This document shows positions 1 to 64,000 of a stretch of 64,000 nucleotides of DNA, piece by piece. The first letter of the stretch is position 1. The number at the start of each line of letters is the position of its first letter. The position numbers and the translations under genes are program-made. This DNA comes from Liolophura sinensis (lineage: Eukaryota; Mollusca; Polyplacophora; Chitonida; Chitonidae): assembly GCF_032854445.1 (NCBI RefSeq), contig NC_088297.1, positions 25,431,127 to 25,495,126 of the forward strand, written 5' to 3'. Under the pieces are notes generated by a model. The model worked only from the letters and a program-made list of their open reading frames with translations. It ran no database searches and was not told the origin of the DNA.

Positions 1-11
1 CGCGAACTGGA

Positions 12-125
12 AAATTATTCGCTTATATACCTAGACGGCCAGGTTTATGGGTGGCGAACCTGCGACGGCTAGATTCGAACCTGTGACCTGAGAATAACGC
101 TTGCCCAATGATCCAGCGAGGCTGA
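12..125 (-). repeat. degraded tRNA-derived SINE
   Basis: Read on the minus strand there is a tRNA-like B box (AGGTTCGAATC) followed by a short body containing ACCCATAAACCTGGCCGTC, which resembles the 3' domain of the main SINE family of this window. The copy is diverged and has no clear tail. A second tRNA-like 3' half (GGGTTCAAATCCAGG on the minus strand) lies near 670-700. Confidence 0.45.
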
Positions 126-1823
126 ACTCTTTTCCCACTGTATATACTCATAGCATGCACTAACAAGTCGATAAATCAAACTAATCGACTATTGCCTTTT
201 GGACAACTCCACCCAGGCAGTGTACGTGAGTGCGAGCTTTACCGCAGGTCCGGGTGAACATGCCTGTTCAGGAACAGGCTAGATGTAATGCGGTTTAACA
301 TAATAAACACGTGACGACCCCTTCCCCCCGACACTTGTCAAATCCACAGCTCAGGGCAGCTATATACACGTAGGCCTGCTCAGCCATTTGCATGTCAATA
401 ATGTATATCTGCCCGCGTGTTGCCATCTTTTAATGACACGCTCTGGTGACAGCTTGCATAGTCCCGTGGCTCTATGAATTGTCTCCCATAGGGGTCGGAT
501 AGATCTAGATCTTCAGACATGGAGGTAGAAAAGTTGTTACGATACTGAACAATCACGAATCGAGCCATTGATTCAATTTGATTGGTGTTTATGAAACACC
601 GTATTCAATAATTATTCACCTACATACACTGAACTTTATCAAGTACCTGGCTAACTTTAAAGCCGCAACAGAACCGGCGAGACCTGGATTTGAACCCGAA
701 CCCCATTGGTTAATAGGCCGATAAATAAGTAATAAATTTACTAACATAAACGTATTATAGTTTCTCTAATGTGCAAATAATTTTATTCCCAAACCAATGC
801 TGTTAGTCACAAGATTTTTACTTAATTTTTGGCCATGTCAGTTTTACGTATATACTGGACAAATATATGACAAATTATTGTAAGCCTACACAGGTTTGAA
901 GAATACACCTAACGAATGAAACTCTTATACATTGCAATAATAATACAGATGAAAAAATGCAGCAATAATACCGATGAAAGCAATGATTAAATCTTACACA
1001 ATGAGTCAAAGTGACACAGGGATTCCTGGTATCTGGCGAATGATCACACGTAGCCAATGAAATAACGCCTCTGGTCATTTTACTTTGGATAGGGTTAATG
1101 ACCTCTGCCACAGTTATCAACTATGGGTAAACTAATTCCGTATTTCCAACACCAAACACATCCTCCAGGGTGCTGATTAGAAGAATGCTAAAAGATGGAG
1201 AGAAAAATTCATCTGACTGAGCTATTTTGTTCACATCTATATGTTTACAGGCATCTATGTTTACAATGCAAAAATTACTTCATGTATAACTTAAAACAAA
1301 CATTTTCTACTTCCTCTGTTTCACTGGCAACTGAAAGAATGGTGGCATATTGTGCGGCAAGTATAACGAAATGATGTAAGGCGACACATGTATTATACTA
1401 ACGTCTAAAATATATCTCTTTACTTCATGTGAGGTGTTACAACAAACCACGTACGACGCTTCCTGACACCTGATAACTTTAATCAATCTGTGTGGAAATT
1501 TGTTGCCACAAACTTTAATGTATCCAAAAAAGGGACTTTTGCGGTTTGTCTAAATCTTTCGTTTCTCAACTCTGCGGGCGAGACTTGACCATATTATGTC
1601 ACAATCGAGACAGATATCTCATTCAGGTTTTGCCCCCAATAATTTCATATACTGATGGAATAGTGAAATTAAAATCCAAAGCGTTTGAAACGTACCAGTC
1701 ATTTCTGTCTTACACAATTGGCAGTTGAACACCACATACAAATCATCCATGAGCTTTGCCAGAAGCGAGGCCAGCTAAAACGATTATTTTTTTAAACTGG
1801 AAACCCTAAAGCTTACTAACTCC
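126..1823. other. unique non-coding stretch
   Basis: I see no supported gene here. Open frames are short (60-81 codons), lack splice context and have no recognisable motif. Apart from the small tRNA-like fragment near 670-700, I see no repeat and no RNA gene. Confidence 0.4.
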
Positions 1824-2204
1824 TCACTCTCCATTGGCTACGTCATCATCATCATCATTGTCATCATCACCATCATCGTCAACGTCAACGTCAACGTCAC
1901 TTCCTTGAAACTCATCGCTATCTCCTCCTACCTCGTCCATATTATGCTCTTCCGGGTTATCGGAGTCTGCTTCCGGGTTACTTTCTTCTTCCTCTTTCGG
2001 TTCAGAGTCTTGTGTTTCTTGTGTTTCGGGTTTCGTCTCGCCGCTTGGTTCTTCCCGCTTGGTTTCCACCTCAGGCTCTGTTGATTTTTCGGTGGAGAAC
2101 CCTCTATACGCCATGTAGCATCCAAGAAGAACCCCAGTTACGAGCAGAATTCTGAGCCAAGTGTTTCCTCCTTGACTTTTCTCGTTCTTGGCTGACGGAG
2201 ACAT
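1824..2204 (-). CDS. small acidic single-pass membrane protein (probable)
   Basis: A 126-codon open frame starts at the ATG at 2202-2204. An in-frame GTG two codons further upstream is not a plausible eukaryotic start. The protein has a short polar N-terminus (about residues 1-14), one hydrophobic segment (about 15-36, core LRILLVTGVLLGCYMAYRGF), then a Glu/Pro/Thr-rich region (40-95) and a C-terminus that is almost pure Asp (about 100-122), encoded by a (CAT)n-like microsatellite. On the minus strand a strong acceptor (CTTTTTCCAG) ends at 2247, so the ATG may lie in the second exon after a 5'UTR intron. I do not recognise the family. Asp-rich stretches can bind calcium, as in biomineral matrix proteins, but a membrane anchor next to an acidic tail is also common in unrelated small proteins. 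No polyadenylation signal is evident just downstream. A chance ORF over an acidic-coding microsatellite is the alternative. Confidence 0.5.
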   Translation of the reverse strand: MSPSAKNEKSQGGNTWLRILLVTGVLLGCYMAYRGFSTEKSTEPEVETKREEPSGETKPETQETQDSEPKEEEESNPEADSDNPEEHNMDEVGGDSDEFQGSDVDVDVDDDGDDDNDDDDDVANGE

Positions 2205-2247
2205 CGTCACTGACTGGTTTGCCGTTTAGCTGATATCTTCTCGCAGC

Positions 2248-3650
2248 TGGAAAAAGACAGGGAATACGCCTTGTTGTCACGAATACTTTTAAAATTAAAA
2301 TAAGCCACAGACGAAATGTTCACTAAAAGTTCCACTTTGTATCTGTAATCCTCACAGGAAATAAAATAAAATGTCCCAACAACTGAAGATATGATTTAGC
2401 TCTCTATCTGAATGAGATTTATGGATTGCTGAGATGATGGTTGTTTACGTTTGTGTTTTCGGCTATGTTTAGGCGTCGAAACAGACATTCAGCAACCATA
2501 ATGGACGTTCAGCACAAAATCGCTAGAATAACACCTGACATGGCTGGTGTGAATATATAAATACTTATGTTGATATTATTGATTAATGTCCACTTGTCTG
2601 GCGATCTTGACGAGAGCAGATTGAATATTGGTATTCGGTGTGAAGTTCCGCTATGTCAGGTGGGTTTTGACGGTGGCTTACCCTGATCGCTCTGTGACTT
2701 ACTCCACAAATAAGGCTGACCACAGTCATGCATATGACTTAACAGTTCTTGAGAAAGTCGTAAATTTCAAACAAGCAATTAGTAATGAAGAACCATACCA
2801 CGTCTCCTGATATTAAACACAGACATCAAGCAATCTAACAACCCAAAGTAATACGTATTATTTTTAATTGGAGAATAATAATGTCTTCATAAAACATCTT
2901 CAACGCAGCGACTTCTGTCGGTATCCCATTGATTTCATCCCTGCAAAAACCTGTAATGTTATACACAGGAAAACATAATATCTTGTATACAACTAGTTTA
3001 TGTGAGGGCCTGGTGATCAGTGGTTCCAGTTGCTGTCATTATGCCTTCCAGGTTCCTGGTGATGGTAGATGGTTTGACACTCTGATTTAACACTGGTTTG
3101 GAACTCGGGTGTTTTCGGTAAACCCCATTCAAGTTAGATAAATATACCTATCAGTACACGTCGCCTACTTCACCGATCTCTACAGCAAATACATGCACTT
3201 AGACAATATCCTTTCTATATCTAGATTCACAGCAAAGACTGCCTTAAGTTATTCACATATAAATAAAACTTGGAATTTGGAATAAGAACATTTGAACTTA
3301 CATTTCCAGCTCCTATGGCTCTCTCATCCAGTGACTTGTGACACTATAACTGGTGACTTTCGATGGCTGTATACACATATACGCGTCACACTGTATGCCC
3401 GGGCATGACAAGATCGGCTTCACACCATCTGTCGGTGGCATACAGACATAATCCCGGATCAATCAAACACACGTGCCACCCCGGCTGCCACATCAAAGGG
3501 GCCATCTCAAAATGCCAGAGTGCATCCCAAATCGATTCATGACTGCAGATTGGTTTGGTTTATGGATTACAGTCATTATGACTTAGGTATGATTTCGTCA
3601 GGTAGGTCTACCAGAAGACGAGGAAAAGTCAACGAATGTCATCCCTCTGT
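2248..3650. other. unique non-coding stretch
   Basis: This is AT-rich unique DNA between the small acidic-protein gene and the first SINE. Open frames of about 60 codons at 2628 and 3520 have no start context, splice sites or recognisable motifs. I see nothing else here. Confidence 0.4.
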
Positions 3651-3851
3651 TATATTTATGTATTTGTTTATTTATTTGATCGGTGTTTTACGCCGTTCTC
3701 AGTAATATTTCACTTATACGACGGCGGGCAGCATTATGGTGGGTGGAAACCAGGATGAGCTGGACTTGAACTCACAGCGACCGCATTGGTGAGAGGCTCC
3801 TGGGTCATTACACTGCGCTAGCGTGCTAAACAACTGAGCCACGGAGGACCC
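3651..3851 (-). mobile_element. SINE-A copy, internally deleted
   Basis: This is the main SINE family of the window, here called SINE-A. On the minus strand it reads from a tRNA-like head (TGGCTCAGTTGTTTAGC, then B box GTGAGTTCAAGTCC) to the conserved 3' domain (CCACCATAATGCTG, TATAAGTGAAATATT, AACACCGATCAAATAAATAA). The middle part found in longer copies (GGATGGTCGTGGGTTTC) is missing, so the head joins the 3' domain near 3755. Confidence 0.85.
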
Positions 3852-4012
3852 TCCCCTTCATTAAAGAGGAAGAAAAGAATTGTATTAATGGTTCACATTT
3901 AGTGATATTCAATGTGATTTTAGCACGTCATACAGAATTATTTTCCATCTGACATCGGCCATGTACTTTTTGGTTCATTCAGCACGTTCTACGTAGCAAA
4001 GGCCTACTGTTA

Positions 4013-4130
4013 GGCCTCAGTGGCCGAGTGGTTAGCGTTCTAGCGCAGCACAATCACCTAGGAGCCCAGCACTCACCAATGTGGTCGCTGTGAAATCCAG
4101 CTCTTAGTGACTTCCAAGAAAATAAACAGA

Positions 4131-4169
<39 letters not shown>

Positions 4170-4171
4170 AT
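4013..4171 (+). mobile_element. SINE-A head with long (AAAT)n tail
   Basis: A tRNA-like head (CAGTGGCCGAGTGGTTAGCG, then GGTCGCTGTGAAATCC) is followed almost directly by a poly(AAAT) tail of about 35 bases. Nearly the whole SINE body is missing. Head and tail orientation agree, so this is a shortened element rather than a random fragment. Confidence 0.75.
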
Positions 4172-5182
4172 GTACCACTTTATTGTTGTCCATCTTAGGT
4201 TGAATAAATTTATATCCCCATGCTTCATGGGGGCCTACAAAGATTTAAGAAAATAAATACCGGTAAATAAGTAAATATATAAATAAAAATAAACAAAATA
4301 TTTAAAACAGAGATAAATGTCAGAGTATTAGGTACACCGGTATGGGACAACATACGCTTGTTACATACATCCTCTAGGTTTTCTGTTACCTTGGACTTGA
4401 CACACGTAAGAACAAAAAATGGATAAAGTTTCGTAACTTTTACATACCAAGAATTTTCCAATTTTCTCCATAAAATAACTTTTATTTTAACAGTTAGCAG
4501 GAGGCCTTGATGTATATTACAACTCACTGAGCTTAATTTCCGATGGTACATGCTTCACTTTCTGTTTGTGGTGGAGGGGAAGCAATCCAGTTGAAAACTA
4601 AACAAGTACCACCCCTCTGCACCCTCAAGCCTTCCTCAACCTGGCCATTCACAGCCATCCTTTCAGTGTCACCTACTTCCGGCGCTCGTGAGGCCAGGAT
4701 AGAATCGTCGAGGATAGAATCGTCGAAACAGGACAGATCTTTCTTCAAGACCTTTCTTTCTAGAAATTTCATATTGGTTTTAGCTGCATGGTAAAGTGAT
4801 TCTTCGCCTTTACATGTGAGTAATATTTTCCTAACGCTAAACCGGAAATGTCAAGCCGACATGCTGTAGTGCTTAACTCAGCAACAACAACAACGCTTTG
4901 GCTTCTGTCATTTTCAGAAGTCACCTACGAGTCAATTTTTGAGCTACTCTTATGTGTCTCTGACTGTATAGGATTATACAGTGTCCAGACGCTTTTACAT
5001 GACAAGTAACAATGCATATTGGGCTAAAGCCACTGATATATTGAAGTAAACTTAATTGGAGAGTTACTAGATTTTTAGGGTGTATAAGACCGAGTCAGAA
5101 TGCCCTGTAGCTAAACGGCCTCTGTATAATGCATGTTCAAGCTAGCTGCATGGGCTTCGATGTATGGTTTCGATCATTTTGT

Positions 5183-5186
<4 letters not shown>

Positions 5187-5230
<44 letters not shown>
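5187..5230. repeat. (TA)n microsatellite
   Basis: About 22 perfect TA dinucleotides. The surrounding 4172-6014 is unique DNA. It also holds a 17-bp direct duplication near 4697-4732 (GAGGATAGAATCGTC) but no supported gene; the 79-108 codon frames at 4225-4794 overlap one another on both strands and show no family motif. Confidence 0.95.
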
Positions 5231-5232
<2 letters not shown>

Positions 5233-6014
5233 CCTAGCCTATGAAAGTTGTAAAATGTTTCTATTGTAAAATACACATTTTAAACTTATTTCTGGGCTTT
5301 AAAATTTGTAAACTGATTGTGATCCCAAAATCATGTATAGAGAAACACGGCGATCTGTTGTGGACATGATTTTTCAGACAAAGATTACACAGTTAGGCCT
5401 ACTGATATTTTTCATGTACTTCCACAAATACCTAGGCATACAGGGACGAGTAAGTCCCAGGCGCTCGCCGACTGACCAATGTTGCTGTTGTAGACCATCA
5501 ACTGCACACACGTTGGATCCCTGATGTTTAGGCAGAGGGTGTTTTGATAGAGGGCGTTCTTTCTAGAGGGCTTTTTGACCTGATAACGAGGCATGACACA
5601 GTAGCTTTTTTATTTGCCTACAACAATTCTGTTCAACATTAAGGAAAACCTGGACCCTGTGTGGTAATGTGAAAATGAATGTCATCAGGGGTCATTTCAA
5701 GCAACTTAGTGTGGAAAATTAACTCCATAAATAATGTTACAATGTTAAACACCATATAGTTTATGAGGGCAAAAGTGGCGGTGGAGTGGTGGTGATGGTG
5801 GTAAGAGCAGGGAGAGGTCCCTGCCTTACTGTCTTGTCTTTCAGGAACTTCTGACTAAATCTATCTGTGATTACTTCAGCATTAAATTTACCGGTCTGTT
5901 TGACCATGGATGGTGCAAAGCCAATGTCAGAGCATGCCCCATTTAAAATATAACGCAGTTGCAGTTTACCATGGCATTTGTAACAAACATTACTTATCTA
6001 ATACATCTCCACAG

Positions 6015-6125
6015 TCGATTTATCTCAGGGACACTAGCAATCAGTTATTTCCAAGAGATTCTTTTTATGGTGACCCGTTGCACAGCCAGCCTCAACATTT
6101 TGACAGGGCAGTTAAATCCATCAAG
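6015..6125 (+). CDS. possible upstream exon of the Arg-rich-repeat gene
   Basis: A 111-nt segment (37 codons, phase 0 at both ends) lies between an acceptor (CATCTCCACAG) and a weak donor (AAG/GTTTTA). It lies in an open frame that runs on both sides (5910-6197). The peptide contains the motif FYGDPLHSQPQHFDRAV and does not look like low-complexity DNA. It would join the next candidate exon (6323) in phase 0. The case rests on phase and composition only; I recognise no domain and the donor is poor. Confidence 0.3.
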
Positions 6126-6322
6126 GTTTTAAATGAAGCGCTCTCCATTTATTGGTTTGGGACCATCCTTGGCCGAACAGTATTTTCCCCAACTTAATAT
6201 CGCAACATTCTCAGACTAAAACACATCCAATGTATAGTATGAAATTAATGGTATAGTGTGAGTTTTTGAAATGTGAAAGAAAATTGATAAAAAATCACTT
6301 TTCTTTCTGAATTTTCATCCAG

Positions 6323-6440
6323 GAATGTTGGCTGTTGATGTTTCAGAGTTCAGCTGGGCATGCAGAAAGGACACACAACAAAGACTGTAGCAGCCTGAAA
6401 ATGACTGCATTGTGTGTGGAGGAAAGGGAAACAAGTGGTG
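6323..6440 (+). CDS. possible exon of the Arg-rich-repeat gene
   Basis: A 118-nt segment follows a strong pyrimidine-rich acceptor (TTTTCATCCAG) and ends at GTG/GTAAAC. Its single frame open throughout starts in phase 0 (GAA TGT TGG) and ends in phase 1, exactly the phase required by the exon at 7045. In another frame the last part reads DCIVCGGKGNKW, a Cys-x-x-Cys pattern recalling the start of a zinc-binding domain, but that frame has a stop upstream and a stop after the donor. I therefore prefer the phase-matched frame, with modest confidence. Confidence 0.35.
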
Positions 6441-6606
6441 GTAAACATTTTGAGTTCGGATGGAAGGGTTTGAAGAGACAGTTTATCAAGTAACAGATGT
6501 CATCACGGGCCGTGAAATCCATATTGTCGGTATGTTGAGAATCTCGAAGGTATCTGATTAAACAATAACTTCCTGTGCTAGTCCCAGGCATCTCATCAAA
6601 TCTCAA

Positions 6607-6784
6607 GGGCTCATGCTGGCTTCCTCTCCGGCAGCATGTGGGAAGGTCTGCCAGCAACCTGCGGATGGTCGTGGATTTCTCCAGGGTTGTGCCTGGTTTC
6701 CTCCCACCATAATGCTGGTTGCCGTTGTATAAGTGAAATATTCTTGAGTATGGTGTAAAACACCCATCAAATAAATAAATAAAT
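6607..6784 (+). mobile_element. SINE-A copy, 5' truncated, in an intron
   Basis: It begins within the body (GCTCATGCTGGCTTCCTC) and runs through GGATGGTCGTGGATTTC, CCACCATAATGCTG and TATAAGTGAAATATTC to (AAAT)n. The tRNA head is missing. It sits inside the intron between the exons at 6323-6440 and 7045-7363, in the sense orientation of the gene. Confidence 0.85.
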
Positions 6785-7044
6785 GAATCAGATCTGAAGG
6801 CTTTAACTAAAGGTACAAGGATGTATTAAGTTTATAACATTTTTGACCATTAATTGCATAGATCAACAGTCTTTGTTTTTGGACACATCATTAGCTAATT
6901 TTGGTTAGTCAGACTGTTCCACTTTAGAATATGACTGACTGCTTGATTTCTTTGTGTTCTGCATTGATGTTATTACATGCTCTATTATAAAAAGTGTGAT
7001 GTAAAGTAAAATTTCTTTTAAAAAAAATCATTTTATTTATTCAG

Positions 7045-7363
7045 CAGATGACAGTGGGACCCACATTTCCATACCTGATGTCATTGATGCGGGCGATGTT
7101 CTGGTGGCAGATGGAGTAGCTGCAGAGACGGTTGTCACGACAACAGACGTGTGTTCAGGACTACTCTCCAAAGATGATAGTGCAGACTCAGGCTGTGGTA
7201 TGGAGGAGCTAGAGGAGGGAGCTCGGTTTGCGGATCATGACAGCAGTGTGTCCTCTTTGGGTGGATTGGGCAGTGAAGATATAGGGATGGACTCTCTACA
7301 CTCCACGTCGTATGGGACTACAGTCTGGCCGTCCCTGGACATCATTAAACTGAAGCCTGACAT
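7045..7363 (+). CDS. exon: acidic/Ser-rich part of the Arg-rich-repeat gene
   Basis: The exon follows a T-rich acceptor (TTTATTTATTCAG; an alternative AG three bases later keeps the frame) and ends at GACAT/GTAAGA, a near-consensus donor. It enters in phase 1 and leaves in phase 2, encoding about 105 residues. The peptide is acidic and rich in Ser, Gly, Asp and Val, with short runs such as SKDDSADSGCGMEELEEGA and SVSSLGGLGSEDIGMDSLHS. This is typical of a disordered regulatory or activation region of a nuclear protein. The first two bases joined to the next exon complete an ATG codon. No named domain is recognised. Confidence 0.6.
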
Positions 7364-7406
7364 GTAAGAAAACACAAGCACAACAACTGCTTTGATTTAT
7401 CGCCAT

Positions 7407-7583
7407 TGTGTCAACATACTGTGAATGGATGGGGTGTCAAGTGTGATGTCAGTGAATTTTTGGGGTGTCAGCATACTGTGAATGGATGGGGTGTCAAGTG
7501 TGATGTCGGTGAATTGTTGGGGTGTCAGCATACTGTAAATGGATGGGGTGTCAAGTGTGATGTCAGGATTTTTGGGGTGTCAG
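7407..7583 (+). repeat. 57-bp tandem repeat, 3 copies, intronic
   Basis: Three copies of a 57-bp unit start at about 7411, 7468 and 7525. Each contains CATACTGTGAATGGATGGGG and the GGGGTGTCA word twice. The 66-codon open frame here comes from the repeat (57 is a multiple of three) and is not a gene. It lies just inside the intron after the exon ending at 7363. Confidence 0.9.
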
Positions 7584-7756
7584 TAAAACTCCAACCACAA
7601 AAATAATATACACTGAGTGCAAGGGACATCATGACTGGTGTGGGAAGCGGGGCATGTTCTAACCAAATGTCTTCCACCGATACTTTGAACATACATGTAT
7701 GTGTACATCAGATGTGTGAAAGTTTGTTAGTAAATCCCTAGTTTTTCTTTGTGTAT

Positions 7757-7858
7757 TTGGGTTTCCTCCAGCCATAAAACTGTAGCCAGCATCCTAGAAA
7801 TGGTCAATTCTTGAGTTAATTGTTAAGCAACAATCAAATAAGTAAATAGATAATGAGA
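7757..7858 (+). mobile_element. diverged SINE-A tail remnant
   Basis: The order of words (GGGTTTCCTCCAGCCATAA, TTCTTGAGTTAAT, CAATCAAATAAGTAAATA) follows the SINE-A 3' domain with many differences. It is an old copy ending about 20 bases before the next exon, so its T-poor end lies close to the acceptor region. Confidence 0.5.
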
Positions 7859-7879
7859 TAAATATTTCTGCTTGACCAG

Positions 7880-8050
7880 GGGAGATGATCTGGGGTCAGG
7901 AGAATCATTAGTGGCACTCATATCTGATCCTGTCCTAGAAGATACTGAGGTCAAGGTCAAGAAGCCACGAGAAGCGCAGATACGAGAGAAGGAAAAGCGA
8001 GAGCAGGACAGACTGAAGAAAAAACTACTGCGCTCAAACCCGGATTACAG
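7880..8050 (+). CDS. exon: charged coiled-coil-like region with first N-P-D-Y-R motif
   Basis: The acceptor is TGCTTGACCAG and the donor is TTACAG/GTATAT; the exon enters in phase 2 and leaves in phase 2. It encodes about 57 residues: a short acidic stretch, then a strongly charged helix-like segment (KKPREAQIREKEKREQDRLK) that ends in the motif SNPDYR. Its phase and charge pattern continue directly into the R-rich exon at 8752. I know similar charged Asn-Pro-x-Tyr-Arg repeats from invertebrate proteins of unclear function, often with DNA-binding domains, but I cannot name this one. Confidence 0.6.
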
Positions 8051-8276
8051 GTATATGTTATGTTTATGTGACAGTTACAGGTATAGGCTGTGTGGTTTAA
8101 ATAATTGCCTGAAACTGAAACCAGATCCCTGATCACAAAAACTTTAAGTGCTCCTAATTTAGGAAAGCAATTCAGATTTTCTCAATCCTTATCATTTAAC
8201 CCTGCTTTAAGACATTCAGGTCTTCACACTGTAGGAGCACTTTAAATTATGGCTAAGCCTGATGTGAGTCTAAGAC

Positions 8277-8483
8277 AACTTTGTGATCTTGTGACCAATG
8301 TGTGTGTAAGCAGCCTGTCAGGTACTGGAGAACTCCTGTTGACATAACTTTGTGATCTTGTACCAATGTGTGTGTAAGCAGCCTGTCCGGTACTGGAGAA
8401 CTCCTGTTGACACAACTTTGTGATCTTGTGACCAATGTGTGTGTAAGCAGCCTGTCAGGTACTGGGGAACTCTGGCTGACATA
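8277..8483 (+). repeat. 68/69-bp tandem repeat, 3 copies, intronic
   Basis: Copies start at 8277, 8346 and 8414, each beginning AACTTTGTGATCTTG and containing AAGCAGCCTGTC and GGTACTGG. The array sits in the intron between the exons ending at 8050 and beginning at 8752. A 60-codon minus-strand frame across it is a repeat artefact. Confidence 0.9.
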
Positions 8484-8751
8484 AAATCACAGCCAGCCGA
8501 GTCAGCAGTAGCAGTGGAAAACCTACCCCCTCACCATGCGATGCACCTCTCTTTCTACACTCACATTTTGGTATGTCACCGTCACAACCAGCTAATTTTG
8601 TGAAGAAATTTTGTGCAACACCAATGTCACTGCCTAGACTCACCGTGATGAGGTAGAAAGTGGTTCTCAACCTTTGTGTTAGTTATTACTGCATAGATAT
8701 TAATACGTGATAAGTATGGTTATACTAACCCATGATACATACACATTACAG

Positions 8752-9040
8752 GCAGAAAGAGAAAGGAGGCGAGCCAGAGCAAGAATGAAACAACGGAGAC
8801 TGGATCCAGTGTATCGCTGCAGGGAGCGGCTGCGGGATCGACAGCGCCGCAAGGCTGCGCGTCACCGTAACGGCGGGCAGTCAGGACACAGGGAAAGAAC
8901 AGGAGAGGGTCTTGGAAGGTGTGGACACTGTCTCAGGGTTTTCATTTGCTGGGTTTGAGGACTCGTACGCCTTAGTGGAGAGCGTTTCCCAGCAAAACGA
9001 AGTTGTGGAGAATGTACTGTCGCAGTTTGATGGTACATGA
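8752..9040 (+). CDS. terminal exon: Arg-rich repeats, then acidic C-terminus; two apparent frameshifts
   Basis: A branch-point-like TACTAAC lies about 25 bases before the acceptor (ACATTACAG). The phase carried in from the previous exon reads RQKEK and then meets a TGA at about 8786. A frame offset by one base is open instead and encodes ERERRRARARMKQRR, LDPVYR and RDRQRRKAARHR, plainly the continuation of the N-P-x-Y-R repeat. After about 8880 the original frame becomes convincing again (VLEGVDTVSGFSFAGFEDSY) and ends at TGA 9038-9040. So the entry and exit frames agree and the middle is shifted by one base, as expected from two single-base errors or two real indels. The repeat period from Tyr to Tyr is about 23 residues. 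Product likely a nuclear or RNA/DNA-associated basic protein (inference). No polyadenylation signal was identified. Confidence 0.5.
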
Positions 9041-10164
9041 GGTGACCACGGTATAAAGGGGAAGACATACCAGTTGTTTATATTTACAAAAGCTAGTGTT
9101 GGCACCACATGATGAAATGTTAGTAAGACGAGAGTTTGGTCTTTTCACTGAGAAAATCCAGGTAGCTTTCAAGGTGAATGCTACGTGATTAGGCACAGAA
9201 GATTGCAAATCCGCTTAAGGCAAGTGAAGCCTTTAAAACAGGAAGTGGATTCTCTAAATAGAGACTATGAGTGGAATTCCTTGGCTGTTCATTGATTTCC
9301 TCTCTCACACGTACAGGAATACCTGTCAAATCAGACTGTGCTTTGATGTTGTTTTCTTAAGCCATGATCATTGTAATATTAAGGAAAAAAATTCACTATA
9401 AATATAAGTATATATCAAATGAGAGACCATAACAACAGCTTGGTGGTAAAATGGCTATCAGACATCAGATTTGGCGGTGGTCTGTCGTGACTTAGTGGGT
9501 ATCAGTGACGTCACATCCTTATTGTTTTATTGCTTGAAATCGTCCTGTTCCAAGGTCCATTTGTCGACTGAGCTTGTAGATCTGTACGGATATACCTTCT
9601 GAATGGTTCTGTTAATAAGAGGCAAGAACCTGATGTGACGTCATTGGTCCCAACATGATCAGAACAGGCAACTATAGAATCAAAAGTTTAAAAAAAAAAT
9701 AATTTTTCATTTAATGATCTTTCATTTGATATATATTTCACCATAGTGGTTTGTCTGACTTTAAGCAAGATGTGTGAAACTGGTGTTTTCTATGCTACAA
9801 GCAGTGAACATGTGGGCAAAACTTCAGTGATTGGACCAAGTGCAGCAGTCAGTGGATCAGCGTGAACAAATGTTCACGCTGTGTGAGATTTGAGGTGACT
9901 CAATCAACCAACCAACCAACCAACCAAAACAGGACTCTACACTGAACAGCTTAGTGGGCTAAAATGCAGCTGTCATGTGTGATAGAATACTTTGAAGTTG
10001 TGGTTTGACCTGTCATTGGGAAGCATTAATAACTTGTTAGGAAAACAAGCTGCTAAACTGCCTCTTCAGAAATTCCGTGGGGAGGTGGGCTAACAGGGCC
10101 ATGTTACCTTTAATGGGATCAGAGCCTTCACAGATTTACTAGATACAGTGTAAGGTCGTAGTTT
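9041..10164. other. 3' flank of the gene; unique DNA
   Basis: This may include the 3'UTR of the gene ending at 9040, but there is no clear AATAAA in the first few hundred bases. A short (CCAA)n run occurs at about 9902-9926. Open frames are under 80 codons and overlap on the minus strand. I see nothing else. Confidence 0.4.
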
Positions 10165-10353
10165 TGATTATGGACTCATAGTGACTTGTCGAGTTCAAGT
10201 CCAGCTGGTGCTGGCTTGCTCCAAGTCCGCACGTCGTACGTTTTGTCGGCAACCAGCGGATGGTCGTGGGTTTCCATCCACCATAATGCTGGCTGCCGTT
10301 GTATAAGTGAAATGTTCTTCAGTACCCTGTGTGAAACATCAAATAAATATATG
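10165..10353 (+). mobile_element. SINE-A copy, plus orientation
   Basis: Starts at the B-box region (GAGTTCAAGTCCAGCTGG) and carries the body (GGATGGTCGTGGGTTTCC), CCACCATAATGCTGGCTG and TATAAGTGAAATGTTC, ending CATCAAATAAATA. The first half of the tRNA head is absent. Confidence 0.85.
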
Positions 10354-10418
10354 AAATATAAATTGTTTGGTTTAACGGTTTTAGTCCCGGCGGTACTGAG
10401 AATACATCTGTGATTAAT

Positions 10419-10590
10419 TTAATTTTATTTATTTGATTGGTGTTTTACGCCGTACCCAAGAATATTTCACTTATACGACGGTGGTGAGCATTATGGTGGG
10501 TGGAAACCGGGCAGACACCGAGGGAAACCCACGACCATCCGCAGGTTGTTGGCAGACCTTCCCACTTACGGCCGGAGAGAAAGCCAGCTT
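10419..10590 (-). mobile_element. SINE-A copy, minus orientation
   Basis: Reads on the plus strand from TTTATTTATTTGATTGGTG through TATACGACGGTGG and CATTATGGTGGGTGG to ACGACCATCCGCAGG and GCCAGCTT. It lies 65 bases from the opposite-facing copy at 10165-10353, so the two can form a long hairpin in a transcript. Confidence 0.85.
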
Positions 10591-11030
10591 TGATCTTTGA
10601 TTGAAGGATTTAAAAATTTATGGATGGAGTTATTGATTGATTGATTGATCGGTTGTGTAACGTAAGGAACGTGATAATCCACATTGTAATTGTCGACATC
10701 ACTTTTATATCAGGCTATCCCAGAAATGGAGTTACGGATAAACGTTGACTAGCTTTAGTTTTGGACAAGTCCCGCCATCGTCACATATAAAACCAACAGA
10801 GAATAGACAACTGCCTTTAATCCGACATGGAATTTTCAAAATTCCCCTAGTTGCATTGCTTAATCCGGATTCCCGCCAAGCTGGAGTGACATCAGAATCC
10901 TGGCTGTCATCTTTTCGATTCACCCATTACCCACAGCTTGTGAACTATGAGATCACGTGTTCAAATCCAGCTTTTGAAGCCAGCCTTGCGGCATGTAAAC
11001 AAAACATAATTCAGTTCCAAGTTGCTGTTT

Positions 11031-11228
11031 TATTTATTTATTTGTTTATTGAATTCGTTTTTTATGCCGTACTGATACTGAAGAAAATTTCACTAATATG
11101 TCTTACGCCAACATTATGGTGGGAAATTGCAGTTTGGTGATTTATTTATTTATTTGATTGGTGGTGTAAACAGTTATCAAAAAATTTCACTTATATCACT
11201 CCATCCAGCATTATGGTGGGAAATCGCA
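11031..11228 (-). mobile_element. two SINE-A 3' ends in tandem
   Basis: Two diverged 3' ends, about 11031-11130 and 11141-11228, each run from (TTTA)n to CATTATGGTGGGAAAT. Both are cut at the same internal point, which suggests duplication of an already truncated copy. A tRNA-like B-box remnant (GTGTTCAAATCCAGC) occurs on the plus strand at about 10957. Confidence 0.65.
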
Positions 11229-11927
11229 GATAGAAATCTAACCGATTTTTTATTGTCAGTAGGCCTATATATATATGAAGGTAGTATTGGCTATACTGTT
11301 ACAAATGTAGAAATGACTGACAGGTCTTTTATCACACACGTTGTTCAGGCTACTGATCCCGTTTTTTTGTGCGTGTGTGTCGTTGGTTAGGTCAAGACGG
11401 TTCACTCTGGAGGCATTTTGGGCCTGGCATTGAGGATGTACATTATCTTTATCACAAAATGCACTGAGGCACAGGAAATATTGTCTCAAATCCGCAACAA
11501 GACAACAGCGGCAAAGAGACTAGAGAACGAAAATGAAACTACATACCATCATTACCATCAAGGGACGAGTTAGCTCCCTTAGTCTTCGTGCTGTTTGAGT
11601 TTTGTTGGACGAGTCCAACAGAGTTTGTCTCGATTAATTTGCTAAGCAAAGATGATATAGGAATATGTCGGCGGAAGGTTTGCCCGGTGTTAATCGGGGA
11701 ATGATGGTTTCTTGTTCCGGTGGTTTCCCACGCCTCACACAGGTGTTTCCTTACGGGTGTTTTCCCACCTATTTCCAAACGATACTCGGTTTTATAATTT
11801 CGAAAAAAGGGATGTAACCTGTTTGAGCGGCTGACCATTCCCAAAATCCAGATTCATATCTTACAGCACTTAATCATGGAAGCTACCTGTATACGTATGT
11901 ATAGGTCTATCTGTGAATGGATCTGGT
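11229..11927. other. unique stretch before the satellite
   Basis: A 101-codon minus-strand frame (11539-11844) has no recognised motif or good splice signals. I see no repeat or RNA gene. The 45-bp satellite begins abruptly at about 11928. Confidence 0.35.
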
Positions 11928-14900
11928 TGATTTATGCTCAGGCGTAGGCCATACGTGAATCTGTGTTTTCGATGGTATATGCTCAGACGTAGGCCATACG
12001 TGAATCTGTGTTTTCGATGATTTATGTTTAGGCGTAGGCTATACGTGAATCTGTGTTTTCGATGGTTTGTGTGCAGACGTAGGCTATACGTGAATCTGTG
12101 TTTTCGATGGTTTGTGTGCAGGCATAGGCTATACGTGAATCTGTGTTTTCGATGGTTTGTGTGCAGACGTAGGCTATACGTGAATCTGTGTTTTCGATGA
12201 TTTGTGTTCAGACGTAGGCTATACGTGAATCTGTGTTTTCGATGGTTTATGTGCAGGCATAAACTATACGTGAATCTGTGTTTTCGGTGATTTATGTGCA
12301 GGCGTAGGCTGTACGTGAATATGTGTTTTCGATGATTTGTGTGCAGATATAGGCTATACGTGAATCTGTGTTTTCGATGGTTTATGTGCAGGCATAAACT
12401 ATACGTGAATCTGTGTTTTCGATGGTTTATGTGCAGGCGTAGGCTATACGTGAATCTTTGTTTTCGATGGTTTATGTGCAGACATAGGCTATACGTTAAT
12501 CTGTGTTTTCGATGGTTTGTGTGCAGGCGTATACTATACGTGAATCTGTGTTTTCGATGATTTATGTGCAGGCGTAGGCTGTACGTGAATCTGTGTTTTC
12601 GATGATTTGTGTTCAGACGTAGGCTATACGTGAATCTGTGTTTTCGATGGTATATGTGCAGGCGTAGGCTATACGTGAATCTGTGTTTTCTATGGTTTAT
12701 GTGCAGGCATAGGCTATACGTGAATCTGTGTTTTCGATGGTTTATGTGCAGACGTAGGCTATACGTGAATCTGTGTTTTCGGTGGTTTGTGTGCAGGCGT
12801 ATGCTATACGTGAATCTGTGTTTTCGATGGTTTATGTTCAGACGTAGGCTATACGTGAATCTGTGTTTTCTATGGTTTATGTGCAGGCATAGGCTATACG
12901 TGAGCCTGTGTTTTCGATGGTTTATGTCTAGACGTAGGCTATACGTGAATCTGTGTTTTCGATGGTTTATGCTCAGGCATAGGCTATACGTAAATCTGTG
13001 TTTTCGATGGTTTATGTTCAGGGGTAAGCTATATGTAAATCTGTGTTTTCGATGGTTTGTGTGCAGGCATAGGCCATACGTGAATCTGTGTTTTCAATGG
13101 TACATGCTCAGGCGTATGCTATACGTGAATCTGTGTTTTCGATGGTTTATGTGCAGGGGTAGGCTATACGTGAATCTGTGTTTTCAATGGTTTATGTTCA
13201 CACGTAGGCTATACGGGAATCTGTTTTTTTCGATGATTTATGTACAGGCATAAGCCATACGTGAATCTGTGTTTTCGATGGTTTATGTTCACACGTAGGC
13301 TATACGTGAATCTGTGTTTTCGATGATTTGTGTTCAGACGTAGGCTATACGTGAATCTGTGTTTTCGATGGTTTATGTGCAGGCATAAACTATACGTGAA
13401 TCTGTGTTTTCGGTGATTTATGTGCAGGCGTAGGCTGTACGTGAATATGTGTTTTCGATGATTTGTGTGCAGATATAGGCTATACGTGAATCTGTGTTTT
13501 CGATGGTTTATGTGCAGGCATAAACTATACGTGAATCTGTGTTTTCGATGGTTTATGTGCAGGCGTAGGCTATACGTGAATCTGTGTTTTCGATGGTTTA
13601 TGTGCAGACATAGGCTATACGTTAATCTGTGTTTTCGATGGTTTGTGTGCAGGCGTATACTATACGTGAATCTGTGTTTTCGATGATTTATGTGCAGGCG
13701 TAGGCTGTACGTGAATCTGTGTTTTCGATGATTTGTGTGCAGACGTAGGCTATACGTGAATCTGTGTTTTCGATGGTTTATGTGCAGGCGTAGGCTATAC
13801 GTGAATCTGTGTTTTCTATGGTTTATGTGCAGGCATAGGCTATACGTGAATCTGTGTTTTCGATGGTTTATGTGCAGACGTAGGCTATACGTGAATCTGT
13901 GTTTTCGGTGGTTTGTGTGCAGGCGTATGCTATACGTGAATCTGTGTTTTCGATGGTTTATGTTCAGACGTAGGCTATACGTGAATCTGTGTTTTGTATG
14001 GTTTATGTGCAGGCATAGGCTATACGTGAGCCTGTGTTTTCGATGGTTTATGTCTAGACGTAGGCTATACGTGAATCTGTGTTTTCGATGGTTTATGCTC
14101 AGGCATAGGCTATACGTAAATCTGTGTTTTCGATGGTTTATGTTCAGGGGTAAGCTATATGTAAATCTGTGTTTTCGATGGTTTGTGTGCAGGCATAGGC
14201 CATACGTGAATCTGTGTTTTCAATGGCACATGCTCAGGCGTATGCTATACGTGAATCTGTGTTTTCGATGGTTTATGTGCAGGGGTAGGCTATACGTGAA
14301 TCTGTGTTTTCAATGGTTTATGTTCACACGTAGGCTATACGGGAATCTGTTTTTTTCGATGATTTATGTACAGGCATAAGCCATACGTGAATCTGTGTTT
14401 TCGATGGTTTATGTTCACACGTAGGCTATACGTGAATCTGTGTTTTCGATGGTTTATGCTCAGGCATAGGCTATACGTGAATCTGTGTTTTCGATGGTTT
14501 ATGTGTAGACGTAGGCTATACGTGAATCTGTGTTTTCGATGGTTTATGCTCAGGCATAGGCTATACGTAAATCTGTGTTTTCGATGGTTTATGTGTAGAC
14601 GTAGGCTATACGTTAATCTGTGTTTTCGATGGTTTATGTTCACACGTAGGCTATACGTGAATCTGTGTTTTCGATGGTTCATGCTCAGGCATAGGCTATA
14701 CGTAAATCTGTGTTTTCGATGGTTTATGTTCAGGCGTATGTTATACGTGAATCTGTGTTTTCGATGGTTTACTTTCAGGCGTAGGCTATACGTGAATCTG
14801 TGTTTTCAATGGTTTATGTTCACACGTAGGCTATACGGGAATCTGTTTTTTTCGATGATTTATGTACAGGCATAAGCCATACGTGAATCTGTGTTTTCGA

Positions 14901-17798
14901 TGGTTTATGTTCACACGTAGGCTATACGTGAATCTGTGTTTTCGATGGTTTATGCTCAGGCATAGGCTATACGTGAATCTGTTTTCGATGTTTGATGTTC
15001 AGGCGTAGGCTATACGTGAATCTGTGTTTTCGATGGTTTATGTGCAGACGTAGGCTATACGTGAATCTGTGTTTTCGGTGGTTTGTGTGCAGGCGTATGC
15101 TATACGTGAATCTGTGTTTTCGATGGTTTATGTTCAGACGTAGGCTATACGTGAATCTGTGTTTTCTATGGTTTATGTGCAGGCATAGGCTATACGTGAG
15201 CCTGTGTTTTCGATGGTTTATGTCTAGACGTAGGCTATACGTGAATCTGTGTTTTCGATGGTTTATGCTCAGGCATAGGCTATACGTAAATCTGTGTTTT
15301 CGATGGTTTATGTTCAGGGGTAAGCTATATGTAAATCTGTGTTTTCGATGGTTTGTGTGCAGGCATAGGCCATACGTGAATCTGTGTTTTCAATGGTACA
15401 TGCTCAGGCGTATGCTATACGTGAATCTGTGTTTTCGATGGTTTATGTGCAGGGGTAGGCTATACGTGAATCTGTGTTTTCAATGGTTTATGTTCACACG
15501 TAGGCTATACGGGAATCTGTTTTTTTCGATGATTTATGTACAGGCATAAGCCATACGTGAATCTGTGTTTTCGATGGTTTATGTTCACACGTAGGCTATA
15601 CGTGAATCTGTGTTTTCGATGGTTCATGCTCAGGCATAGGCTATACGTAAATCTGTGTTTTCGATAGTTTATGTTCAGGCGTATGTTATACGTGAATCTG
15701 TGTTTTCGATGGTTTACTTTCAGGCGTAGGCTATACGTGAATCTGTGTTTTCAATGGTTTATGTTCACACGTAGGCTATACGGGAATCTGTTTTTTTCGA
15801 TGATTTATGTACAGGCATAAGCCATACGTGAATCTGTGTTTTCGATGGTTTATGTTCACACGTAGGCTATACGTGAATCTGTGTTTTCGATGGTTTATGC
15901 TCAGGCATAGGCTATACGTGAATCTGTGTTTTCGATGGTTTATGTGTAGACGTAGGCTATACGTGAATCTGTGTTTTCGATGGTTTATGCTCGGGCATAG
16001 GCTATACGTAAATCTGTGTTTTCGATGGTTTATGTGTAGACGTAGGCTATACGTTAGTCTGTGTTTTCGATGGTTTATGTTCACACGTAGGCTATACGTG
16101 AATCTGTGTTTTCGATGGTTTATGCTCAGGCATAGGCTATACGTAAATCTGTGTTTTCGATGGTTTATGTGCAGGCGTAAGCTCTACGTGAATCTGTGTT
16201 TTCGATGGTTTATGCTCAGGCATAGGCCATACGTAAATCTGTGTTTTCGATGGTTTGTGTGCAGGCATAGGCTATACGTGAATCTGTGTTTTCGATGGTT
16301 TATGTGCAGGCGTAGGCTATACGTGAATCTGTGTTTTTGACGGTTTTGTGCTGGCGTAGACTATACGTGAATCTGTGTTTTCGATGGTTTGTGTGCTGGC
16401 GTAGGCTATACGTGAATCTGTGTTTTCGATAGTTTATGTGCAGGCGTAAGCTCTACGTGAATCTGTGTTTTCGATGATTTATGTTCAGGCGTATGCTATA
16501 CGTAAATCTGTGTTTTTTGATGGTTTGTGTTCAGGCGTAGGCTATACGTGAATCTGTGTTTTCGATGATTTATGTTCAGGCGTAAGCTATACGTGAATCT
16601 GTGTTTTCGATGGTTTACTTTCAGGCGTAAGCTATACGTGAATCTGTGTTTTCGATGATTTATGTTTAGGCGTAGGCTATACGTGAATCTGTGTTTCCGG
16701 TGATTTATGTGCAGGCATAGGCTATACGTGAATCTGTGTTTTCGATGGTTTATGTGCAGGCATAGGCCATACGTGAATCTGTGTTTTCGATAGTTTTTGT
16801 GCAGACGTAGGCTATACGTGAATCTTTGTTTTCGATGGTTTATGTGCAGGCGTAAGCTCTACGTGAATCTGTGTTTTCGATGATTTATGTTCAGGCGTAT
16901 GCTATACGTAAATCTGTGTTTTTTGATGGTTTGTGTTCAGGCGTAGGCTATACGTGAATCTGTGTTTTCGATGATTTATGTTCAGGCGTAAGCTATACGT
17001 GAATCTGTGTTTTCGATGGTTTACTTTCAGGCGTAAGCTATACGTGAATCTGTGTTTTCGATGATTTATGTTTAGGCGTAGGCTATACGTGAATCTGTGT
17101 TTCCGGTGATTTATGTGCAGGCATAGGCTATACGTGAATCTGTGTTTTCGATGGTTTATGTGCAGGCATAGGCCATACGTGAATCTGTGTTTTCGATAGT
17201 TTTTGTGCAGGCATAGGCCATACGTGAATCTGTGTTTTCGATAGTTTTTGTGCAGGCGTAGGCTATACGTGAATCTGTGTTTTCGATGGTTTATGTGCAG
17301 GCGTAAGATATACCTGAATCTGTGTATTCGATGGTATATGTTCAGGCGTAGGCTATACGTGAATCTGTGTTTTCGATGGTTTATGTGCAGGCATAGGCCA
17401 TACGTGAATCTGTGTTTTCGATGGTATATGTTCAGGCGTAGGCTATAAGTGAATCTGTGGTTTCGATGGTTTGTGTGCAGGCATAAACTATACGTGAATC
17501 TGTGTTTTCGATGGTTTATGTTCAGGCGTAGGCTATACGTGAATCTTTGTTTTCGATGGTTTACTTTCAGGCGTAGGCTATACGTGAATCTGTGTTTTTT
17601 ATTTTTTATGTTTAGGCGTAGGCTATATGTGAATCTATGTTTTCGGTGATTTATGTTCCGACGTAGGCTATACGTGAATCTGTGTTTTTGATGTTTTATG
17701 TGCAGGCGTAATCTATACTTAAATCTGTGTTTTCGATGGTTTATGTGCAGACGTAGGCCATACGTGAATCTGTGTTTTCGGTGATTTATGTATAGGCG
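11928..17798 (+). repeat. 45-bp satellite, about 130 units, with higher-order structure
   Basis: A 45-bp unit is repeated for about 5.9 kb. Its most constant words are CTATACGTGAATCTGTG and GTTTTCGATGGTTTATG; the variable part is the CAGGCGTAGG region (CAGACGTAGG, CAGGCATAGG, CACACGTAGG and others). Because 45 is a multiple of three and the unit lacks stops in some frames, long open frames arise on both strands, encoding 15-residue repeats such as RRRLYVNLCFRWFMC. These are not likely proteins: frames are broken by single-base unit variants and there is no start or splice context. Larger blocks are duplicated: about 1126 bp (12180-13305 and 13306-14431), offsets of about 1170 and 1441 bp linking 13.8-14.9 kb to 15.0-16.1 kb, and 406 bp near 16448 and 16854. 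Confidence 0.97.
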
Positions 17799-17869
17799 CT
17801 CGGTGAGTCTTATGTTGGATTATTATGCGATATGTTTAGGCGTGTGAATGAATCCGTGCATTGGAATAA

Positions 17870-18345
17870 GGTATATGTCCAAGGATAAACTCACGTTTTC
17901 AGTGATATCCGTACACACTTCGGAGAATCCGCGTTTTTAGTGATACATGTTTAGACTCCGGTGAATCCGCATTTTCAGTGACACACCTTTAGGCCCCAGT
18001 GAATCCACGTTTTCAGTGACACATGTTTAGACCCAGGAGAATCCTCGTTTTCAGTGCTATATGATTAGGTGCCAGTGAACCCGCGTTTTCAGAGATACAT
18101 GTTTACACCCAGGTGAACCCGCGTTTTCAGTGATGCATGTTTGGGCCTAGGTAAATCCGCGTTTTCAGTGATACATGTTTAGGCCCAGGAGATCCGCGTT
18201 TTCAGTGTTATATGTTTAGGTCCAAGTGAATCAGCGTTTTTAGAGATACATGTTTAGACCCAGGTGAACCCGCGCTTTCAATGATACATGTTGAGGCCCG
18301 GTGAATCCGCGTTTTGAGTGATACATGTTTAGGCCTCTGTGAATC
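17870..18345 (+). repeat. 38-bp minisatellite related to the 45-bp satellite
   Basis: About twelve diverged copies of a unit near 38 bp, with the words GTGAATCCGCGTTTTCAGTG and ATACATGTTTAGGCCCAG. It shares GTGAATC, GTTTTC and TTTAGGC in the same order with the 45-bp unit but lacks the CTATAC block, so it looks like an older or separately amplified relative. Confidence 0.85.
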
Positions 18346-19244
18346 CTTGATGCTGTCTAGAATCATTTCTGAAGAAAAGAACAAATTCTTAAACTAGCAA
18401 ACGTTGAGTTAAATCATTTTATTATGAAAGACAGCTCCAGTGGAGGGGAATCTACAGATTAAACGGTACAAAAGGTTTGGCTAGATTACCTCATACTTTG
18501 ACAAGTATTACTACAAACAATTTCATGGGTTACTAAAACGTACTCAAGTATGACTATAATACAAACGATCTGAATGGTTGCCGAACAGCGAACAGCGAGA
18601 TTTTTAACCAGCCGTTCCATTGGTTAATCTCGATCAAGATGTTTATCACTGGCAACATGATTGGCTTAGAATGACATTCCCCCATTGTGGTTTTAATACA
18701 AATGATCCGATTGGTTACCATGAAAAAGGAGCTCTACATTTTAATTCAAACAACTGGACTGGTTATCTCGGAATTGAACACATAATTATTTTTGCAGTAG
18801 TTGGTGTTTTATTTTACGGGTTTGAGGGTAGTGCCAATGAATCATACACGGAATTAAATATAAGATGCGGGATTTAACGTTAGATTAATATTCTGCTTTT
18901 TTTTCTGGAGTGAAACAACAACAACGTAATCGATTTTGTCCTGATCTTATTGACACAAAAGAAACAATGGTTGAGGATGACTTGGGCAGTATGCTATGTA
19001 CAATTTTTAAACATTTTCACCAGATACATTCAAAGAAATATGAAAAAGAAAGCAACTTCGAGATTTGCCGTGATGATCGGATTTCAGTGATGCAAGAGCA
19101 GAAATGGCACGTGACGTCAAGATCTCGAGAGACATTGGGTACAATGACATCACGTGAAAGAGATGTCTTTGTGTGAAATATATTACCATACAGGTAAATA
19201 AAAACATTTATACGTTATGTCTTCAAGTAGTTAAAATTTCCATG
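18346..19244. other. stretch with two weak open frames
   Basis: Frames of 85 codons (18620-18877) and 88 codons (18910-19176) on the plus strand have ordinary composition but no splice pattern or motif I recognise. The first overlaps loosely repeated words (TAATACAAACGATCTGAATGG near 18560 and a similar word near 18697). I do not call a gene. Confidence 0.3.
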
Positions 19245-19532
19245 CATAAAGTTTCATACATGTATAGCCTTCACATGTTAGCATTATAATACATATTCAT
19301 TCATAAAGTTTCATACATTCATAGCCTTCATATGTTAACATTGTAATACATATTCATACATAAAGTTTCATACATATGTAGCCTTCATATGTTAACATTG
19401 TAATACATATTCATACATAAAGTTTCATACATATGTAGCCTTCATATGTTAACATTGTAATATATATTCATACATAAAGTTTCATATATATGTAGCCTTC
19501 ATATGTTAACATTGTAATACGTATTCATACAT
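19245..19532 (+). repeat. 57-bp tandem repeat, 5 copies
   Basis: Copies begin with CATAAAGTTTCATAC at 19245, 19302, 19359, 19416 and 19473, with exact 57-bp spacing. Later words are GCCTTCATATGTTAACATTG and TAATACATATTCATA. The copies are AT-rich and the middle ones nearly identical. Confidence 0.95.
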
Positions 19533-20171
19533 ATCTCTCTCGGATGTCCTGCGTATTCAAACATTATCCTCGTATTACTCGTACCATTTCATGTAAGACC
19601 CGATAGTCATTCTCTAATCTTAAGCTCCAGTCACACCGAGGCTTAAGACGATTTGCTACAACCTGTGAGGGAAAAGTCTTGGACACATCGTCCATAAGTC
19701 GTGGGGGATCTTAAGTTCGGCACGCACGGGAGCTCTAGACTCAAGACCCTCTTTCACAAAACTTCATTAATCAATTTTTTCGTAACTTTTCCCGTAAATG
19801 TCTTCGCTTTATGGCACTTTAACGTGTACAAAGTCTTTTACGAAAAAAAAGTTACGAGAAATATGAAAATTTGTGAAAGTGGCCCTAACTCAACACAGCT
19901 TGACCGTCGCGTGAGGCCCTAAGCGCTGGTGTATGCCAAATGACACGATCCAGATGGAGTTGTATACTAGTCGTTACGTATATGCTGCCGGATGCTCATC
20001 AGCGACTGGGACAAACTGATCTTATATACTCGTGTAGGCCAAAGCGGTTGGAGTGGCCGCAGGATCAAAACCCAGGAGCGGTCTTCACATTCTGACTAAT
20101 CTTAATACGTCGAGCAAGATTAACGCTCTTCATTAATTTTATGGACATGACAGTGTCTTTGGTGTCATGTA

Positions 20172-20220
20172 ATGACGTGACGCCCGCGTATAAATACTGA
20201 GAAATCCTGCAAGATTCAGT
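20172..20220 (+). promoter_or_regulatory. candidate TATA/initiator core promoter
   Basis: TATAAATA at 20189-20196, flanked by GC-rich bases, lies 29 bases before the A of a TCAGTG initiator-like word (A at 20218). A CRE-like TGACGTGACG lies just upstream (20174-20183). Spacing and motifs match a textbook animal core promoter. Chance occurrence remains possible in 64 kb of AT-rich DNA. Confidence 0.4.
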
Positions 20221-20483
20221 GGGTCGGCTTAGGTGTGATTGCAAAGAATTTCTCGGGTTTTATTCGGGGAAAGTCTACCAGGATCGACCACGATCGAAAG
20301 ATCGCAGATGTATGAAGCGGTAGGCCTGATAGTAGCAGGACTATAAGCCTATTAAATGGCTGAGTTAACAAAGCTGACATTTTCACTCGGTTTCTTGCAG
20401 AAACATTCATGAATACTGGGATCTGACTTCCGTTTCTAAATTCTTGCTTTTCTAAGAATGATTTTATACAGTACATTTGAGAC

Positions 20484-20579
20484 ATGGATGATTTGGAATT
20501 CGGACCGTCAAAATTATTATACAATAACAAAAATGTTTCATGCGGTACGGCTAAACAATCTTATGTGTGTTTAGAATAA
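20484..20579 (+). CDS. 31-codon small ORF in a possible mini-gene
   Basis: The ATG lies in good context (GACATGG) and the frame encodes MDDLEFGPSKLLYNNKNVSC plus 11 further residues. The stop TAA lies inside an AATAAA. Between the candidate promoter (20189) and this ORF there is a plausible short intron: donor GCG/GTAGGC at 20320 and a strong acceptor (CGGTTTCTTGCAG) ending at 20400, with a branch-like GCTGAC. The whole unit would span under 400 bases. The peptide has no recognised family. It could instead be a non-coding transcript, a 5' coding exon (GCG/GTACGG inside the frame is a possible donor) or chance. Confidence 0.3.
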   Translation: MDDLEFGPSKLLYNNKNVSCGTAKQSYVCLE

Positions 20580-20580
20580 A
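20575..20580 (+). terminator. polyadenylation signal AATAAA
   Basis: A canonical AATAAA overlaps the stop codon of the 31-codon frame and is followed within 25 bases by T-rich DNA (TTCTTTCTTTCATTTG). In the mini-gene model it ends the transcript. Confidence 0.35.
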
Positions 20581-21572
20581 CCATTCTTTCTTTCATTTGA
20601 AATCCCACAACAACCGTGCAACGTGTATATATAGACTACTGTATGGCACAATATCATCTCGGTCCATCATCACTTCGTTTGCAGGACTGACGATACTAAA
20701 TCTGGGCTTATAATGGACGACTTTGTTCAAAGAGCATCGATGAAAACAAATGGCCATTTTTTGCTTGATTGCCACACGCTGGTCAGGATACAGTCGACGT
20801 ACCGTACAGGGTTGCTTGTTGGCTTTCTGTAAAGTCATTTTGGAAAGACACGATAATTAAAATGGCTTCAAGAACCTCTTCACCTGACGGCAAACTGTGT
20901 ACCTCCCGGGAAAACGTCGGATGACATCACGGTAGACTTACCGTAAAATACCGTAAAGTTTGGTAGCCACGAAGCAGTCATACGTAGAAAGTGTAGAGGC
21001 AAACAGTGGCACCAAGAAAGCCCACATTGCTAGAAATATTAAGGCATGTTCCAGAGGCTTCGAGTCGCACGTAATGGAACTTTTCTGTTGGCTACACGAG
21101 GATTTAAGCAGTCCTGACTTTAATTTATATCTGTACCCATGGTAATATAATTGACTAGAGGTTATACTACATAAGAAAACGCGTTTGTCTGGAATCTCTA
21201 GTCGTTTTTTTTTACGAAAACTGCTTTTCAGGTTTTGGATTCTATAATGTAGAGTCCGATGGAAACCCACGACCATCCACAGCTTGCTGGCAGCGAACTC
21301 ATAATTAACGCATAAAGCAGATAATTTTTTGATCTTCGAAACGATGCATATTAAAAATCTGTATTCTCCATATTTTTAATAAATAAACCACTTTTCAGTT
21401 AACCTCATAAAGTTTTCCATATACGTATTTACATTTGTGAAAAAAAAGAAAAAAATCGTTATGGTATACCAGAAGTTTGAATCTCTGATAAATGAATGTT
21501 TTCGCTGAATTTTGCGTTTTTTTCCGAGTGTCAGATGCATTTAAACTTCCGTCCTACAAGACTTTTCTTTTT
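20581..21572. other. 3' flank of the Cys-loop gene; no supported exon
   Basis: For the minus-strand gene that stops at 21573 this is the 3' side. A minus-strand ATTAAA occurs at 21375-21380 as a possible polyadenylation signal. A 112-codon minus-strand frame (20938-21276) contains a hydrophobic run (HALIFLAMWAFLVPLFAS), but it lacks the sequence expected for a Cys-loop receptor membrane helix and I do not join it. A SINE-A scrap (ACCCACGACCATCC) is at about 21264. Confidence 0.35.
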
Positions 21573-22050
21573 CTACAAAATGGCTATTTTCTCTAGACAT
21601 AAGGCTATTATTGTAGTGGCTAGTATAGACATAGATGTGAGCTGTACGGACGTGCTGGCAGACGGCGGATGAATCTTCTCAGTCATGCATAACGGTGCAG
21701 GCGTCGGTTCGGTGACCTCCACAGCGATGTGAAGCAAGTTCATGGTCACTTCAAGGAATGGAAAAACCAAGCCGCCACGAGTTTCGTTCAGGCGTTCTAC
21801 GAAAGAATCCAGGAGTTCCCACTCGTGGCTGAAGAATTCATCCGTCACCGTGAAATTTTCCGACACTGGATACACGTCAACGTTTGTGATGTCAGATCGA
21901 CGAGAGCCAATCGTAAGTGTGCACATCTGCTCGTCCGCTGTGGCGTTGGTGGCACAACCAATGGTCGTGCGGTACGCTTGGAACCACGTCATCGCGCCAG
22001 TGGACGCCACCACGATTTGTTTTCCGAAAATGGGGATGATTTTACTAACA
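21573..22050 (-). CDS. Cys-loop ligand-binding domain, terminal exon (AChBP-like)
   Basis: This is the last exon of the minus-strand gene, 478 nt ending in TAG. The acceptor ATCTGTTTCAG supplies the third base of a split Ala codon. Counting from the first complete codon of the 24431 exon, it encodes residues 100-257. Family marks: the strand before the Cys-loop (VVASTGAMTWFQAYRTT), a Cys-loop C131-C142 with DEQ before the second Cys, GS at 147-148, and EWELL at 175-179. The loop has 10 residues between cysteines instead of 13 and lacks the hydrophobic FPF that contacts the channel in receptors; a hydrophilic Cys-loop is typical of acetylcholine-binding proteins. The loop B Trp is Arg (GSRRSD) and no vicinal Cys pair is seen in loop C, so classical acetylcholine binding is doubtful. 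Sequons lie at N134, N164 and N187. Instead of the four channel helices there is a Pro/Ser/Thr linker (210-238), then a hydrophobic tail (239-257), possibly a GPI-anchor signal or short anchor. Confidence 0.85.
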
Positions 22051-22095
22051 CTGAAACAGATGGAATAACAAGATTTAACTCAGTTATCAGACTGC

Positions 22096-22190
22096 TCAAT
22101 TTATCTGACTGGTATTTTGCGCCGTGCTCAAGAATATTTCACTTACATGACGGCCGCCAGCATTATGGTGGAAGGAAACCGGCTCAATTA
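22096..22190 (-). mobile_element. SINE-A 3' end, minus orientation, intronic
   Basis: Reads on the plus strand from ATCTGACTGGTATTTTGCGC through CTCAAGAATATTTCACTTAC to CATTATGGTGGAAGG. It sits in the 442-nt intron between the exons at 22493-22605 and 21573-22050. Confidence 0.85.
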
Positions 22191-22225
22191 AGCCAGCAAA
22201 CATTTTATACAGACTTGACCGTACG

Positions 22226-22379
22226 TGGGAAGGTCTTCCAGCAACCTGTGGATGGTCGTGGGTTTCCCCCGGACTCTGCCCGGTTTCCACCCACCATAAC
22301 GCTGGCTGCCGTTGTATAAGTGAAATATTCTTGAGTACGGCGTAAAACACCGATCAAATAAATAAATAAATAAATAAAT
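22226..22379 (+). mobile_element. SINE-A 3' half, plus orientation, intronic
   Basis: Runs from CGTGGGAAGGTCTTCC through GGATGGTCGTGGGTTTCC and CCACCATAACGCTGG to (AAAT)n. It faces the copy at 22096-22190 across 35 bases, so the short intron contains an inverted SINE pair with a stem of up to about 95 bases. Confidence 0.9.
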
Positions 22380-22492
22380 ATGCAGACTTGATTTTAGTTG
22401 AACTCCAGTTAACAAGTTGACCAGTATGGGGCAATTCTGTGGATTAAAACCAATGCTTTACTGCATGCTGAAGCATGCACATAAAAACTTAC

Positions 22493-22605
22493 GCATTGCT
22501 AATGGTGATATCCGGCGTCCACACGTTGTCCTCAGGGAGGACGAGTTGTCGGACTTTATTCTCAGTCTGCTGTACGTCCCATCTCAAACGGGGGTCCGTC
22601 CACTC
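22493..22605 (-). CDS. Cys-loop ligand-binding domain, middle exon
   Basis: 113 nt on the minus strand with a clean acceptor (TCACACACAG) and consensus donor (GC/GTAAGT); it enters in phase 0 and leaves in phase 2. It encodes residues 62-98: EWTDPRLRWD, the highly conserved loop D block of Cys-loop receptors, and NVWTPDITISN, the loop A block (consensus W-x-P-D-x-x-x-x-N). The Trp of loop D (W63) and W90 with P92 and D93 are all present, so the fold is intact here. It joins the previous exon as VWLEL/EWTD, which matches the family exactly, so no exon is missing between them. Confidence 0.9.
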
Positions 22606-22636
22606 CTGTGTGTGAGAAAAAAAAAGATGGCGTCAA

Positions 22637-22756
22637 TTAATTTATTTATTTATTTAACTGGTGTTTTACAGCGCTCTCAAGAATATTTCACTTATACGAC
22701 GGCGACCAGCATTATATTGTGGGAGAGGCAGGGAGAAACCCACGACCATTCGGTGT
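22637..22756 (-). mobile_element. SINE-A 3' half, minus orientation, intronic
   Basis: Reads on the plus strand from TTATTTATTTAACTGGTG through CTCAAGAATATTTCACTTAT to ACCCACGACCATTCGG. It lies about 30 bases upstream of the acceptor of the exon at 22605 in the direction of transcription, in sense orientation relative to the gene. Confidence 0.85.
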
Positions 22757-24024
22757 CCGTAAATTCAACGACTAATATCAGCCAAATGACGCAATAGATG
22801 TTACAAATTTTTATTCTCCAGAATGATATTTTTCAGATATTCCCGAGAATAACGTCAAACAGCATTAAGATAAATGGAATAAATACAAAGGCTATATCAT
22901 GCAGTTAAAGTCAGTTCTTTCTTTTCTACGTCTTTGGGATTACACAGAAACGTGGAAATACTTTGGCTATCACAACAGTCAACCTAGACGTTCCTGACCA
23001 ATAACAGCGAGACAACATTCAACAAAAAACACCCCAAAAATCTAAACTGTAATAAATTAGGGCGAAGTCATGTAAAGAGACACGAAATGGTCTAGGCGTG
23101 AAACTTTAATCTGTATTTAGATCGTGAAGGTCTACGATTTATGAATTTGTGAATCACAAATGAAAAGAATTCTCCCCGTAGTTTTGTAATGGCCACATTG
23201 GTTAAACAATTTTAGCAATATTTAAGCAGTTCTTTAGGCACTTATGGATAACATCAACTGTTGTCGTGCCAGGTCGCCTTAAAGCGAAGCAACAATGCAC
23301 AGAAATAAATATAACAGGTGCACTGCTATTGCACATATAGTATGCTCTAAAAAAAATGGGCCATTTTAAGACTATCAAAGATACTTCCCTCTTAATCTCT
23401 TCCATGCAGTTGATTATTTAGACGATCCCTAGACTTCTAATGCGAACAGTGTTGTGGAACCCATTTCTCTTACAGTGTAATCATGTTGACAGGAATCCTA
23501 TTAGAAAAAGCCACGGCAGCAGCTGTATACCATGTGATCCAAATGTAATCGTTTCATGGATACTTCAACTGCTGGCAGAAAAGTATTTTAGCTTCACCTC
23601 CCCAAAGCAGGTGTTTGTGACGGTCTCAGACAAATGGTTCATTACCTCCAACTCATTAGGAATCGCTTACAGGAAGTACCTAAGTTCGTGATTGTACTTT
23701 TTGTAGTCGGTTTTTGATCCACAGTATACAAGAAATGTGGCTTATGAAAGAAAGAAAAGAAGTTTGCAACACGTGGCACGTTTTCCTAAAATAACCTTTG
23801 CACCACCTGTCTGCATGCATAAGGCTTAGTCGTTTTGAACATCATGTTGGTTAACTCACGAGTATGTTTCCTGTACTTGCCCCACATATTTATAGTGCTG
23901 CCTCACTAGAATGCCATTTCGAAGACAACAGATATGATGTTTAGAGTATACACACATCGAGCCGACCAGTGGTTGTCTATGCATGTAAGCTTGAATGCAG
24001 AGCATCAATCAAGTAATTAGCAGG
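22757..24024. other. intron sequence, nothing recognised
   Basis: Part of the 1642-nt intron between the Cys-loop exons at 24248-24431 and 22493-22605. It holds unique AT-rich DNA and no open frame above 85 codons. An 83-codon plus-strand frame (23440-23691) has no family motif. Confidence 0.45.
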
Positions 24025-24154
24025 ATTACAAATAGCCGTAAGCCCAATTACGAATAACCGTAAGCCTAATTGCAAATAGCCGTACGCCTAACTGGAAATA
24101 GCCGTACGCCTAACTACAAATCCGTAAGCCCATTTACGAATAACCGTAAGCCCA
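24025..24154 (+). repeat. 22-bp tandem repeat, 6 copies, intronic
   Basis: Six units of about 22 bp of the form ATTACGAATAACCGTAAGCC with single-base variants (AATAGCC, GTACGCC); one unit is 2 bp short. It lies in the intron, about 95 bases from the donor of the exon at 24248. Confidence 0.9.
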
Positions 24155-24247
24155 GTTTTTACTAGATACCACCACCAGAAATGAGCGTTAAAATAGAAGT
24201 ACCCGAACGTCAACATGAAACTGTTTATACTCATATGTTCTACTCAC

Positions 24248-24431
24248 CAGTTCTAGCCAGACGGTCAGATCGAGTTCACCTTTATCGAGATCGAGGCTGT
24301 GAATGTGAGAGAGCCAAGTAGAGGCTGAGATGTTCGCGGGCTCGTGCGTGATAACACGAGGCCGGACACGAACATCAAAATGGTCCGATAATTTAGTGTC
24401 CAAGAGTTCTTCGTCAGACAGGCCGGAGTAA
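24248..24431 (-). CDS. Cys-loop ligand-binding domain, N-terminal exon
   Basis: 184 nt on the minus strand. The acceptor has a long pyrimidine tract (TCTCTCTTTCTTTAAG) and the donor is consensus (CTG/GTGAGTA). It enters with the last base of a split codon and leaves in phase 0. It encodes residues 1-61 of the visible protein: an N-terminal helix-like LSDEELLDTKLSDHF, the family signature VRVRP at 20-24, then the first strands (HIHSLDLDKGELDLTVWLEL). In receptors this block reads as a helix, R-x-R-P, and strands ending in W-L. A sequon is at N33. The signal peptide and start codon must lie in one or more exons further upstream (above 24431), which I could not find among the repeats there. Confidence 0.85.
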
Positions 24432-25483
24432 CTTAAAGAAAGAGAGAGAAAAAATTGTACGATGTTATCAGGTTTTCAGATCTAAAAAAACCCCTCTAAA
24501 TTCTAGGATTTTGCGAAGCAATCATAACTTTTGCCTGGTGTAGTTTCCATGACAACATAAATTAAAAACGTAGACTACAGCTTAGCGAGAAAACTAGAGC
24601 AGCAACGTTGCGTAGACACTGGCAACGTATACGTCTCCTACAACCACGGCTTAAGCCATACCTTACCATTGTAAAATCGCTTATTGAGCATTGATGTTAT
24701 TGGATTCATAGGTTCGAATCCAACTCTTGAGGGTTTACCGCCTTAAGTTGTAAAATGTGACAGATACTTAATGAATCGCGTTCTCTTTCAGCGAGCCCTG
24801 TCTGGTTTACTTAAACCATTAAATCCGACTCGATCGAGATATAGGCTACACGGAATATTCTCGAGTACGGCTTAAAATCCAAACAAAGAAGCAAAAAAGC
24901 AAACACAAGTATGGAATACACCTTGACTCCGGTTAATGTGAATCGGGGCGACTTTGTGTTTCCTTCATGACGGAGTTATTTATTTTATTTATTTGATTGG
25001 TGTTTTAATTGATTGGTGTTTTACTCAAGAATATTTCACTCATTTGATGGCCGCCAGCATTATGGTGGGAGTAAACCGGACGGAGCCCGTTGGAAACCCG
25101 CGACCATCCGCAGGTTGCTGCAAGACTTTCCAAATTACGGCCACAGAGGAAGCCAGCATGAGCTGGTCTTAAACTCACAGCGGTTACATGGGTGAGAGGC
25201 GACTGGGTCATTGCGCCGCGTGCTAACCTCCTCGTTCATGGAAGCCCACTGCATGATTGAGGACTGCTATCTGACAATGACTGAAAATGACACTTATAAT
25301 TCATGTATTGGCTGGCAAAATATGACAAAAAGGTTTTGCTGGCAAATAACAACTACCACAAATGACTTAGCCAATGCCACCACCTACAAATGAGTTTGAT
25401 GGCAAAAAACATTTAAGGTAAATAGTCTGGTAAATAACGCCAAACAAAAACATACAAACATAATTAAATAGCTTTGATAACAA
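24432..25483 (-). mobile_element. 5' flank/intron of the Cys-loop gene with SINE-A copies
   Basis: A near full-length minus-orientation SINE-A fills 24975-25230, from TTTATTTGATTGGTG to the tRNA-like head (GGTCATTGCGCCGCGTGC). Its 3' end carries a duplicated 16-bp word (GATTGGTGTTTTA appears twice). A diverged plus-strand SINE (B box AGGTTCGAATCC at about 24711, tail to 24900) precedes it. I found no first exon or signal peptide for the Cys-loop gene here. Confidence 0.7.
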
Positions 25484-25902
25484 ATGTATGTATGTATGTA
25501 TGTATGTATGTATGTATGTATGTATGTATGTATGTATGTATGTATGTATGTATGTATGTATGTATGTATGTACGTATGTATGTATGTATGTATGTATGTA
25601 TGTATGTATGTATGTATGTATGTATGTATGTATGTATGTTTGTATGTATGTATGTATGTATGTATGTATGTATGTATGTATGTATGTATGTATGTATGTA
25701 TGTATGTATGTATGTATGTATGTATGTATGTATGTATCTATGTATGTATGTATGTATGTACGTATGTATCTATGTATGTATGTATGTATGTATGTATGTA
25801 TGTATGTATGTATGTATGTATGTATGTTTGTATGTATGTATGTATGTATGTATGTATGTATGTATGTATGTATGTATGTATGTATGTATGTATGTATGTA
25901 TC
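25484..25902 (+). repeat. (GTAT)n tetranucleotide microsatellite, about 420 bp
   Basis: About 105 copies of GTAT/ATGT with a handful of single substitutions (TACG, TTTG, ATCT). Three long open frames encoding repeated MYVC exist only because the 12-bp codon cycle has no stop. They are not genes. Confidence 0.99.
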
Positions 25903-27255
25903 TAAGTGTGTATGCTTGGGCTGTTAGGTCGTACTTAGCAATTTTTTAGTTACGTGACCAGGAAGTCATTACGTGTATGTACATATACTATGTCTTCTTG
26001 TGTCAATGCGAGTCCATGCTGACAAAGTGCTGCCCCACTGAAGTATGATGCTCCACCCAGACACATTATACTGACACCGGGCCAACCGGTCATGTTTCCT
26101 TGCTCTAACCTCTCAGCGCTGGGTTCCACGCAAGGCGACAATAAGTATCATGTTTAAAGTCTTTGGTATGACCCGACTCAGGTTTGATAAAGGGGTTTCC
26201 TGACTTCAGGGCGGACGTTCTAGACATTAGGTCACCGAAGCGGCTTGATAAGAAATGATAATTATTATAAATTGTGAGATGATAAATAGCACTTAGGACA
26301 AATTACGTTATACGGAACATAACACTATTTTTTCAAAATTTATGCGTGGTTGTGAGGAAAGGGACCAGCTGTGGAGTAATGTGAAGGTTCACTGGGATCG
26401 GCTCCAAGATCTACCAATAGTTGGTATAGTCCATCTTCCCGCCAGAAATGTTGATACCTCGCTATAGTCTTCATCGCAAGCTTGATTAAATGAAGATAGT
26501 GTAGTCAGGATTGAACAAAAATTTCTGAGAGAATTTATTTCTTACACCTAAAAAGTCTTAGAAGGGAAACAGCAGTATGAGGTCTTGATTCTGAATACAG
26601 CCATTACACGCCACAACCAACTCTCACCTGGCGCACTTATGATGACAGGTGACCTCATTATGGTACCGGTCTGTTGCTTGATATCCAATATTACCGTGCA
26701 TTTATACCTGACATAAGGGTTAACCTGTGCATCTTTATTTTTGTTCTTTATGTTAACATGTGAACTGAACTATTAATACTTTAAATATTTACCTCTTACG
26801 TCTTCTACATAAATATATTTATGAAAGTGACACGACAGGCCGGCGTCACGTACACAACGCCCATTAAGAGATGGAATCGTGCTGAGTGCGAGTACACTTA
26901 TAGCATTAGAGTCGGCCACACGCCCGCTGCACCGTTTGACATTTCAGCGTTCACGCCTGCCGCAATTGAGGTATCGGGAGAATCTGACCCGTTAAAGTCA
27001 CCCATGTTGACAAATCACACGTATCTACATATCACCATCACACGAGTGTGTGTGGTCCCGACTGAGGGGTTTTGTTATATTCTGTCTAATTATGGCAGGT
27101 GAGGGGTTGGGGGAAAGCGGGGGAAGGGGAGGGGGGTTGGGCTATTTACCTGACCGATATCATATAAGTGAGGACTGATTTCTGAGTAGGCCTTACGGTG
27201 TTAAGACAGCAGACAGATAAATAATTAAATCTGTTAATTAAATCTCATCGTTTCA
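25903..27255. other. unique stretch with one weak candidate exon region
   Basis: A GC-richer island at 26830-27080 is open on the plus strand (93 codons). On the minus strand it has an ATG in very good context (CAACATGGG, ATG at about 27003-27005) that opens a 35-codon frame starting MGDFNGSDSPDTSIAAG, with a possible donor (GGC/GTGAAC). That could be a first coding exon, but nothing confirms it. The rest shows no repeat or gene. Confidence 0.25.
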
Positions 27256-27598
27256 AATAAAATCATAAGGTTGGATATACATGTATGGACGATTGCAATC
27301 AAAATCCTCAGGTTGGATATCCATGTATGGACAATTGCAATCAAAATCATAAGGATGGATATACATGTATGGACGATGGCAATCAAAATCCTCAGGTTGG
27401 ATATACAAGTATGGACAATTGCAATCAAAATCATAAGGTTGGATATATATGGACGATTGCAATCAAAATCCTCAGGTTGGATATACAAGTATGGACGATT
27501 GCAATCAAAATCCTCAGGTTGGATATATGGACGACTGCAATCAAAATCCTCAGGTTGGATATACAAGTATGGACAATTGCAATAAAAATCATACGCGC
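27256..27598 (+). repeat. 42-bp minisatellite, about 8 copies
   Basis: The unit is about 42 bp with words AATCAAAATCCTCAGGTTGG and ATATACAAGTATGGAC; two units are 36-38 bp. The first units tend to alternate between CCTCAGG and CATAAGG variants. Long open frames on both strands are by-products of the multiple-of-three period. Confidence 0.95.
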
Positions 27599-27694
27599 TA
27601 CTGCATACATGCTGTACATCGAATATGGTCCAGGCGAATCAGAGAACACAGGAATCTCGCTCGTGCAGATATATCCAAGCGAGTTCGTGAATGA

Positions 27695-27940
27695 AGGGCT
27701 TTGTTGGTTTAGATGGTTAAAGCGTTCGCTCGCTAGGATCATTATCCCTTTGACCAATGAGGTCGTGTGTTCAAATCCAACTCTCGCTGTTTCGACACTG
27801 GCTTAAGTCCAGAGGTATCGGGTACCGGACGATGGTCAGTGGTTTACTCCGGGCACTCCTGTTTGTTCTACCCATAAACACGTCTGCACTGGTGGGAAGC
27901 TCCTAGGCCACAGAGGCCTCGTATTGTAAAGAGAAAAAAA
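27695..27940 (+). mobile_element. tRNA-derived SINE of a second type (SINE-C)
   Basis: The head resembles a tRNA (GGTTTAGATGGTTAAAGCG, then GGTCGTGTGTTCAAATCC) and the body (GGTCAGTGGTTTACTCCGGG, CACTCCTGTTTG) differs from SINE-A. It ends in an A-rich tract at about 27930-27950. Related scraps occur near 53135-53190 (CATTGGTTTACCACGGGCAC) and 40890-40930. Confidence 0.65.
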
Positions 27941-28067
27941 ACAACAACAAATCGCATAAGTAAAATATATGTTGTCAGGGGACAGTTGCAAATTCAGCGA
28001 TGCTCGGCTTTTGCTCTTCTTGGCTATTGACAGTCATACTCAGATTGAACATCGCTGACAAGTGAAG

Positions 28068-28143
28068 GTGTAGTTCTCAAACTTAGGTGTAGTTCTCAAA
28101 CTTAGGTGTAGTTCTCAAACTTAGGTGTAGTTCTCAGACTTAG
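28068..28143 (+). repeat. 19-bp tandem repeat, 4 copies
   Basis: Four units of GTGTAGTTCTCAAACTTAG in perfect register; the last has one substitution. Confidence 0.95.
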
Positions 28144-29288
28144 AGGATCCATTCACAGTTTACTGAGGGCTTCCAAAACGTTTTCGGCTGGGTAAAAAAA
28201 AAGAGAAGATGACTTTCACCAGATTGCCCGCCTGTCGACAATCTTAAATTGTACCTCAAGAATAGCCAGCGATACATAAAGCTGGCGTGAGTTTGACAGC
28301 ATTTAGTGTATCACTGCTAGCACTGATCTATTCTTAGACACGGTTGCGTAGTATTTTTTGGCACCCTTCCAAGCTTTTCACCAAACCCACAGCATGTTAG
28401 TAACACAAGTAAAAACATACCAAATCATTATCAACTAATTCCTTTTCTTTTCTTCTTCCAAAGACCTGCCAGTCAGAAAAAAAAACACAGGGAAGAGTTT
28501 TGTGTGTACTGTTTGTAAATATGTAAGTGGTAATGACAGGCTGAGGTGGTTACATTGACATAGACTGATATAACAACGCCGCCTGGTGAGAGTGCTGGTC
28601 TTGTGTTTACCCGCGATACACCGTTGTTAGGTCACATGATGCTATAAAAAAAACCCGCTCTGACAGAAATTACTCCTCCGTTATTATTTGAATGTCAATT
28701 TTTGACAGCTGAAAGTAGAGTTTGTAATTAGCTATATCTTCTTGGTCAGCATAAGATATTCGTATAAACATTGGATAGTGCTGCAGATGCCAACCAAAAT
28801 GAAGGTCTCGGTCAATAGTCGCCATACTAATCTCAAAAAGAACTTTCAGCGCAAACCACCAAAGAACTAAGAAAGTGTAGAAAATAAGAAATCAGCAGAA
28901 ATAAAAGAGAAGTCCACTGTTAGAATTCCGAGTAAATGTGAATTCAGCGATTACTGTATATGTTTTACCCTTATTGTGTAAATGTTTACCTTTTACAGTA
29001 AACATTCCACATTTGTGGGATAAACTCAGTTTTTAAAAAATTTGAAATAGTAACTTTTTATGTCGCGATAGTAGCAGTCAGTAAACATGTACATATTCAG
29101 GTACGGCCGGTATATCTCAATACCCCTCCCCCCACCAAATAGCTGAACATTTATATTTGACCATGTAAGACGCACGCTTGTGTTTCTTTAAATCATGTAA
29201 ACTAAATCGCTACTTTCCTAAAGCAGATAGGGCTATAAGCCTACTGCACCATCATGAATGAAGACTACAAATCTAGGCTGTATTTGTC
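28144..29288. other. unique stretch with a weak TATA/small-ORF candidate
   Basis: A TATAAA at 28643-28648 sits in a GC-flanked setting. A 27-codon frame at 28787-28870 (starting MPTKMKVSVNSRH) and an AATAAA at 28900-28905 follow. The spacing fits a tiny transcription unit, but A-rich DNA makes Lys-rich small frames and AATAAA likely by chance. Nothing else is seen. Confidence 0.2.
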
Positions 29289-30118
29289 CGAGTAAATGTT
29301 TCAGTAGAGCTTTACTCATGACTCATAAATGTTTCAGTAAAGCTTTACTCATTCCTCGTAAATGTTTCAGTAAAGGTTTACACATTACCCGTAAATGTTT
29401 CAGTAAAGCTTTACTCATTACTCGTAATTGTTTCAATAAAGGTTTACACATTACCCGTAAATGTTTCAGTAAAGCTTTACTCATTACCCGTAAATGTTTC
29501 AGTAAAGCTTTACTCATGACTCGTAAATGTTTCAGTAAAGCTTTACTCATTGCCCGTAAATGTTTCAGTAAAGCTTTACTCACGACTCGTAAATGTTTCA
29601 GTAAAGGTTTACTCATGACTCGTAAATGTTTCAGTAAAGCTTTACTCATTACTCGTAAATGTTTCAGTAAAGGTTTACTCATTATCCGTAAATATTTTAT
29701 TAAATGTTTACTCATTACCCATAACGGCCCCGATAGCACAGTTCGTGGAGCCTCCGCTTCTGGAGCGGTAGATCCAGGGTCAATCCTGGGTCAAGTCACC
29801 TCCAATAGAGAAGAAGTTGTAACTTCCTCGCTTAGCGTTCGGCGTGAAGGGGATAGTGCAACTACTGGTTGAGCCATGTCAGTATAATGGCTCGGGCGGG
29901 GCGGCTTACTTGCCTTTGATAAGGCGGTTAAGTAAAGCAGCACTAGATAAAAGAGCAATGGAAATCCGTCCTGCAACATGCACTCGTACATACACTCTAA
30001 AGGATTCCTTCGTCGTCATATGACTGAAAAATTGTTAAATACGACGTTAAACCCCATGCACTCAATCATTACCCGTAACTGTTTCAGTAAAGGTTTACCC
30101 ATTACCCGTAACTGTTTA
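29289..30118 (+). repeat. 33-bp minisatellite, about 15 copies, split by a SINE
   Basis: The unit contains CGTAAATGTTTCAGTAAAGC and TTTACTCATTAC and runs for about 13 copies to 29725. Two more copies resume at 30067-30118 after the inserted element at 29726-30066. The long open frames on both strands (about 204 and 138 codons) reflect the 33-bp period, encoding RKCFSKALLIT repeats; they are not genes. Confidence 0.95.
29726..30066 (+). mobile_element. SINE-B inserted into the minisatellite
   Basis: A 341-bp element starts GGCCCCGATAGCACAGTTCG, has a B-box-like GATCCAGGGTCAATCC, and ends with GTTAAATACGACGTTAAACC followed by CACTCAATC. It is flanked by CATTACCCATAAC (29713-29725) and CATTACCCGTAAC (30067-30079), a 13-bp direct repeat with one mismatch. 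Because the host is tandemly repeated, these flanks may be repeat units rather than a true target-site duplication. Its 3' end matches the fragment at 34952 and its head matches 58196. Confidence 0.8.
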
Positions 30119-30388
30119 GCAATATAAATGATCACCATTTCATTTCAAAAGTAAACTTTTATGTAAAGTGAAACTTTACTAAATCGGATGCAGTCCACCT
30201 GCACCTTTTCAGTGAACGTTTAAGGGGAAATTTTAACAGTGTAGTCAACAACTTTCAATTCAACAGTTTTGACTTAGAATGTTCTAAGTGAGTAAAGGTA
30301 ATCGTTGTCCAAACTTTGCACAATAATAAATCATAGCTGACGATATTATATGTCCCATGTTTTGATTGCAACTGTTCATATATCCAAC

Positions 30389-30588
30389 GTCGCTGTGAGT
30401 TCAAGTCCTGCTCATGCTGGCTTCCTCTCCGGCCATACGTGGGAAGGTATTACAGCGACCTGCGGATGGTTGTGGGTTTCTCAAGGGTTCTGCCCGGTTT
30501 CCTCCCACCATAATGCTGGCCGCCGTCGTATAAGTGAAATATTCTTGAGTACGGCGTAAAACACCAATCAAATAAATAAATAAATATA
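30389..30588 (+). mobile_element. SINE-A copy, head truncated
   Basis: Starts at the B box (GTGAGTTCAAGTCCTGC) and is well preserved through GGATGGTTGTGGGTTTC, CCACCATAATGCTGGCC and TATAAGTGAAATATTC to (AAAT)n. One of the least diverged 3' domains in the window, so probably young. Confidence 0.9.
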
Positions 30589-32093
30589 TCCAACGTGACG
30601 ATCCAATTTAATACGATGAACGTACAGCCCCTAGTCTCGGGGTAAGCGGAAAACAGACGTAACTATAAAGAAGAGTCCCACAGATCCTGGACACTCCCAT
30701 CAACCTTTACTTACAAGAGAATTTCTTTTAGTGTTTAATGTATGTTTGTTGTTGTTGTTTTCTTGTTTTCTCTTTCCTCTCCATTTTACATGCTTACCTT
30801 TCGTCTCTCTTGTAGTTTTAAATATCTTATTTTCATGCAGCTTGCTTTAATTGCAGTAGTACATTGTGTTTAAGTCACTACGTTGCTTTTGTTGTTTTTA
30901 TTTTTTCTTCCTTTTTTCATCTTAATACTAGAGCAAAGATGACTAAAAGGGTTGACAGCCAGATAGCACGGGAATTATAGTACGAGCCAATTAAGAAACG
31001 TTTTAAGAACAGTGGCTGTGTTAATTATCTTCATTTTCCGGCGATCTTACAGGCAAATAACTTTTCCCTTTTGTGAACGGAGAAAAATGTACTGACGCTT
31101 AACCCTTTAAAAACTTTCGTCACGTCTGATGTACGGAGTCTTTCAAAAAGCAAACGTGTACCGTTTCAGACATGTGTTAGTGTTGCTTAATTTGGTACAC
31201 ATTAAAAGTGTAGCTACAGAGGAATGATGTATGCAAAGTACACATTAATGTTCCTGTGCAAATTTGTCACAATTCTTGCAAATACATTTAATAATCACAT
31301 TAACATCCCGCAGTGTAATAAAAACTCTCTTAAGGTCGAAATCTTCATGACTTTTATTATGTTTAATACAAACATTCGTCAGCGGTGGGGGAGCAAACGC
31401 ATTAATTGCTTTTAGGCAGCTTCAAAAGAGCTATCTACACAAGTTTAGTGTTGGCCGCCATGTTGGCTCAGCGATGTACAGATATACATGTATGAACTGT
31501 GGACCGATGCACTGCTGTGGCTGCCAGCTAATAATTAGTCCCCTTCCCCTAGCCCCCCCCCCCCCAACTCCCAACACACAAAGCCAGTAAGCTGATACTC
31601 CACAAACGTAGGCCAGTTCGGTCGGCTATCAGAAAAATTAACCTAATTGTTGACAAAACAAATGGCGATATAGCGATAAATCCGGCAACAGCTCAATCCA
31701 GGAGAGAGGACCCTCCCAGTAACGGTGTGTTCCATGGCAGGCCTGGTTCTCTTGTACAATTTGCACATGTTTATACTGGGTGTTTTAAGACAAAGCATCC
31801 TAAACTTAACACTCGCTGCCCCACAACTCTTTAGTCTGCCCCTATCCCATCTTCCAAACAAATTCTGTATATTTTTTTTTAGCTTTCTCAAAGAAACCAA
31901 TGTTGATGTTCAATGTCATGCTGGGGCAATATTTTTCAAAGGTTAGTTTTATGGATGGCGGACACCGGTGTGCCACCGATCTTTAGCAAGTACATTGTAC
32001 TTGACGAAGTTTCCCCACATGTGAGGTACAGATATTCGCGCCAAATTGGTTGAAACGTTAGACGGCTGTCACGAGATTTGTCAACCTTTCATC
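30589..32093. other. unique stretch, no supported gene
   Basis: T-rich DNA around 30720-30920 and open frames of up to 85 codons without splice context. A YY1-like word (GGCCGCCATGTTGGC) occurs at about 31453 and a C-tract at 31553-31565. No RNA gene is seen. Confidence 0.4.
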
Positions 32094-32240
32094 GTCAGCA
32101 ACACATCACGAAAAGTGAGCCCGAAAGGGAACCTCGTCAGCAACACCTCACGAAAAGTAAGCTTGTAAGGGGACGTCGTCAGCAACACCTCATGAAAAGT
32201 GAGCCCGTGAGTGGACCTCGTCAGCAACACTTCACGAAAG
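32094..32240 (+). repeat. 42-bp tandem repeat, 3.5 copies
   Basis: Units start GTCAGCAACACNTCACGAAA at 32094, 32136, 32178 and 32220, exactly 42 bp apart, with about 10-15% divergence. Confidence 0.95.
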
Positions 32241-34590
32241 TTTTTTAAGCCGAAAACTTGAAAGTGATTCCAAGAAATGGAAAAGAGGCGACAAAACAGC
32301 GCTCACCCGACATACACGGCAAAGTGTCAGTGCTTAGGCGCTATCATTATCACACCTCGTATTAGGTCATCAACGGAATGTTTTTTCCTTGCTACTGTTT
32401 TTTTTTTTTCACTACACCGTTAAACGTCGAAACACCCCTAGTTCTTCGAGTAAGGGTCTTGACACAACATTTTACCAGAACACATGTAACGTAGCACGAC
32501 ATCCGCTCCCTCCGCGGGAAATGCACCGAATGACCCAACTGACATTTTATGAAGAGGGTCAGGTTCAGATGGGTACACCAAGTATGAAATGATTCCTGTC
32601 ATATTCATTTTCACCAGGTGGCTTACTGGCTAATCGGTCTATAGCGCTACGCCCGTGTGGCCACATATGAAGCACAGAATATTCTATCCAAACAAGAAAC
32701 ACCTGCATAGTTTGAAACCAGATAAAAAGCACAAAATATTCTCATTCAAACAATAAACTCATTGTTAGACGATGCTGGTGGCACCAGATAACCACCATTC
32801 TCCAAATCGTCCGTTCGACACCTGGTGTAATGCTTGAATGGGATTCCGCTGATTATTTCATGATTATTCACATTGCGAGTTTCTCATTGTGTATCTTGGT
32901 TGCCATGACGACGTATTCGGTTAATGATTCGCCATTGAACAAAACAGATTTTTCCAGGATGACAATTCACCGCATACGTTATCTTTTTGGCGCTCTATAA
33001 ATAAATACATACATGGACAAATACTCTTTTGGACAGTATATATGCATTAAGGCTACAGGTGTACAAATAGTCCCTGAACTATTATAATAGTATAGTAATA
33101 TGATATAAGTGATCCGCCAATCCAGTTCCAATTACTTCGCTGGCCTTCCTCGAATACATCAGAAAGTATGAGGTAAAACTCGGTGCGGCGGTTGTAAATC
33201 TGCCTTTATCCTGGCGTCGAAACAGACATTCGAATACCAGTCGTCAACTATAACCAACGTTTCAAATCAATAATCGCAAGATTTATTTCTACTTTTTTAT
33301 TTTTACATTTACAAAACCCCCCCAAAAAATCATTCTGAAAAAGAGCATAGGGATTCATGTAAAGAGAAGCAGTGGAGTAAAATGGAGAAAGGGTTTCTGT
33401 TGTTTATCGGATTTTTCCTGCCAAAATTGCCTATGTTTTTATTGACATATAGCAATCCAACCAAAGCATCTTACTATGGAGACAGTTCTTATTTGCAAAA
33501 GAAAAAGATATCTAACAAGGACCGAAAACAATAACTGTTCAATCGTTGCATGGCTCTCATACGTTCTTACCGTCGTTGCCATCATAGCCGATGGAATCCG
33601 GATAGTTAGAAGTGTACATTTGTGGCAATTTTACGATAAAAAATGATTTGCAGCAACGCCAAGGTGGAGGAGAGAGTACAAAGCTCCCTTCTGTTAAGCT
33701 GTAGACTCGGATTCAATACCGAGGAGCGACAGGTTTAAAATTGACAATCGTGCATGGAACGTCGTCGCATGGCGGCCCAGTACTGGCCTGCCTATTGTTC
33801 ACCATTCTGTGATATGGCGGGGCACCACCTATGATGGCTACGGCATCGTTTTACAGTGAATATAACTATAAATAGTCCGTGACACTATGACCAGAGTCTC
33901 CTATATAAAACACTGTCGTGATTGGACCAAAATGTTAAACTGCAGGGAACGAAAGCAAAAAAGATGGCAGTTTTTGGAAGACTTTCGATGTGCTGTACTC
34001 CCGATCTGAGTGATTAAAGTCCCACTCGCATGCAGGCCGCCGTCAACTCGTATGATATTTGTATACACAATACTTGGTGTTAATTATTACTGTAGCTTAC
34101 TGACGTGCCGTTTTTTTTTTTCCTGCTCTCCTTTTTTTTTTCTAAAGCCAATTAAGACTAACTATTAGTAATAGTGACGTAGATCACCTATGACAGCTCG
34201 TGTACTCTGTATATACATGTAGCTGCGCAGAAATTATGACCTCCATCACGTGTTTCCCACAGGCTCCGTGTATGTGTGTATATGTGGTTTCTTTCATTTG
34301 ATTGGTGCTGTACACAATCCTCCAGACTATTTAACTTACATGACCACTGTCAGGTTTACTATTTTTTTTATGTGATTGCTTACATAGTCATAGTTAACTT
34401 GAGAATTTCCTAGGTAGGCGTGGATACATTTGTGGAATTAGGAAGGCGTGTTACATTATGCAAATAACGATGTAGTGATGCGAAAAGGTGCAACAAATTT
34501 AATCGGTGAGCAAATCGTGCACCATGCTAATTTAGAATACGTATCTCATTTGCGCGTCATGTGTGAAATCCGCACTTTTGACATTATCTC
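32241..34590. other. unique non-coding stretch
   Basis: No open frame of note after 32592 and no recognisable gene. A diverged minus-orientation SINE-A 3' end is at about 34297-34356 (TTGATTGGTGCTGTAC). From 34440 to 34570 there is an octamer-like word (ATTATGCAAATAACG) and ATGCTAATTTAG, reminiscent of homeodomain/POU sites, but this is weak. Confidence 0.35.
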
Positions 34591-34829
34591 ATAGTGTTCA
34601 TAACCGCGGGATAAGCAGAATTAGACTGTTCAGGTAAATGGATACATAGTGTTCATAACCGCGGGATAAGCAGAATTAGACTATTCAGGTAAATGGATAC
34701 ATAGTGTTCATAACCGCGGGATAAGCAGAATTCGACTGTTCAGGTAAATGGATACATAGTGTTCATAACCGCGGGATAAGCAGAATTAGACTGTTCAGGT
34801 AAATGGATACATAGTGTTCATAACAGCGG
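34591..34829 (+). repeat. 55-bp tandem repeat, 4.3 copies
   Basis: Units begin ATAGTGTTCATAACCGCGGG at 34591, 34646, 34701, 34756 and (partial) 34811. Copies are nearly identical, with a single T/C change, so the amplification is recent. Each full unit has a CCGCGG site, rare in this AT-rich DNA; the last copy has lost it. Confidence 0.97.
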
Positions 34830-34951
34830 GGTTCCACTGCAGACAACTTCCTGTACGTTAGGTAACTCTAGTATTTTACGATGTTTTACGTGACAACGCT
34901 ACATGACGACAGCAAATCGGACGCTGTTCAAACCGCACGTGCTTCAGGGAA

Positions 34952-35035
34952 GTGAGTGAGTGCTTGGGGTTTAACGTCGTACTTAACAACTGTTCAGTCA
35001 TATGATGACAAAAGGAATCCTTAGAGTGCATGAAT
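34952..35035 (-). mobile_element. SINE-B 3' end fragment
   Basis: Reads on the plus strand GAGTGAGTGCTTGGGGTTTA, ACGTCGTACTTAACAA, CAGTCATATGATGAC and GGAATCCTTAGAGTG, the reverse complement of the end of the element at 29726-30066. The head is missing. Confidence 0.8.
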
Positions 35036-36535
35036 GGAGGTGAATACAAATACAAACGATCAAACATAATCTGACGCATAACTGTTTGGCACAGGTGGCT
35101 AGGAGCCAAAGACACATATGTGGGTTAATCTAAACAACATGAAACAAATACCGTCCTTTACAACAAATGGGAAATTAAATGTGGAGGATATTATGGCGGT
35201 TGTTAACCAAAGTTAACCAAGCGATAACCAAACACCAGACTTAATACTTTCTCACTTGGCACTCAGCAGACTACACGTGGAAGTGAGTATAGGTCAAGTA
35301 CTGGTGTAAGCCCACGGTGCCAGGCCACTGTTACAAGGTGAGGCGTCTTGTCTAGGTGTTAAGCATGAAATTTCAAATTAATGATGGGTTTAAATGGTTT
35401 ACGCTAGTTCGGCAGTATTCCAAACCTCTCTTGGCGGGTAGCGGATCCAAGAAAAAAGCAATATTAATATAGCAGCGTTCTGACGCTTTAAAAATCAACC
35501 TAAACCCAACGCCTCAACCCTACTACCGACAACCATAGAGAAATAGAAAAAAACAAACACCGAAAAAATTTCTAAGACTATTTTGAATATTTCTATAACT
35601 ATTCACGCTTTGGCAAGCAGATCATATAAGAGAAAATTCAGTGCATGTCGGTTCTTAGTACAAAGAACCAAGTTAAAATCTAAAGACCTTTCACCGAAGA
35701 GGGCAATGTTTTGGGACTACAATCTGAGGTGAAGACACGCACCAGAGCATTGTAGTCTTTGCCGTACGCAGGATTAATCAACTAGATATATGAGGTTGTA
35801 CTGTGCCCCATTGAAGTTTTTCGGCTGCACGTGGCTTTCGGCCAGAATAGTTTGTCAAGTACCTAGCTGGGTGCAGTGGTTCTCCCTTCCGTCTCTGTTT
35901 GCTTAGCATCATTAGTTTTGCTGATAGTGTGATATATTTATAAGTGAAGAACACATTAAATAAATGAATGTAATGGGAAAAACAACAAGGAAACCGCAGT
36001 TTTCTACAGCCTTGTATCCAGAGACAATCTTAATGACTAGAATGTTTACGTTCCAACACACACGAGTTTTTTTTTTTATATCTGTTGCTCCATATCAGAA
36101 TAATATACATGATGTTAGAATGTTAATGTATAATTTAAAAAAGTGGAATTTTGAAGAAAGGTCATTATCATAGTCAGTGTGATAATTTGTACATATACAT
36201 GATTCTTTGTTACGTTTTGTGTACCGCTGCCCAGCGGCAATCTTCGGTAAATCCGACAGCACGTAAACCAGTTTCATCTTTTCCCTGCAGTCTACCCTAC
36301 GTTATGACAATCGTTCCAAAAAGGTCGCTATAACTGGTGCTGTACCAAGGAATAATTAAGTGAGTTATTTTTGGCTTGAGTATGAACCGTTCATTATTCC
36401 CACAATTACACCGTGTCCATAAATCGGAAGCATTCACTGAAAACAGTGGGCAAATATTGAGCAAAACCACCACGACTTTCCTACGCAGACGTTTCTTCCT
36501 GTTTGTCCAGCGCTAAGCCGCTAGCTAAAACAAAC
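35036..36535. other. unique stretch
   Basis: I see no gene, repeat or RNA. Open frames are at most 70 codons. The last 60 bases (36480-36535) are pyrimidine- and GC-richer and could be a 5'UTR for the candidate exon that follows. Confidence 0.35.
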
Positions 36536-36693
36536 ATGGCGCTCTTTGGAAAGCCGGTGTTCTCTAATCCCGCGCCAAATAGCATCAGATTAACAGAAAC
36601 GTGGTTTTTGTCCACGAACTCCCGTCAAAGAAAAAAAAATTGGTCAATGAAATGTCACAAAATGTCTAACTCCGGAAATGCAGCCTTGCCACG
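36536..36693 (+). CDS. candidate first coding exon, unknown protein
   Basis: An ATG in strong initiation context (ACAAACATGGCG) opens 52 codons (MALFGKPVFSNPAPNSIRL at the start) and ends at a plausible donor, CCACG/GTAATT, just before an in-frame TAA. The preceding sequence is GC-richer and pyrimidine-rich like a 5'UTR. I found no matching second exon and no domain. It is a candidate only. Confidence 0.25.
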
Positions 36694-39562
36694 GTAATTA
36701 TCTCATATTAATATGTGCACTCCACATGTCTGCATGACTCAATCTAATGTGTAGTGAACAGCTGTGCACATGCGTGGCGGAAGTCGACAAAAAACGATCT
36801 CTGTTATCCAGTAATAATAATTGTTTACAACTGAGATTTAGTTCTGCAGGATATGTTTACGAGAACGAGGGTTCTATTTTGACACATAACTCGTCTTAGC
36901 CCAATTATCTGTCCAGTTTCACATTCAGGCTCATGTCAAAATTTATTTGTTAATTTATTTCTTTGTCTGTCGTTTTATATTTAGCCCAGAGATATAGAAA
37001 GTCCTGTGACTCAAAATGGGATTAAAACCACGTGACGCGGGTGAACTTCTCTTTGAGACAAGCACTTTAACCACGTGCCCACCAACCGCTCCCAACACTT
37101 TATAGTTTTTACAGATTTCTTACTCTGTGGAGAGATATATCCACACCTGTTACTTTTAGATAAACAGAATAATGTGAAGACTATAGCATGGAGAAAGCTT
37201 TGAGCCGCGGTGCCTTAATTAACAATAAATGGCGTGGACAAATGTTAGACAGAGGACAACCGTCTTGAAGCGCGGAGATATAACGCCAGCACGCGATTTA
37301 ATGCAACAATTTTGTCTCATCTTTAAACTCTTCAAATTAAAAAACAAAAAACATCCTTTATGTTTTGGTGCAAACCACTCTAAAGTGTATAATCGCCTTT
37401 TTCAGAATTAGCTGCGCAACTGTTAATTTGGTTGGAAAACCACCTGAGAACGTCTGCTCTAATTACAACATCTGTTATAACGTACATTTAACCTATCACA
37501 GGAATATACGAGTTTTCTCGCAACTGACAGTTGATTGGTTGTTGATGGAATGTTAAATGTCCATTAGCTTTCCTAATAACACGGAGTTATAACGATCTAC
37601 ATCTTTTACGCCATGCACACCTCGCAAGTTTTATTTCAATCAAAGATCTACATTTGGAGCATGTGGTCTTGACATATGCCATATATATGCCTTTCCCTGA
37701 CGTACATTTATCATACTAATATCTCTAATGTGATGCACACGTCGCGAGTTTTCCCCCTTAAAATGATCTGAACGCTTTTCCCTGATGCTCACCACACAAG
37801 TTGTTTTACCAAGCTTGACTGGTTACCAACATGCATGGTGGACCTCCTATAAGTTTTAATAATCAACGTCGACTTTTACTAACAAGATTAGCAAACCATG
37901 GCTAGCATGTAAATGTATTTCTCACGCCGTCTAAAGAGGTCACGTAGCCTTTTGAATGCTGTGCTGTTAGTTCAACGATTATGCACAATGAATAAAGAGA
38001 AAACATCAGATCGGGTGTCTATTTCATTCAATTGTTTATTCTCATTGGCTCAGTTAAATATCCAATTACTTTCCGTTTTGCAGAATTTAAGCTTAATGAA
38101 GCTGACCCTCACCCCTTCTACTGCTTTTGTGTTTTAGAGGCTCTAGTGAAAACTTTCAGGCTTCGTGATACCTCAGGTTTTTGCCACTAATGCCTCACGC
38201 GTCAGTCGAAGAAAGATTAGGACAAATTCGGACTTCTGTATAAGTACTGCTCACGTTAGAAGAAATCTTCCGTTAAATTCGTACTCCGAGTGATGTTTGA
38301 ATTTTTGTTTATATCACGGAATAATCAGTTCATGATAACGAAATTATCTTCCTGATAATCAATTAATTTTTAAAAAACTCTTCCACTAACTTCGTTCCTG
38401 ACGAGACGAAGGATTGCATTTTCGTCCATCTAACGGATTTTACCGTTACTGTTAACGAGTTAATCCGTAATCGGAACGGCTTAATTTCACTAGACAGACC
38501 AAAACGTTATACTCCACCACTCACGGAACGAATTTAAGGTCACATTCATTTAAGTGCAAATGTAGGCTTCTTAACTACCTTGTCTGGTTTATTTTTCAAA
38601 GGAAAAACTGAACGCGATGAAAATGACAGCGTCACATCTGTGCTTCAACGGACGGTGTCACGTGTTTCATACTCACCCCCACCCCCCATTGTCACTTACG
38701 CCAGTACATTGTATAGCCTAATTCACGAGACAAAATTGTGACAAGGGATAGCAACCTACAACAAGCTAATTACATGATCACATGGTTCAGCTTTAATTAT
38801 TGCTCTGCCGCGCTAATTAGGCGTAATAGCACGTATACTCTTTTATTATTTGTCAGTTACCTCCGCCGGTCGGTCATTATGCCGCGTTTGATGTCAGACT
38901 CATTGTTTTACTGACATCACTTTGTGCTCAACAATTGTCTAATTCAGCCTTGTCGGTCGTATTTAATTGTTATGGTAACGAAGTGAACGATATTTACGAT
39001 TGTATCTGACCGGGTTATAGTGCTTACGTCATTGTGACATGAACACATCCGGTCACGTGAGCACTCTCATGGCCGCGATTGGTCAGTTTGAAAATGCAAG
39101 TATACTTTTTGCTGTGCCTGGCCTTCGCTGCTCTAATAACCGTACATTTCCTACTTGTTACATTACACTTGCGTTTAAACAATATAATATTGACATGCGC
39201 AAGAGCATGTGTGCATAATACTTGCAGTTGATCTAAACGACAAGCCACATACGACTAAGTAATTAATGCCTGATTATGTAGAGTGTATAATTGCTACTGA
39301 ACATAACGTTTAACTTCCCCATGATTGCATAATTTGTTAAACAAACACAGACTGGCTTCCACAGACCAGCCGAAGTACTGGGGATGTCGACGGATTGGGA
39401 GAAATGAAGCAAACATGTGCCTTAGCGTGGGGCTTAATGGTTTTATATCATGTACCGTAGCCAAATGCTCTTCCACCGACACAAACAATACAGGAATATA
39501 GACCACAGTATCCCCAGTCCAGTCCATTTCACAATCGTCCTCCAACAATACGGAGTAAAACC
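36694..39562. other. long unique non-coding stretch
   Basis: No gene is supported. A frame at 37229 (MAWTNVRQRTTVLKRGD at the start) has ordinary composition but no splice pattern. The part at 38760-39010 is listed separately as a possible regulatory element. No minisatellite or SINE is seen, which makes this one of the cleanest stretches of the window. Confidence 0.4.
38760..39010. promoter_or_regulatory. candidate conserved regulatory element
   Basis: Repeat-free sequence with clustered homeodomain-like cores (CTTTAATTATTGC, GCTAATTAGGCGTAAT), a SOX-like CATTGTTT, and an X-box-like ATTGTTATGGTAAC. The mixture of GC-rich and TAAT-rich words is unlike the surrounding AT-rich DNA. This is an impression from motif density; conservation cannot be tested here. 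Confidence 0.2.
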
Positions 39563-39745
39563 GTTCTTGTCCGATACAGACCAAAACTGTTCTTGGAAAA
39601 TACAGACCAAAACCATTCTTGTCAAACACAGACCAAAACTGTTCTTGGGAAATACAAACCAAAACCTTTATTTGGCATTACAGACCAAACCATTCTTGTT
39701 CAATACAGACCAAAACCGCTCTTGTCCAATACAGACCAAAATGGC
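39563..39745 (+). repeat. 26-bp tandem repeat, about 7 copies
   Basis: Units of 26 bp with the word ATACAGACCAAAAC and a variable TTCTTG part begin at 39563, 39589, 39615 and 39641; later copies are more diverged. Open frames in two frames here are repeat artefacts. Confidence 0.9.
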
Positions 39746-40404
39746 TCTCCACCAACAAAGGAAAAAATAATAGGCTGCCGATACACATCAAAATGGTTGT
39801 GTGCCAGTATACACCTAAATCATAGGCGCCGGCAGTTGTTTTGACCTTGAAGTGGGTGGAGTTGGGCGGAAGGCCTGATCACCTATGACAGCAAAACCCA
39901 GTCGGCAAATAATGCAAGCTCCGTACTCCTAGATTGATAGAGATGACGTTTCGGCTAATTTTAGGCCAGTGGCGCGGATAACTGAAAGGTATTTTCTGAT
40001 TAACTGATCACACTTACATCAGGATACGTACAACACTTCAACTCTGATTTCATGTAGGAGACATCTTACTATTTCATTCCTCTTTTGCGGAACGTTTTTA
40101 AAGTTGTGGGTAAATGGGTGTGAGGTGAGGTGAGGTGAGGTGAGGGTGGGTGGTGTGTGGTGATTTGCGAATGTCCCCCTTTGCCTTCAGGTTACGACGT
40201 ATCTGATAACTAGATCTAAATGGACAGAGATCAAATGGTTCTCTACTAACACAGACTAAAATAGCTCGGTGCCAACGTAAACTGAAATAGATCTAGACCA
40301 ATGCTGGGCAACACGGTCCTTAACAACATAGGGAGCACAATGGTTCTTTATCATCTTAAATGTTTCCCTTGCAATTAAATATTTTCCAACATTTCAGACC
40401 AAGG
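39746..40404. other. unique stretch with a short G-rich run
   Basis: No gene seen. A GGTGA-type simple run (GAGGTGAGGTGAGGTGAGG) lies at about 40122-40145. Confidence 0.45.
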
Positions 40405-40735
40405 TTAAGGAACAAATTTCAGCTTATATTTCGGCCATAACCAAGTTAAATGGTCAATGGATTTAAAGTTGAGTAGCAAGTAAAAACAGTTCAAGTAAAC
40501 TCTGAGTCTTCGTCTGAAAGCATCTTCCAACTCGTCTTCCAGCTCTTTTCCTCCAGATCTCTTCATATGAGCTACAAGGAGAGGCCAGAGGTACCGTCGT
40601 GAACGTGAGAGATAGCTTGTGATACCATCGAAGAGTAATGCTTTGGCTCTTGTCCAAATCACTTTGTCAAGGAACTGTTTTGTTTAGTGTCGGACAAATC
40701 TGAATTCACAGCTAACTCAATCTCGCGCTGAACAT
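40405..40735 (-). CDS. possible terminal exon, unknown protein, frame broken once
   Basis: On the minus strand a very good acceptor (TATTTTTACTCACCAG) precedes 40735. The frame first reads DVQREIELAVNSDLSDTK and stops at about 40659. One base away, the frame continues as FLDKVIWTRAKALLFDG and MKRSGGKELEDELEDAF to a TAA near 40405. The two parts read well together only if one base is added, or if the second part starts at its own AG (AACAAAACAG). The peptide is amphipathic with a charged helix; I do not recognise it. On the opposite strand CTG/GTGAGTA at 40738 also looks like a donor, so the strand is not certain. Confidence 0.25.
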
Positions 40736-43224
40736 CTGGTGAGTAAAAATAGAAGTGAATACCTTTAGTATAATGAAACGTGTGTATAATGTTGGGAAGT
40801 TGTGCAACTGGAGAGGTTTGGGGAGGTGGCACAATATGTAAACGTGTGCATTTCGACAAGTTCTCGAATTAACAGTTCCGTAACCCTCGACAAATGCAGC
40901 CGTGAGTTCGAATCCAGCTCTGGCTCGCTGGGCCGCGGCTCTACATTACACTAGGTATCTGACTGTAACAACAGATCTGTTGACTAACAGACAGATTCCC
41001 AACTATCACACTGTCCTCGCTGCTCAGTTTTTTCTCTGTATACTGTACGTCTTGATTATGAGTATGTTTGAGTGAAATTGATTAAGGGGCACCTCTCTAA
41101 ATCAGTAAGTAATTGGCAGCATAATGGGGAATGAAGATATATTTTTCACTAAAACAATTAACTGAATAGCTGGACTGGATTGGCAAGTCTGTTGACTTTG
41201 TGCAGAATAATGAAGCGACAAACGCGGTCACAAGCTACGACGCATGCGCATTTCAAAAACGCACTCCACAATCAAGAACATGAAGATCATGAGACTAGGG
41301 ACACAGGACGACCAACCATAACAATCTCATGCTGTGTTCCCACAGGTGTGCTCATAAAAGCTGAAGGTGACTTATGTAAAGATAACAGAATGGATTATAA
41401 GATCTGAGTAGCGATGACAGTGTGATAGTTGGCAAATGCTTACACTCTCACTCGAGAACTTTACCTCGGTTTGTATTTTTTTCCGACCTTTTTTGTGTAA
41501 ATGCTTAAATAGTAGCAAGGTACACGTTCCATATATTATAATGGCCGACGCAGAATTAGCTGAAAAAAATGTAGTGATATTAGTAGTTGATTCTTTGTAG
41601 TAACTGGTCTATCACATTTCATCACGTTTAATAAACCCTAACATGAGAACAATAGACAGGGACTGGCCTCAGGCATGTTCTTGTACGTCAGAGTTTTTTT
41701 TATATTGATGTACTAAATTTAGTGTCATTTAAAGTTTTATTCAGCTGATGTAAAGTTTTTATTCAGCTGATGTAAAGTTTTATTCAGCTGATGTAAAGTT
41801 TTATTCAGTTGATGTAGATTGCAGCAATTAATTGAAAAAAAGAGAAAAGCCTATTCCCTATCTTTGTACTCTGAATACACAGTGATAGGTACATATAATC
41901 ACTGAAACAGCCGATCTAATGTTTCTTAGACGATTGGATGCCAGTAAAATGAAAAAAATAAAGGTTTGATTTTGGTAGTATAGTGTCTTTGATATATGCT
42001 GGGAAAGCGATAGAGGCAAATTTTAGACAATGGAAATGTTTTAGTTAAATGTCTGAACTGTGCCTTTCTATTACACTTGACATCTTGTCTAATTGTTATG
42101 CGATATATTGTGACTATTTATTTATCTAATTGGTGTTTTACGCCGTACTCAAGAATGTCTCAATTATACGACATCATAATGGTGCGAGGAAACCGGGGAT
42201 TCTTAGTTATATTTATATTTTGACTGAAACATCCAAGAATTCTGTCAGTCCAACAAGGCTAATCAAGCACAGGCACAAGTCTTGTCACGAAACCTTGCTA
42301 TATGGTGTTTGTCTCTTACATTGCTAGTCTAAAGAATCAACAGGCCTCTGGATGGTCGTCGATTTCCGCACAGTGTAAGAAAGTACGTGAAACCCCAAGC
42401 ACTGTTTCTCACAACTCTCATCACAGTATCCCGCTGTCTATCTTTGGTAACATTGCACTAGTGACCAGTCAGACTGGATGGAGTACACACATGCTAACTG
42501 CATGTGCCATATAACGCAGTGGCGTGCTTCTCTCTATTTATGTCGATCTGCTGTTATATATACATTTTTATATCTTAAAGGAAAGCCTAGGTCCGTCCGT
42601 AATATGGTTAGAGTCGGGATTACTCATACTGGCTAACTAACACATATTTGTCCCCACCCCATCCCCACCCCCATCCCTACTCCGTTATCCAGCTGTTTGA
42701 CTTAACTCTCCACACCCCATCCATCAATCAAAGTCCCGTATCGTGGAGAGGTAGTAGGTAACGTAGTGTAACCAGAAACCGATACACATCTGTTCACCGT
42801 CACTCGTAACTTTCTGAGTATAAAACAAACGTTGTCTAAATAATAAAGAATGATATCGCATGTGTGTCGAATTAAATCATGCTAAGGTTTAGGAGTAGAG
42901 ATTTTGGTAGAGACTCATATATGACTGTTTGCTGATAAAGTAAGAAGAAGGCAAGGAATGGGTCGTTATCGGGTATTCTAGCCCGGGGCTGGGAGGGCGT
43001 ATGGGCTTTCATATTTATGGCATCAACGTCATGCTTTTGTGAAGGTCTGACAGCAACCTCCGGATGGTAGTGGGCTTCCCATAATGGTGACCGCCGACGT
43101 ATCATTTTCATTTTCATCCATGACCCCAGGTCACATGAGGACATTTATCTCTACATTTGGGCTCACAAATGTCTTCTAACTGACTGTCTTGGTATATTTT
43201 CTAAGCGATGATGCACACAAGAAA
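40736..43224. other. mostly unique, with SINE-A scraps and a 21-bp repeat
   Basis: SINE-A pieces: minus-orientation 3' end at 42117-42198, a small plus piece at about 42347-42370 (GGATGGTCGTCGATTTCC), and a plus piece at 43037-43102 (GGATGGTAGTGGGCTTCC). A 21/22-bp unit (AAAGTTTTATTCAGCTGATG) is repeated four times at 41731-41816. No gene is supported. Confidence 0.6.
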
Positions 43225-44434
43225 CACTTGTGCTGAAGTCTAGCACAACAACTTGTGTTGAAGTCTAGCACAACAACTTGTGTTGAAGTCTAGCACAACA
43301 ACTTGTGTTGAAGTCTAGCACAACAACTTGTGTTGAAATCTAGCACAACAACTTGTGTTGAAGTCTAGCACAACAACTTGTGTTGAAGTCCAGTACAACA
43401 ACTTGTGTTGAAGCCTAGTACAACAACTTGTGTTGAAATCTAGCACAATAACTTGTGTTGAAATCTAGCACAACAACTTGTGTTGAAGCCTAGCACAACA
43501 ACTTGTGTTGTAGCCCAGTACAACAACTTGTGTTGAAGTCTAGCACAACAACTTGTGTTGAAATCTAGCACAACAACTTGTGTTGAAATCTAGCACAACA
43601 ACTTGTGCTGAAATGTAGCACAACTTGTGTTGAAATCTAGCACAACAACTTGTGTTGAAGCCCAGTACAACAACTTGTGTTGAAATCTAGCACAACAACT
43701 TGTGTTGAATCTAGCACAACAACTTGTGCTGAAGCCTAGTACAACAACTTGTGTTGAAGTGTAGCACAACAACTTGTGTTGAAGTCTAGCACAACAACTT
43801 GTGTTGAAGTCTAGCACAACAACTTGTGTTGAAATCTAGCACAACAACTTGTGTTGAAATCTAGCACAACAACTTGTGTTGAAGCCCAGCACAACAACTT
43901 GTGCTGAAATGTAGCACAACTTGTGTTGAAATATAGCACAACAACTTGTGTTGAAGCCCAGCACAACAACTTGTGCTGAAATCTAGCACAACTTGTGTTG
44001 AAATATAGCACAACAACTTGTGTTGAAGCCTAGCACAACAACTCGTGTTGAAGTCTAACACAACAACTTGTGTTGAAGCCTAGCACAACAACTTGTGTTG
44101 AAGCCTAGCACAACAACTTGTGTTGAAATCTAGCACAACAACTTGTGTTGAAATCTAGCACAACAACTTGGGTTGAAATCTAGCACGACAACTTGTGTCC
44201 AAATCTAGCACAAACAACTTGTGCTGAAATCTAGCACAACGACTTGTGCTGAAATCTAGCACAACAACTTGTGTTGAAATCTAGCACAACAACTTGGGTT
44301 GAAATCTAGCACAACTTGTGTTGAAATCTAGAACAACAACTTGTGTTGAAGTCCAGCACAACAGCTTGTGCTCAAATCTAGCACAACAACTTGTGCCGAA
44401 ATCCAGCACAACAACTTGTGCCGAAATCTAGCAC
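43225..44434. repeat. 25-bp near-palindromic minisatellite, about 48 copies
   Basis: The unit is about 25 bp: CAACAACTTGTGTTG followed by a variable AAATCTAGCA (AAGTCTAG, AAGCCTAG, AAGCCCAG). CAACA and TGTTG are inverted repeats around ACTTG, so each unit can form a small hairpin. Some units are 20 bp, lacking one ACAAC. Minus-strand open frames (about 66-75 codons) come from the repeat. The words ACACAAG/CTTGTGT continue outside the array up to about 44750 (see findings). Confidence 0.97.
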
Positions 44435-47400
44435 ACAAATGTTTTTACTCCAACACAAACATGTGGTAAATGCATGTGAATTACGCAGGTTTGTGTCACA
44501 AAATGAAAAAAACACACTTGTGCTGAACTAAAATGAGGAAATTTATGCACATCAACCAAACTTGTGTAGCAACAACAAAAACTACTGTATCTTGCAACAC
44601 ACTGTGTATAAAAGCCAACATGTAGTGTGTTCAGTTCTTTCATCATTTTCACATGTTAATGGAACACAAAATAGAATTGTTCAAATATGACACAAGACTT
44701 TTGATGGAAAGAACACAAGTTTGCGTTCATATAACACAAGTGCTTTTTGTGTGCATCTAACATTTTAAACCGTAAAAACTACACGTATCCGATAAACATC
44801 ATAGTAAGATACAGGCGAATGAGCAAATAGGTAACTCTTTTAAAAGAAAATTCAGCTTTGATAATCAAAGATCCTTACATCAGCTGGAAAAAGAATAAAC
44901 TGCTTACATTAATTTCAGACTGGGGAGTTATGATAAGAACGGGTCTGTTAATATACAGATGCACCAGTATGTCGCCTTGGGCGCGAGTTTGTAGCTCTGA
45001 ATCTGTATGTACCATTGGTGAATGAAGCAGCGAAAATAAAGATATCTTACTGAAATCACGTATATATGTATGTATAGAGATATATATATATATTTAGCTG
45101 GAGATATGATCTGGCTTGCCATCAGTCAGAGTTTATTGAAGGGTTTCTATCTCTCTTGGGTTTTTTTACACTGGAGTGATGGGAAGGGGCCTACTGGCAT
45201 CAATTTCAGATGCTCCACTTTTCTTGCCACCGCGTCCCTTACTCGTTATTAGTTCCTGCCTTTATCATTCCTCGTAATCAACTCCCACCCCCGCACTGGC
45301 TTCTCCGGGGCACCCCTAACTGCGAACGGAGCAACATCTGTGCTAATGACAAACGCAAGAATCAGTGAATTTACATCTTTCCATGCCGCTTCCTGGGAGT
45401 TCTCGTGACGTCAACGCACAACTCCACCTTCCTTGAATGTTGTCACAGGAGACCTGCGCAGTTCGGTGGGTTGCTATGGTCACCACGCCTACTCAACCAC
45501 TTCCGGCTAATTGTAATCTAGATGTATCATACTCATGTGACATTAAATAACATCCTATGGGTTATCAGCCAAACTGTGGTTTCCAACTTCTCGCTTAATT
45601 TGTGTTGCATCCGTTGGTGATGATGGAGACACTCTGTATTTGCAATAAACTTTTATACCACAAAGGAAAAAGGCGATGAAATCAGTAGAGCGCTGGATTA
45701 ATCTAAACAAATCCAGATGAAGTAAACTTGACAGTCTATTACGCCTCTACGTAACGGCTATTATGTCCCTTTATAACCAAAATCGCGTACATTTCGCCAC
45801 ATGAAATAGACTTTAACTTCTGTTATGAATGGCATAATGTCGAATTTGAATTTAATCATCAAAACAGACATCCATAAACCAGCCATAAATCATAATGAGT
45901 TTTCCAGGCCAATAACTGCAAGGCCAATTCCCACCAACGTTGACTACAACTAAGAAAGAATATCAAGTATAAATTTCAGACTGATTCATGAAAAGAGAAG
46001 CAGTCAACAGTTTTCAACGATGTTGGAAGACGCAAGGAATATTATGTACAAATAAGTCGTTGACGAATGCGATGAACATTTGACCGATTCACCTGAATAT
46101 CTCTTAGTTAGCGAGAACACTCTCATAAACAATGCATCGTCTAGTACTTTTGGAAGTCTTAATTCATACACACACCTTGTCGAATACTGACCTACACAGG
46201 GTTTCAGAACCTTAGCAGAACCAAATGTCAACTGTTTTAATGTTAGGATATTACCATTATATCGTACAACCTCAAACAAATAAAAGGAAAAACCAAGATC
46301 AAGTTTGAGTCACATCCCTACTATAAATTTTGACAATCTGTCCAACCTATGAAGACAATCGGTAAGCAAGAGATCCAGATCAGATTTCAACCACGAAACT
46401 TTCGATTTAGACCGCCAAAATCCCTGAACTAGCTCTGTCTATATTTGCCAACATTAGTGCTATAATCTCTGCAGAATTTAAAAAACACCGATAGAGTAAA
46501 GGTTGATGGATGCGCGAGGCACCAGAGAGGAGGTACAGAGGAGGAGGAGAATCATACCGCCGGACCACATCTGGACTTTATTTGGCCCCTGCCTCATACC
46601 AAATGGTGGTTGTCTCGTTTACTGAGGGAACCCAAGTCGTATGTTACCCAGTCAAGAATTCGTCAGCCTGTCAGTCGACTTCACCGTATCTCTCCAAAAT
46701 CGACTGTTAACCCAAGCCATGCCGAGTCTATCATTTTAACTTGTTCCTGTCGGGTTTACGCCCCCTGTAGGTTTCAGTCATAGGTCACCATTTTGTTTCT
46801 ACACCTACATTACCACCGTCTGTATACCCACAGACTGTTCTAGTCTCTTTATCCCACCTTTTTTTTATAACACCCCCACACCTTTTGATCTACCTTTTCA
46901 CACATGGTTTAGTGCTTCCATTTGTGTTCATAACGCTTTTACAAGCGTTTTTCAACCAGTAAGCATTTCCACATGCTTCTAAATTCTCCTTGTTTACATC
47001 TGGCACAGCTGAGACGGCGAAAGAGTCAACGTAACTGTATTAGTGCTGGCATATGATGTAATTCGACGTAACAACATCAAAACATCGATGTAAATATACG
47101 GCAGTTGCCGAAACCACAGTCCGTTTCAGTGGAATGGACTTTGGCATGTGTCTTACACAGCTGATCAGAAATGCTGACGCAAACCACATCCTGCATTGGC
47201 GTGTACATCTATCACCCTTGTTGCGGGCATTCTACGGCGTCAGACAGAACATCTTGGTTCGTTAACTCTGAAGCCCTTCTTGTCCCCACGGAACTTCAAA
47301 AGCGTTGCATTCTAACGTAGACGTGAAACACTTCAGGTGGAAATGTGTGTTTGTTTATATAGGACCCTTCCAGAATGTTTTGAAAAGATTATATCTTTCG

Positions 47401-49250
47401 TGATGGTTCTACATATACGGTCACCGGAATAACAACTATAGCCGCTTTCGGCAATTCCCATGTCTACATTTGTCTAGAAATAGTCTAGAAAATTGTCAAA
47501 TAATTATAAATACCACTTAAAAACAACTGTTAAATGTTGTGCGTGTTTTGTGCACAGTGCGTACTTTATGTGCTGTGCGTGTTTTGTGCGAGGGAAGAAG
47601 AACATCACGAAATATTCACTGACTTACTTTGGCCTTGACACCAGGAGCAGGCGACGTGATTCTGACTCCGTTTTGATACCACAGTAGTAGATGATTTTGT
47701 TTCAGCATTCGATATTTTGTTATGTAACAGTTTAATCGACCATAACATTAAACACCTAGTTTATATACCATTATAATCTGACATAAACGACAAAGGATCC
47801 CACAAATAAAGCCAAAGAACTGTATAGGCCATATTATCTACATATCGTCAGAAATGCGCTGAAACCACAAATGAGGCATCGAATTAAAAATGATATGTAA
47901 CCAGTCGTTCTGTCCAATGGGAGTTCTAAAATTCCTAGCTGAGGTACACTGACAAGAGGCCGGGTTTCATCAGTTACGAGTCGCCATTCGAAAATTATCA
48001 CAATGTCGTCGATCGCTACTCTGGTTTTTACTCTGTACGGTGTACTTTTCGTGTGACAAGAAAGAATCCTAAATATCACATTTACTGTAACAGGAAATAG
48101 AGAAATCCGTCATTTCATCTAACTAGAGTGATAAAATATAAATGACTTGTGACTTAGTATTGTTTCAGCCACATCGTAAAGAGAACACGTTTGAAGCAGG
48201 CGATGGTAAATGGTTTACCGAACACATCCAACATTAAACAAAACCAAACCTACATTTTTAAAACCAGCTAAACAATTTAAACCAAAGAAGAAAACAGGCA
48301 AATGACGTGTAAATAAGGAATAACGCATCACCGGAAACGATAGTGTAAATATGGAGTAGGCAGAGTAAAACGAATATCGGCGAAGTCTACAAATACAATT
48401 AGAATATGTTTGATGTCTCGGATATCACTTAAAAAATCACATGAAAGACACTGTGGGACTACATATGTCCCATCGAGGATAAAACTATGTGTTAAGCAAG
48501 AATGCCAGCTTGGGTGAGATATGTGACATAATTTTCCTACAATTCTCTGAAATAACGAAAATCTTTAATTTCTGGCGGAAAGTGAAAGCAGAAAGAACAT
48601 CTAGGATCAAAGAAATAAAAATAATATTTGGAAAATGTTATGAATTCCATAGGGTCAGGTCAGCCAACTTCGGACGCTCGGCGAGCTTTGGACACTTCGT
48701 ATATTTGACGAACTGTTTCCTTATAAAATAGGTATTCCTGACTGAAATTCCGTGATCTTTGTCATTTATACATTGGAATAATAACAATGCACACAGGCTG
48801 TACAATATTTTATACTATGACGAAACATGAAACATTTCCACGTAGGACGCTGGGCAGAATGACAACAAAATATAGGGGACCTGTGAGTGACTGGTTTAAC
48901 GCGTGCCGCTACCCGTATGTGAGTGACGGGTTTAATGTGTGCCGCTACCCGCATGTAACAACACCGATGTACAGCCGCAGGGGTATAGATGACAATGACT
49001 GACAAGGTGCAGTGGAATATAGCAGAAGTGATGAGCACTACAAATAACATAGAAATACTTACACGAATGGAGAATGCCAGAGAAATATGACACCAACCCA
49101 CAGAATTGTACACCCATTCAGCAGTAACATTGTGTCGACTTGTAATGGTAGTGATGGTGTAGCTTGCACACCGTGTGTTGATTGGAAAAACCCGGGGCTG
49201 TGGGGAGGCTTGCCTAATTGTTACCACAAGGAGGCTTCTTAGTCCGAGGT
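44435..49250. other. long unique non-coding stretch
   Basis: No gene is supported. Minus-strand frames of 91 codons (46004-46279) and 153 codons (48766-49227) have protein-like stretches but no splice or start support. A 37-bp direct duplication lies at about 48890-48960 (GCCGCTACCCG twice). A short TA run is at 45080-45095. Confidence 0.35.
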
Positions 49251-49829
49251 TCTTAGCCTCTTAGCTTACATCTGGGTAGGGCAGTTTCTTTCTCTCTCTC
49301 TCTCTCTCGGGCTAGCGGGCTATTAAATCTCCCCGGTCCGAGGAACTTCGTTCGCCAAATTTTCATCCACAGCCGATCAAGAAGCAGGGTGAAAAATACC
49401 GCCCACCACCTAAAAAAACCTCTTTTTTTGGTTCCTAGAAACTACGGACGACTAAGTTTTACCAAGTCTTGACAGGAACGATAATCTGTGGCGAAATCTG
49501 TGGGAAGTGGATCTCTTCAGTCCGATTCGCTCTCATTGGCCGCTTCGCAGTTTACGTGTGTGTGTATTTTCTTGGCTAGATCTTCTCAAATCATCCGGGG
49601 TTACTACTTCTTCTACTACTACTATCTACTATAACTCTACTCGCTTTTACAAACTCACGTAGAGAGCTGAGAATTGCTCAACGCACGTCGACAGAGGGCG
49701 TGTTGCGTTCTGTTGGGAGGGTGACGACGGGCAATGGTCTACCGCTCGTTATGCGGCTAACATCGACAACGGCGCAAAAGAAATACTGACAATTTACAAG
49801 CTGTACCCTCGAACATACTAATTACCCTC
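49251..49829. other. unique stretch with a (TC)n run
   Basis: A (TC)n run lies at about 49287-49308, followed by a GC-richer segment without repeats. No gene or RNA is seen. Confidence 0.4.
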
Positions 49830-50340
49830 TCCACGTTAATGTGAACTACGGATACAGAGCTGAGTGTAGGCATCCAGGAGCCGGGCTTATACTAGCAGAA
49901 CCAACAGGATGGGTCGGTTATGCTGTCCTGGTTGTGATGACTGAATTTATAATTCTAGGACCCTAATAATTAGCGATTAACGTCCTGGGAGCAAATCGTG
50001 GCTCCATGCGCACTCTCCACTCACTTGCTTTTATGCGCAATTAAGGAGGGTAAAAGCAAACAGCGATCGGAAACCAGCCCGGAATGTACTCTTTAATATA
50101 TCATATCGCTCTGGATGGTTCCCGGTGATGTGAATTTTGGTGGGAAACCCGTCGAGTTAGTGAACCATTTCCTGAACCAGGAAGCGTTATCAAGTCGCGG
50201 GAACATGCAGGGTCCGCTTGTCTTATCTCTTACATCTCGTCTTTGCCCTGTTAATTTGATCGCCTCTGACAGCCCCCGTTTAACCATCCAGTCGGATTGC
50301 GGTCGTTATATGCATCGTCACTGAGACGGAGGCAAACGTG
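49830..50340. promoter_or_regulatory. candidate conserved regulatory element
   Basis: Repeat-free, compositionally balanced sequence with homeodomain-like cores (CCTAATAATTAGCGATTAAC, TGCGCAATTAAGG) and a palindromic TTCCTGAACCAGGAA. Both strands are open for about 65 codons in 50093-50324, but neither frame has splice support. I interpret it as possible conserved non-coding DNA; a coding exon is an alternative (plus frame from an ATG at 50115). Confidence 0.2.
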
Positions 50341-51544
50341 CAGATGTGCTTAATCCCTCAGATTAAATCAGGATCCGTTCTTTACGTGCCTTTAAGGCCG
50401 TGAAATAAATTCACATACAGTTGATAGTTTATTCCAAAACTTTTGCGCTTTAAATACAATTATTTATTCATTCAATTTTTTTTTTGTTTAACGCTATTTC
50501 CATGAATTCTTCACTATTGCGTTGGAAAAAACAGAATCACAAGTGTTAAGAGAATGTGAACTCCTTTTTGAAAACATTATAACCAATTTACTTGGTATCA
50601 TTCGTCCTTTCATCGTGCAGTGCAGTGGTAATATCAAGATTACTTGTTTTCCCTCTTCTGTAACCTCTGCACTAAAAGGCTATAAAGTCGGGTCAGTGAT
50701 GCCGATCTGTCTGGTTCGAAATGCTTGTGGCGTCATTCAGTCAAAATTAGGGTCTTTTTTTCATGATATCTGCCATTTTTAACTCTACATCACGATTACC
50801 TCAAGAACACGTCAAAAAGGTGGAACTGACCGGAAATTACAAGATTCTTTTTATACTGTGCTCAAGATTATTTCGCGCCTTTCTACTTGGCCTTTCAGAG
50901 GAAAAACCGTGGAGGACTACTCTGGGTTCGAACCCACGATGTCCGATGTGTTGTAGTATTAATATTATTCTCAATAAGAATTCTGAATCAACGGGAAATA
51001 ATATGCAGCAAAATTAATGGAATTTAGGAATATTTAAGAATACTCTTTTATTCCTCTCAGATAAACCGATCAAATGGTTTTTAAAGCAAGTCAACCTTAT
51101 CTACCTCCATATCAGGAGAGGTTATTCCCTGTAACCTATTTAGTTTAGTTGGCCACTGAGGAGACGGCGCCATCTTTTTCAGTCCCTAGTCTAACGATAC
51201 ATACCTATTTATTCTCGTTAATGTACAACTGACCGATACTAATAGGCACAGGTCGGTCAACTATGAATATACATAGGATTCGGCTGACTCATCTGTTAAT
51301 TTACCCGGTTTTATATTTATATAGAAACCTGGAGTTGTTATTTGCTGTGATTTCTCGTGAGACTAGGGTAAAATCTCGCGCGAACCGTCCACCCCAGAGA
51401 GAAAATCAAGGTCGATATATTCAGGATGGAGATAGACGTGTTTCCAACGATTGTGCTTACTGATCTGAGACGTCCATTTTGGTTGACGTCTGGCATATGA
51501 ATGTCTGTTTCTACACATAAATCGTTTTTTGCAGATGCTCTGCA
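50341..51544. other. unique stretch with weak frames
   Basis: An 86-codon plus frame (50522-50782) begins with TTG rather than ATG and has no motif. A palindromic tRNA-like word (TGGGTTCGAACCCA) occurs at 50926-50939, but no T-arm, anticodon arm or acceptor stem can be built around it. No gene is called. Confidence 0.35.
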
Positions 51545-51868
51545 CAGAACTGGTAATCTGTGACATTCGAATACTGATATGGAGTCTAATACCGTGTTTC
51601 GTAAAGTTTCAAAACCAAACAGTAGATTTTATACAACAGTATACGAATGTCTGTTTCGACGTCTGGTTTCATTGCCAGGTTTATGACGTGTGTGCAGTTC
51701 TCCGGACAGAACTGGTAATCTGTGACATTCGAATACTGACATGGAGTCTAATACCGTATTTCGTAAAGTTTCAAAACCAAACAGTAGATTTTATACAACA
51801 GTATACGAATGTCTGTTTCGACGTCTGGTTTCATTGCCAGGTTTATGACGTGTGTGCAGTTCTCAGCA
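51545..51868 (+). repeat. 162-bp tandem duplication
   Basis: Two almost identical 162-bp copies (51545-51706 and 51707-51868) start CAGAACTGGTAATCTGTGAC. As 162 is a multiple of three, the 138-codon open frame across them shows a 54-residue duplicated peptide. Only a few substitutions separate the copies, so the duplication is recent. I see no reason to call it coding. Confidence 0.95.
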
Positions 51869-52389
51869 CAGTGACTTTGCATCGATTGCTTTGGTACATG
51901 TTTGGTGAACTGCTTCGTGGGCCTATATTCAGGAACACGGAATAGGTGCTCTGATATGAAATGATCCGTTTATGCTGCCGAAAATCGAAAACTGTACTTT
52001 ACGTAAGTAGTTTAACTAAGGCTATATATCTGGGCGCGTTTATTTGGAGAAGGAGAGATGATGTCTAAAATATAAAGTAAAGGTATTTTCAAGCGTCTAT
52101 TTTTCATTTGATAATTTCCTCATCATGAATCATTCCTTTTCCTAAATTAAGTGGCTGTAAATTTACTCCACCCGTTGTGTGTGACGAAGGTGCTAATTAT
52201 CCCAGATTTGATGCAGTTGTAAAAATTACCTGACGTTTACATCGTGTTTTTCTTGCTCTATGCTTACCTAAGTCCTATAAATCCTACATTTTACCGGCAA
52301 AAACCTGGTTCCTATTACAGTTACTGACAAAGCCATAATTTCTTAACTTTATTTTTAGCCAAGTCCGGTATAAATTAATGAGCAGATGA
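51869..52389. other. unique stretch
   Basis: Nothing recognised beyond a TATAAA-like word at about 52370. Confidence 0.4.
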
Positions 52390-52576
52390 ATGCCAAGGAA
52401 ACAAAAAACTGGCATTTATTGCGATGTATTTAGCGCGCTAAGCGATGTAGATTTACTTGACGTCGCGTCAGCTTGTGCCTTCACACATCTGGTCGCTGAG
52501 TTATGTCGTGTTGTCAGAAAGTTCTTACCACTTCAAGTTTCCGTTGAAGATGACATGCAGACAAATGAAAGGCGAG
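52390..52576 (+). CDS. weak candidate exon, unknown protein
   Basis: An ATG opens 62 codons with helix-like content (SALSDVDLLDVASACAF) and ends at a possible donor, CGAG/GTTAGT, before an in-frame TAG. The initiation context (GATGAATGC) is poor and no further exon is found. Confidence 0.18.
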
Positions 52577-52678
52577 GTTAGTCGAATCAAAATCAGGGAC
52601 GATTCTGTGATAACTGACGTCAGGCGTCTTCAGTCATTATTTAATTAAATAATGTATCCATATGATATCTCATATCTT

Positions 52679-52789
52679 GTGACGGTCTGGCAGCAACACA
52701 CGGATGGTCGTGAATTTCCAACCACCATAATGCTGGCCACTGTCATATAAGTTATATATTCTTCAGTACGGCGTAAAACACTAATCATA

Positions 52790-52828
<39 letters not shown>

Positions 52829-52830
52829 AT
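52679..52830 (+). mobile_element. SINE-A 3' half with long (AAAT)n tail
   Basis: Starts GTGACGGTCTGGCAGCAAC, contains GGATGGTCGTGAATTTCC, CCACCATAATGCTGGCC and TTCAGTACGGCGTAAAAC, and ends in about 40 bases of AAAT. Confidence 0.85.
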
Positions 52831-54208
52831 CAAAGATGATATGAAAAATGATATAAATACCGCACATGTGGGTCATAGTTTCTATTTCATGTCAGTTCGA
52901 CCATATTGATAATGGGAAGCAGGTCGTTGGTAGTAGGCTAAAAGGCGATTGCAGTTTCAATCCTAGTTTTCCTATTCTCTAGCTCCTAGAGAATTTGTAG
53001 ATTCAGCCGCTCTCACCGCAAACGCAGTCTTGGTCACTGTAAGCCGTGGCCATTGTTCGTGTAGCCGATTGCGAAGTCTTCCGACCATACGGAATTATCA
53101 ACTCTGTACGTCCCAGGTGGGAAAGTTCGTCAATAACATGCCAAAGGTCATTGGTTTACCACGGGCACTGCGTTTTTCTGGCCATACCACCCATGAAGAT
53201 CGTACAAGCTAGACATTCTTGATTATAACATTCAACCACAATCAAATAAATACGTAAATCCCGAAAACGAAACCTTCTCACACCCTTCTCAAGCCGCAAT
53301 AGCTAACTTACACTAACGACTATAGCTCAACATACACGACCTTACTAACATACGTTTTAATAGCCCCAAACGTGGACTTTTTTGTACATTTTGTGCGACA
53401 CAACTCAGTGTTGAATCCGGATGGCTCGCTAACCTTATCCTAGACCAGTGGCGCCTTAAGAATAGCAACTAACAACCCTGCATTTCTTTGTTTACCTAAT
53501 TCTGCTTAAGCCATGGTGGTAAGGGGCGTCTGATTTCTACCACACTTAAGAATTTATTTGAACAGTTAGAATAAAAACCTAACTGGGGTACATTGACAAC
53601 AAGCGGTATATCACCGGTTACATGTGACCATTTGCCAGCTTTCACACTGCCGTCAATGCTCCGGTTTTACTCTCTACGCTGCAGTGTTTTTGTCTTATGA
53701 CTCACATTGAGGTTTACATGTAGGCTTATTCTTGACAAACTGTCAACCTGCATAATAACAATTAATACATTCATGGCCTTAAAAATGTGTCACCAAGCCT
53801 GCAGTCTGGGTGGCAACTGAATGCCCGAAAAACGGAATCTCTGTACGAGTTGGTTATGGCGTCAGAGAAATGGTTGGAGGGCGAAGAGCGGTAAGGGGAG
53901 GGTGGGGGCAGTTAGCAAACAGCTTTCAGTCTGAACAAACTACATACAACCCCAAGAGAACGTTTGTATTATTAATATGAGTTTGTGAGAGAATATGGAA
54001 TTAATTAAGTGGAAATTCGTATGGATATTGACATCAGGGAAGCTTGGAGAGGTCATAGGGTGAAATTAATATGAATGGTAAGGCGGGTGTCAGAATCACA
54101 CTGGGTCATTTGGTGCTGAAAAGCTTGGTTCATTTGTCACTTTACACCAAGAGGTAGGCTCAGTGGAGAGACGGAAATGACAAAACCATTTCAAAATAAC
54201 CGAAAACA
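52831..54208. other. unique stretch with a SINE-C scrap
   Basis: A remnant similar to SINE-C is at about 53035-53190. The rest is unique with no gene seen. Confidence 0.4.
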
Positions 54209-57200
54209 GAAACAGTAAATAAAGCTGTTGCTCACAGCCCGCGTTGGTGTGACAGAGACAGTAAATGAAGCTGTTACTGCGAGCTCGCGTTGCTGTGATA
54301 GACACAGTAAATAAAGCTGTTACTGCGAGCCCGCGATGGTGTGACAGAGACACTAAATGAAGCTGTTACTGCGAGCTCGCGTTGCTGTGATAGACACAGT
54401 AAATAAAGCTGTTACTGCGAGCCCGAGATGGTGTGACAGAGACAGTAAATGAAGCTATTACTCCCAGCCCGCGTTAGTGTGACAGAGACAGTAAATAAAG
54501 CTGTTGCTCCCAGCCCAAAAAGGTGTGACAGAACAGTAAATGAAGCTGTTACTACCAGTCCGTGTTGGTATGACAGAGACAGTAAATAAAGCTGTTACTC
54601 CCAGCACGCGTTGGTGTCACAGAGACAATAAAAAAAGCCGTCACTCCCAGTCCGCGTTGGTGTGACAGAGACAGTAAATAAAGCTGTTACTCCTAGTCCG
54701 CGTTGGTGTGACAGAGACAGTAAATGAAGCTGTTGCTCCAAGCCCATGTTGGTGTGACAGAGACAGTAAATAAAGCTGTTACTGCCAGTCCGCGATGATA
54801 TGAGAGAAAGCTGTTGCTCTCATCCTGCGTTGATGTGCCAGAACAGGAATAAAGCTGTTACTCCCAGTCCGCATTAATGTGACCGAGACTGTAAATAAAG
54901 CTGATACGGCGAGCCCGCGTTGGTATGACAGAGACAGTAAATAAAGCTGTTACTGCGAGTCCGCGTTGGTGTGACAGAGAGTATACATAAAGCTGTTGCT
55001 CCCAGCCCGCGTTGGTGTGACACAGACAGTAAATGAAGCTGTTACTGCAAGTCCGCGTTGGTGTGACGGAAATAGTTAATAAAGCTGTCACTCCCATCCT
55101 GCGTTGATGTGACAGAGACTGTAAATAAAGCTGTTTCTGCGAGCCCGCGTTGGTGTGACAGAGACAGTAAATGAAGCTAATGCACCCAGCCCACGAAGGT
55201 GTGACAGAACAGTAAATAAAGCTGTTACTGCGAGTCCGTGTTGGTGTGACAGAGACGTAAATGAAGCTGTTGCTCCCAGCCCACGCTGGTGTGACAGAGA
55301 CAGTAAATAAAGCTGTTACTACCAGCCCTCGATGGTGTGACAGAGACAGTAATTGAAGCTCTTGCTCCCAGCTCACGTTGGTGTGACAGAAAAGTAAATA
55401 AAGTTGTTACTGCTAGTCCGCGTTGGTATGAGAGATAGCTGTTGCTCTCATCCTGCGTTGATGTGCCAGAACAGGAATAAAGCTGTTACTCCCAGTCCGC
55501 ATTAATATGACAGGAATAGTAAATAAAGCTGTTACTGCGAGTCCGCGTTGGTGTGACCAAGACTGTAAATAAAGCTGTTGCTCCCAGTCCGCGTTGGTGT
55601 GACACAGACAGTAAATGAAGCTGTTACTGCGAGCCCGCGATGGTGTGACAGAGACAGTAACTGAAGTTGTTGCTCCCAGCCCACGTTGGTGTGACAGAAC
55701 AGTAAATAAAGTTGTTACTGCGAGCCTGCGTTGGTGTGACAGAGACAGTAAATGAAGCTAATGCTCCCAGCCCACGAAGGTGTGACAGAACAGTAAATAA
55801 AACTGTTACTGCCAGTCCGTATTGGTATGACAGAGGCAGTAAATAAAGCTGTTACTCCCAGCACGCGTTGGTGTTATAGAGACAGTAAATGAAGCTGTTG
55901 CTCCCAGTCCACACTAATGTGACAGAACTGTAAATAAATCTGTTACTCCCATCCCGTGTTGGTGTGACAGAGACAGTAAATAAAGCTGTTACTCCCAGTC
56001 CGCGTTGGTGTTACAGAGACAGTAAATAAAGCTGTTACTCCCAGCACGTGTTGGTGTTACAGAGACAGTAAATAAAGCTGTTACTCCCAGCACGTGTTGG
56101 TGTTACAGAGACAGTAAATGAAGCTGTTGCTCCCAGTCCACACTTGTGTGACAGAACAGTAAATAAATCTGTTACTCCCAGCCCGCGTTGGTGTGACAGA
56201 GACAGTAAATAAAGCTGTTACTCCCAGTCCGCGTTGGTGTGACAGAGACAGTAAATGAAGCTGTTACTCCCAGCTCACGTTGGTGTGACAAAACAGTAAA
56301 TAAAGCTGTTACTGGCAGTCCGCGTTGGTATGAGAGAAAGCTGTTGCTCTCATCCTGCGTTGATGTGCCAGAACAGGAATAAAGCTGTTACTACCAGTCC
56401 GCATTAATGTGATAGAAACAGTAATTAAAGCTGTTACTGCGAGTCCGCGTTGGTGTGATCGAGACTGTAAATAAAGCTGTTGCTCCCAGCCCGCGTTGGT
56501 GTGACAGAACAGTAAATGAAGCTGTTACTCCTAGTCCGCGTTGGTGTGACAGAGACAGTAAATGAAGCTGTTGCTCACAGACCGCGTTGGTGTGACCGAG
56601 ACTGTAAATAAAGCTGTTGCACACAGCCCCCGTTGTTGTGATAGAAACAGTAAATAAAGGTGTTACACCCATCCTGCGTTGGTGTGACAGAGACCGTAAA
56701 TAAAGCTGTCACTCCCATCCCGAGTTAGTATGACAGAGAAGTAAATGAAGCTGTAACTGGAAGCCCGCTCTGGTATGACAAAGTAAATAAAGCTGTTGCT
56801 TCCAGCCCGAGTTGATTTGACAGAAATAGTTAATAAAGCTGCCTGTCCCATCCCGCGTTGGTGTGACAGAGACAGTAAATAAGGCTGTTACTGCGAGCCC
56901 GCGTTGTTGTGACAGAGACAGTAAATGAAGCTTTTACTGGGAGCCCGCGTTGTTGTGACATAGACAGTAAATGAAGCTGTTGCTCCCAGTCCGCGTTGGT
57001 GTGACCGAGACTGTAAATAAAGCTGTTGCACACAGCCCCCGTTGTTGTGATAGAAACAGTAAATAAAGGTGTTACACCCATCCTGCGTTGGTGTGACAGA
57101 GACCGTAAATAAAGCTGTTGCTCCCAGCCTGCGTTGATTTGACAGAAATAGTTAATCAAGCTGCTACTCCAATCCCGCGTTGGTGTGACAGAGACAGTAA

Positions 57201-57829
57201 ATAAAGGTGTCACTCCCATTCCGAGTTGGTGTGACAGAGACAGTAAATAAAGCTGTTACTTCCATATTGCGGTGGTGTGACAGAGACAGTAAATAAAGCT
57301 GTCACTCCCATCCTGCGTTGGTGTGACAGAGACAGTAAATGAAGCTGTCACTCCCATCCTGCGTTGGTGTGACAGAGACAGTAAATAAAGCTGTTGCTCC
57401 CAGCCTGCGTTGATTTGACAGAAATAGTTAATCAAGCTGCTACTCCAATCCCGCGTTGGTGTGACAGAGACAGTAAATAAAGCTGTTACTGCCAGTCCGC
57501 GATGATATGAGAGAAAACTGTTGCTCCCATCCTGCGTTAATGTGACAGAACAGGAATAAAGCTGTTACTCCCAGTCCACATTAATGTGACAGAGACAGTA
57601 AATAAAGCTGTTGCTCCCAGCCTGCGTTGATTTGACAGAAATAGTTAATAAAGCTGTTACTCCAATCCCGCGTTGGTGTGACAGAGACAGCAAATAAAGC
57701 TGTTACTGCGAGTCCGCATTAATATGACAGGAACAGTAAATAAAGCTGTTACTGCGAGCCCGCGTTGATGTGACAGAACAGTAAATAAAGCTGTTGCTCT
57801 CCGCCCGCGTTGGTGCGCCGTCACAGGCA
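54209..57829 (+). repeat. 46-bp minisatellite, nearly 80 copies
   Basis: The unit is about 46 bp: GAGACAGTAAATAAAGCTGT, then TACTCCCAGCCCGCGTTGG and TGTGACA. The positions TACT/TGCT, CCCAG/GCGAG and AATAAAG/AATGAAG vary between units. Several irregular units lack parts (for example TGAGAGAAAGCTGTTGCTC). Because 46 is not a multiple of three, long open frames appear only in patches of irregular units, on the minus strand (up to 172 codons). They are not genes. AATAAA occurs in more than half of the units on the plus strand. Confidence 0.97.
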
Positions 57830-57966
57830 TCAAATTACCATTCACCTGGAGAACCCATTTCCTGTAAGAAAGTTCAACCCAATCCAGCTAAATATAAGAA
57901 AGTGTTGTAAGTCAGAAGACGCATTCATGTAAAGAAAAGCAATCAACATTTGCAGGCGCGTAAATT

Positions 57967-58182
57967 AAATCAGTATCGAAGTCTATAGTTTCGTGTATCC
58001 AATCAGTATCCAAATATATAGTTTTGAGTATCAAATCAGTATTCAAATCTATGATCTCTTGTATCTAATCAGTATCCAAATATATAGTTTCGTGTATCCA
58101 ATGGGTATCCATATCCATGGTCACGTGTATCCAATCGGTATCCAAATCTGTAGTTTTGTGTATCCAATGAGTATCCAAATCT
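57967..58182 (+). repeat. 33-bp tandem repeat, about 6 copies
   Basis: Units contain GTATCCAATCAGTATCCAAA and TATAGTTTCGT; the copies vary at 10-20% of positions. The 63-codon open frame is a consequence of the 33-bp period. Confidence 0.9.
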
Positions 58183-58195
58183 AGTTTTTAAAAAA

Positions 58196-58320
58196 ACAGA
58201 CCCTGATATTCCAGTCGCTAAAGCGTCCGCTTCGGGACCAGTAGATCCAGGGTAAATCCTGGGTCTGGTCTCACCTTAGACCTTGTAACTTCTTTGTTAG
58301 GCGGAATTAGGGACAATAAT
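58196..58320 (+). mobile_element. SINE-B head fragment
   Basis: AGCGTCCGCTTCGGGACCAG, TAGATCCAGGGTAAATCC and TTGTAACTTCTTTGTTAGGC follow the first part of the element at 29726. The 3' end is missing. Confidence 0.75.
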
Positions 58321-61300
58321 AAACGCTAGAAATTTTTGGCAATCTCTTTATTAGAGACATAAAGTGAGAGGGTTTGATGGAATATTCGTCACACTTTAGC
58401 TTTTGTAGTGATAACTGATCACGTGTATTTAAATCGACAGTTAGACAACAAAAGACAGTTTATCTAATAAAAGCTAGAAGGCGAGATATGTAAATGCCAT
58501 TGACACGTCATGCAGGGCCCATCGATATATTTGCGACATGTATCTCTTTCTTCATAATTATTAGCATTCAGTCCGCTGAAATGCTATACCAAAAACCGAA
58601 CACCCCACTCAAGTCACGCTACATTGACAGTTCGACACTATAATCTGAAAGTCAACTCTGACATTTGTATGCTACTAGCAAACCACGAATGGAAGTTCCA
58701 AGTCGATAACCTTAAGATCCATTTCCAAACCAACCTAAATCGTCAATTCCCAAAAGAATATGTAAGAATTATTAAATAAATGGTAAATAAAACTGGTAAT
58801 ATGTATAAGAGAGAACCTAAGCCATTTGGAAGAAATTCATGCTTATTAATCTCTGATCATCTGTCCCAGAACGCTTCCAGGTTGTCTTCGTGAATTGGTA
58901 AAGCTCGGTTGTAAAAATGTAAAAACTGAAATAATATTTCGTGCGTGCATGCGTATGAGCCATGTCATTCTCTGCGTTATATGTGTCCCGTCTGAGTCAT
59001 ATTCCTCTAGGATTCATTTTCTCTCTCTCTGTCTTGCCTTAATGTAGGAACTGGGTTTCACTTTAAGTGTGGGCATTATGATACCCTTCAGATCTGAATC
59101 GATATAAATCCGTTTTCGTTATGGAGACTTTTAGCCCTTGATCCTTTTTCTCTTTGCATCAGTCCGCGTGGCGTCTTTTGCGCTCACGAGCAAACATGCT
59201 TATCAGGTTAAGGTTTTTAATCTTCGCCAAAAGCGTGACTTCGCAGGCCCGGAAAAGAAAATGTACAGCACATCCGGGTACTTTACCCGAAGGAAGTTAC
59301 CTGTCTGAAGAAAATGATATTTTCAAATTGTATATGTGCCTGAGGAAAACTTTTGATTAGTCACGAATGACCGAAACTGAAGGCTGTGATTAGAGAGATC
59401 GATGCCATGTTGACTTGGACCTCGCATAACTGGGATGACAGTGAGTACTGCGCATGTACAGAGCTGGGAGTTTTTACACAGGAAGTCTACCTTACTTTTG
59501 ATGGGGTCAATAATCTGTCCCTGCATCGATTGTCCAGTATAGTTTAGAAATACAGGAACTGCTTTATTAAGAAAAGGTATATAGTGTTTGGATTTCAGGG
59601 CATGAATTATATCGTAACATTTAACAGAAATACTAGCAGGTATTCTTCACGCAAACTACAGCACGACTAGTAAATAGCTTTATAGGTACGGTCGATGCAA
59701 ACGGCGCATGCGTAAGGCCAACAGTCGCCATTCGTGTGGGAAAGTGGTTGGATATAGGATACAATAAGCTCTTGTTCAGTTTACTTAAAAGTATGATCAG
59801 TAAGATAAAGAAGAAAGAAATGTGGCCACAACTTGTACAGTGCAAAATTAATCCTACCAGAGAGAATTTGGGAAAAGTGGACGTATCCGCACCATCCCCC
59901 AAAACAACAACAACGCCATCTCCTAACACTCATTCCAAAATGCTCTAACATTCAGCTTCTCTGCTCTACCAATTCTTCCAATTCTGAAATGAATTCACAG
60001 GTTTAATTGTTTCTCTTGAGCTGTAGGAGGATAGAACAAGCTCACTAAGAACTTGATCTGTTCGATGATAATTCATTCAATCATTTTTGTTTTCCGTATT
60101 AAATGGTGCATATTTATTTATTCATTTGATTGGTGTTTTACGCCGTAGAGTTTGTTTAGCCTCTGTTTTGCCGCCGGAGGATGAGGGCGAAGAGAAGGGG
60201 CCGGGCTGGGATCTGGGGGCGGGGAATGGGAGGCGGCAACTGTGCCGAGGATAACAGGTGTGATAGGCCCACTACAGTCTGTTTCTTTTAATTTATCTCT
60301 TGTATTCAGCCCTCTGTACAATCAGTCGCATTTACTACAAAACTTGCCTTTTGCTGGTGAAACGTTCGACACAAAGAACTCATTGCATCGGGTGACGTAA
60401 TAAATATTAAAAGAAAACAGTGAATTAAAAAAAAATATTCTTTTTTTCAAAAGTGTCTTTATGGATAACAACTTATAATTTGTTCCTAGCTTGATTCGTT
60501 ATCAAGCAAGTTGTTATCGGTAAAGAAACTTAGTGAAGTTATTCTGCCAACTTCTAGATTCATCTTAAAGAACTTGCATTTGCTTTGCAATAATATGGAC
60601 GTCTAGCATATCGATTTGTAGCTTGTGATTTTATGTGTTACTAACGAACGGCATTTATGTTAGAGAGTGTGAATAACTTTACAGCGAGCTGAATATATTT
60701 GACAAGTGGAAAGACTATAGTATTTCTCTGTGCTTGTGTTTGTGACTGTGAATTTGGTGAATGCCTCTGGTATTCAATTAAGATAGGACTCTTTGTTCTT
60801 GGTTCTCACCCTTATTTCTGAATGTCGATTTAAAAAACATGTTCAGTAAGGAAACCTGATCTAAGTTCTGTAAGGCTCAATGCAGGCCGCCATATTGGAA
60901 TAGCCGATTAGATAGAACTTTCTGCTATAACTTTTCGATCGGCGAATTGACTTTATGATTGAAATTTAAAAGACAAATAACTCACATACCTTCACATGAA
61001 ATAATCCTTGAACGAACTAAAGTATGCACCATATCACTTGTAGAACTCTTGACCGGTAACTTTGAGGTTTTGACGGGATGATTTTACCCCAAAGTAAGTT
61101 TGAATGAATTCTTGTCGTTTCATGCAATTGTGATTTTGATTGAGTGATTTCCTTTTTATACATAGTGATTTTGAATGAATATTTATGGATTAATACGACA
61201 TGGATAGTATTTCAGCCCTGTGATAGCGATTGTGATTTGGTCAGGTGGCTACATTTAATTGACCTATTTTATAGGTTTTAAGCCATACTGAAGAACAATT

Positions 61301-62465
61301 CACTGCACAGAACCGACAACGAAAACCATGGTAACTGCACTTAGGCAAGTACCTGACCAACCGCCTACCTGACCAACCGCCTGGCATGAAGCCTCCCACC
61401 ATAATGCTAGTCGCTGTGGTAGGGAGCGAAACATCAAATAAATAAACAAACAATAGATAAATATAGATAAATAGATAAATAAATAAACGTGAAACTTCTC
61501 CCGCGAGGTGAGAGAGAGAGAGGGAGAGAGCGAGGTCTTGACTGAAACCCGGGGACTCACTGAAACAAAGAACTGGCCTTTAGAAGGCACCGCCAGTTGG
61601 GGTACTTGCGAAGGCTATTTACCAAAAGTTGCTTCCCCTGAATTGAAGAATCGGTAGGACTGTGTTAATACTTATCGTTTTGTTCCACTTCATTTCAGCT
61701 TATTTGAGCCGTTTATTTCATTTCAGCTTATTTGAACCATTTATTCGATTTCACAACAGCTTAGATGAACCGAGATGAATCAAATAACCGGTCCGTGGTC
61801 GCATGAGTGAATTGTTATTCCAGTATGAGGTGGGAAGGGGTGGGGACGGGTGGGGAAGGGTGGGAAATCTTTCCTCTATATCACCATGGAGAAGTCTGTC
61901 ACATTCGGGTGATATTCGATAATCGATAATTTAACTAAGTACTGTATCAAAACAATTGGTTACCATGACAACTCTGCATTGTATGCAAAAGCATAACCTG
62001 ATACATGATTTGTTACCGTGCATAAATGTGGACACGGACTATACATTGAATATAAATATGACAAAATTGACTTCAGTAAGAGATACATGGAGATAAATAT
62101 TAGAAGAATAGCCGGTAATTCAAAGCTGACATAGGGAATAGAGGTAGATCAAAACTACTGCACCGTGCTTGGAGCGATCGATATACCTACTACTACGTTA
62201 TTATAGCCTTACGGTTTCCACATAAATTTAGATACACCTTCCTCAATTTAAATCACACCGACAAAACGCTGATTTCTTGACTGCAGGCTACTTATCACAC
62301 GAAACGCCATATTCAAAATATTCGTTGTCTTAGGCTGGATCTAACCCCGCACATTGTGCATTCCAGCCATGGGGGCTAGTAAACCTGTCTCTTTTCTTAT
62401 TGCGACCGGTGTTTATTTACATTATGTAGATTGAATCCGTCTTTAAACGCTGCATAAAACAAAAC
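58321..62465. other. unique non-coding stretch with SINE-A scraps
   Basis: A bare SINE-A tail lies at 60112-60149 (minus) and a short plus piece at 61390-61488 ending in a long AT-rich tail. A YY1-like word (GGCCGCCATATTGG) is at about 60885 and an X-box-like GTTACCATGACAAC at about 61960. A (GA)n run lies at 61510-61530. The longest frame (98 codons, minus, 59633-59929) has no motif. No gene is supported. Confidence 0.4.
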
Positions 62466-62836
62466 CACAAATATGCAACACACGGCAATAGATGACACCC
62501 AGAAATATATAACACATGGCAATAGATAACACTCAGAAGTATATAACACACAACAATTTATAACACCCAGAAGTACATAACACACAGCAATAGATAACAC
62601 CCAGACATATATAACACACAGCAATAGATAACGCCCAGAAATATATACCACACAGCGGCAGATAACTCAAAGAAGTATATAACACACAGCAATAGATAAA
62701 GCCCAGAAATATATAACACACAGCAACAGATAACTCAAAGAAGTATATAACACACAGCAATAGATAACACCCAGCAATATATAACACACAGCAATAGATA
62801 ATACACAGCAATATATAACAGAGCAGTATATGACAC
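62466..62836 (+). repeat. 34-bp minisatellite, about 11 copies
   Basis: The unit is about 34 bp with AGCAATAGATAACACCCAG and AAATATATAACACAC. Minus-strand frames (84 and 117 codons) encode repeated CVIYxWVLSIAV-like hydrophobic peptides and are repeat artefacts. Confidence 0.95.
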
Positions 62837-62896
62837 ACAGTATTCAACATTAACCTTTGACACCAGCATAAACATGCTGCATACATTTTTTTTTTT

Positions 62897-63127
62897 GATT
62901 TTTTTATGTTTTACGTCTTACTAAATTAAGAATATTTTACTCATACTACGGCTGTCAGCATTATGGTGCTAAGAAACAGCGCAAATCTCGAAGGAAACTC
63001 ACGACCAGCCTCAAGTTGCTGACAGACCTTCCCACGTACGGTCAGAGTGGTAGCCAGCATGAGCTGGACTTGAACTCACAGCGCCCGCATTGATGAGAGG
63101 CTTCTGGGTGATTGCACCGTGCTGTCG
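62897..63127 (-). mobile_element. near full-length SINE-A, minus orientation
   Basis: Reads on the plus strand from TTTATGTTTTACGTCTTAC through CATTATGGTGCTAAG, ACGACCAGCCTCAAG and CTTCCCACGTACGGTC to TGAGCTGGACTTGAACTCAC and the head ATTGATGAGAGGCTTC. All domains are present but diverged, so it is an older copy. Confidence 0.9.
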
Positions 63128-63640
63128 TATCACGAATTGACACGACGTTATTACAGTTTATCAAGGCATAGCTACGACTAAGTCGTAACAACGATTTAAG
63201 CCAGGGATAGATTTACAAAATGTCAAATCTGACTGACCAACGAATCAATGTGACCATTTTTGCGAATCAAGTTAATTTAGCAACAGATGTAATGGAATAA
63301 ACTCCACGCAAAAAGAACTAGAACGAGGTTATACGGCGTCTGACTCAAAGTAATCTTGTGGACAGTGTGCACGCCTAATAAATACAGCTATCACAGCTGA
63401 CAACGATGGCAGCGTTAAAGCAGTTTTACCTGTCACAGAAACGTGGTGTGTACAACACAACTCGAATACCTGCGTCATCATTCAGGCCGTCGACAGATTT
63501 GTCGTATTGCCACGACGCCTTCTCCAGGAATGACTAATGCCAGCTGCAGGACAGATCTCAAACAGTCCCCATTTTCACAATTATTATCATGCTTTTTGTA
63601 AGAAATAACGTTTTTGTAAGAAAAAAAAAACACGTGATCT
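63128..63640. other. unique stretch between two SINEs
   Basis: No open frame of note and no repeat. Nothing recognised. Confidence 0.5.
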
Positions 63641-63964
63641 TTATTTATATATTTATTTATTTGATTAGTGTTTTAGGCCGTGCTAAAGAATATTCACTTA
63701 TACGACGGCAGCCAGCATTATTGTGGGGGGAAAAACCTGGTAAAACCTAGGGGAAACCCACGACCATCCGCAGGTTGCTGGCAGACTTTCAAATGTACGG
63801 TCGGAGAGGTAGCCAGTGTGAGCTGGACTTGAACTCACGGCGACCGCATTGGTGAGAGGATCATGGGTCATTACGCTGCGCTAGCGCGTTAACCAACTGA
63901 GCCACAGAGGCCCATGGGTCATTACGCTGCGCTAGCACGCTAACTAACTGAGCCACGGAGGCCC
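63641..63964 (-). mobile_element. full-length SINE-A with a duplicated tRNA head
   Basis: The most complete copy. On the minus strand: tRNA-like head (CCGTGGCTCAGTTAGTTAGC), B box (GTGAGTTCAAGTCCAGC), body (GGATGGTCGTGGGTTTCC) and 3' domain ending in (TAAA)n at 63641. The first 50 bases of the head occur twice: 63863-63913 and 63914-63964 both read GGGTCATTACGCTGCGCTAG ... GAGCCAC, so the first part of the RNA-polymerase-III-promoter-like head is duplicated in tandem. Confidence 0.9.
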
Positions 63965-64000
63965 CCATCTTTACAACAACAGTTTATCTCCCCACGTCCT

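Follow-up and report, generated by a model that had tools for sequence, protein, structure and literature searches.

Acetylcholine-binding proteins (AChBPs) are the textbook stand-in for the outer domain of the nicotinic receptor, although neither where they came from nor what they do in nature is settled. The window analysed here, a 64,000-nt stretch of contig NC_088297.1 of the chiton Liolophura sinensis, contains on its minus strand a gene that appears to encode such a domain and no channel. Is this gene a further AChBP, a receptor whose channel has been overlooked, or something else?

Gene structure

As a preliminary description made from the sequence alone had proposed, three phase-matched exons encode the extracellular domain of a Cys-loop receptor (Table 1). 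All three have AG/GT borders, exon a ending in phase 0 (ctg/GTGAGT) and exon b being entered in phase 0 and left in phase 2 (tgc/GTAAGT), and their in-frame join gives 257 residues and a stop. When these residues were searched against Pfam, residues 11-195 matched Neur_chan_LBD (PF02931; 96.2 bits, E = 2.5e-27), and the sole other match, DUF4380 (E = 0.021), was below its cut-off. In the PDB, channel subunits match better than AChBPs: the closest relative is the human nAChR beta-3 domain (E = 4.2e-19), and AChBPs follow from E = 1.8e-12. AlphaFold applied to exon c alone gave an unusable model (pLDDT 36.7), and of the 96 open frames that passed filtering in the window, the 10 searched against Pfam gave no family with E <= 0.01.

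Table 1. Features of the window gene (positions within the window)
Feature	Position	Strand	Content
Exon a	24248..24431	minus	N-terminal part of the ligand-binding domain (LBD), up to loop D (VWLEL)
Intron a/b	22606..24247	minus	GT-AG; one copy of a dispersed repeat core
Exon b	22493..22605	minus	EWTDPRLRWD...WTPDITISNA, loop A region
Intron b/c	22051..22492	minus	GT-AG; two copies of the repeat core also found in intron a/b
Exon c	21573..22050	minus	Cys-loop C-x10-C, loops B and C, EWELL, domain end, tail, stop
Post-domain sequence	21573..21722	minus	49 residues, VEVTEPTPAP to LCLEKIAIL; candidate GPI signal or single membrane anchor
ATTAAA	21375..21380	minus	possible poly(A) signal, sequence match only

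The ATTAAA lies 193 nt 3' of the stop. The GC content of the coding sequence is 0.509, and that of the two introns 0.385 and 0.421. A chance origin of the open frame is excluded, 257 codons having stayed open in 0 of 20,000 sequences simulated from the adjacent non-coding DNA. The gene is single-copy in the chiton genome, where no recent duplicates were seen (best non-self match, E = 4.2e-4).

Exon a opens with a base that completes a codon begun in an earlier exon, so the gene must have a further exon at its 5' end. The 39.5 kb upstream on the minus strand yielded no convincing exon for a signal peptide: the two best candidates by score, 57949-57846 (cag/GTGAAT) and 49130-49063, were unconvincing, and a third, 25461-25388, has a weak donor.

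Absence of the channel

The preliminary description also held that the reading frame ends without any channel helix, and none was found downstream in the window or nearby on the chromosome. Chiton M1-M3 queries, which recovered all 12 control loci at E <= 7.4e-17, detected no channel domain in window positions 1-22050, covering the 21.5 kb downstream (best E = 0.23), and an alpha-7 M1-M3 query gave no channel exon in the window (best E = 1.0). A genome-wide search with PF02932 listed 106 matches, of which one is on C3, 19 Mb away, and none near the window gene. This search by itself is no proof, since at E <= 0.001 it gave no match directly after six channel exons in which M1 is visible by eye (three on C1, and C3:6474, C8:10465 and C8:33254). 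Exons of this kind are present in the control loci that the M1-M3 queries did recover, L020 and L044 for instance. Between the domain end and the stop, the scoring matrix found no splice donor above zero, which speaks against the tail being read-through into an intron; the best donor nearby, at 21848 (score 0.8), is within the domain.

Other channel-less genes of the chiton

At least seven further channel-less LBD genes exist in the chiton genome, making at least eight with the window gene. Of the eight found, five (C3:0.905, 0.924, 1.368 and 7.325 Mb, and C2:18.481 Mb) end right at the domain. These soluble-type genes resemble the window gene in lacking a channel and in their C-x9-10-C loop, and the two in which the borders were read (C3:924 and C3:1368) have an equal exon plan; however, they stop directly after the domain, whereas the window gene is tailed, and those at C3:0.905, 0.924 and 1.368 Mb keep the cysteine pair and the loop-B tryptophan that the window gene is without. 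C3:924 matches AChBPs in the PDB. Two genes at C4:6.028 and 6.079 Mb are tailed, and share with the window gene the missing channel, the C-x10-C loop, the hydrophobic-ended tail, the YRT motif and the loss of Tyr89, but they retain the cysteine pair, Trp143 and Tyr185, all three of which the window gene has lost. The motif YRT-x-[TI]-x-C leading to the Cys-loop is common to the channel-less genes compared, and five of the exon-3 pieces align without gaps over 111 columns.

In the window gene, both Cys-loop cysteines are kept with 10 residues between them. Of the eight channel-less genes, the window gene and six others have this length and one has 9, whereas all 20 channel exons whose loop was read have 13. 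Thus, among the exons read, a shorter Cys-loop goes with pore loss (8/8 channel-less, 0/20 channel).

Comparison with known systems

AChBPs, described from Lymnaea, Aplysia, Biomphalaria, one annelid and a spider, likewise consist of a nicotinic-type LBD with no channel, and their Cys-loop is also altered in length (12 in Lymnaea and Aplysia AChBP, 16 reported for the spider). The AChBP-like layout first proposed for the window gene is supported for the channel-less domain, but not as stated: AChBPs, which are soluble, stop where the domain does, and here a hydrophobic-ended tail follows, on a plan shared by the two C4 relatives with their intact cysteine-pair loops. Lymnaea and Aplysia AChBPs also keep the aromatic box and the vicinal cysteines, unlike the window protein with its missing principal face. 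ACCBP, an AChBP homologue reported to act on shell growth in molluscs (PMC3423370, PMC5379566), is another channel-less protein of a shell-forming mollusc, but it is secreted and glycan-rich, and two LBDs are described in oyster (PMC5379566) against one here. How snail AChBPs are related to the receptors, to ACCBPs and to the annelid AChBP was described as unclear in a 2012 snail study (PMC3423370).

A SMART count in eight mollusc genomes gave 4-19 LBD-only and 2-11 LBD-TM genes each (PMC6896357), the same architectures by domain count as those distinguished here; its table is without a chiton, and the main text contains neither 'AChBP' nor 'binding protein' (PMC6896357). AChBPs and LBD-only genes of molluscs are both already known, so the window gene is a variation on them. 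No GPI-anchored or chiton AChBP occurs among the titles listed by our literature searches, which hold the smaller part of the matches of the broader searches.

Phylogenetic position

In the tree, from which ACCBP sequences are absent, the window gene falls within the channel-less/AChBP set (support 84/92) on a long branch (3.39). With the Cys-loop columns removed, it groups with the two tailed C4 genes (83/64), in a set with the C3 genes and AChBPs (69/84), but the eight channel-less rows come together in only 20% of 200 bootstrap trees. AU tests did not reject trees in which the window gene lies apart from the channel-less genes (p = 0.223) or together with two channel genes (p = 0.0996), and the apparent placement is weakly supported. 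By raw identity the channel-less genes come out no closer: the window protein is 24.5% and 27.3% identical to the two tailed C4 proteins, but 30.1% to that of the channel gene L028, 26.6% to 8bx5 and 25-26% to the human subunits beta-3, alpha-6 and alpha-9. The soluble-type chiton genes group with the snail AChBPs in one tree with C2:18481 included (93/87) and in the other with it outside (77/91), which suggests that the channel was lost before the chiton and snail lineages split.

Acetylcholine site

We take the acetylcholine site to be formed by Tyr89, Trp143, Tyr185, Cys187-Cys188 and Tyr192 (Lymnaea numbering). The window protein has Y89S, W143R, Y185R, C187G, C188L and Y192F, the canonical loop A tyrosine in exon b being a serine, and the only site residue kept is W53, the tryptophan of the complementary face. 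The divergence noted in the preliminary description thus extends beyond standard acetylcholine use and, judged from these residues, the principal-face part of the site has been lost. It had been suggested that such a protein may sense another ligand, which is possible; loss of the principal face with a kept tryptophan would fit a non-alpha partner subunit equally well.

C-terminal tail

Within the tail, the small residues SAS/AST/STS are followed by a spacer and then by the hydrophobic segment SILATTIIALCL, which ends 6 residues short of the C-terminus, before EKIAIL. The tails of the window gene and the two C4 genes (40-49 residues) have a hydrophobic end and are GPI-signal-like, although E, K and four more residues after the hydrophobic stretch are untypical of a GPI signal. 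Among 4000 random read-through tails, 15 were at least as hydrophobic (mean over the last 18 residues) as the tail of the window gene, and 77 and 15 as those of the C4 genes; by best-segment hydropathy, 127 of 4000 equal the window tail. Between the two C4 genes, identity is 10/16 in the stalk and 56/109 in the domain part but 3/17 in the hydrophobic end, and a conserved stalk ahead of an unconserved end is what one would expect if the end is a signal that is cleaved off. The tail was rejected as a remnant of M1: 31 residues precede its hydrophobic segment, whereas in the translated channel exons M1 begins two or three residues past the domain, within the same exon.

Possible nature of the protein

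What is observed is a nicotinic domain with no channel found, a short Cys-loop, lost principal-face residues and a hydrophobic-ended tail. A protein so built is probably membrane-tethered and would not bind acetylcholine alone, and its gene may belong with or near the chiton AChBP-like genes. Our preferred reading, tentative as a whole, is that of a tethered non-alpha partner in a ligand-capturing ring. After removal of a signal peptide, the folded domain would be one of the five subunits of a ring, and its tail would be replaced by a GPI lipid or stay as one membrane span. Anchored in either way, the ring would stand on the outer cell surface, on the face that a receptor turns to its channel; in AChBP rings, the C-termini and Cys-loops are on one face (PMC3423370). 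The window subunit's own principal face would be unable to form the standard acetylcholine pocket, and most likely it would lend its complementary face (Trp53) to alpha-type subunits such as those of the tailed C4 genes, so that the ring would capture or buffer ligand at the surface and not gate a current. The partner idea comes from one retained tryptophan. If tethered, the protein would be a natural experiment in which the receptor's binding ring is held at the membrane without a pore. A wider version, in which a chiton branch has GPI-anchored pore-free rings mixing alpha-type (C4) and non-alpha (window) subunits next to soluble AChBPs whose presence would place the origin of AChBP before the chiton-snail split, is doubtful.

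It is unlikely, though still to be weighed seriously, that the protein is a soluble secreted AChBP- or ACCBP-like one, with an ordinary C-terminal extension, that would bind another ligand or calcium carbonate in body or extrapallial fluid. Among the eight channel-less chiton genes found, five do end at the domain and one has a signal-peptide exon, the ACCBP precedent exists, and the window protein has four N-glycosylation sequons, one of them within the Cys-loop; but the hydrophobic C-terminus shared with both C4 relatives is uncommon among random tails, the C4 stalk is conserved ahead of its variable end, and the oyster ACCBPs are described as having two domains. A membrane-tethered homopentamer, sensing or absorbing a non-acetylcholine ligand at its own remodelled interface, appears improbable: the principal-face residues have changed together, some to charged ones (W143R, Y185R), with the fold motifs kept, yet such changes resemble loss as much as remodelling. 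Decay of a former AChBP-like gene, by loss of its signal exon and binding site, has a similarly low probability; the lack of a convincing signal exon, the long branch, the lost binding site and the lack of a close genome copy would agree with it, but the 257-codon frame is intact, the three intron positions seen in C3:924 and both Cys-loop cysteines are kept, and third-position GC is 0.585 against about 0.4 in the introns. Finally, an ordinary channel subunit with its M1-M4 exons missed or farther off is very improbable, for even though PF02932 is blind to some channel exons, the chiton queries that work on L020 and L044 find none downstream, exon c runs to its stop without a usable donor where the translated channel exons carry M1 in the same exon, and the Cys-loop is short as in the channel-less genes.

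A ligand-binding-domain gene, intact across the exons known

The minus-strand exons a, b and c of the window gene join into 257 residues followed by a stop, as expected from the well-spliced, phase-matched exons of the preliminary description. Its assignment to Cys-loop receptor extracellular domains also holds in the Pfam and database searches suggested there: the protein matches the ligand-binding domain (LBD; Neur_chan_LBD, PF02931) at E = 2.5e-27 and, in PDB, nicotinic receptor domains (beta-3, 4.2e-19) and acetylcholine-binding proteins (AChBPs; from 1.8e-12). The 257 codons were open in none of 20000 simulated background sequences, and the coding sequence has a third-position GC of 0.585, above the intron GC values of 0.385 and 0.421. 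Exon a begins with one base of a split codon, and the next two junctions are in phase 0 and phase 2; C3:924 and C3:1368 have this plan too (chiton genes are named by contig and position in kb), as do the C4 genes wherever their border DNA was read. The window gene is thus real and intact across its known exons. No convincing signal-peptide exon was found in the 39.5 kb upstream; that of the soluble gene C3:924 (MENMATFIFVIGLFVAGTLADSN; L046, C3:927200-929200) is a yardstick for the missing exon.

Features of the window
Feature	Position	Strand	Remarks
Exon a	24431-24248	minus	AG/GT borders, in-frame join
Exon b	22605-22493	minus	AG/GT borders, in-frame join
Exon c	22050-21573	minus	AG border, in-frame join, ends in stop
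Tandem array	11931-17798		45-bp unit, 130 copies
Tandem array	54206-57815		46-bp unit, 80 copies
ATGT microsatellite	25484-25914		~108 copies, ~1 kb upstream of exon a
Dispersed repeat core CAAGAATATTTCACTTATACGACGG	3700, 6722, 10296, 10457, 22129, 22309, 22678, 30523		eight copies

Absence of channel helices and a channel-less family

The frame had been described as stopping without the four channel helices (M1-M4; PF02932), and the searches bear this out. Human alpha-7 M1-M3 gave a best E of 1.0 in the window, and 12 chiton M1-M3 segments a best E of 0.23 in positions 1-22050, while all 12 chiton channel loci were recovered by the other segments at E<=7.4e-17. Beyond the domain, exon c has no splice donor with a score above zero; the top score in the region examined (0.8) falls within the domain. 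As far as can be read from the sequence, the window gene is channel-less.

The genome searched, in which the window occupies C3:25431127-25495126, contained 609,464,459 bases in 632 contigs, 31,234 bases fewer than the total given for the published assembly (632 scaffolds, 609,495,693 bp; PMC11068029), whose species was first called L. japonica and then corrected to Liolophura sinensis (PMC12441733). The PF02932 search listed 106 matches, one of them on C3 (at 6.48 Mb). Among 150 listed of 152 PF02931 matches, 57 reached domain position 212 or beyond (of 216), and 45 of these are directly adjoined by PF02932. The PF02932 search is imperfect, since M1 is visible by eye in six of the other 12 exons (C1:9238, C1:9341, C1:59743, C3:6474, C8:10465 and C8:33254); six show no M1 (C2:18481, C3:905, C3:924, C3:1368, C4:6028 and C4:6079). 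With the window gene and C3:7325 there are at least eight channel-less genes, a count that may miss weaker exons. C3:7325 (L051, C3:7325201-7325560), a soluble-type exon with C-x9-C, was found via a C4 query and is not among the PF02931 matches listed. A third C4 copy, C4:6033 (L025 and L041, C4:6032136-6037487), has exons 1 and 2 closely like those of C4:6026; the sequence pieces that precede an assembly gap yielded no exon 3. Three divergent channel genes (L020, L044 and L047) have a plain M1 by eye (M1-M3 in two) and no PF02932 match at E<=0.001, and the loop-B Trp is absent from L020 and L044. Nicotinic-type genes cluster at C8:26.5-26.85, C8:47.3-47.6, C7:48.75-48.82, C2:23.47-23.57 and C1:9.06-9.39 Mb, consistent with the expansion reported for molluscs.

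The Cys-loop has 13 residues in all 20 readable channel exons (of 51) and 9 or 10 in all eight channel-less genes. A first pattern search of the loci fetched, with five unrelated open frames excluded, put 16 channel exons at 13 and the window gene, C3:924, C3:1368 and C2:18481 at 10; a looser second pass put four more channel exons (L002, L023, L034 and L038) at 13, C3:905 at 10 and C3:7325 at 9, and the loops of C4:6028 and C4:6079 were read by eye as 10. The loop has 12 residues in Lymnaea and Aplysia AChBP, as against 10 in the window gene. Spider AChBP has 16, and the variable Cys-loops of AChBPs, according to the same report, must serve a role other than communicating with the pore (PMC4569296).

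C-terminal tails and the binding site

The channel-less genes take two forms: five stop a few residues past the domain, whereas the window gene and the C4 pair (C4:6028 and C4:6079) continue. The tails have 49, 40 and 44 residues, respectively, with hydrophobic segments SILATTIIALCL, LCYVLCMIFLSP and FLFSLIFFYLCLCL that end 6, 5 and 4 residues short of the C-terminus. In a test devised after the tails had been seen, the null set was 4000 random read-through tails out of 12137 in the window; hydropathy averaged over the last 18 residues was matched by 15, 77 and 15 of them and that of the best segment by 127, 174 and 38, in the same order. Between the C4 genes the stalk is kept (10/16 identical; domain part, 56/109) and the hydrophobic end has diverged (3/17), the pattern that a cleaved GPI signal should leave. 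A GPI anchor is less certain for the window gene because E and K follow the hydrophobic segment there; the tail of this gene may instead be a single membrane span. The C-termini of an AChBP ring lie on the same face as its Cys-loops (PMC3423370), so such a tail would seat the ring against the membrane in a receptor-like way. In those exons that were read, both C4 genes (L040, C4:6028408-6028849; L016, C4:6079487-6079939) are intact; each has a vicinal cysteine pair and a GPI-like C-terminus. L016 is the more hydrophobic, its segment lying nearest the C-terminus. For experimental work this pair is probably the better place to start.

Aligned with Lymnaea AChBP and named by its positions (the indices agreed), the window protein shows Y89S, W143R, Y185R, C187G, C188L and Y192F and keeps W53, which supports the divergence of the binding site first noticed. 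Its loop C, where the alignment is uncertain, is without cysteine. In the C4 genes Y89 is lost (S, V), and W143, Y185 and the cysteine pair are kept; C3:924 keeps all binding residues compared. The window protein has four N-glycosylation sequons, one within the Cys-loop.

Snail AChBPs are secreted homopentamers (PMC3423370), and the variant ACCBP acts on shell growth (PMC3423370; PMC5379566). As a precedent, AChBP is apt for the channel-less layout and fails in two defining features, as the binding residues are lost and a tail replaces the soluble end; the window gene is therefore not classed as an AChBP. Nor is the architecture alone new, since a 2019 survey reports 4-19 LBD-only and 2-11 LBD-TM genes per genome in eight mollusc genomes (PMC6896357); 'AChBP' and 'binding protein' are absent from its main text. 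Among the literature titles listed, none concerns an anchored AChBP or one from a chiton. In the most likely mechanism, which is inferred, the window protein would be tethered and serve as a non-alpha partner in a ring without a pore.

Phylogenetic position

The tree has 27 rows: the window protein, five of the seven other channel-less genes (C3:905 was omitted as a near-copy and C3:7325 because it was found later), two AChBPs, four references and 15 of the 51 channel genes. The window protein falls within the channel-less set (84/92), and its branch has a length of 3.39. Without the Cys-loop columns the tailed C4 pair becomes its sister (83/64), in a group that also takes in C3 genes and AChBPs (69/84); C2:18481 then lies outside, and all eight rows come together in only 20% of 200 bootstrap trees. 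The AU test rejects a union of the window gene with one divergent group of channel genes (p=0.0369); it does not reject the window gene with L028/L029 (p=0.0996), the window gene outside the channel-less set (p=0.223) or a single clade of the three tailed genes (p=0.461). Raw identity is no help: the C4 genes share 24.5% and 27.3% with the window protein, the channel gene L028 shares 30.1% over 146 columns, and channel domains of human and worm type share 25-27%. Kinship of the window gene with the C4 pair is favoured rather than proven.

Repeats

The copies of the dispersed core were counted at <=3 mismatches (0 in 100 shuffles), and three of the eight lie inside introns of the window gene.
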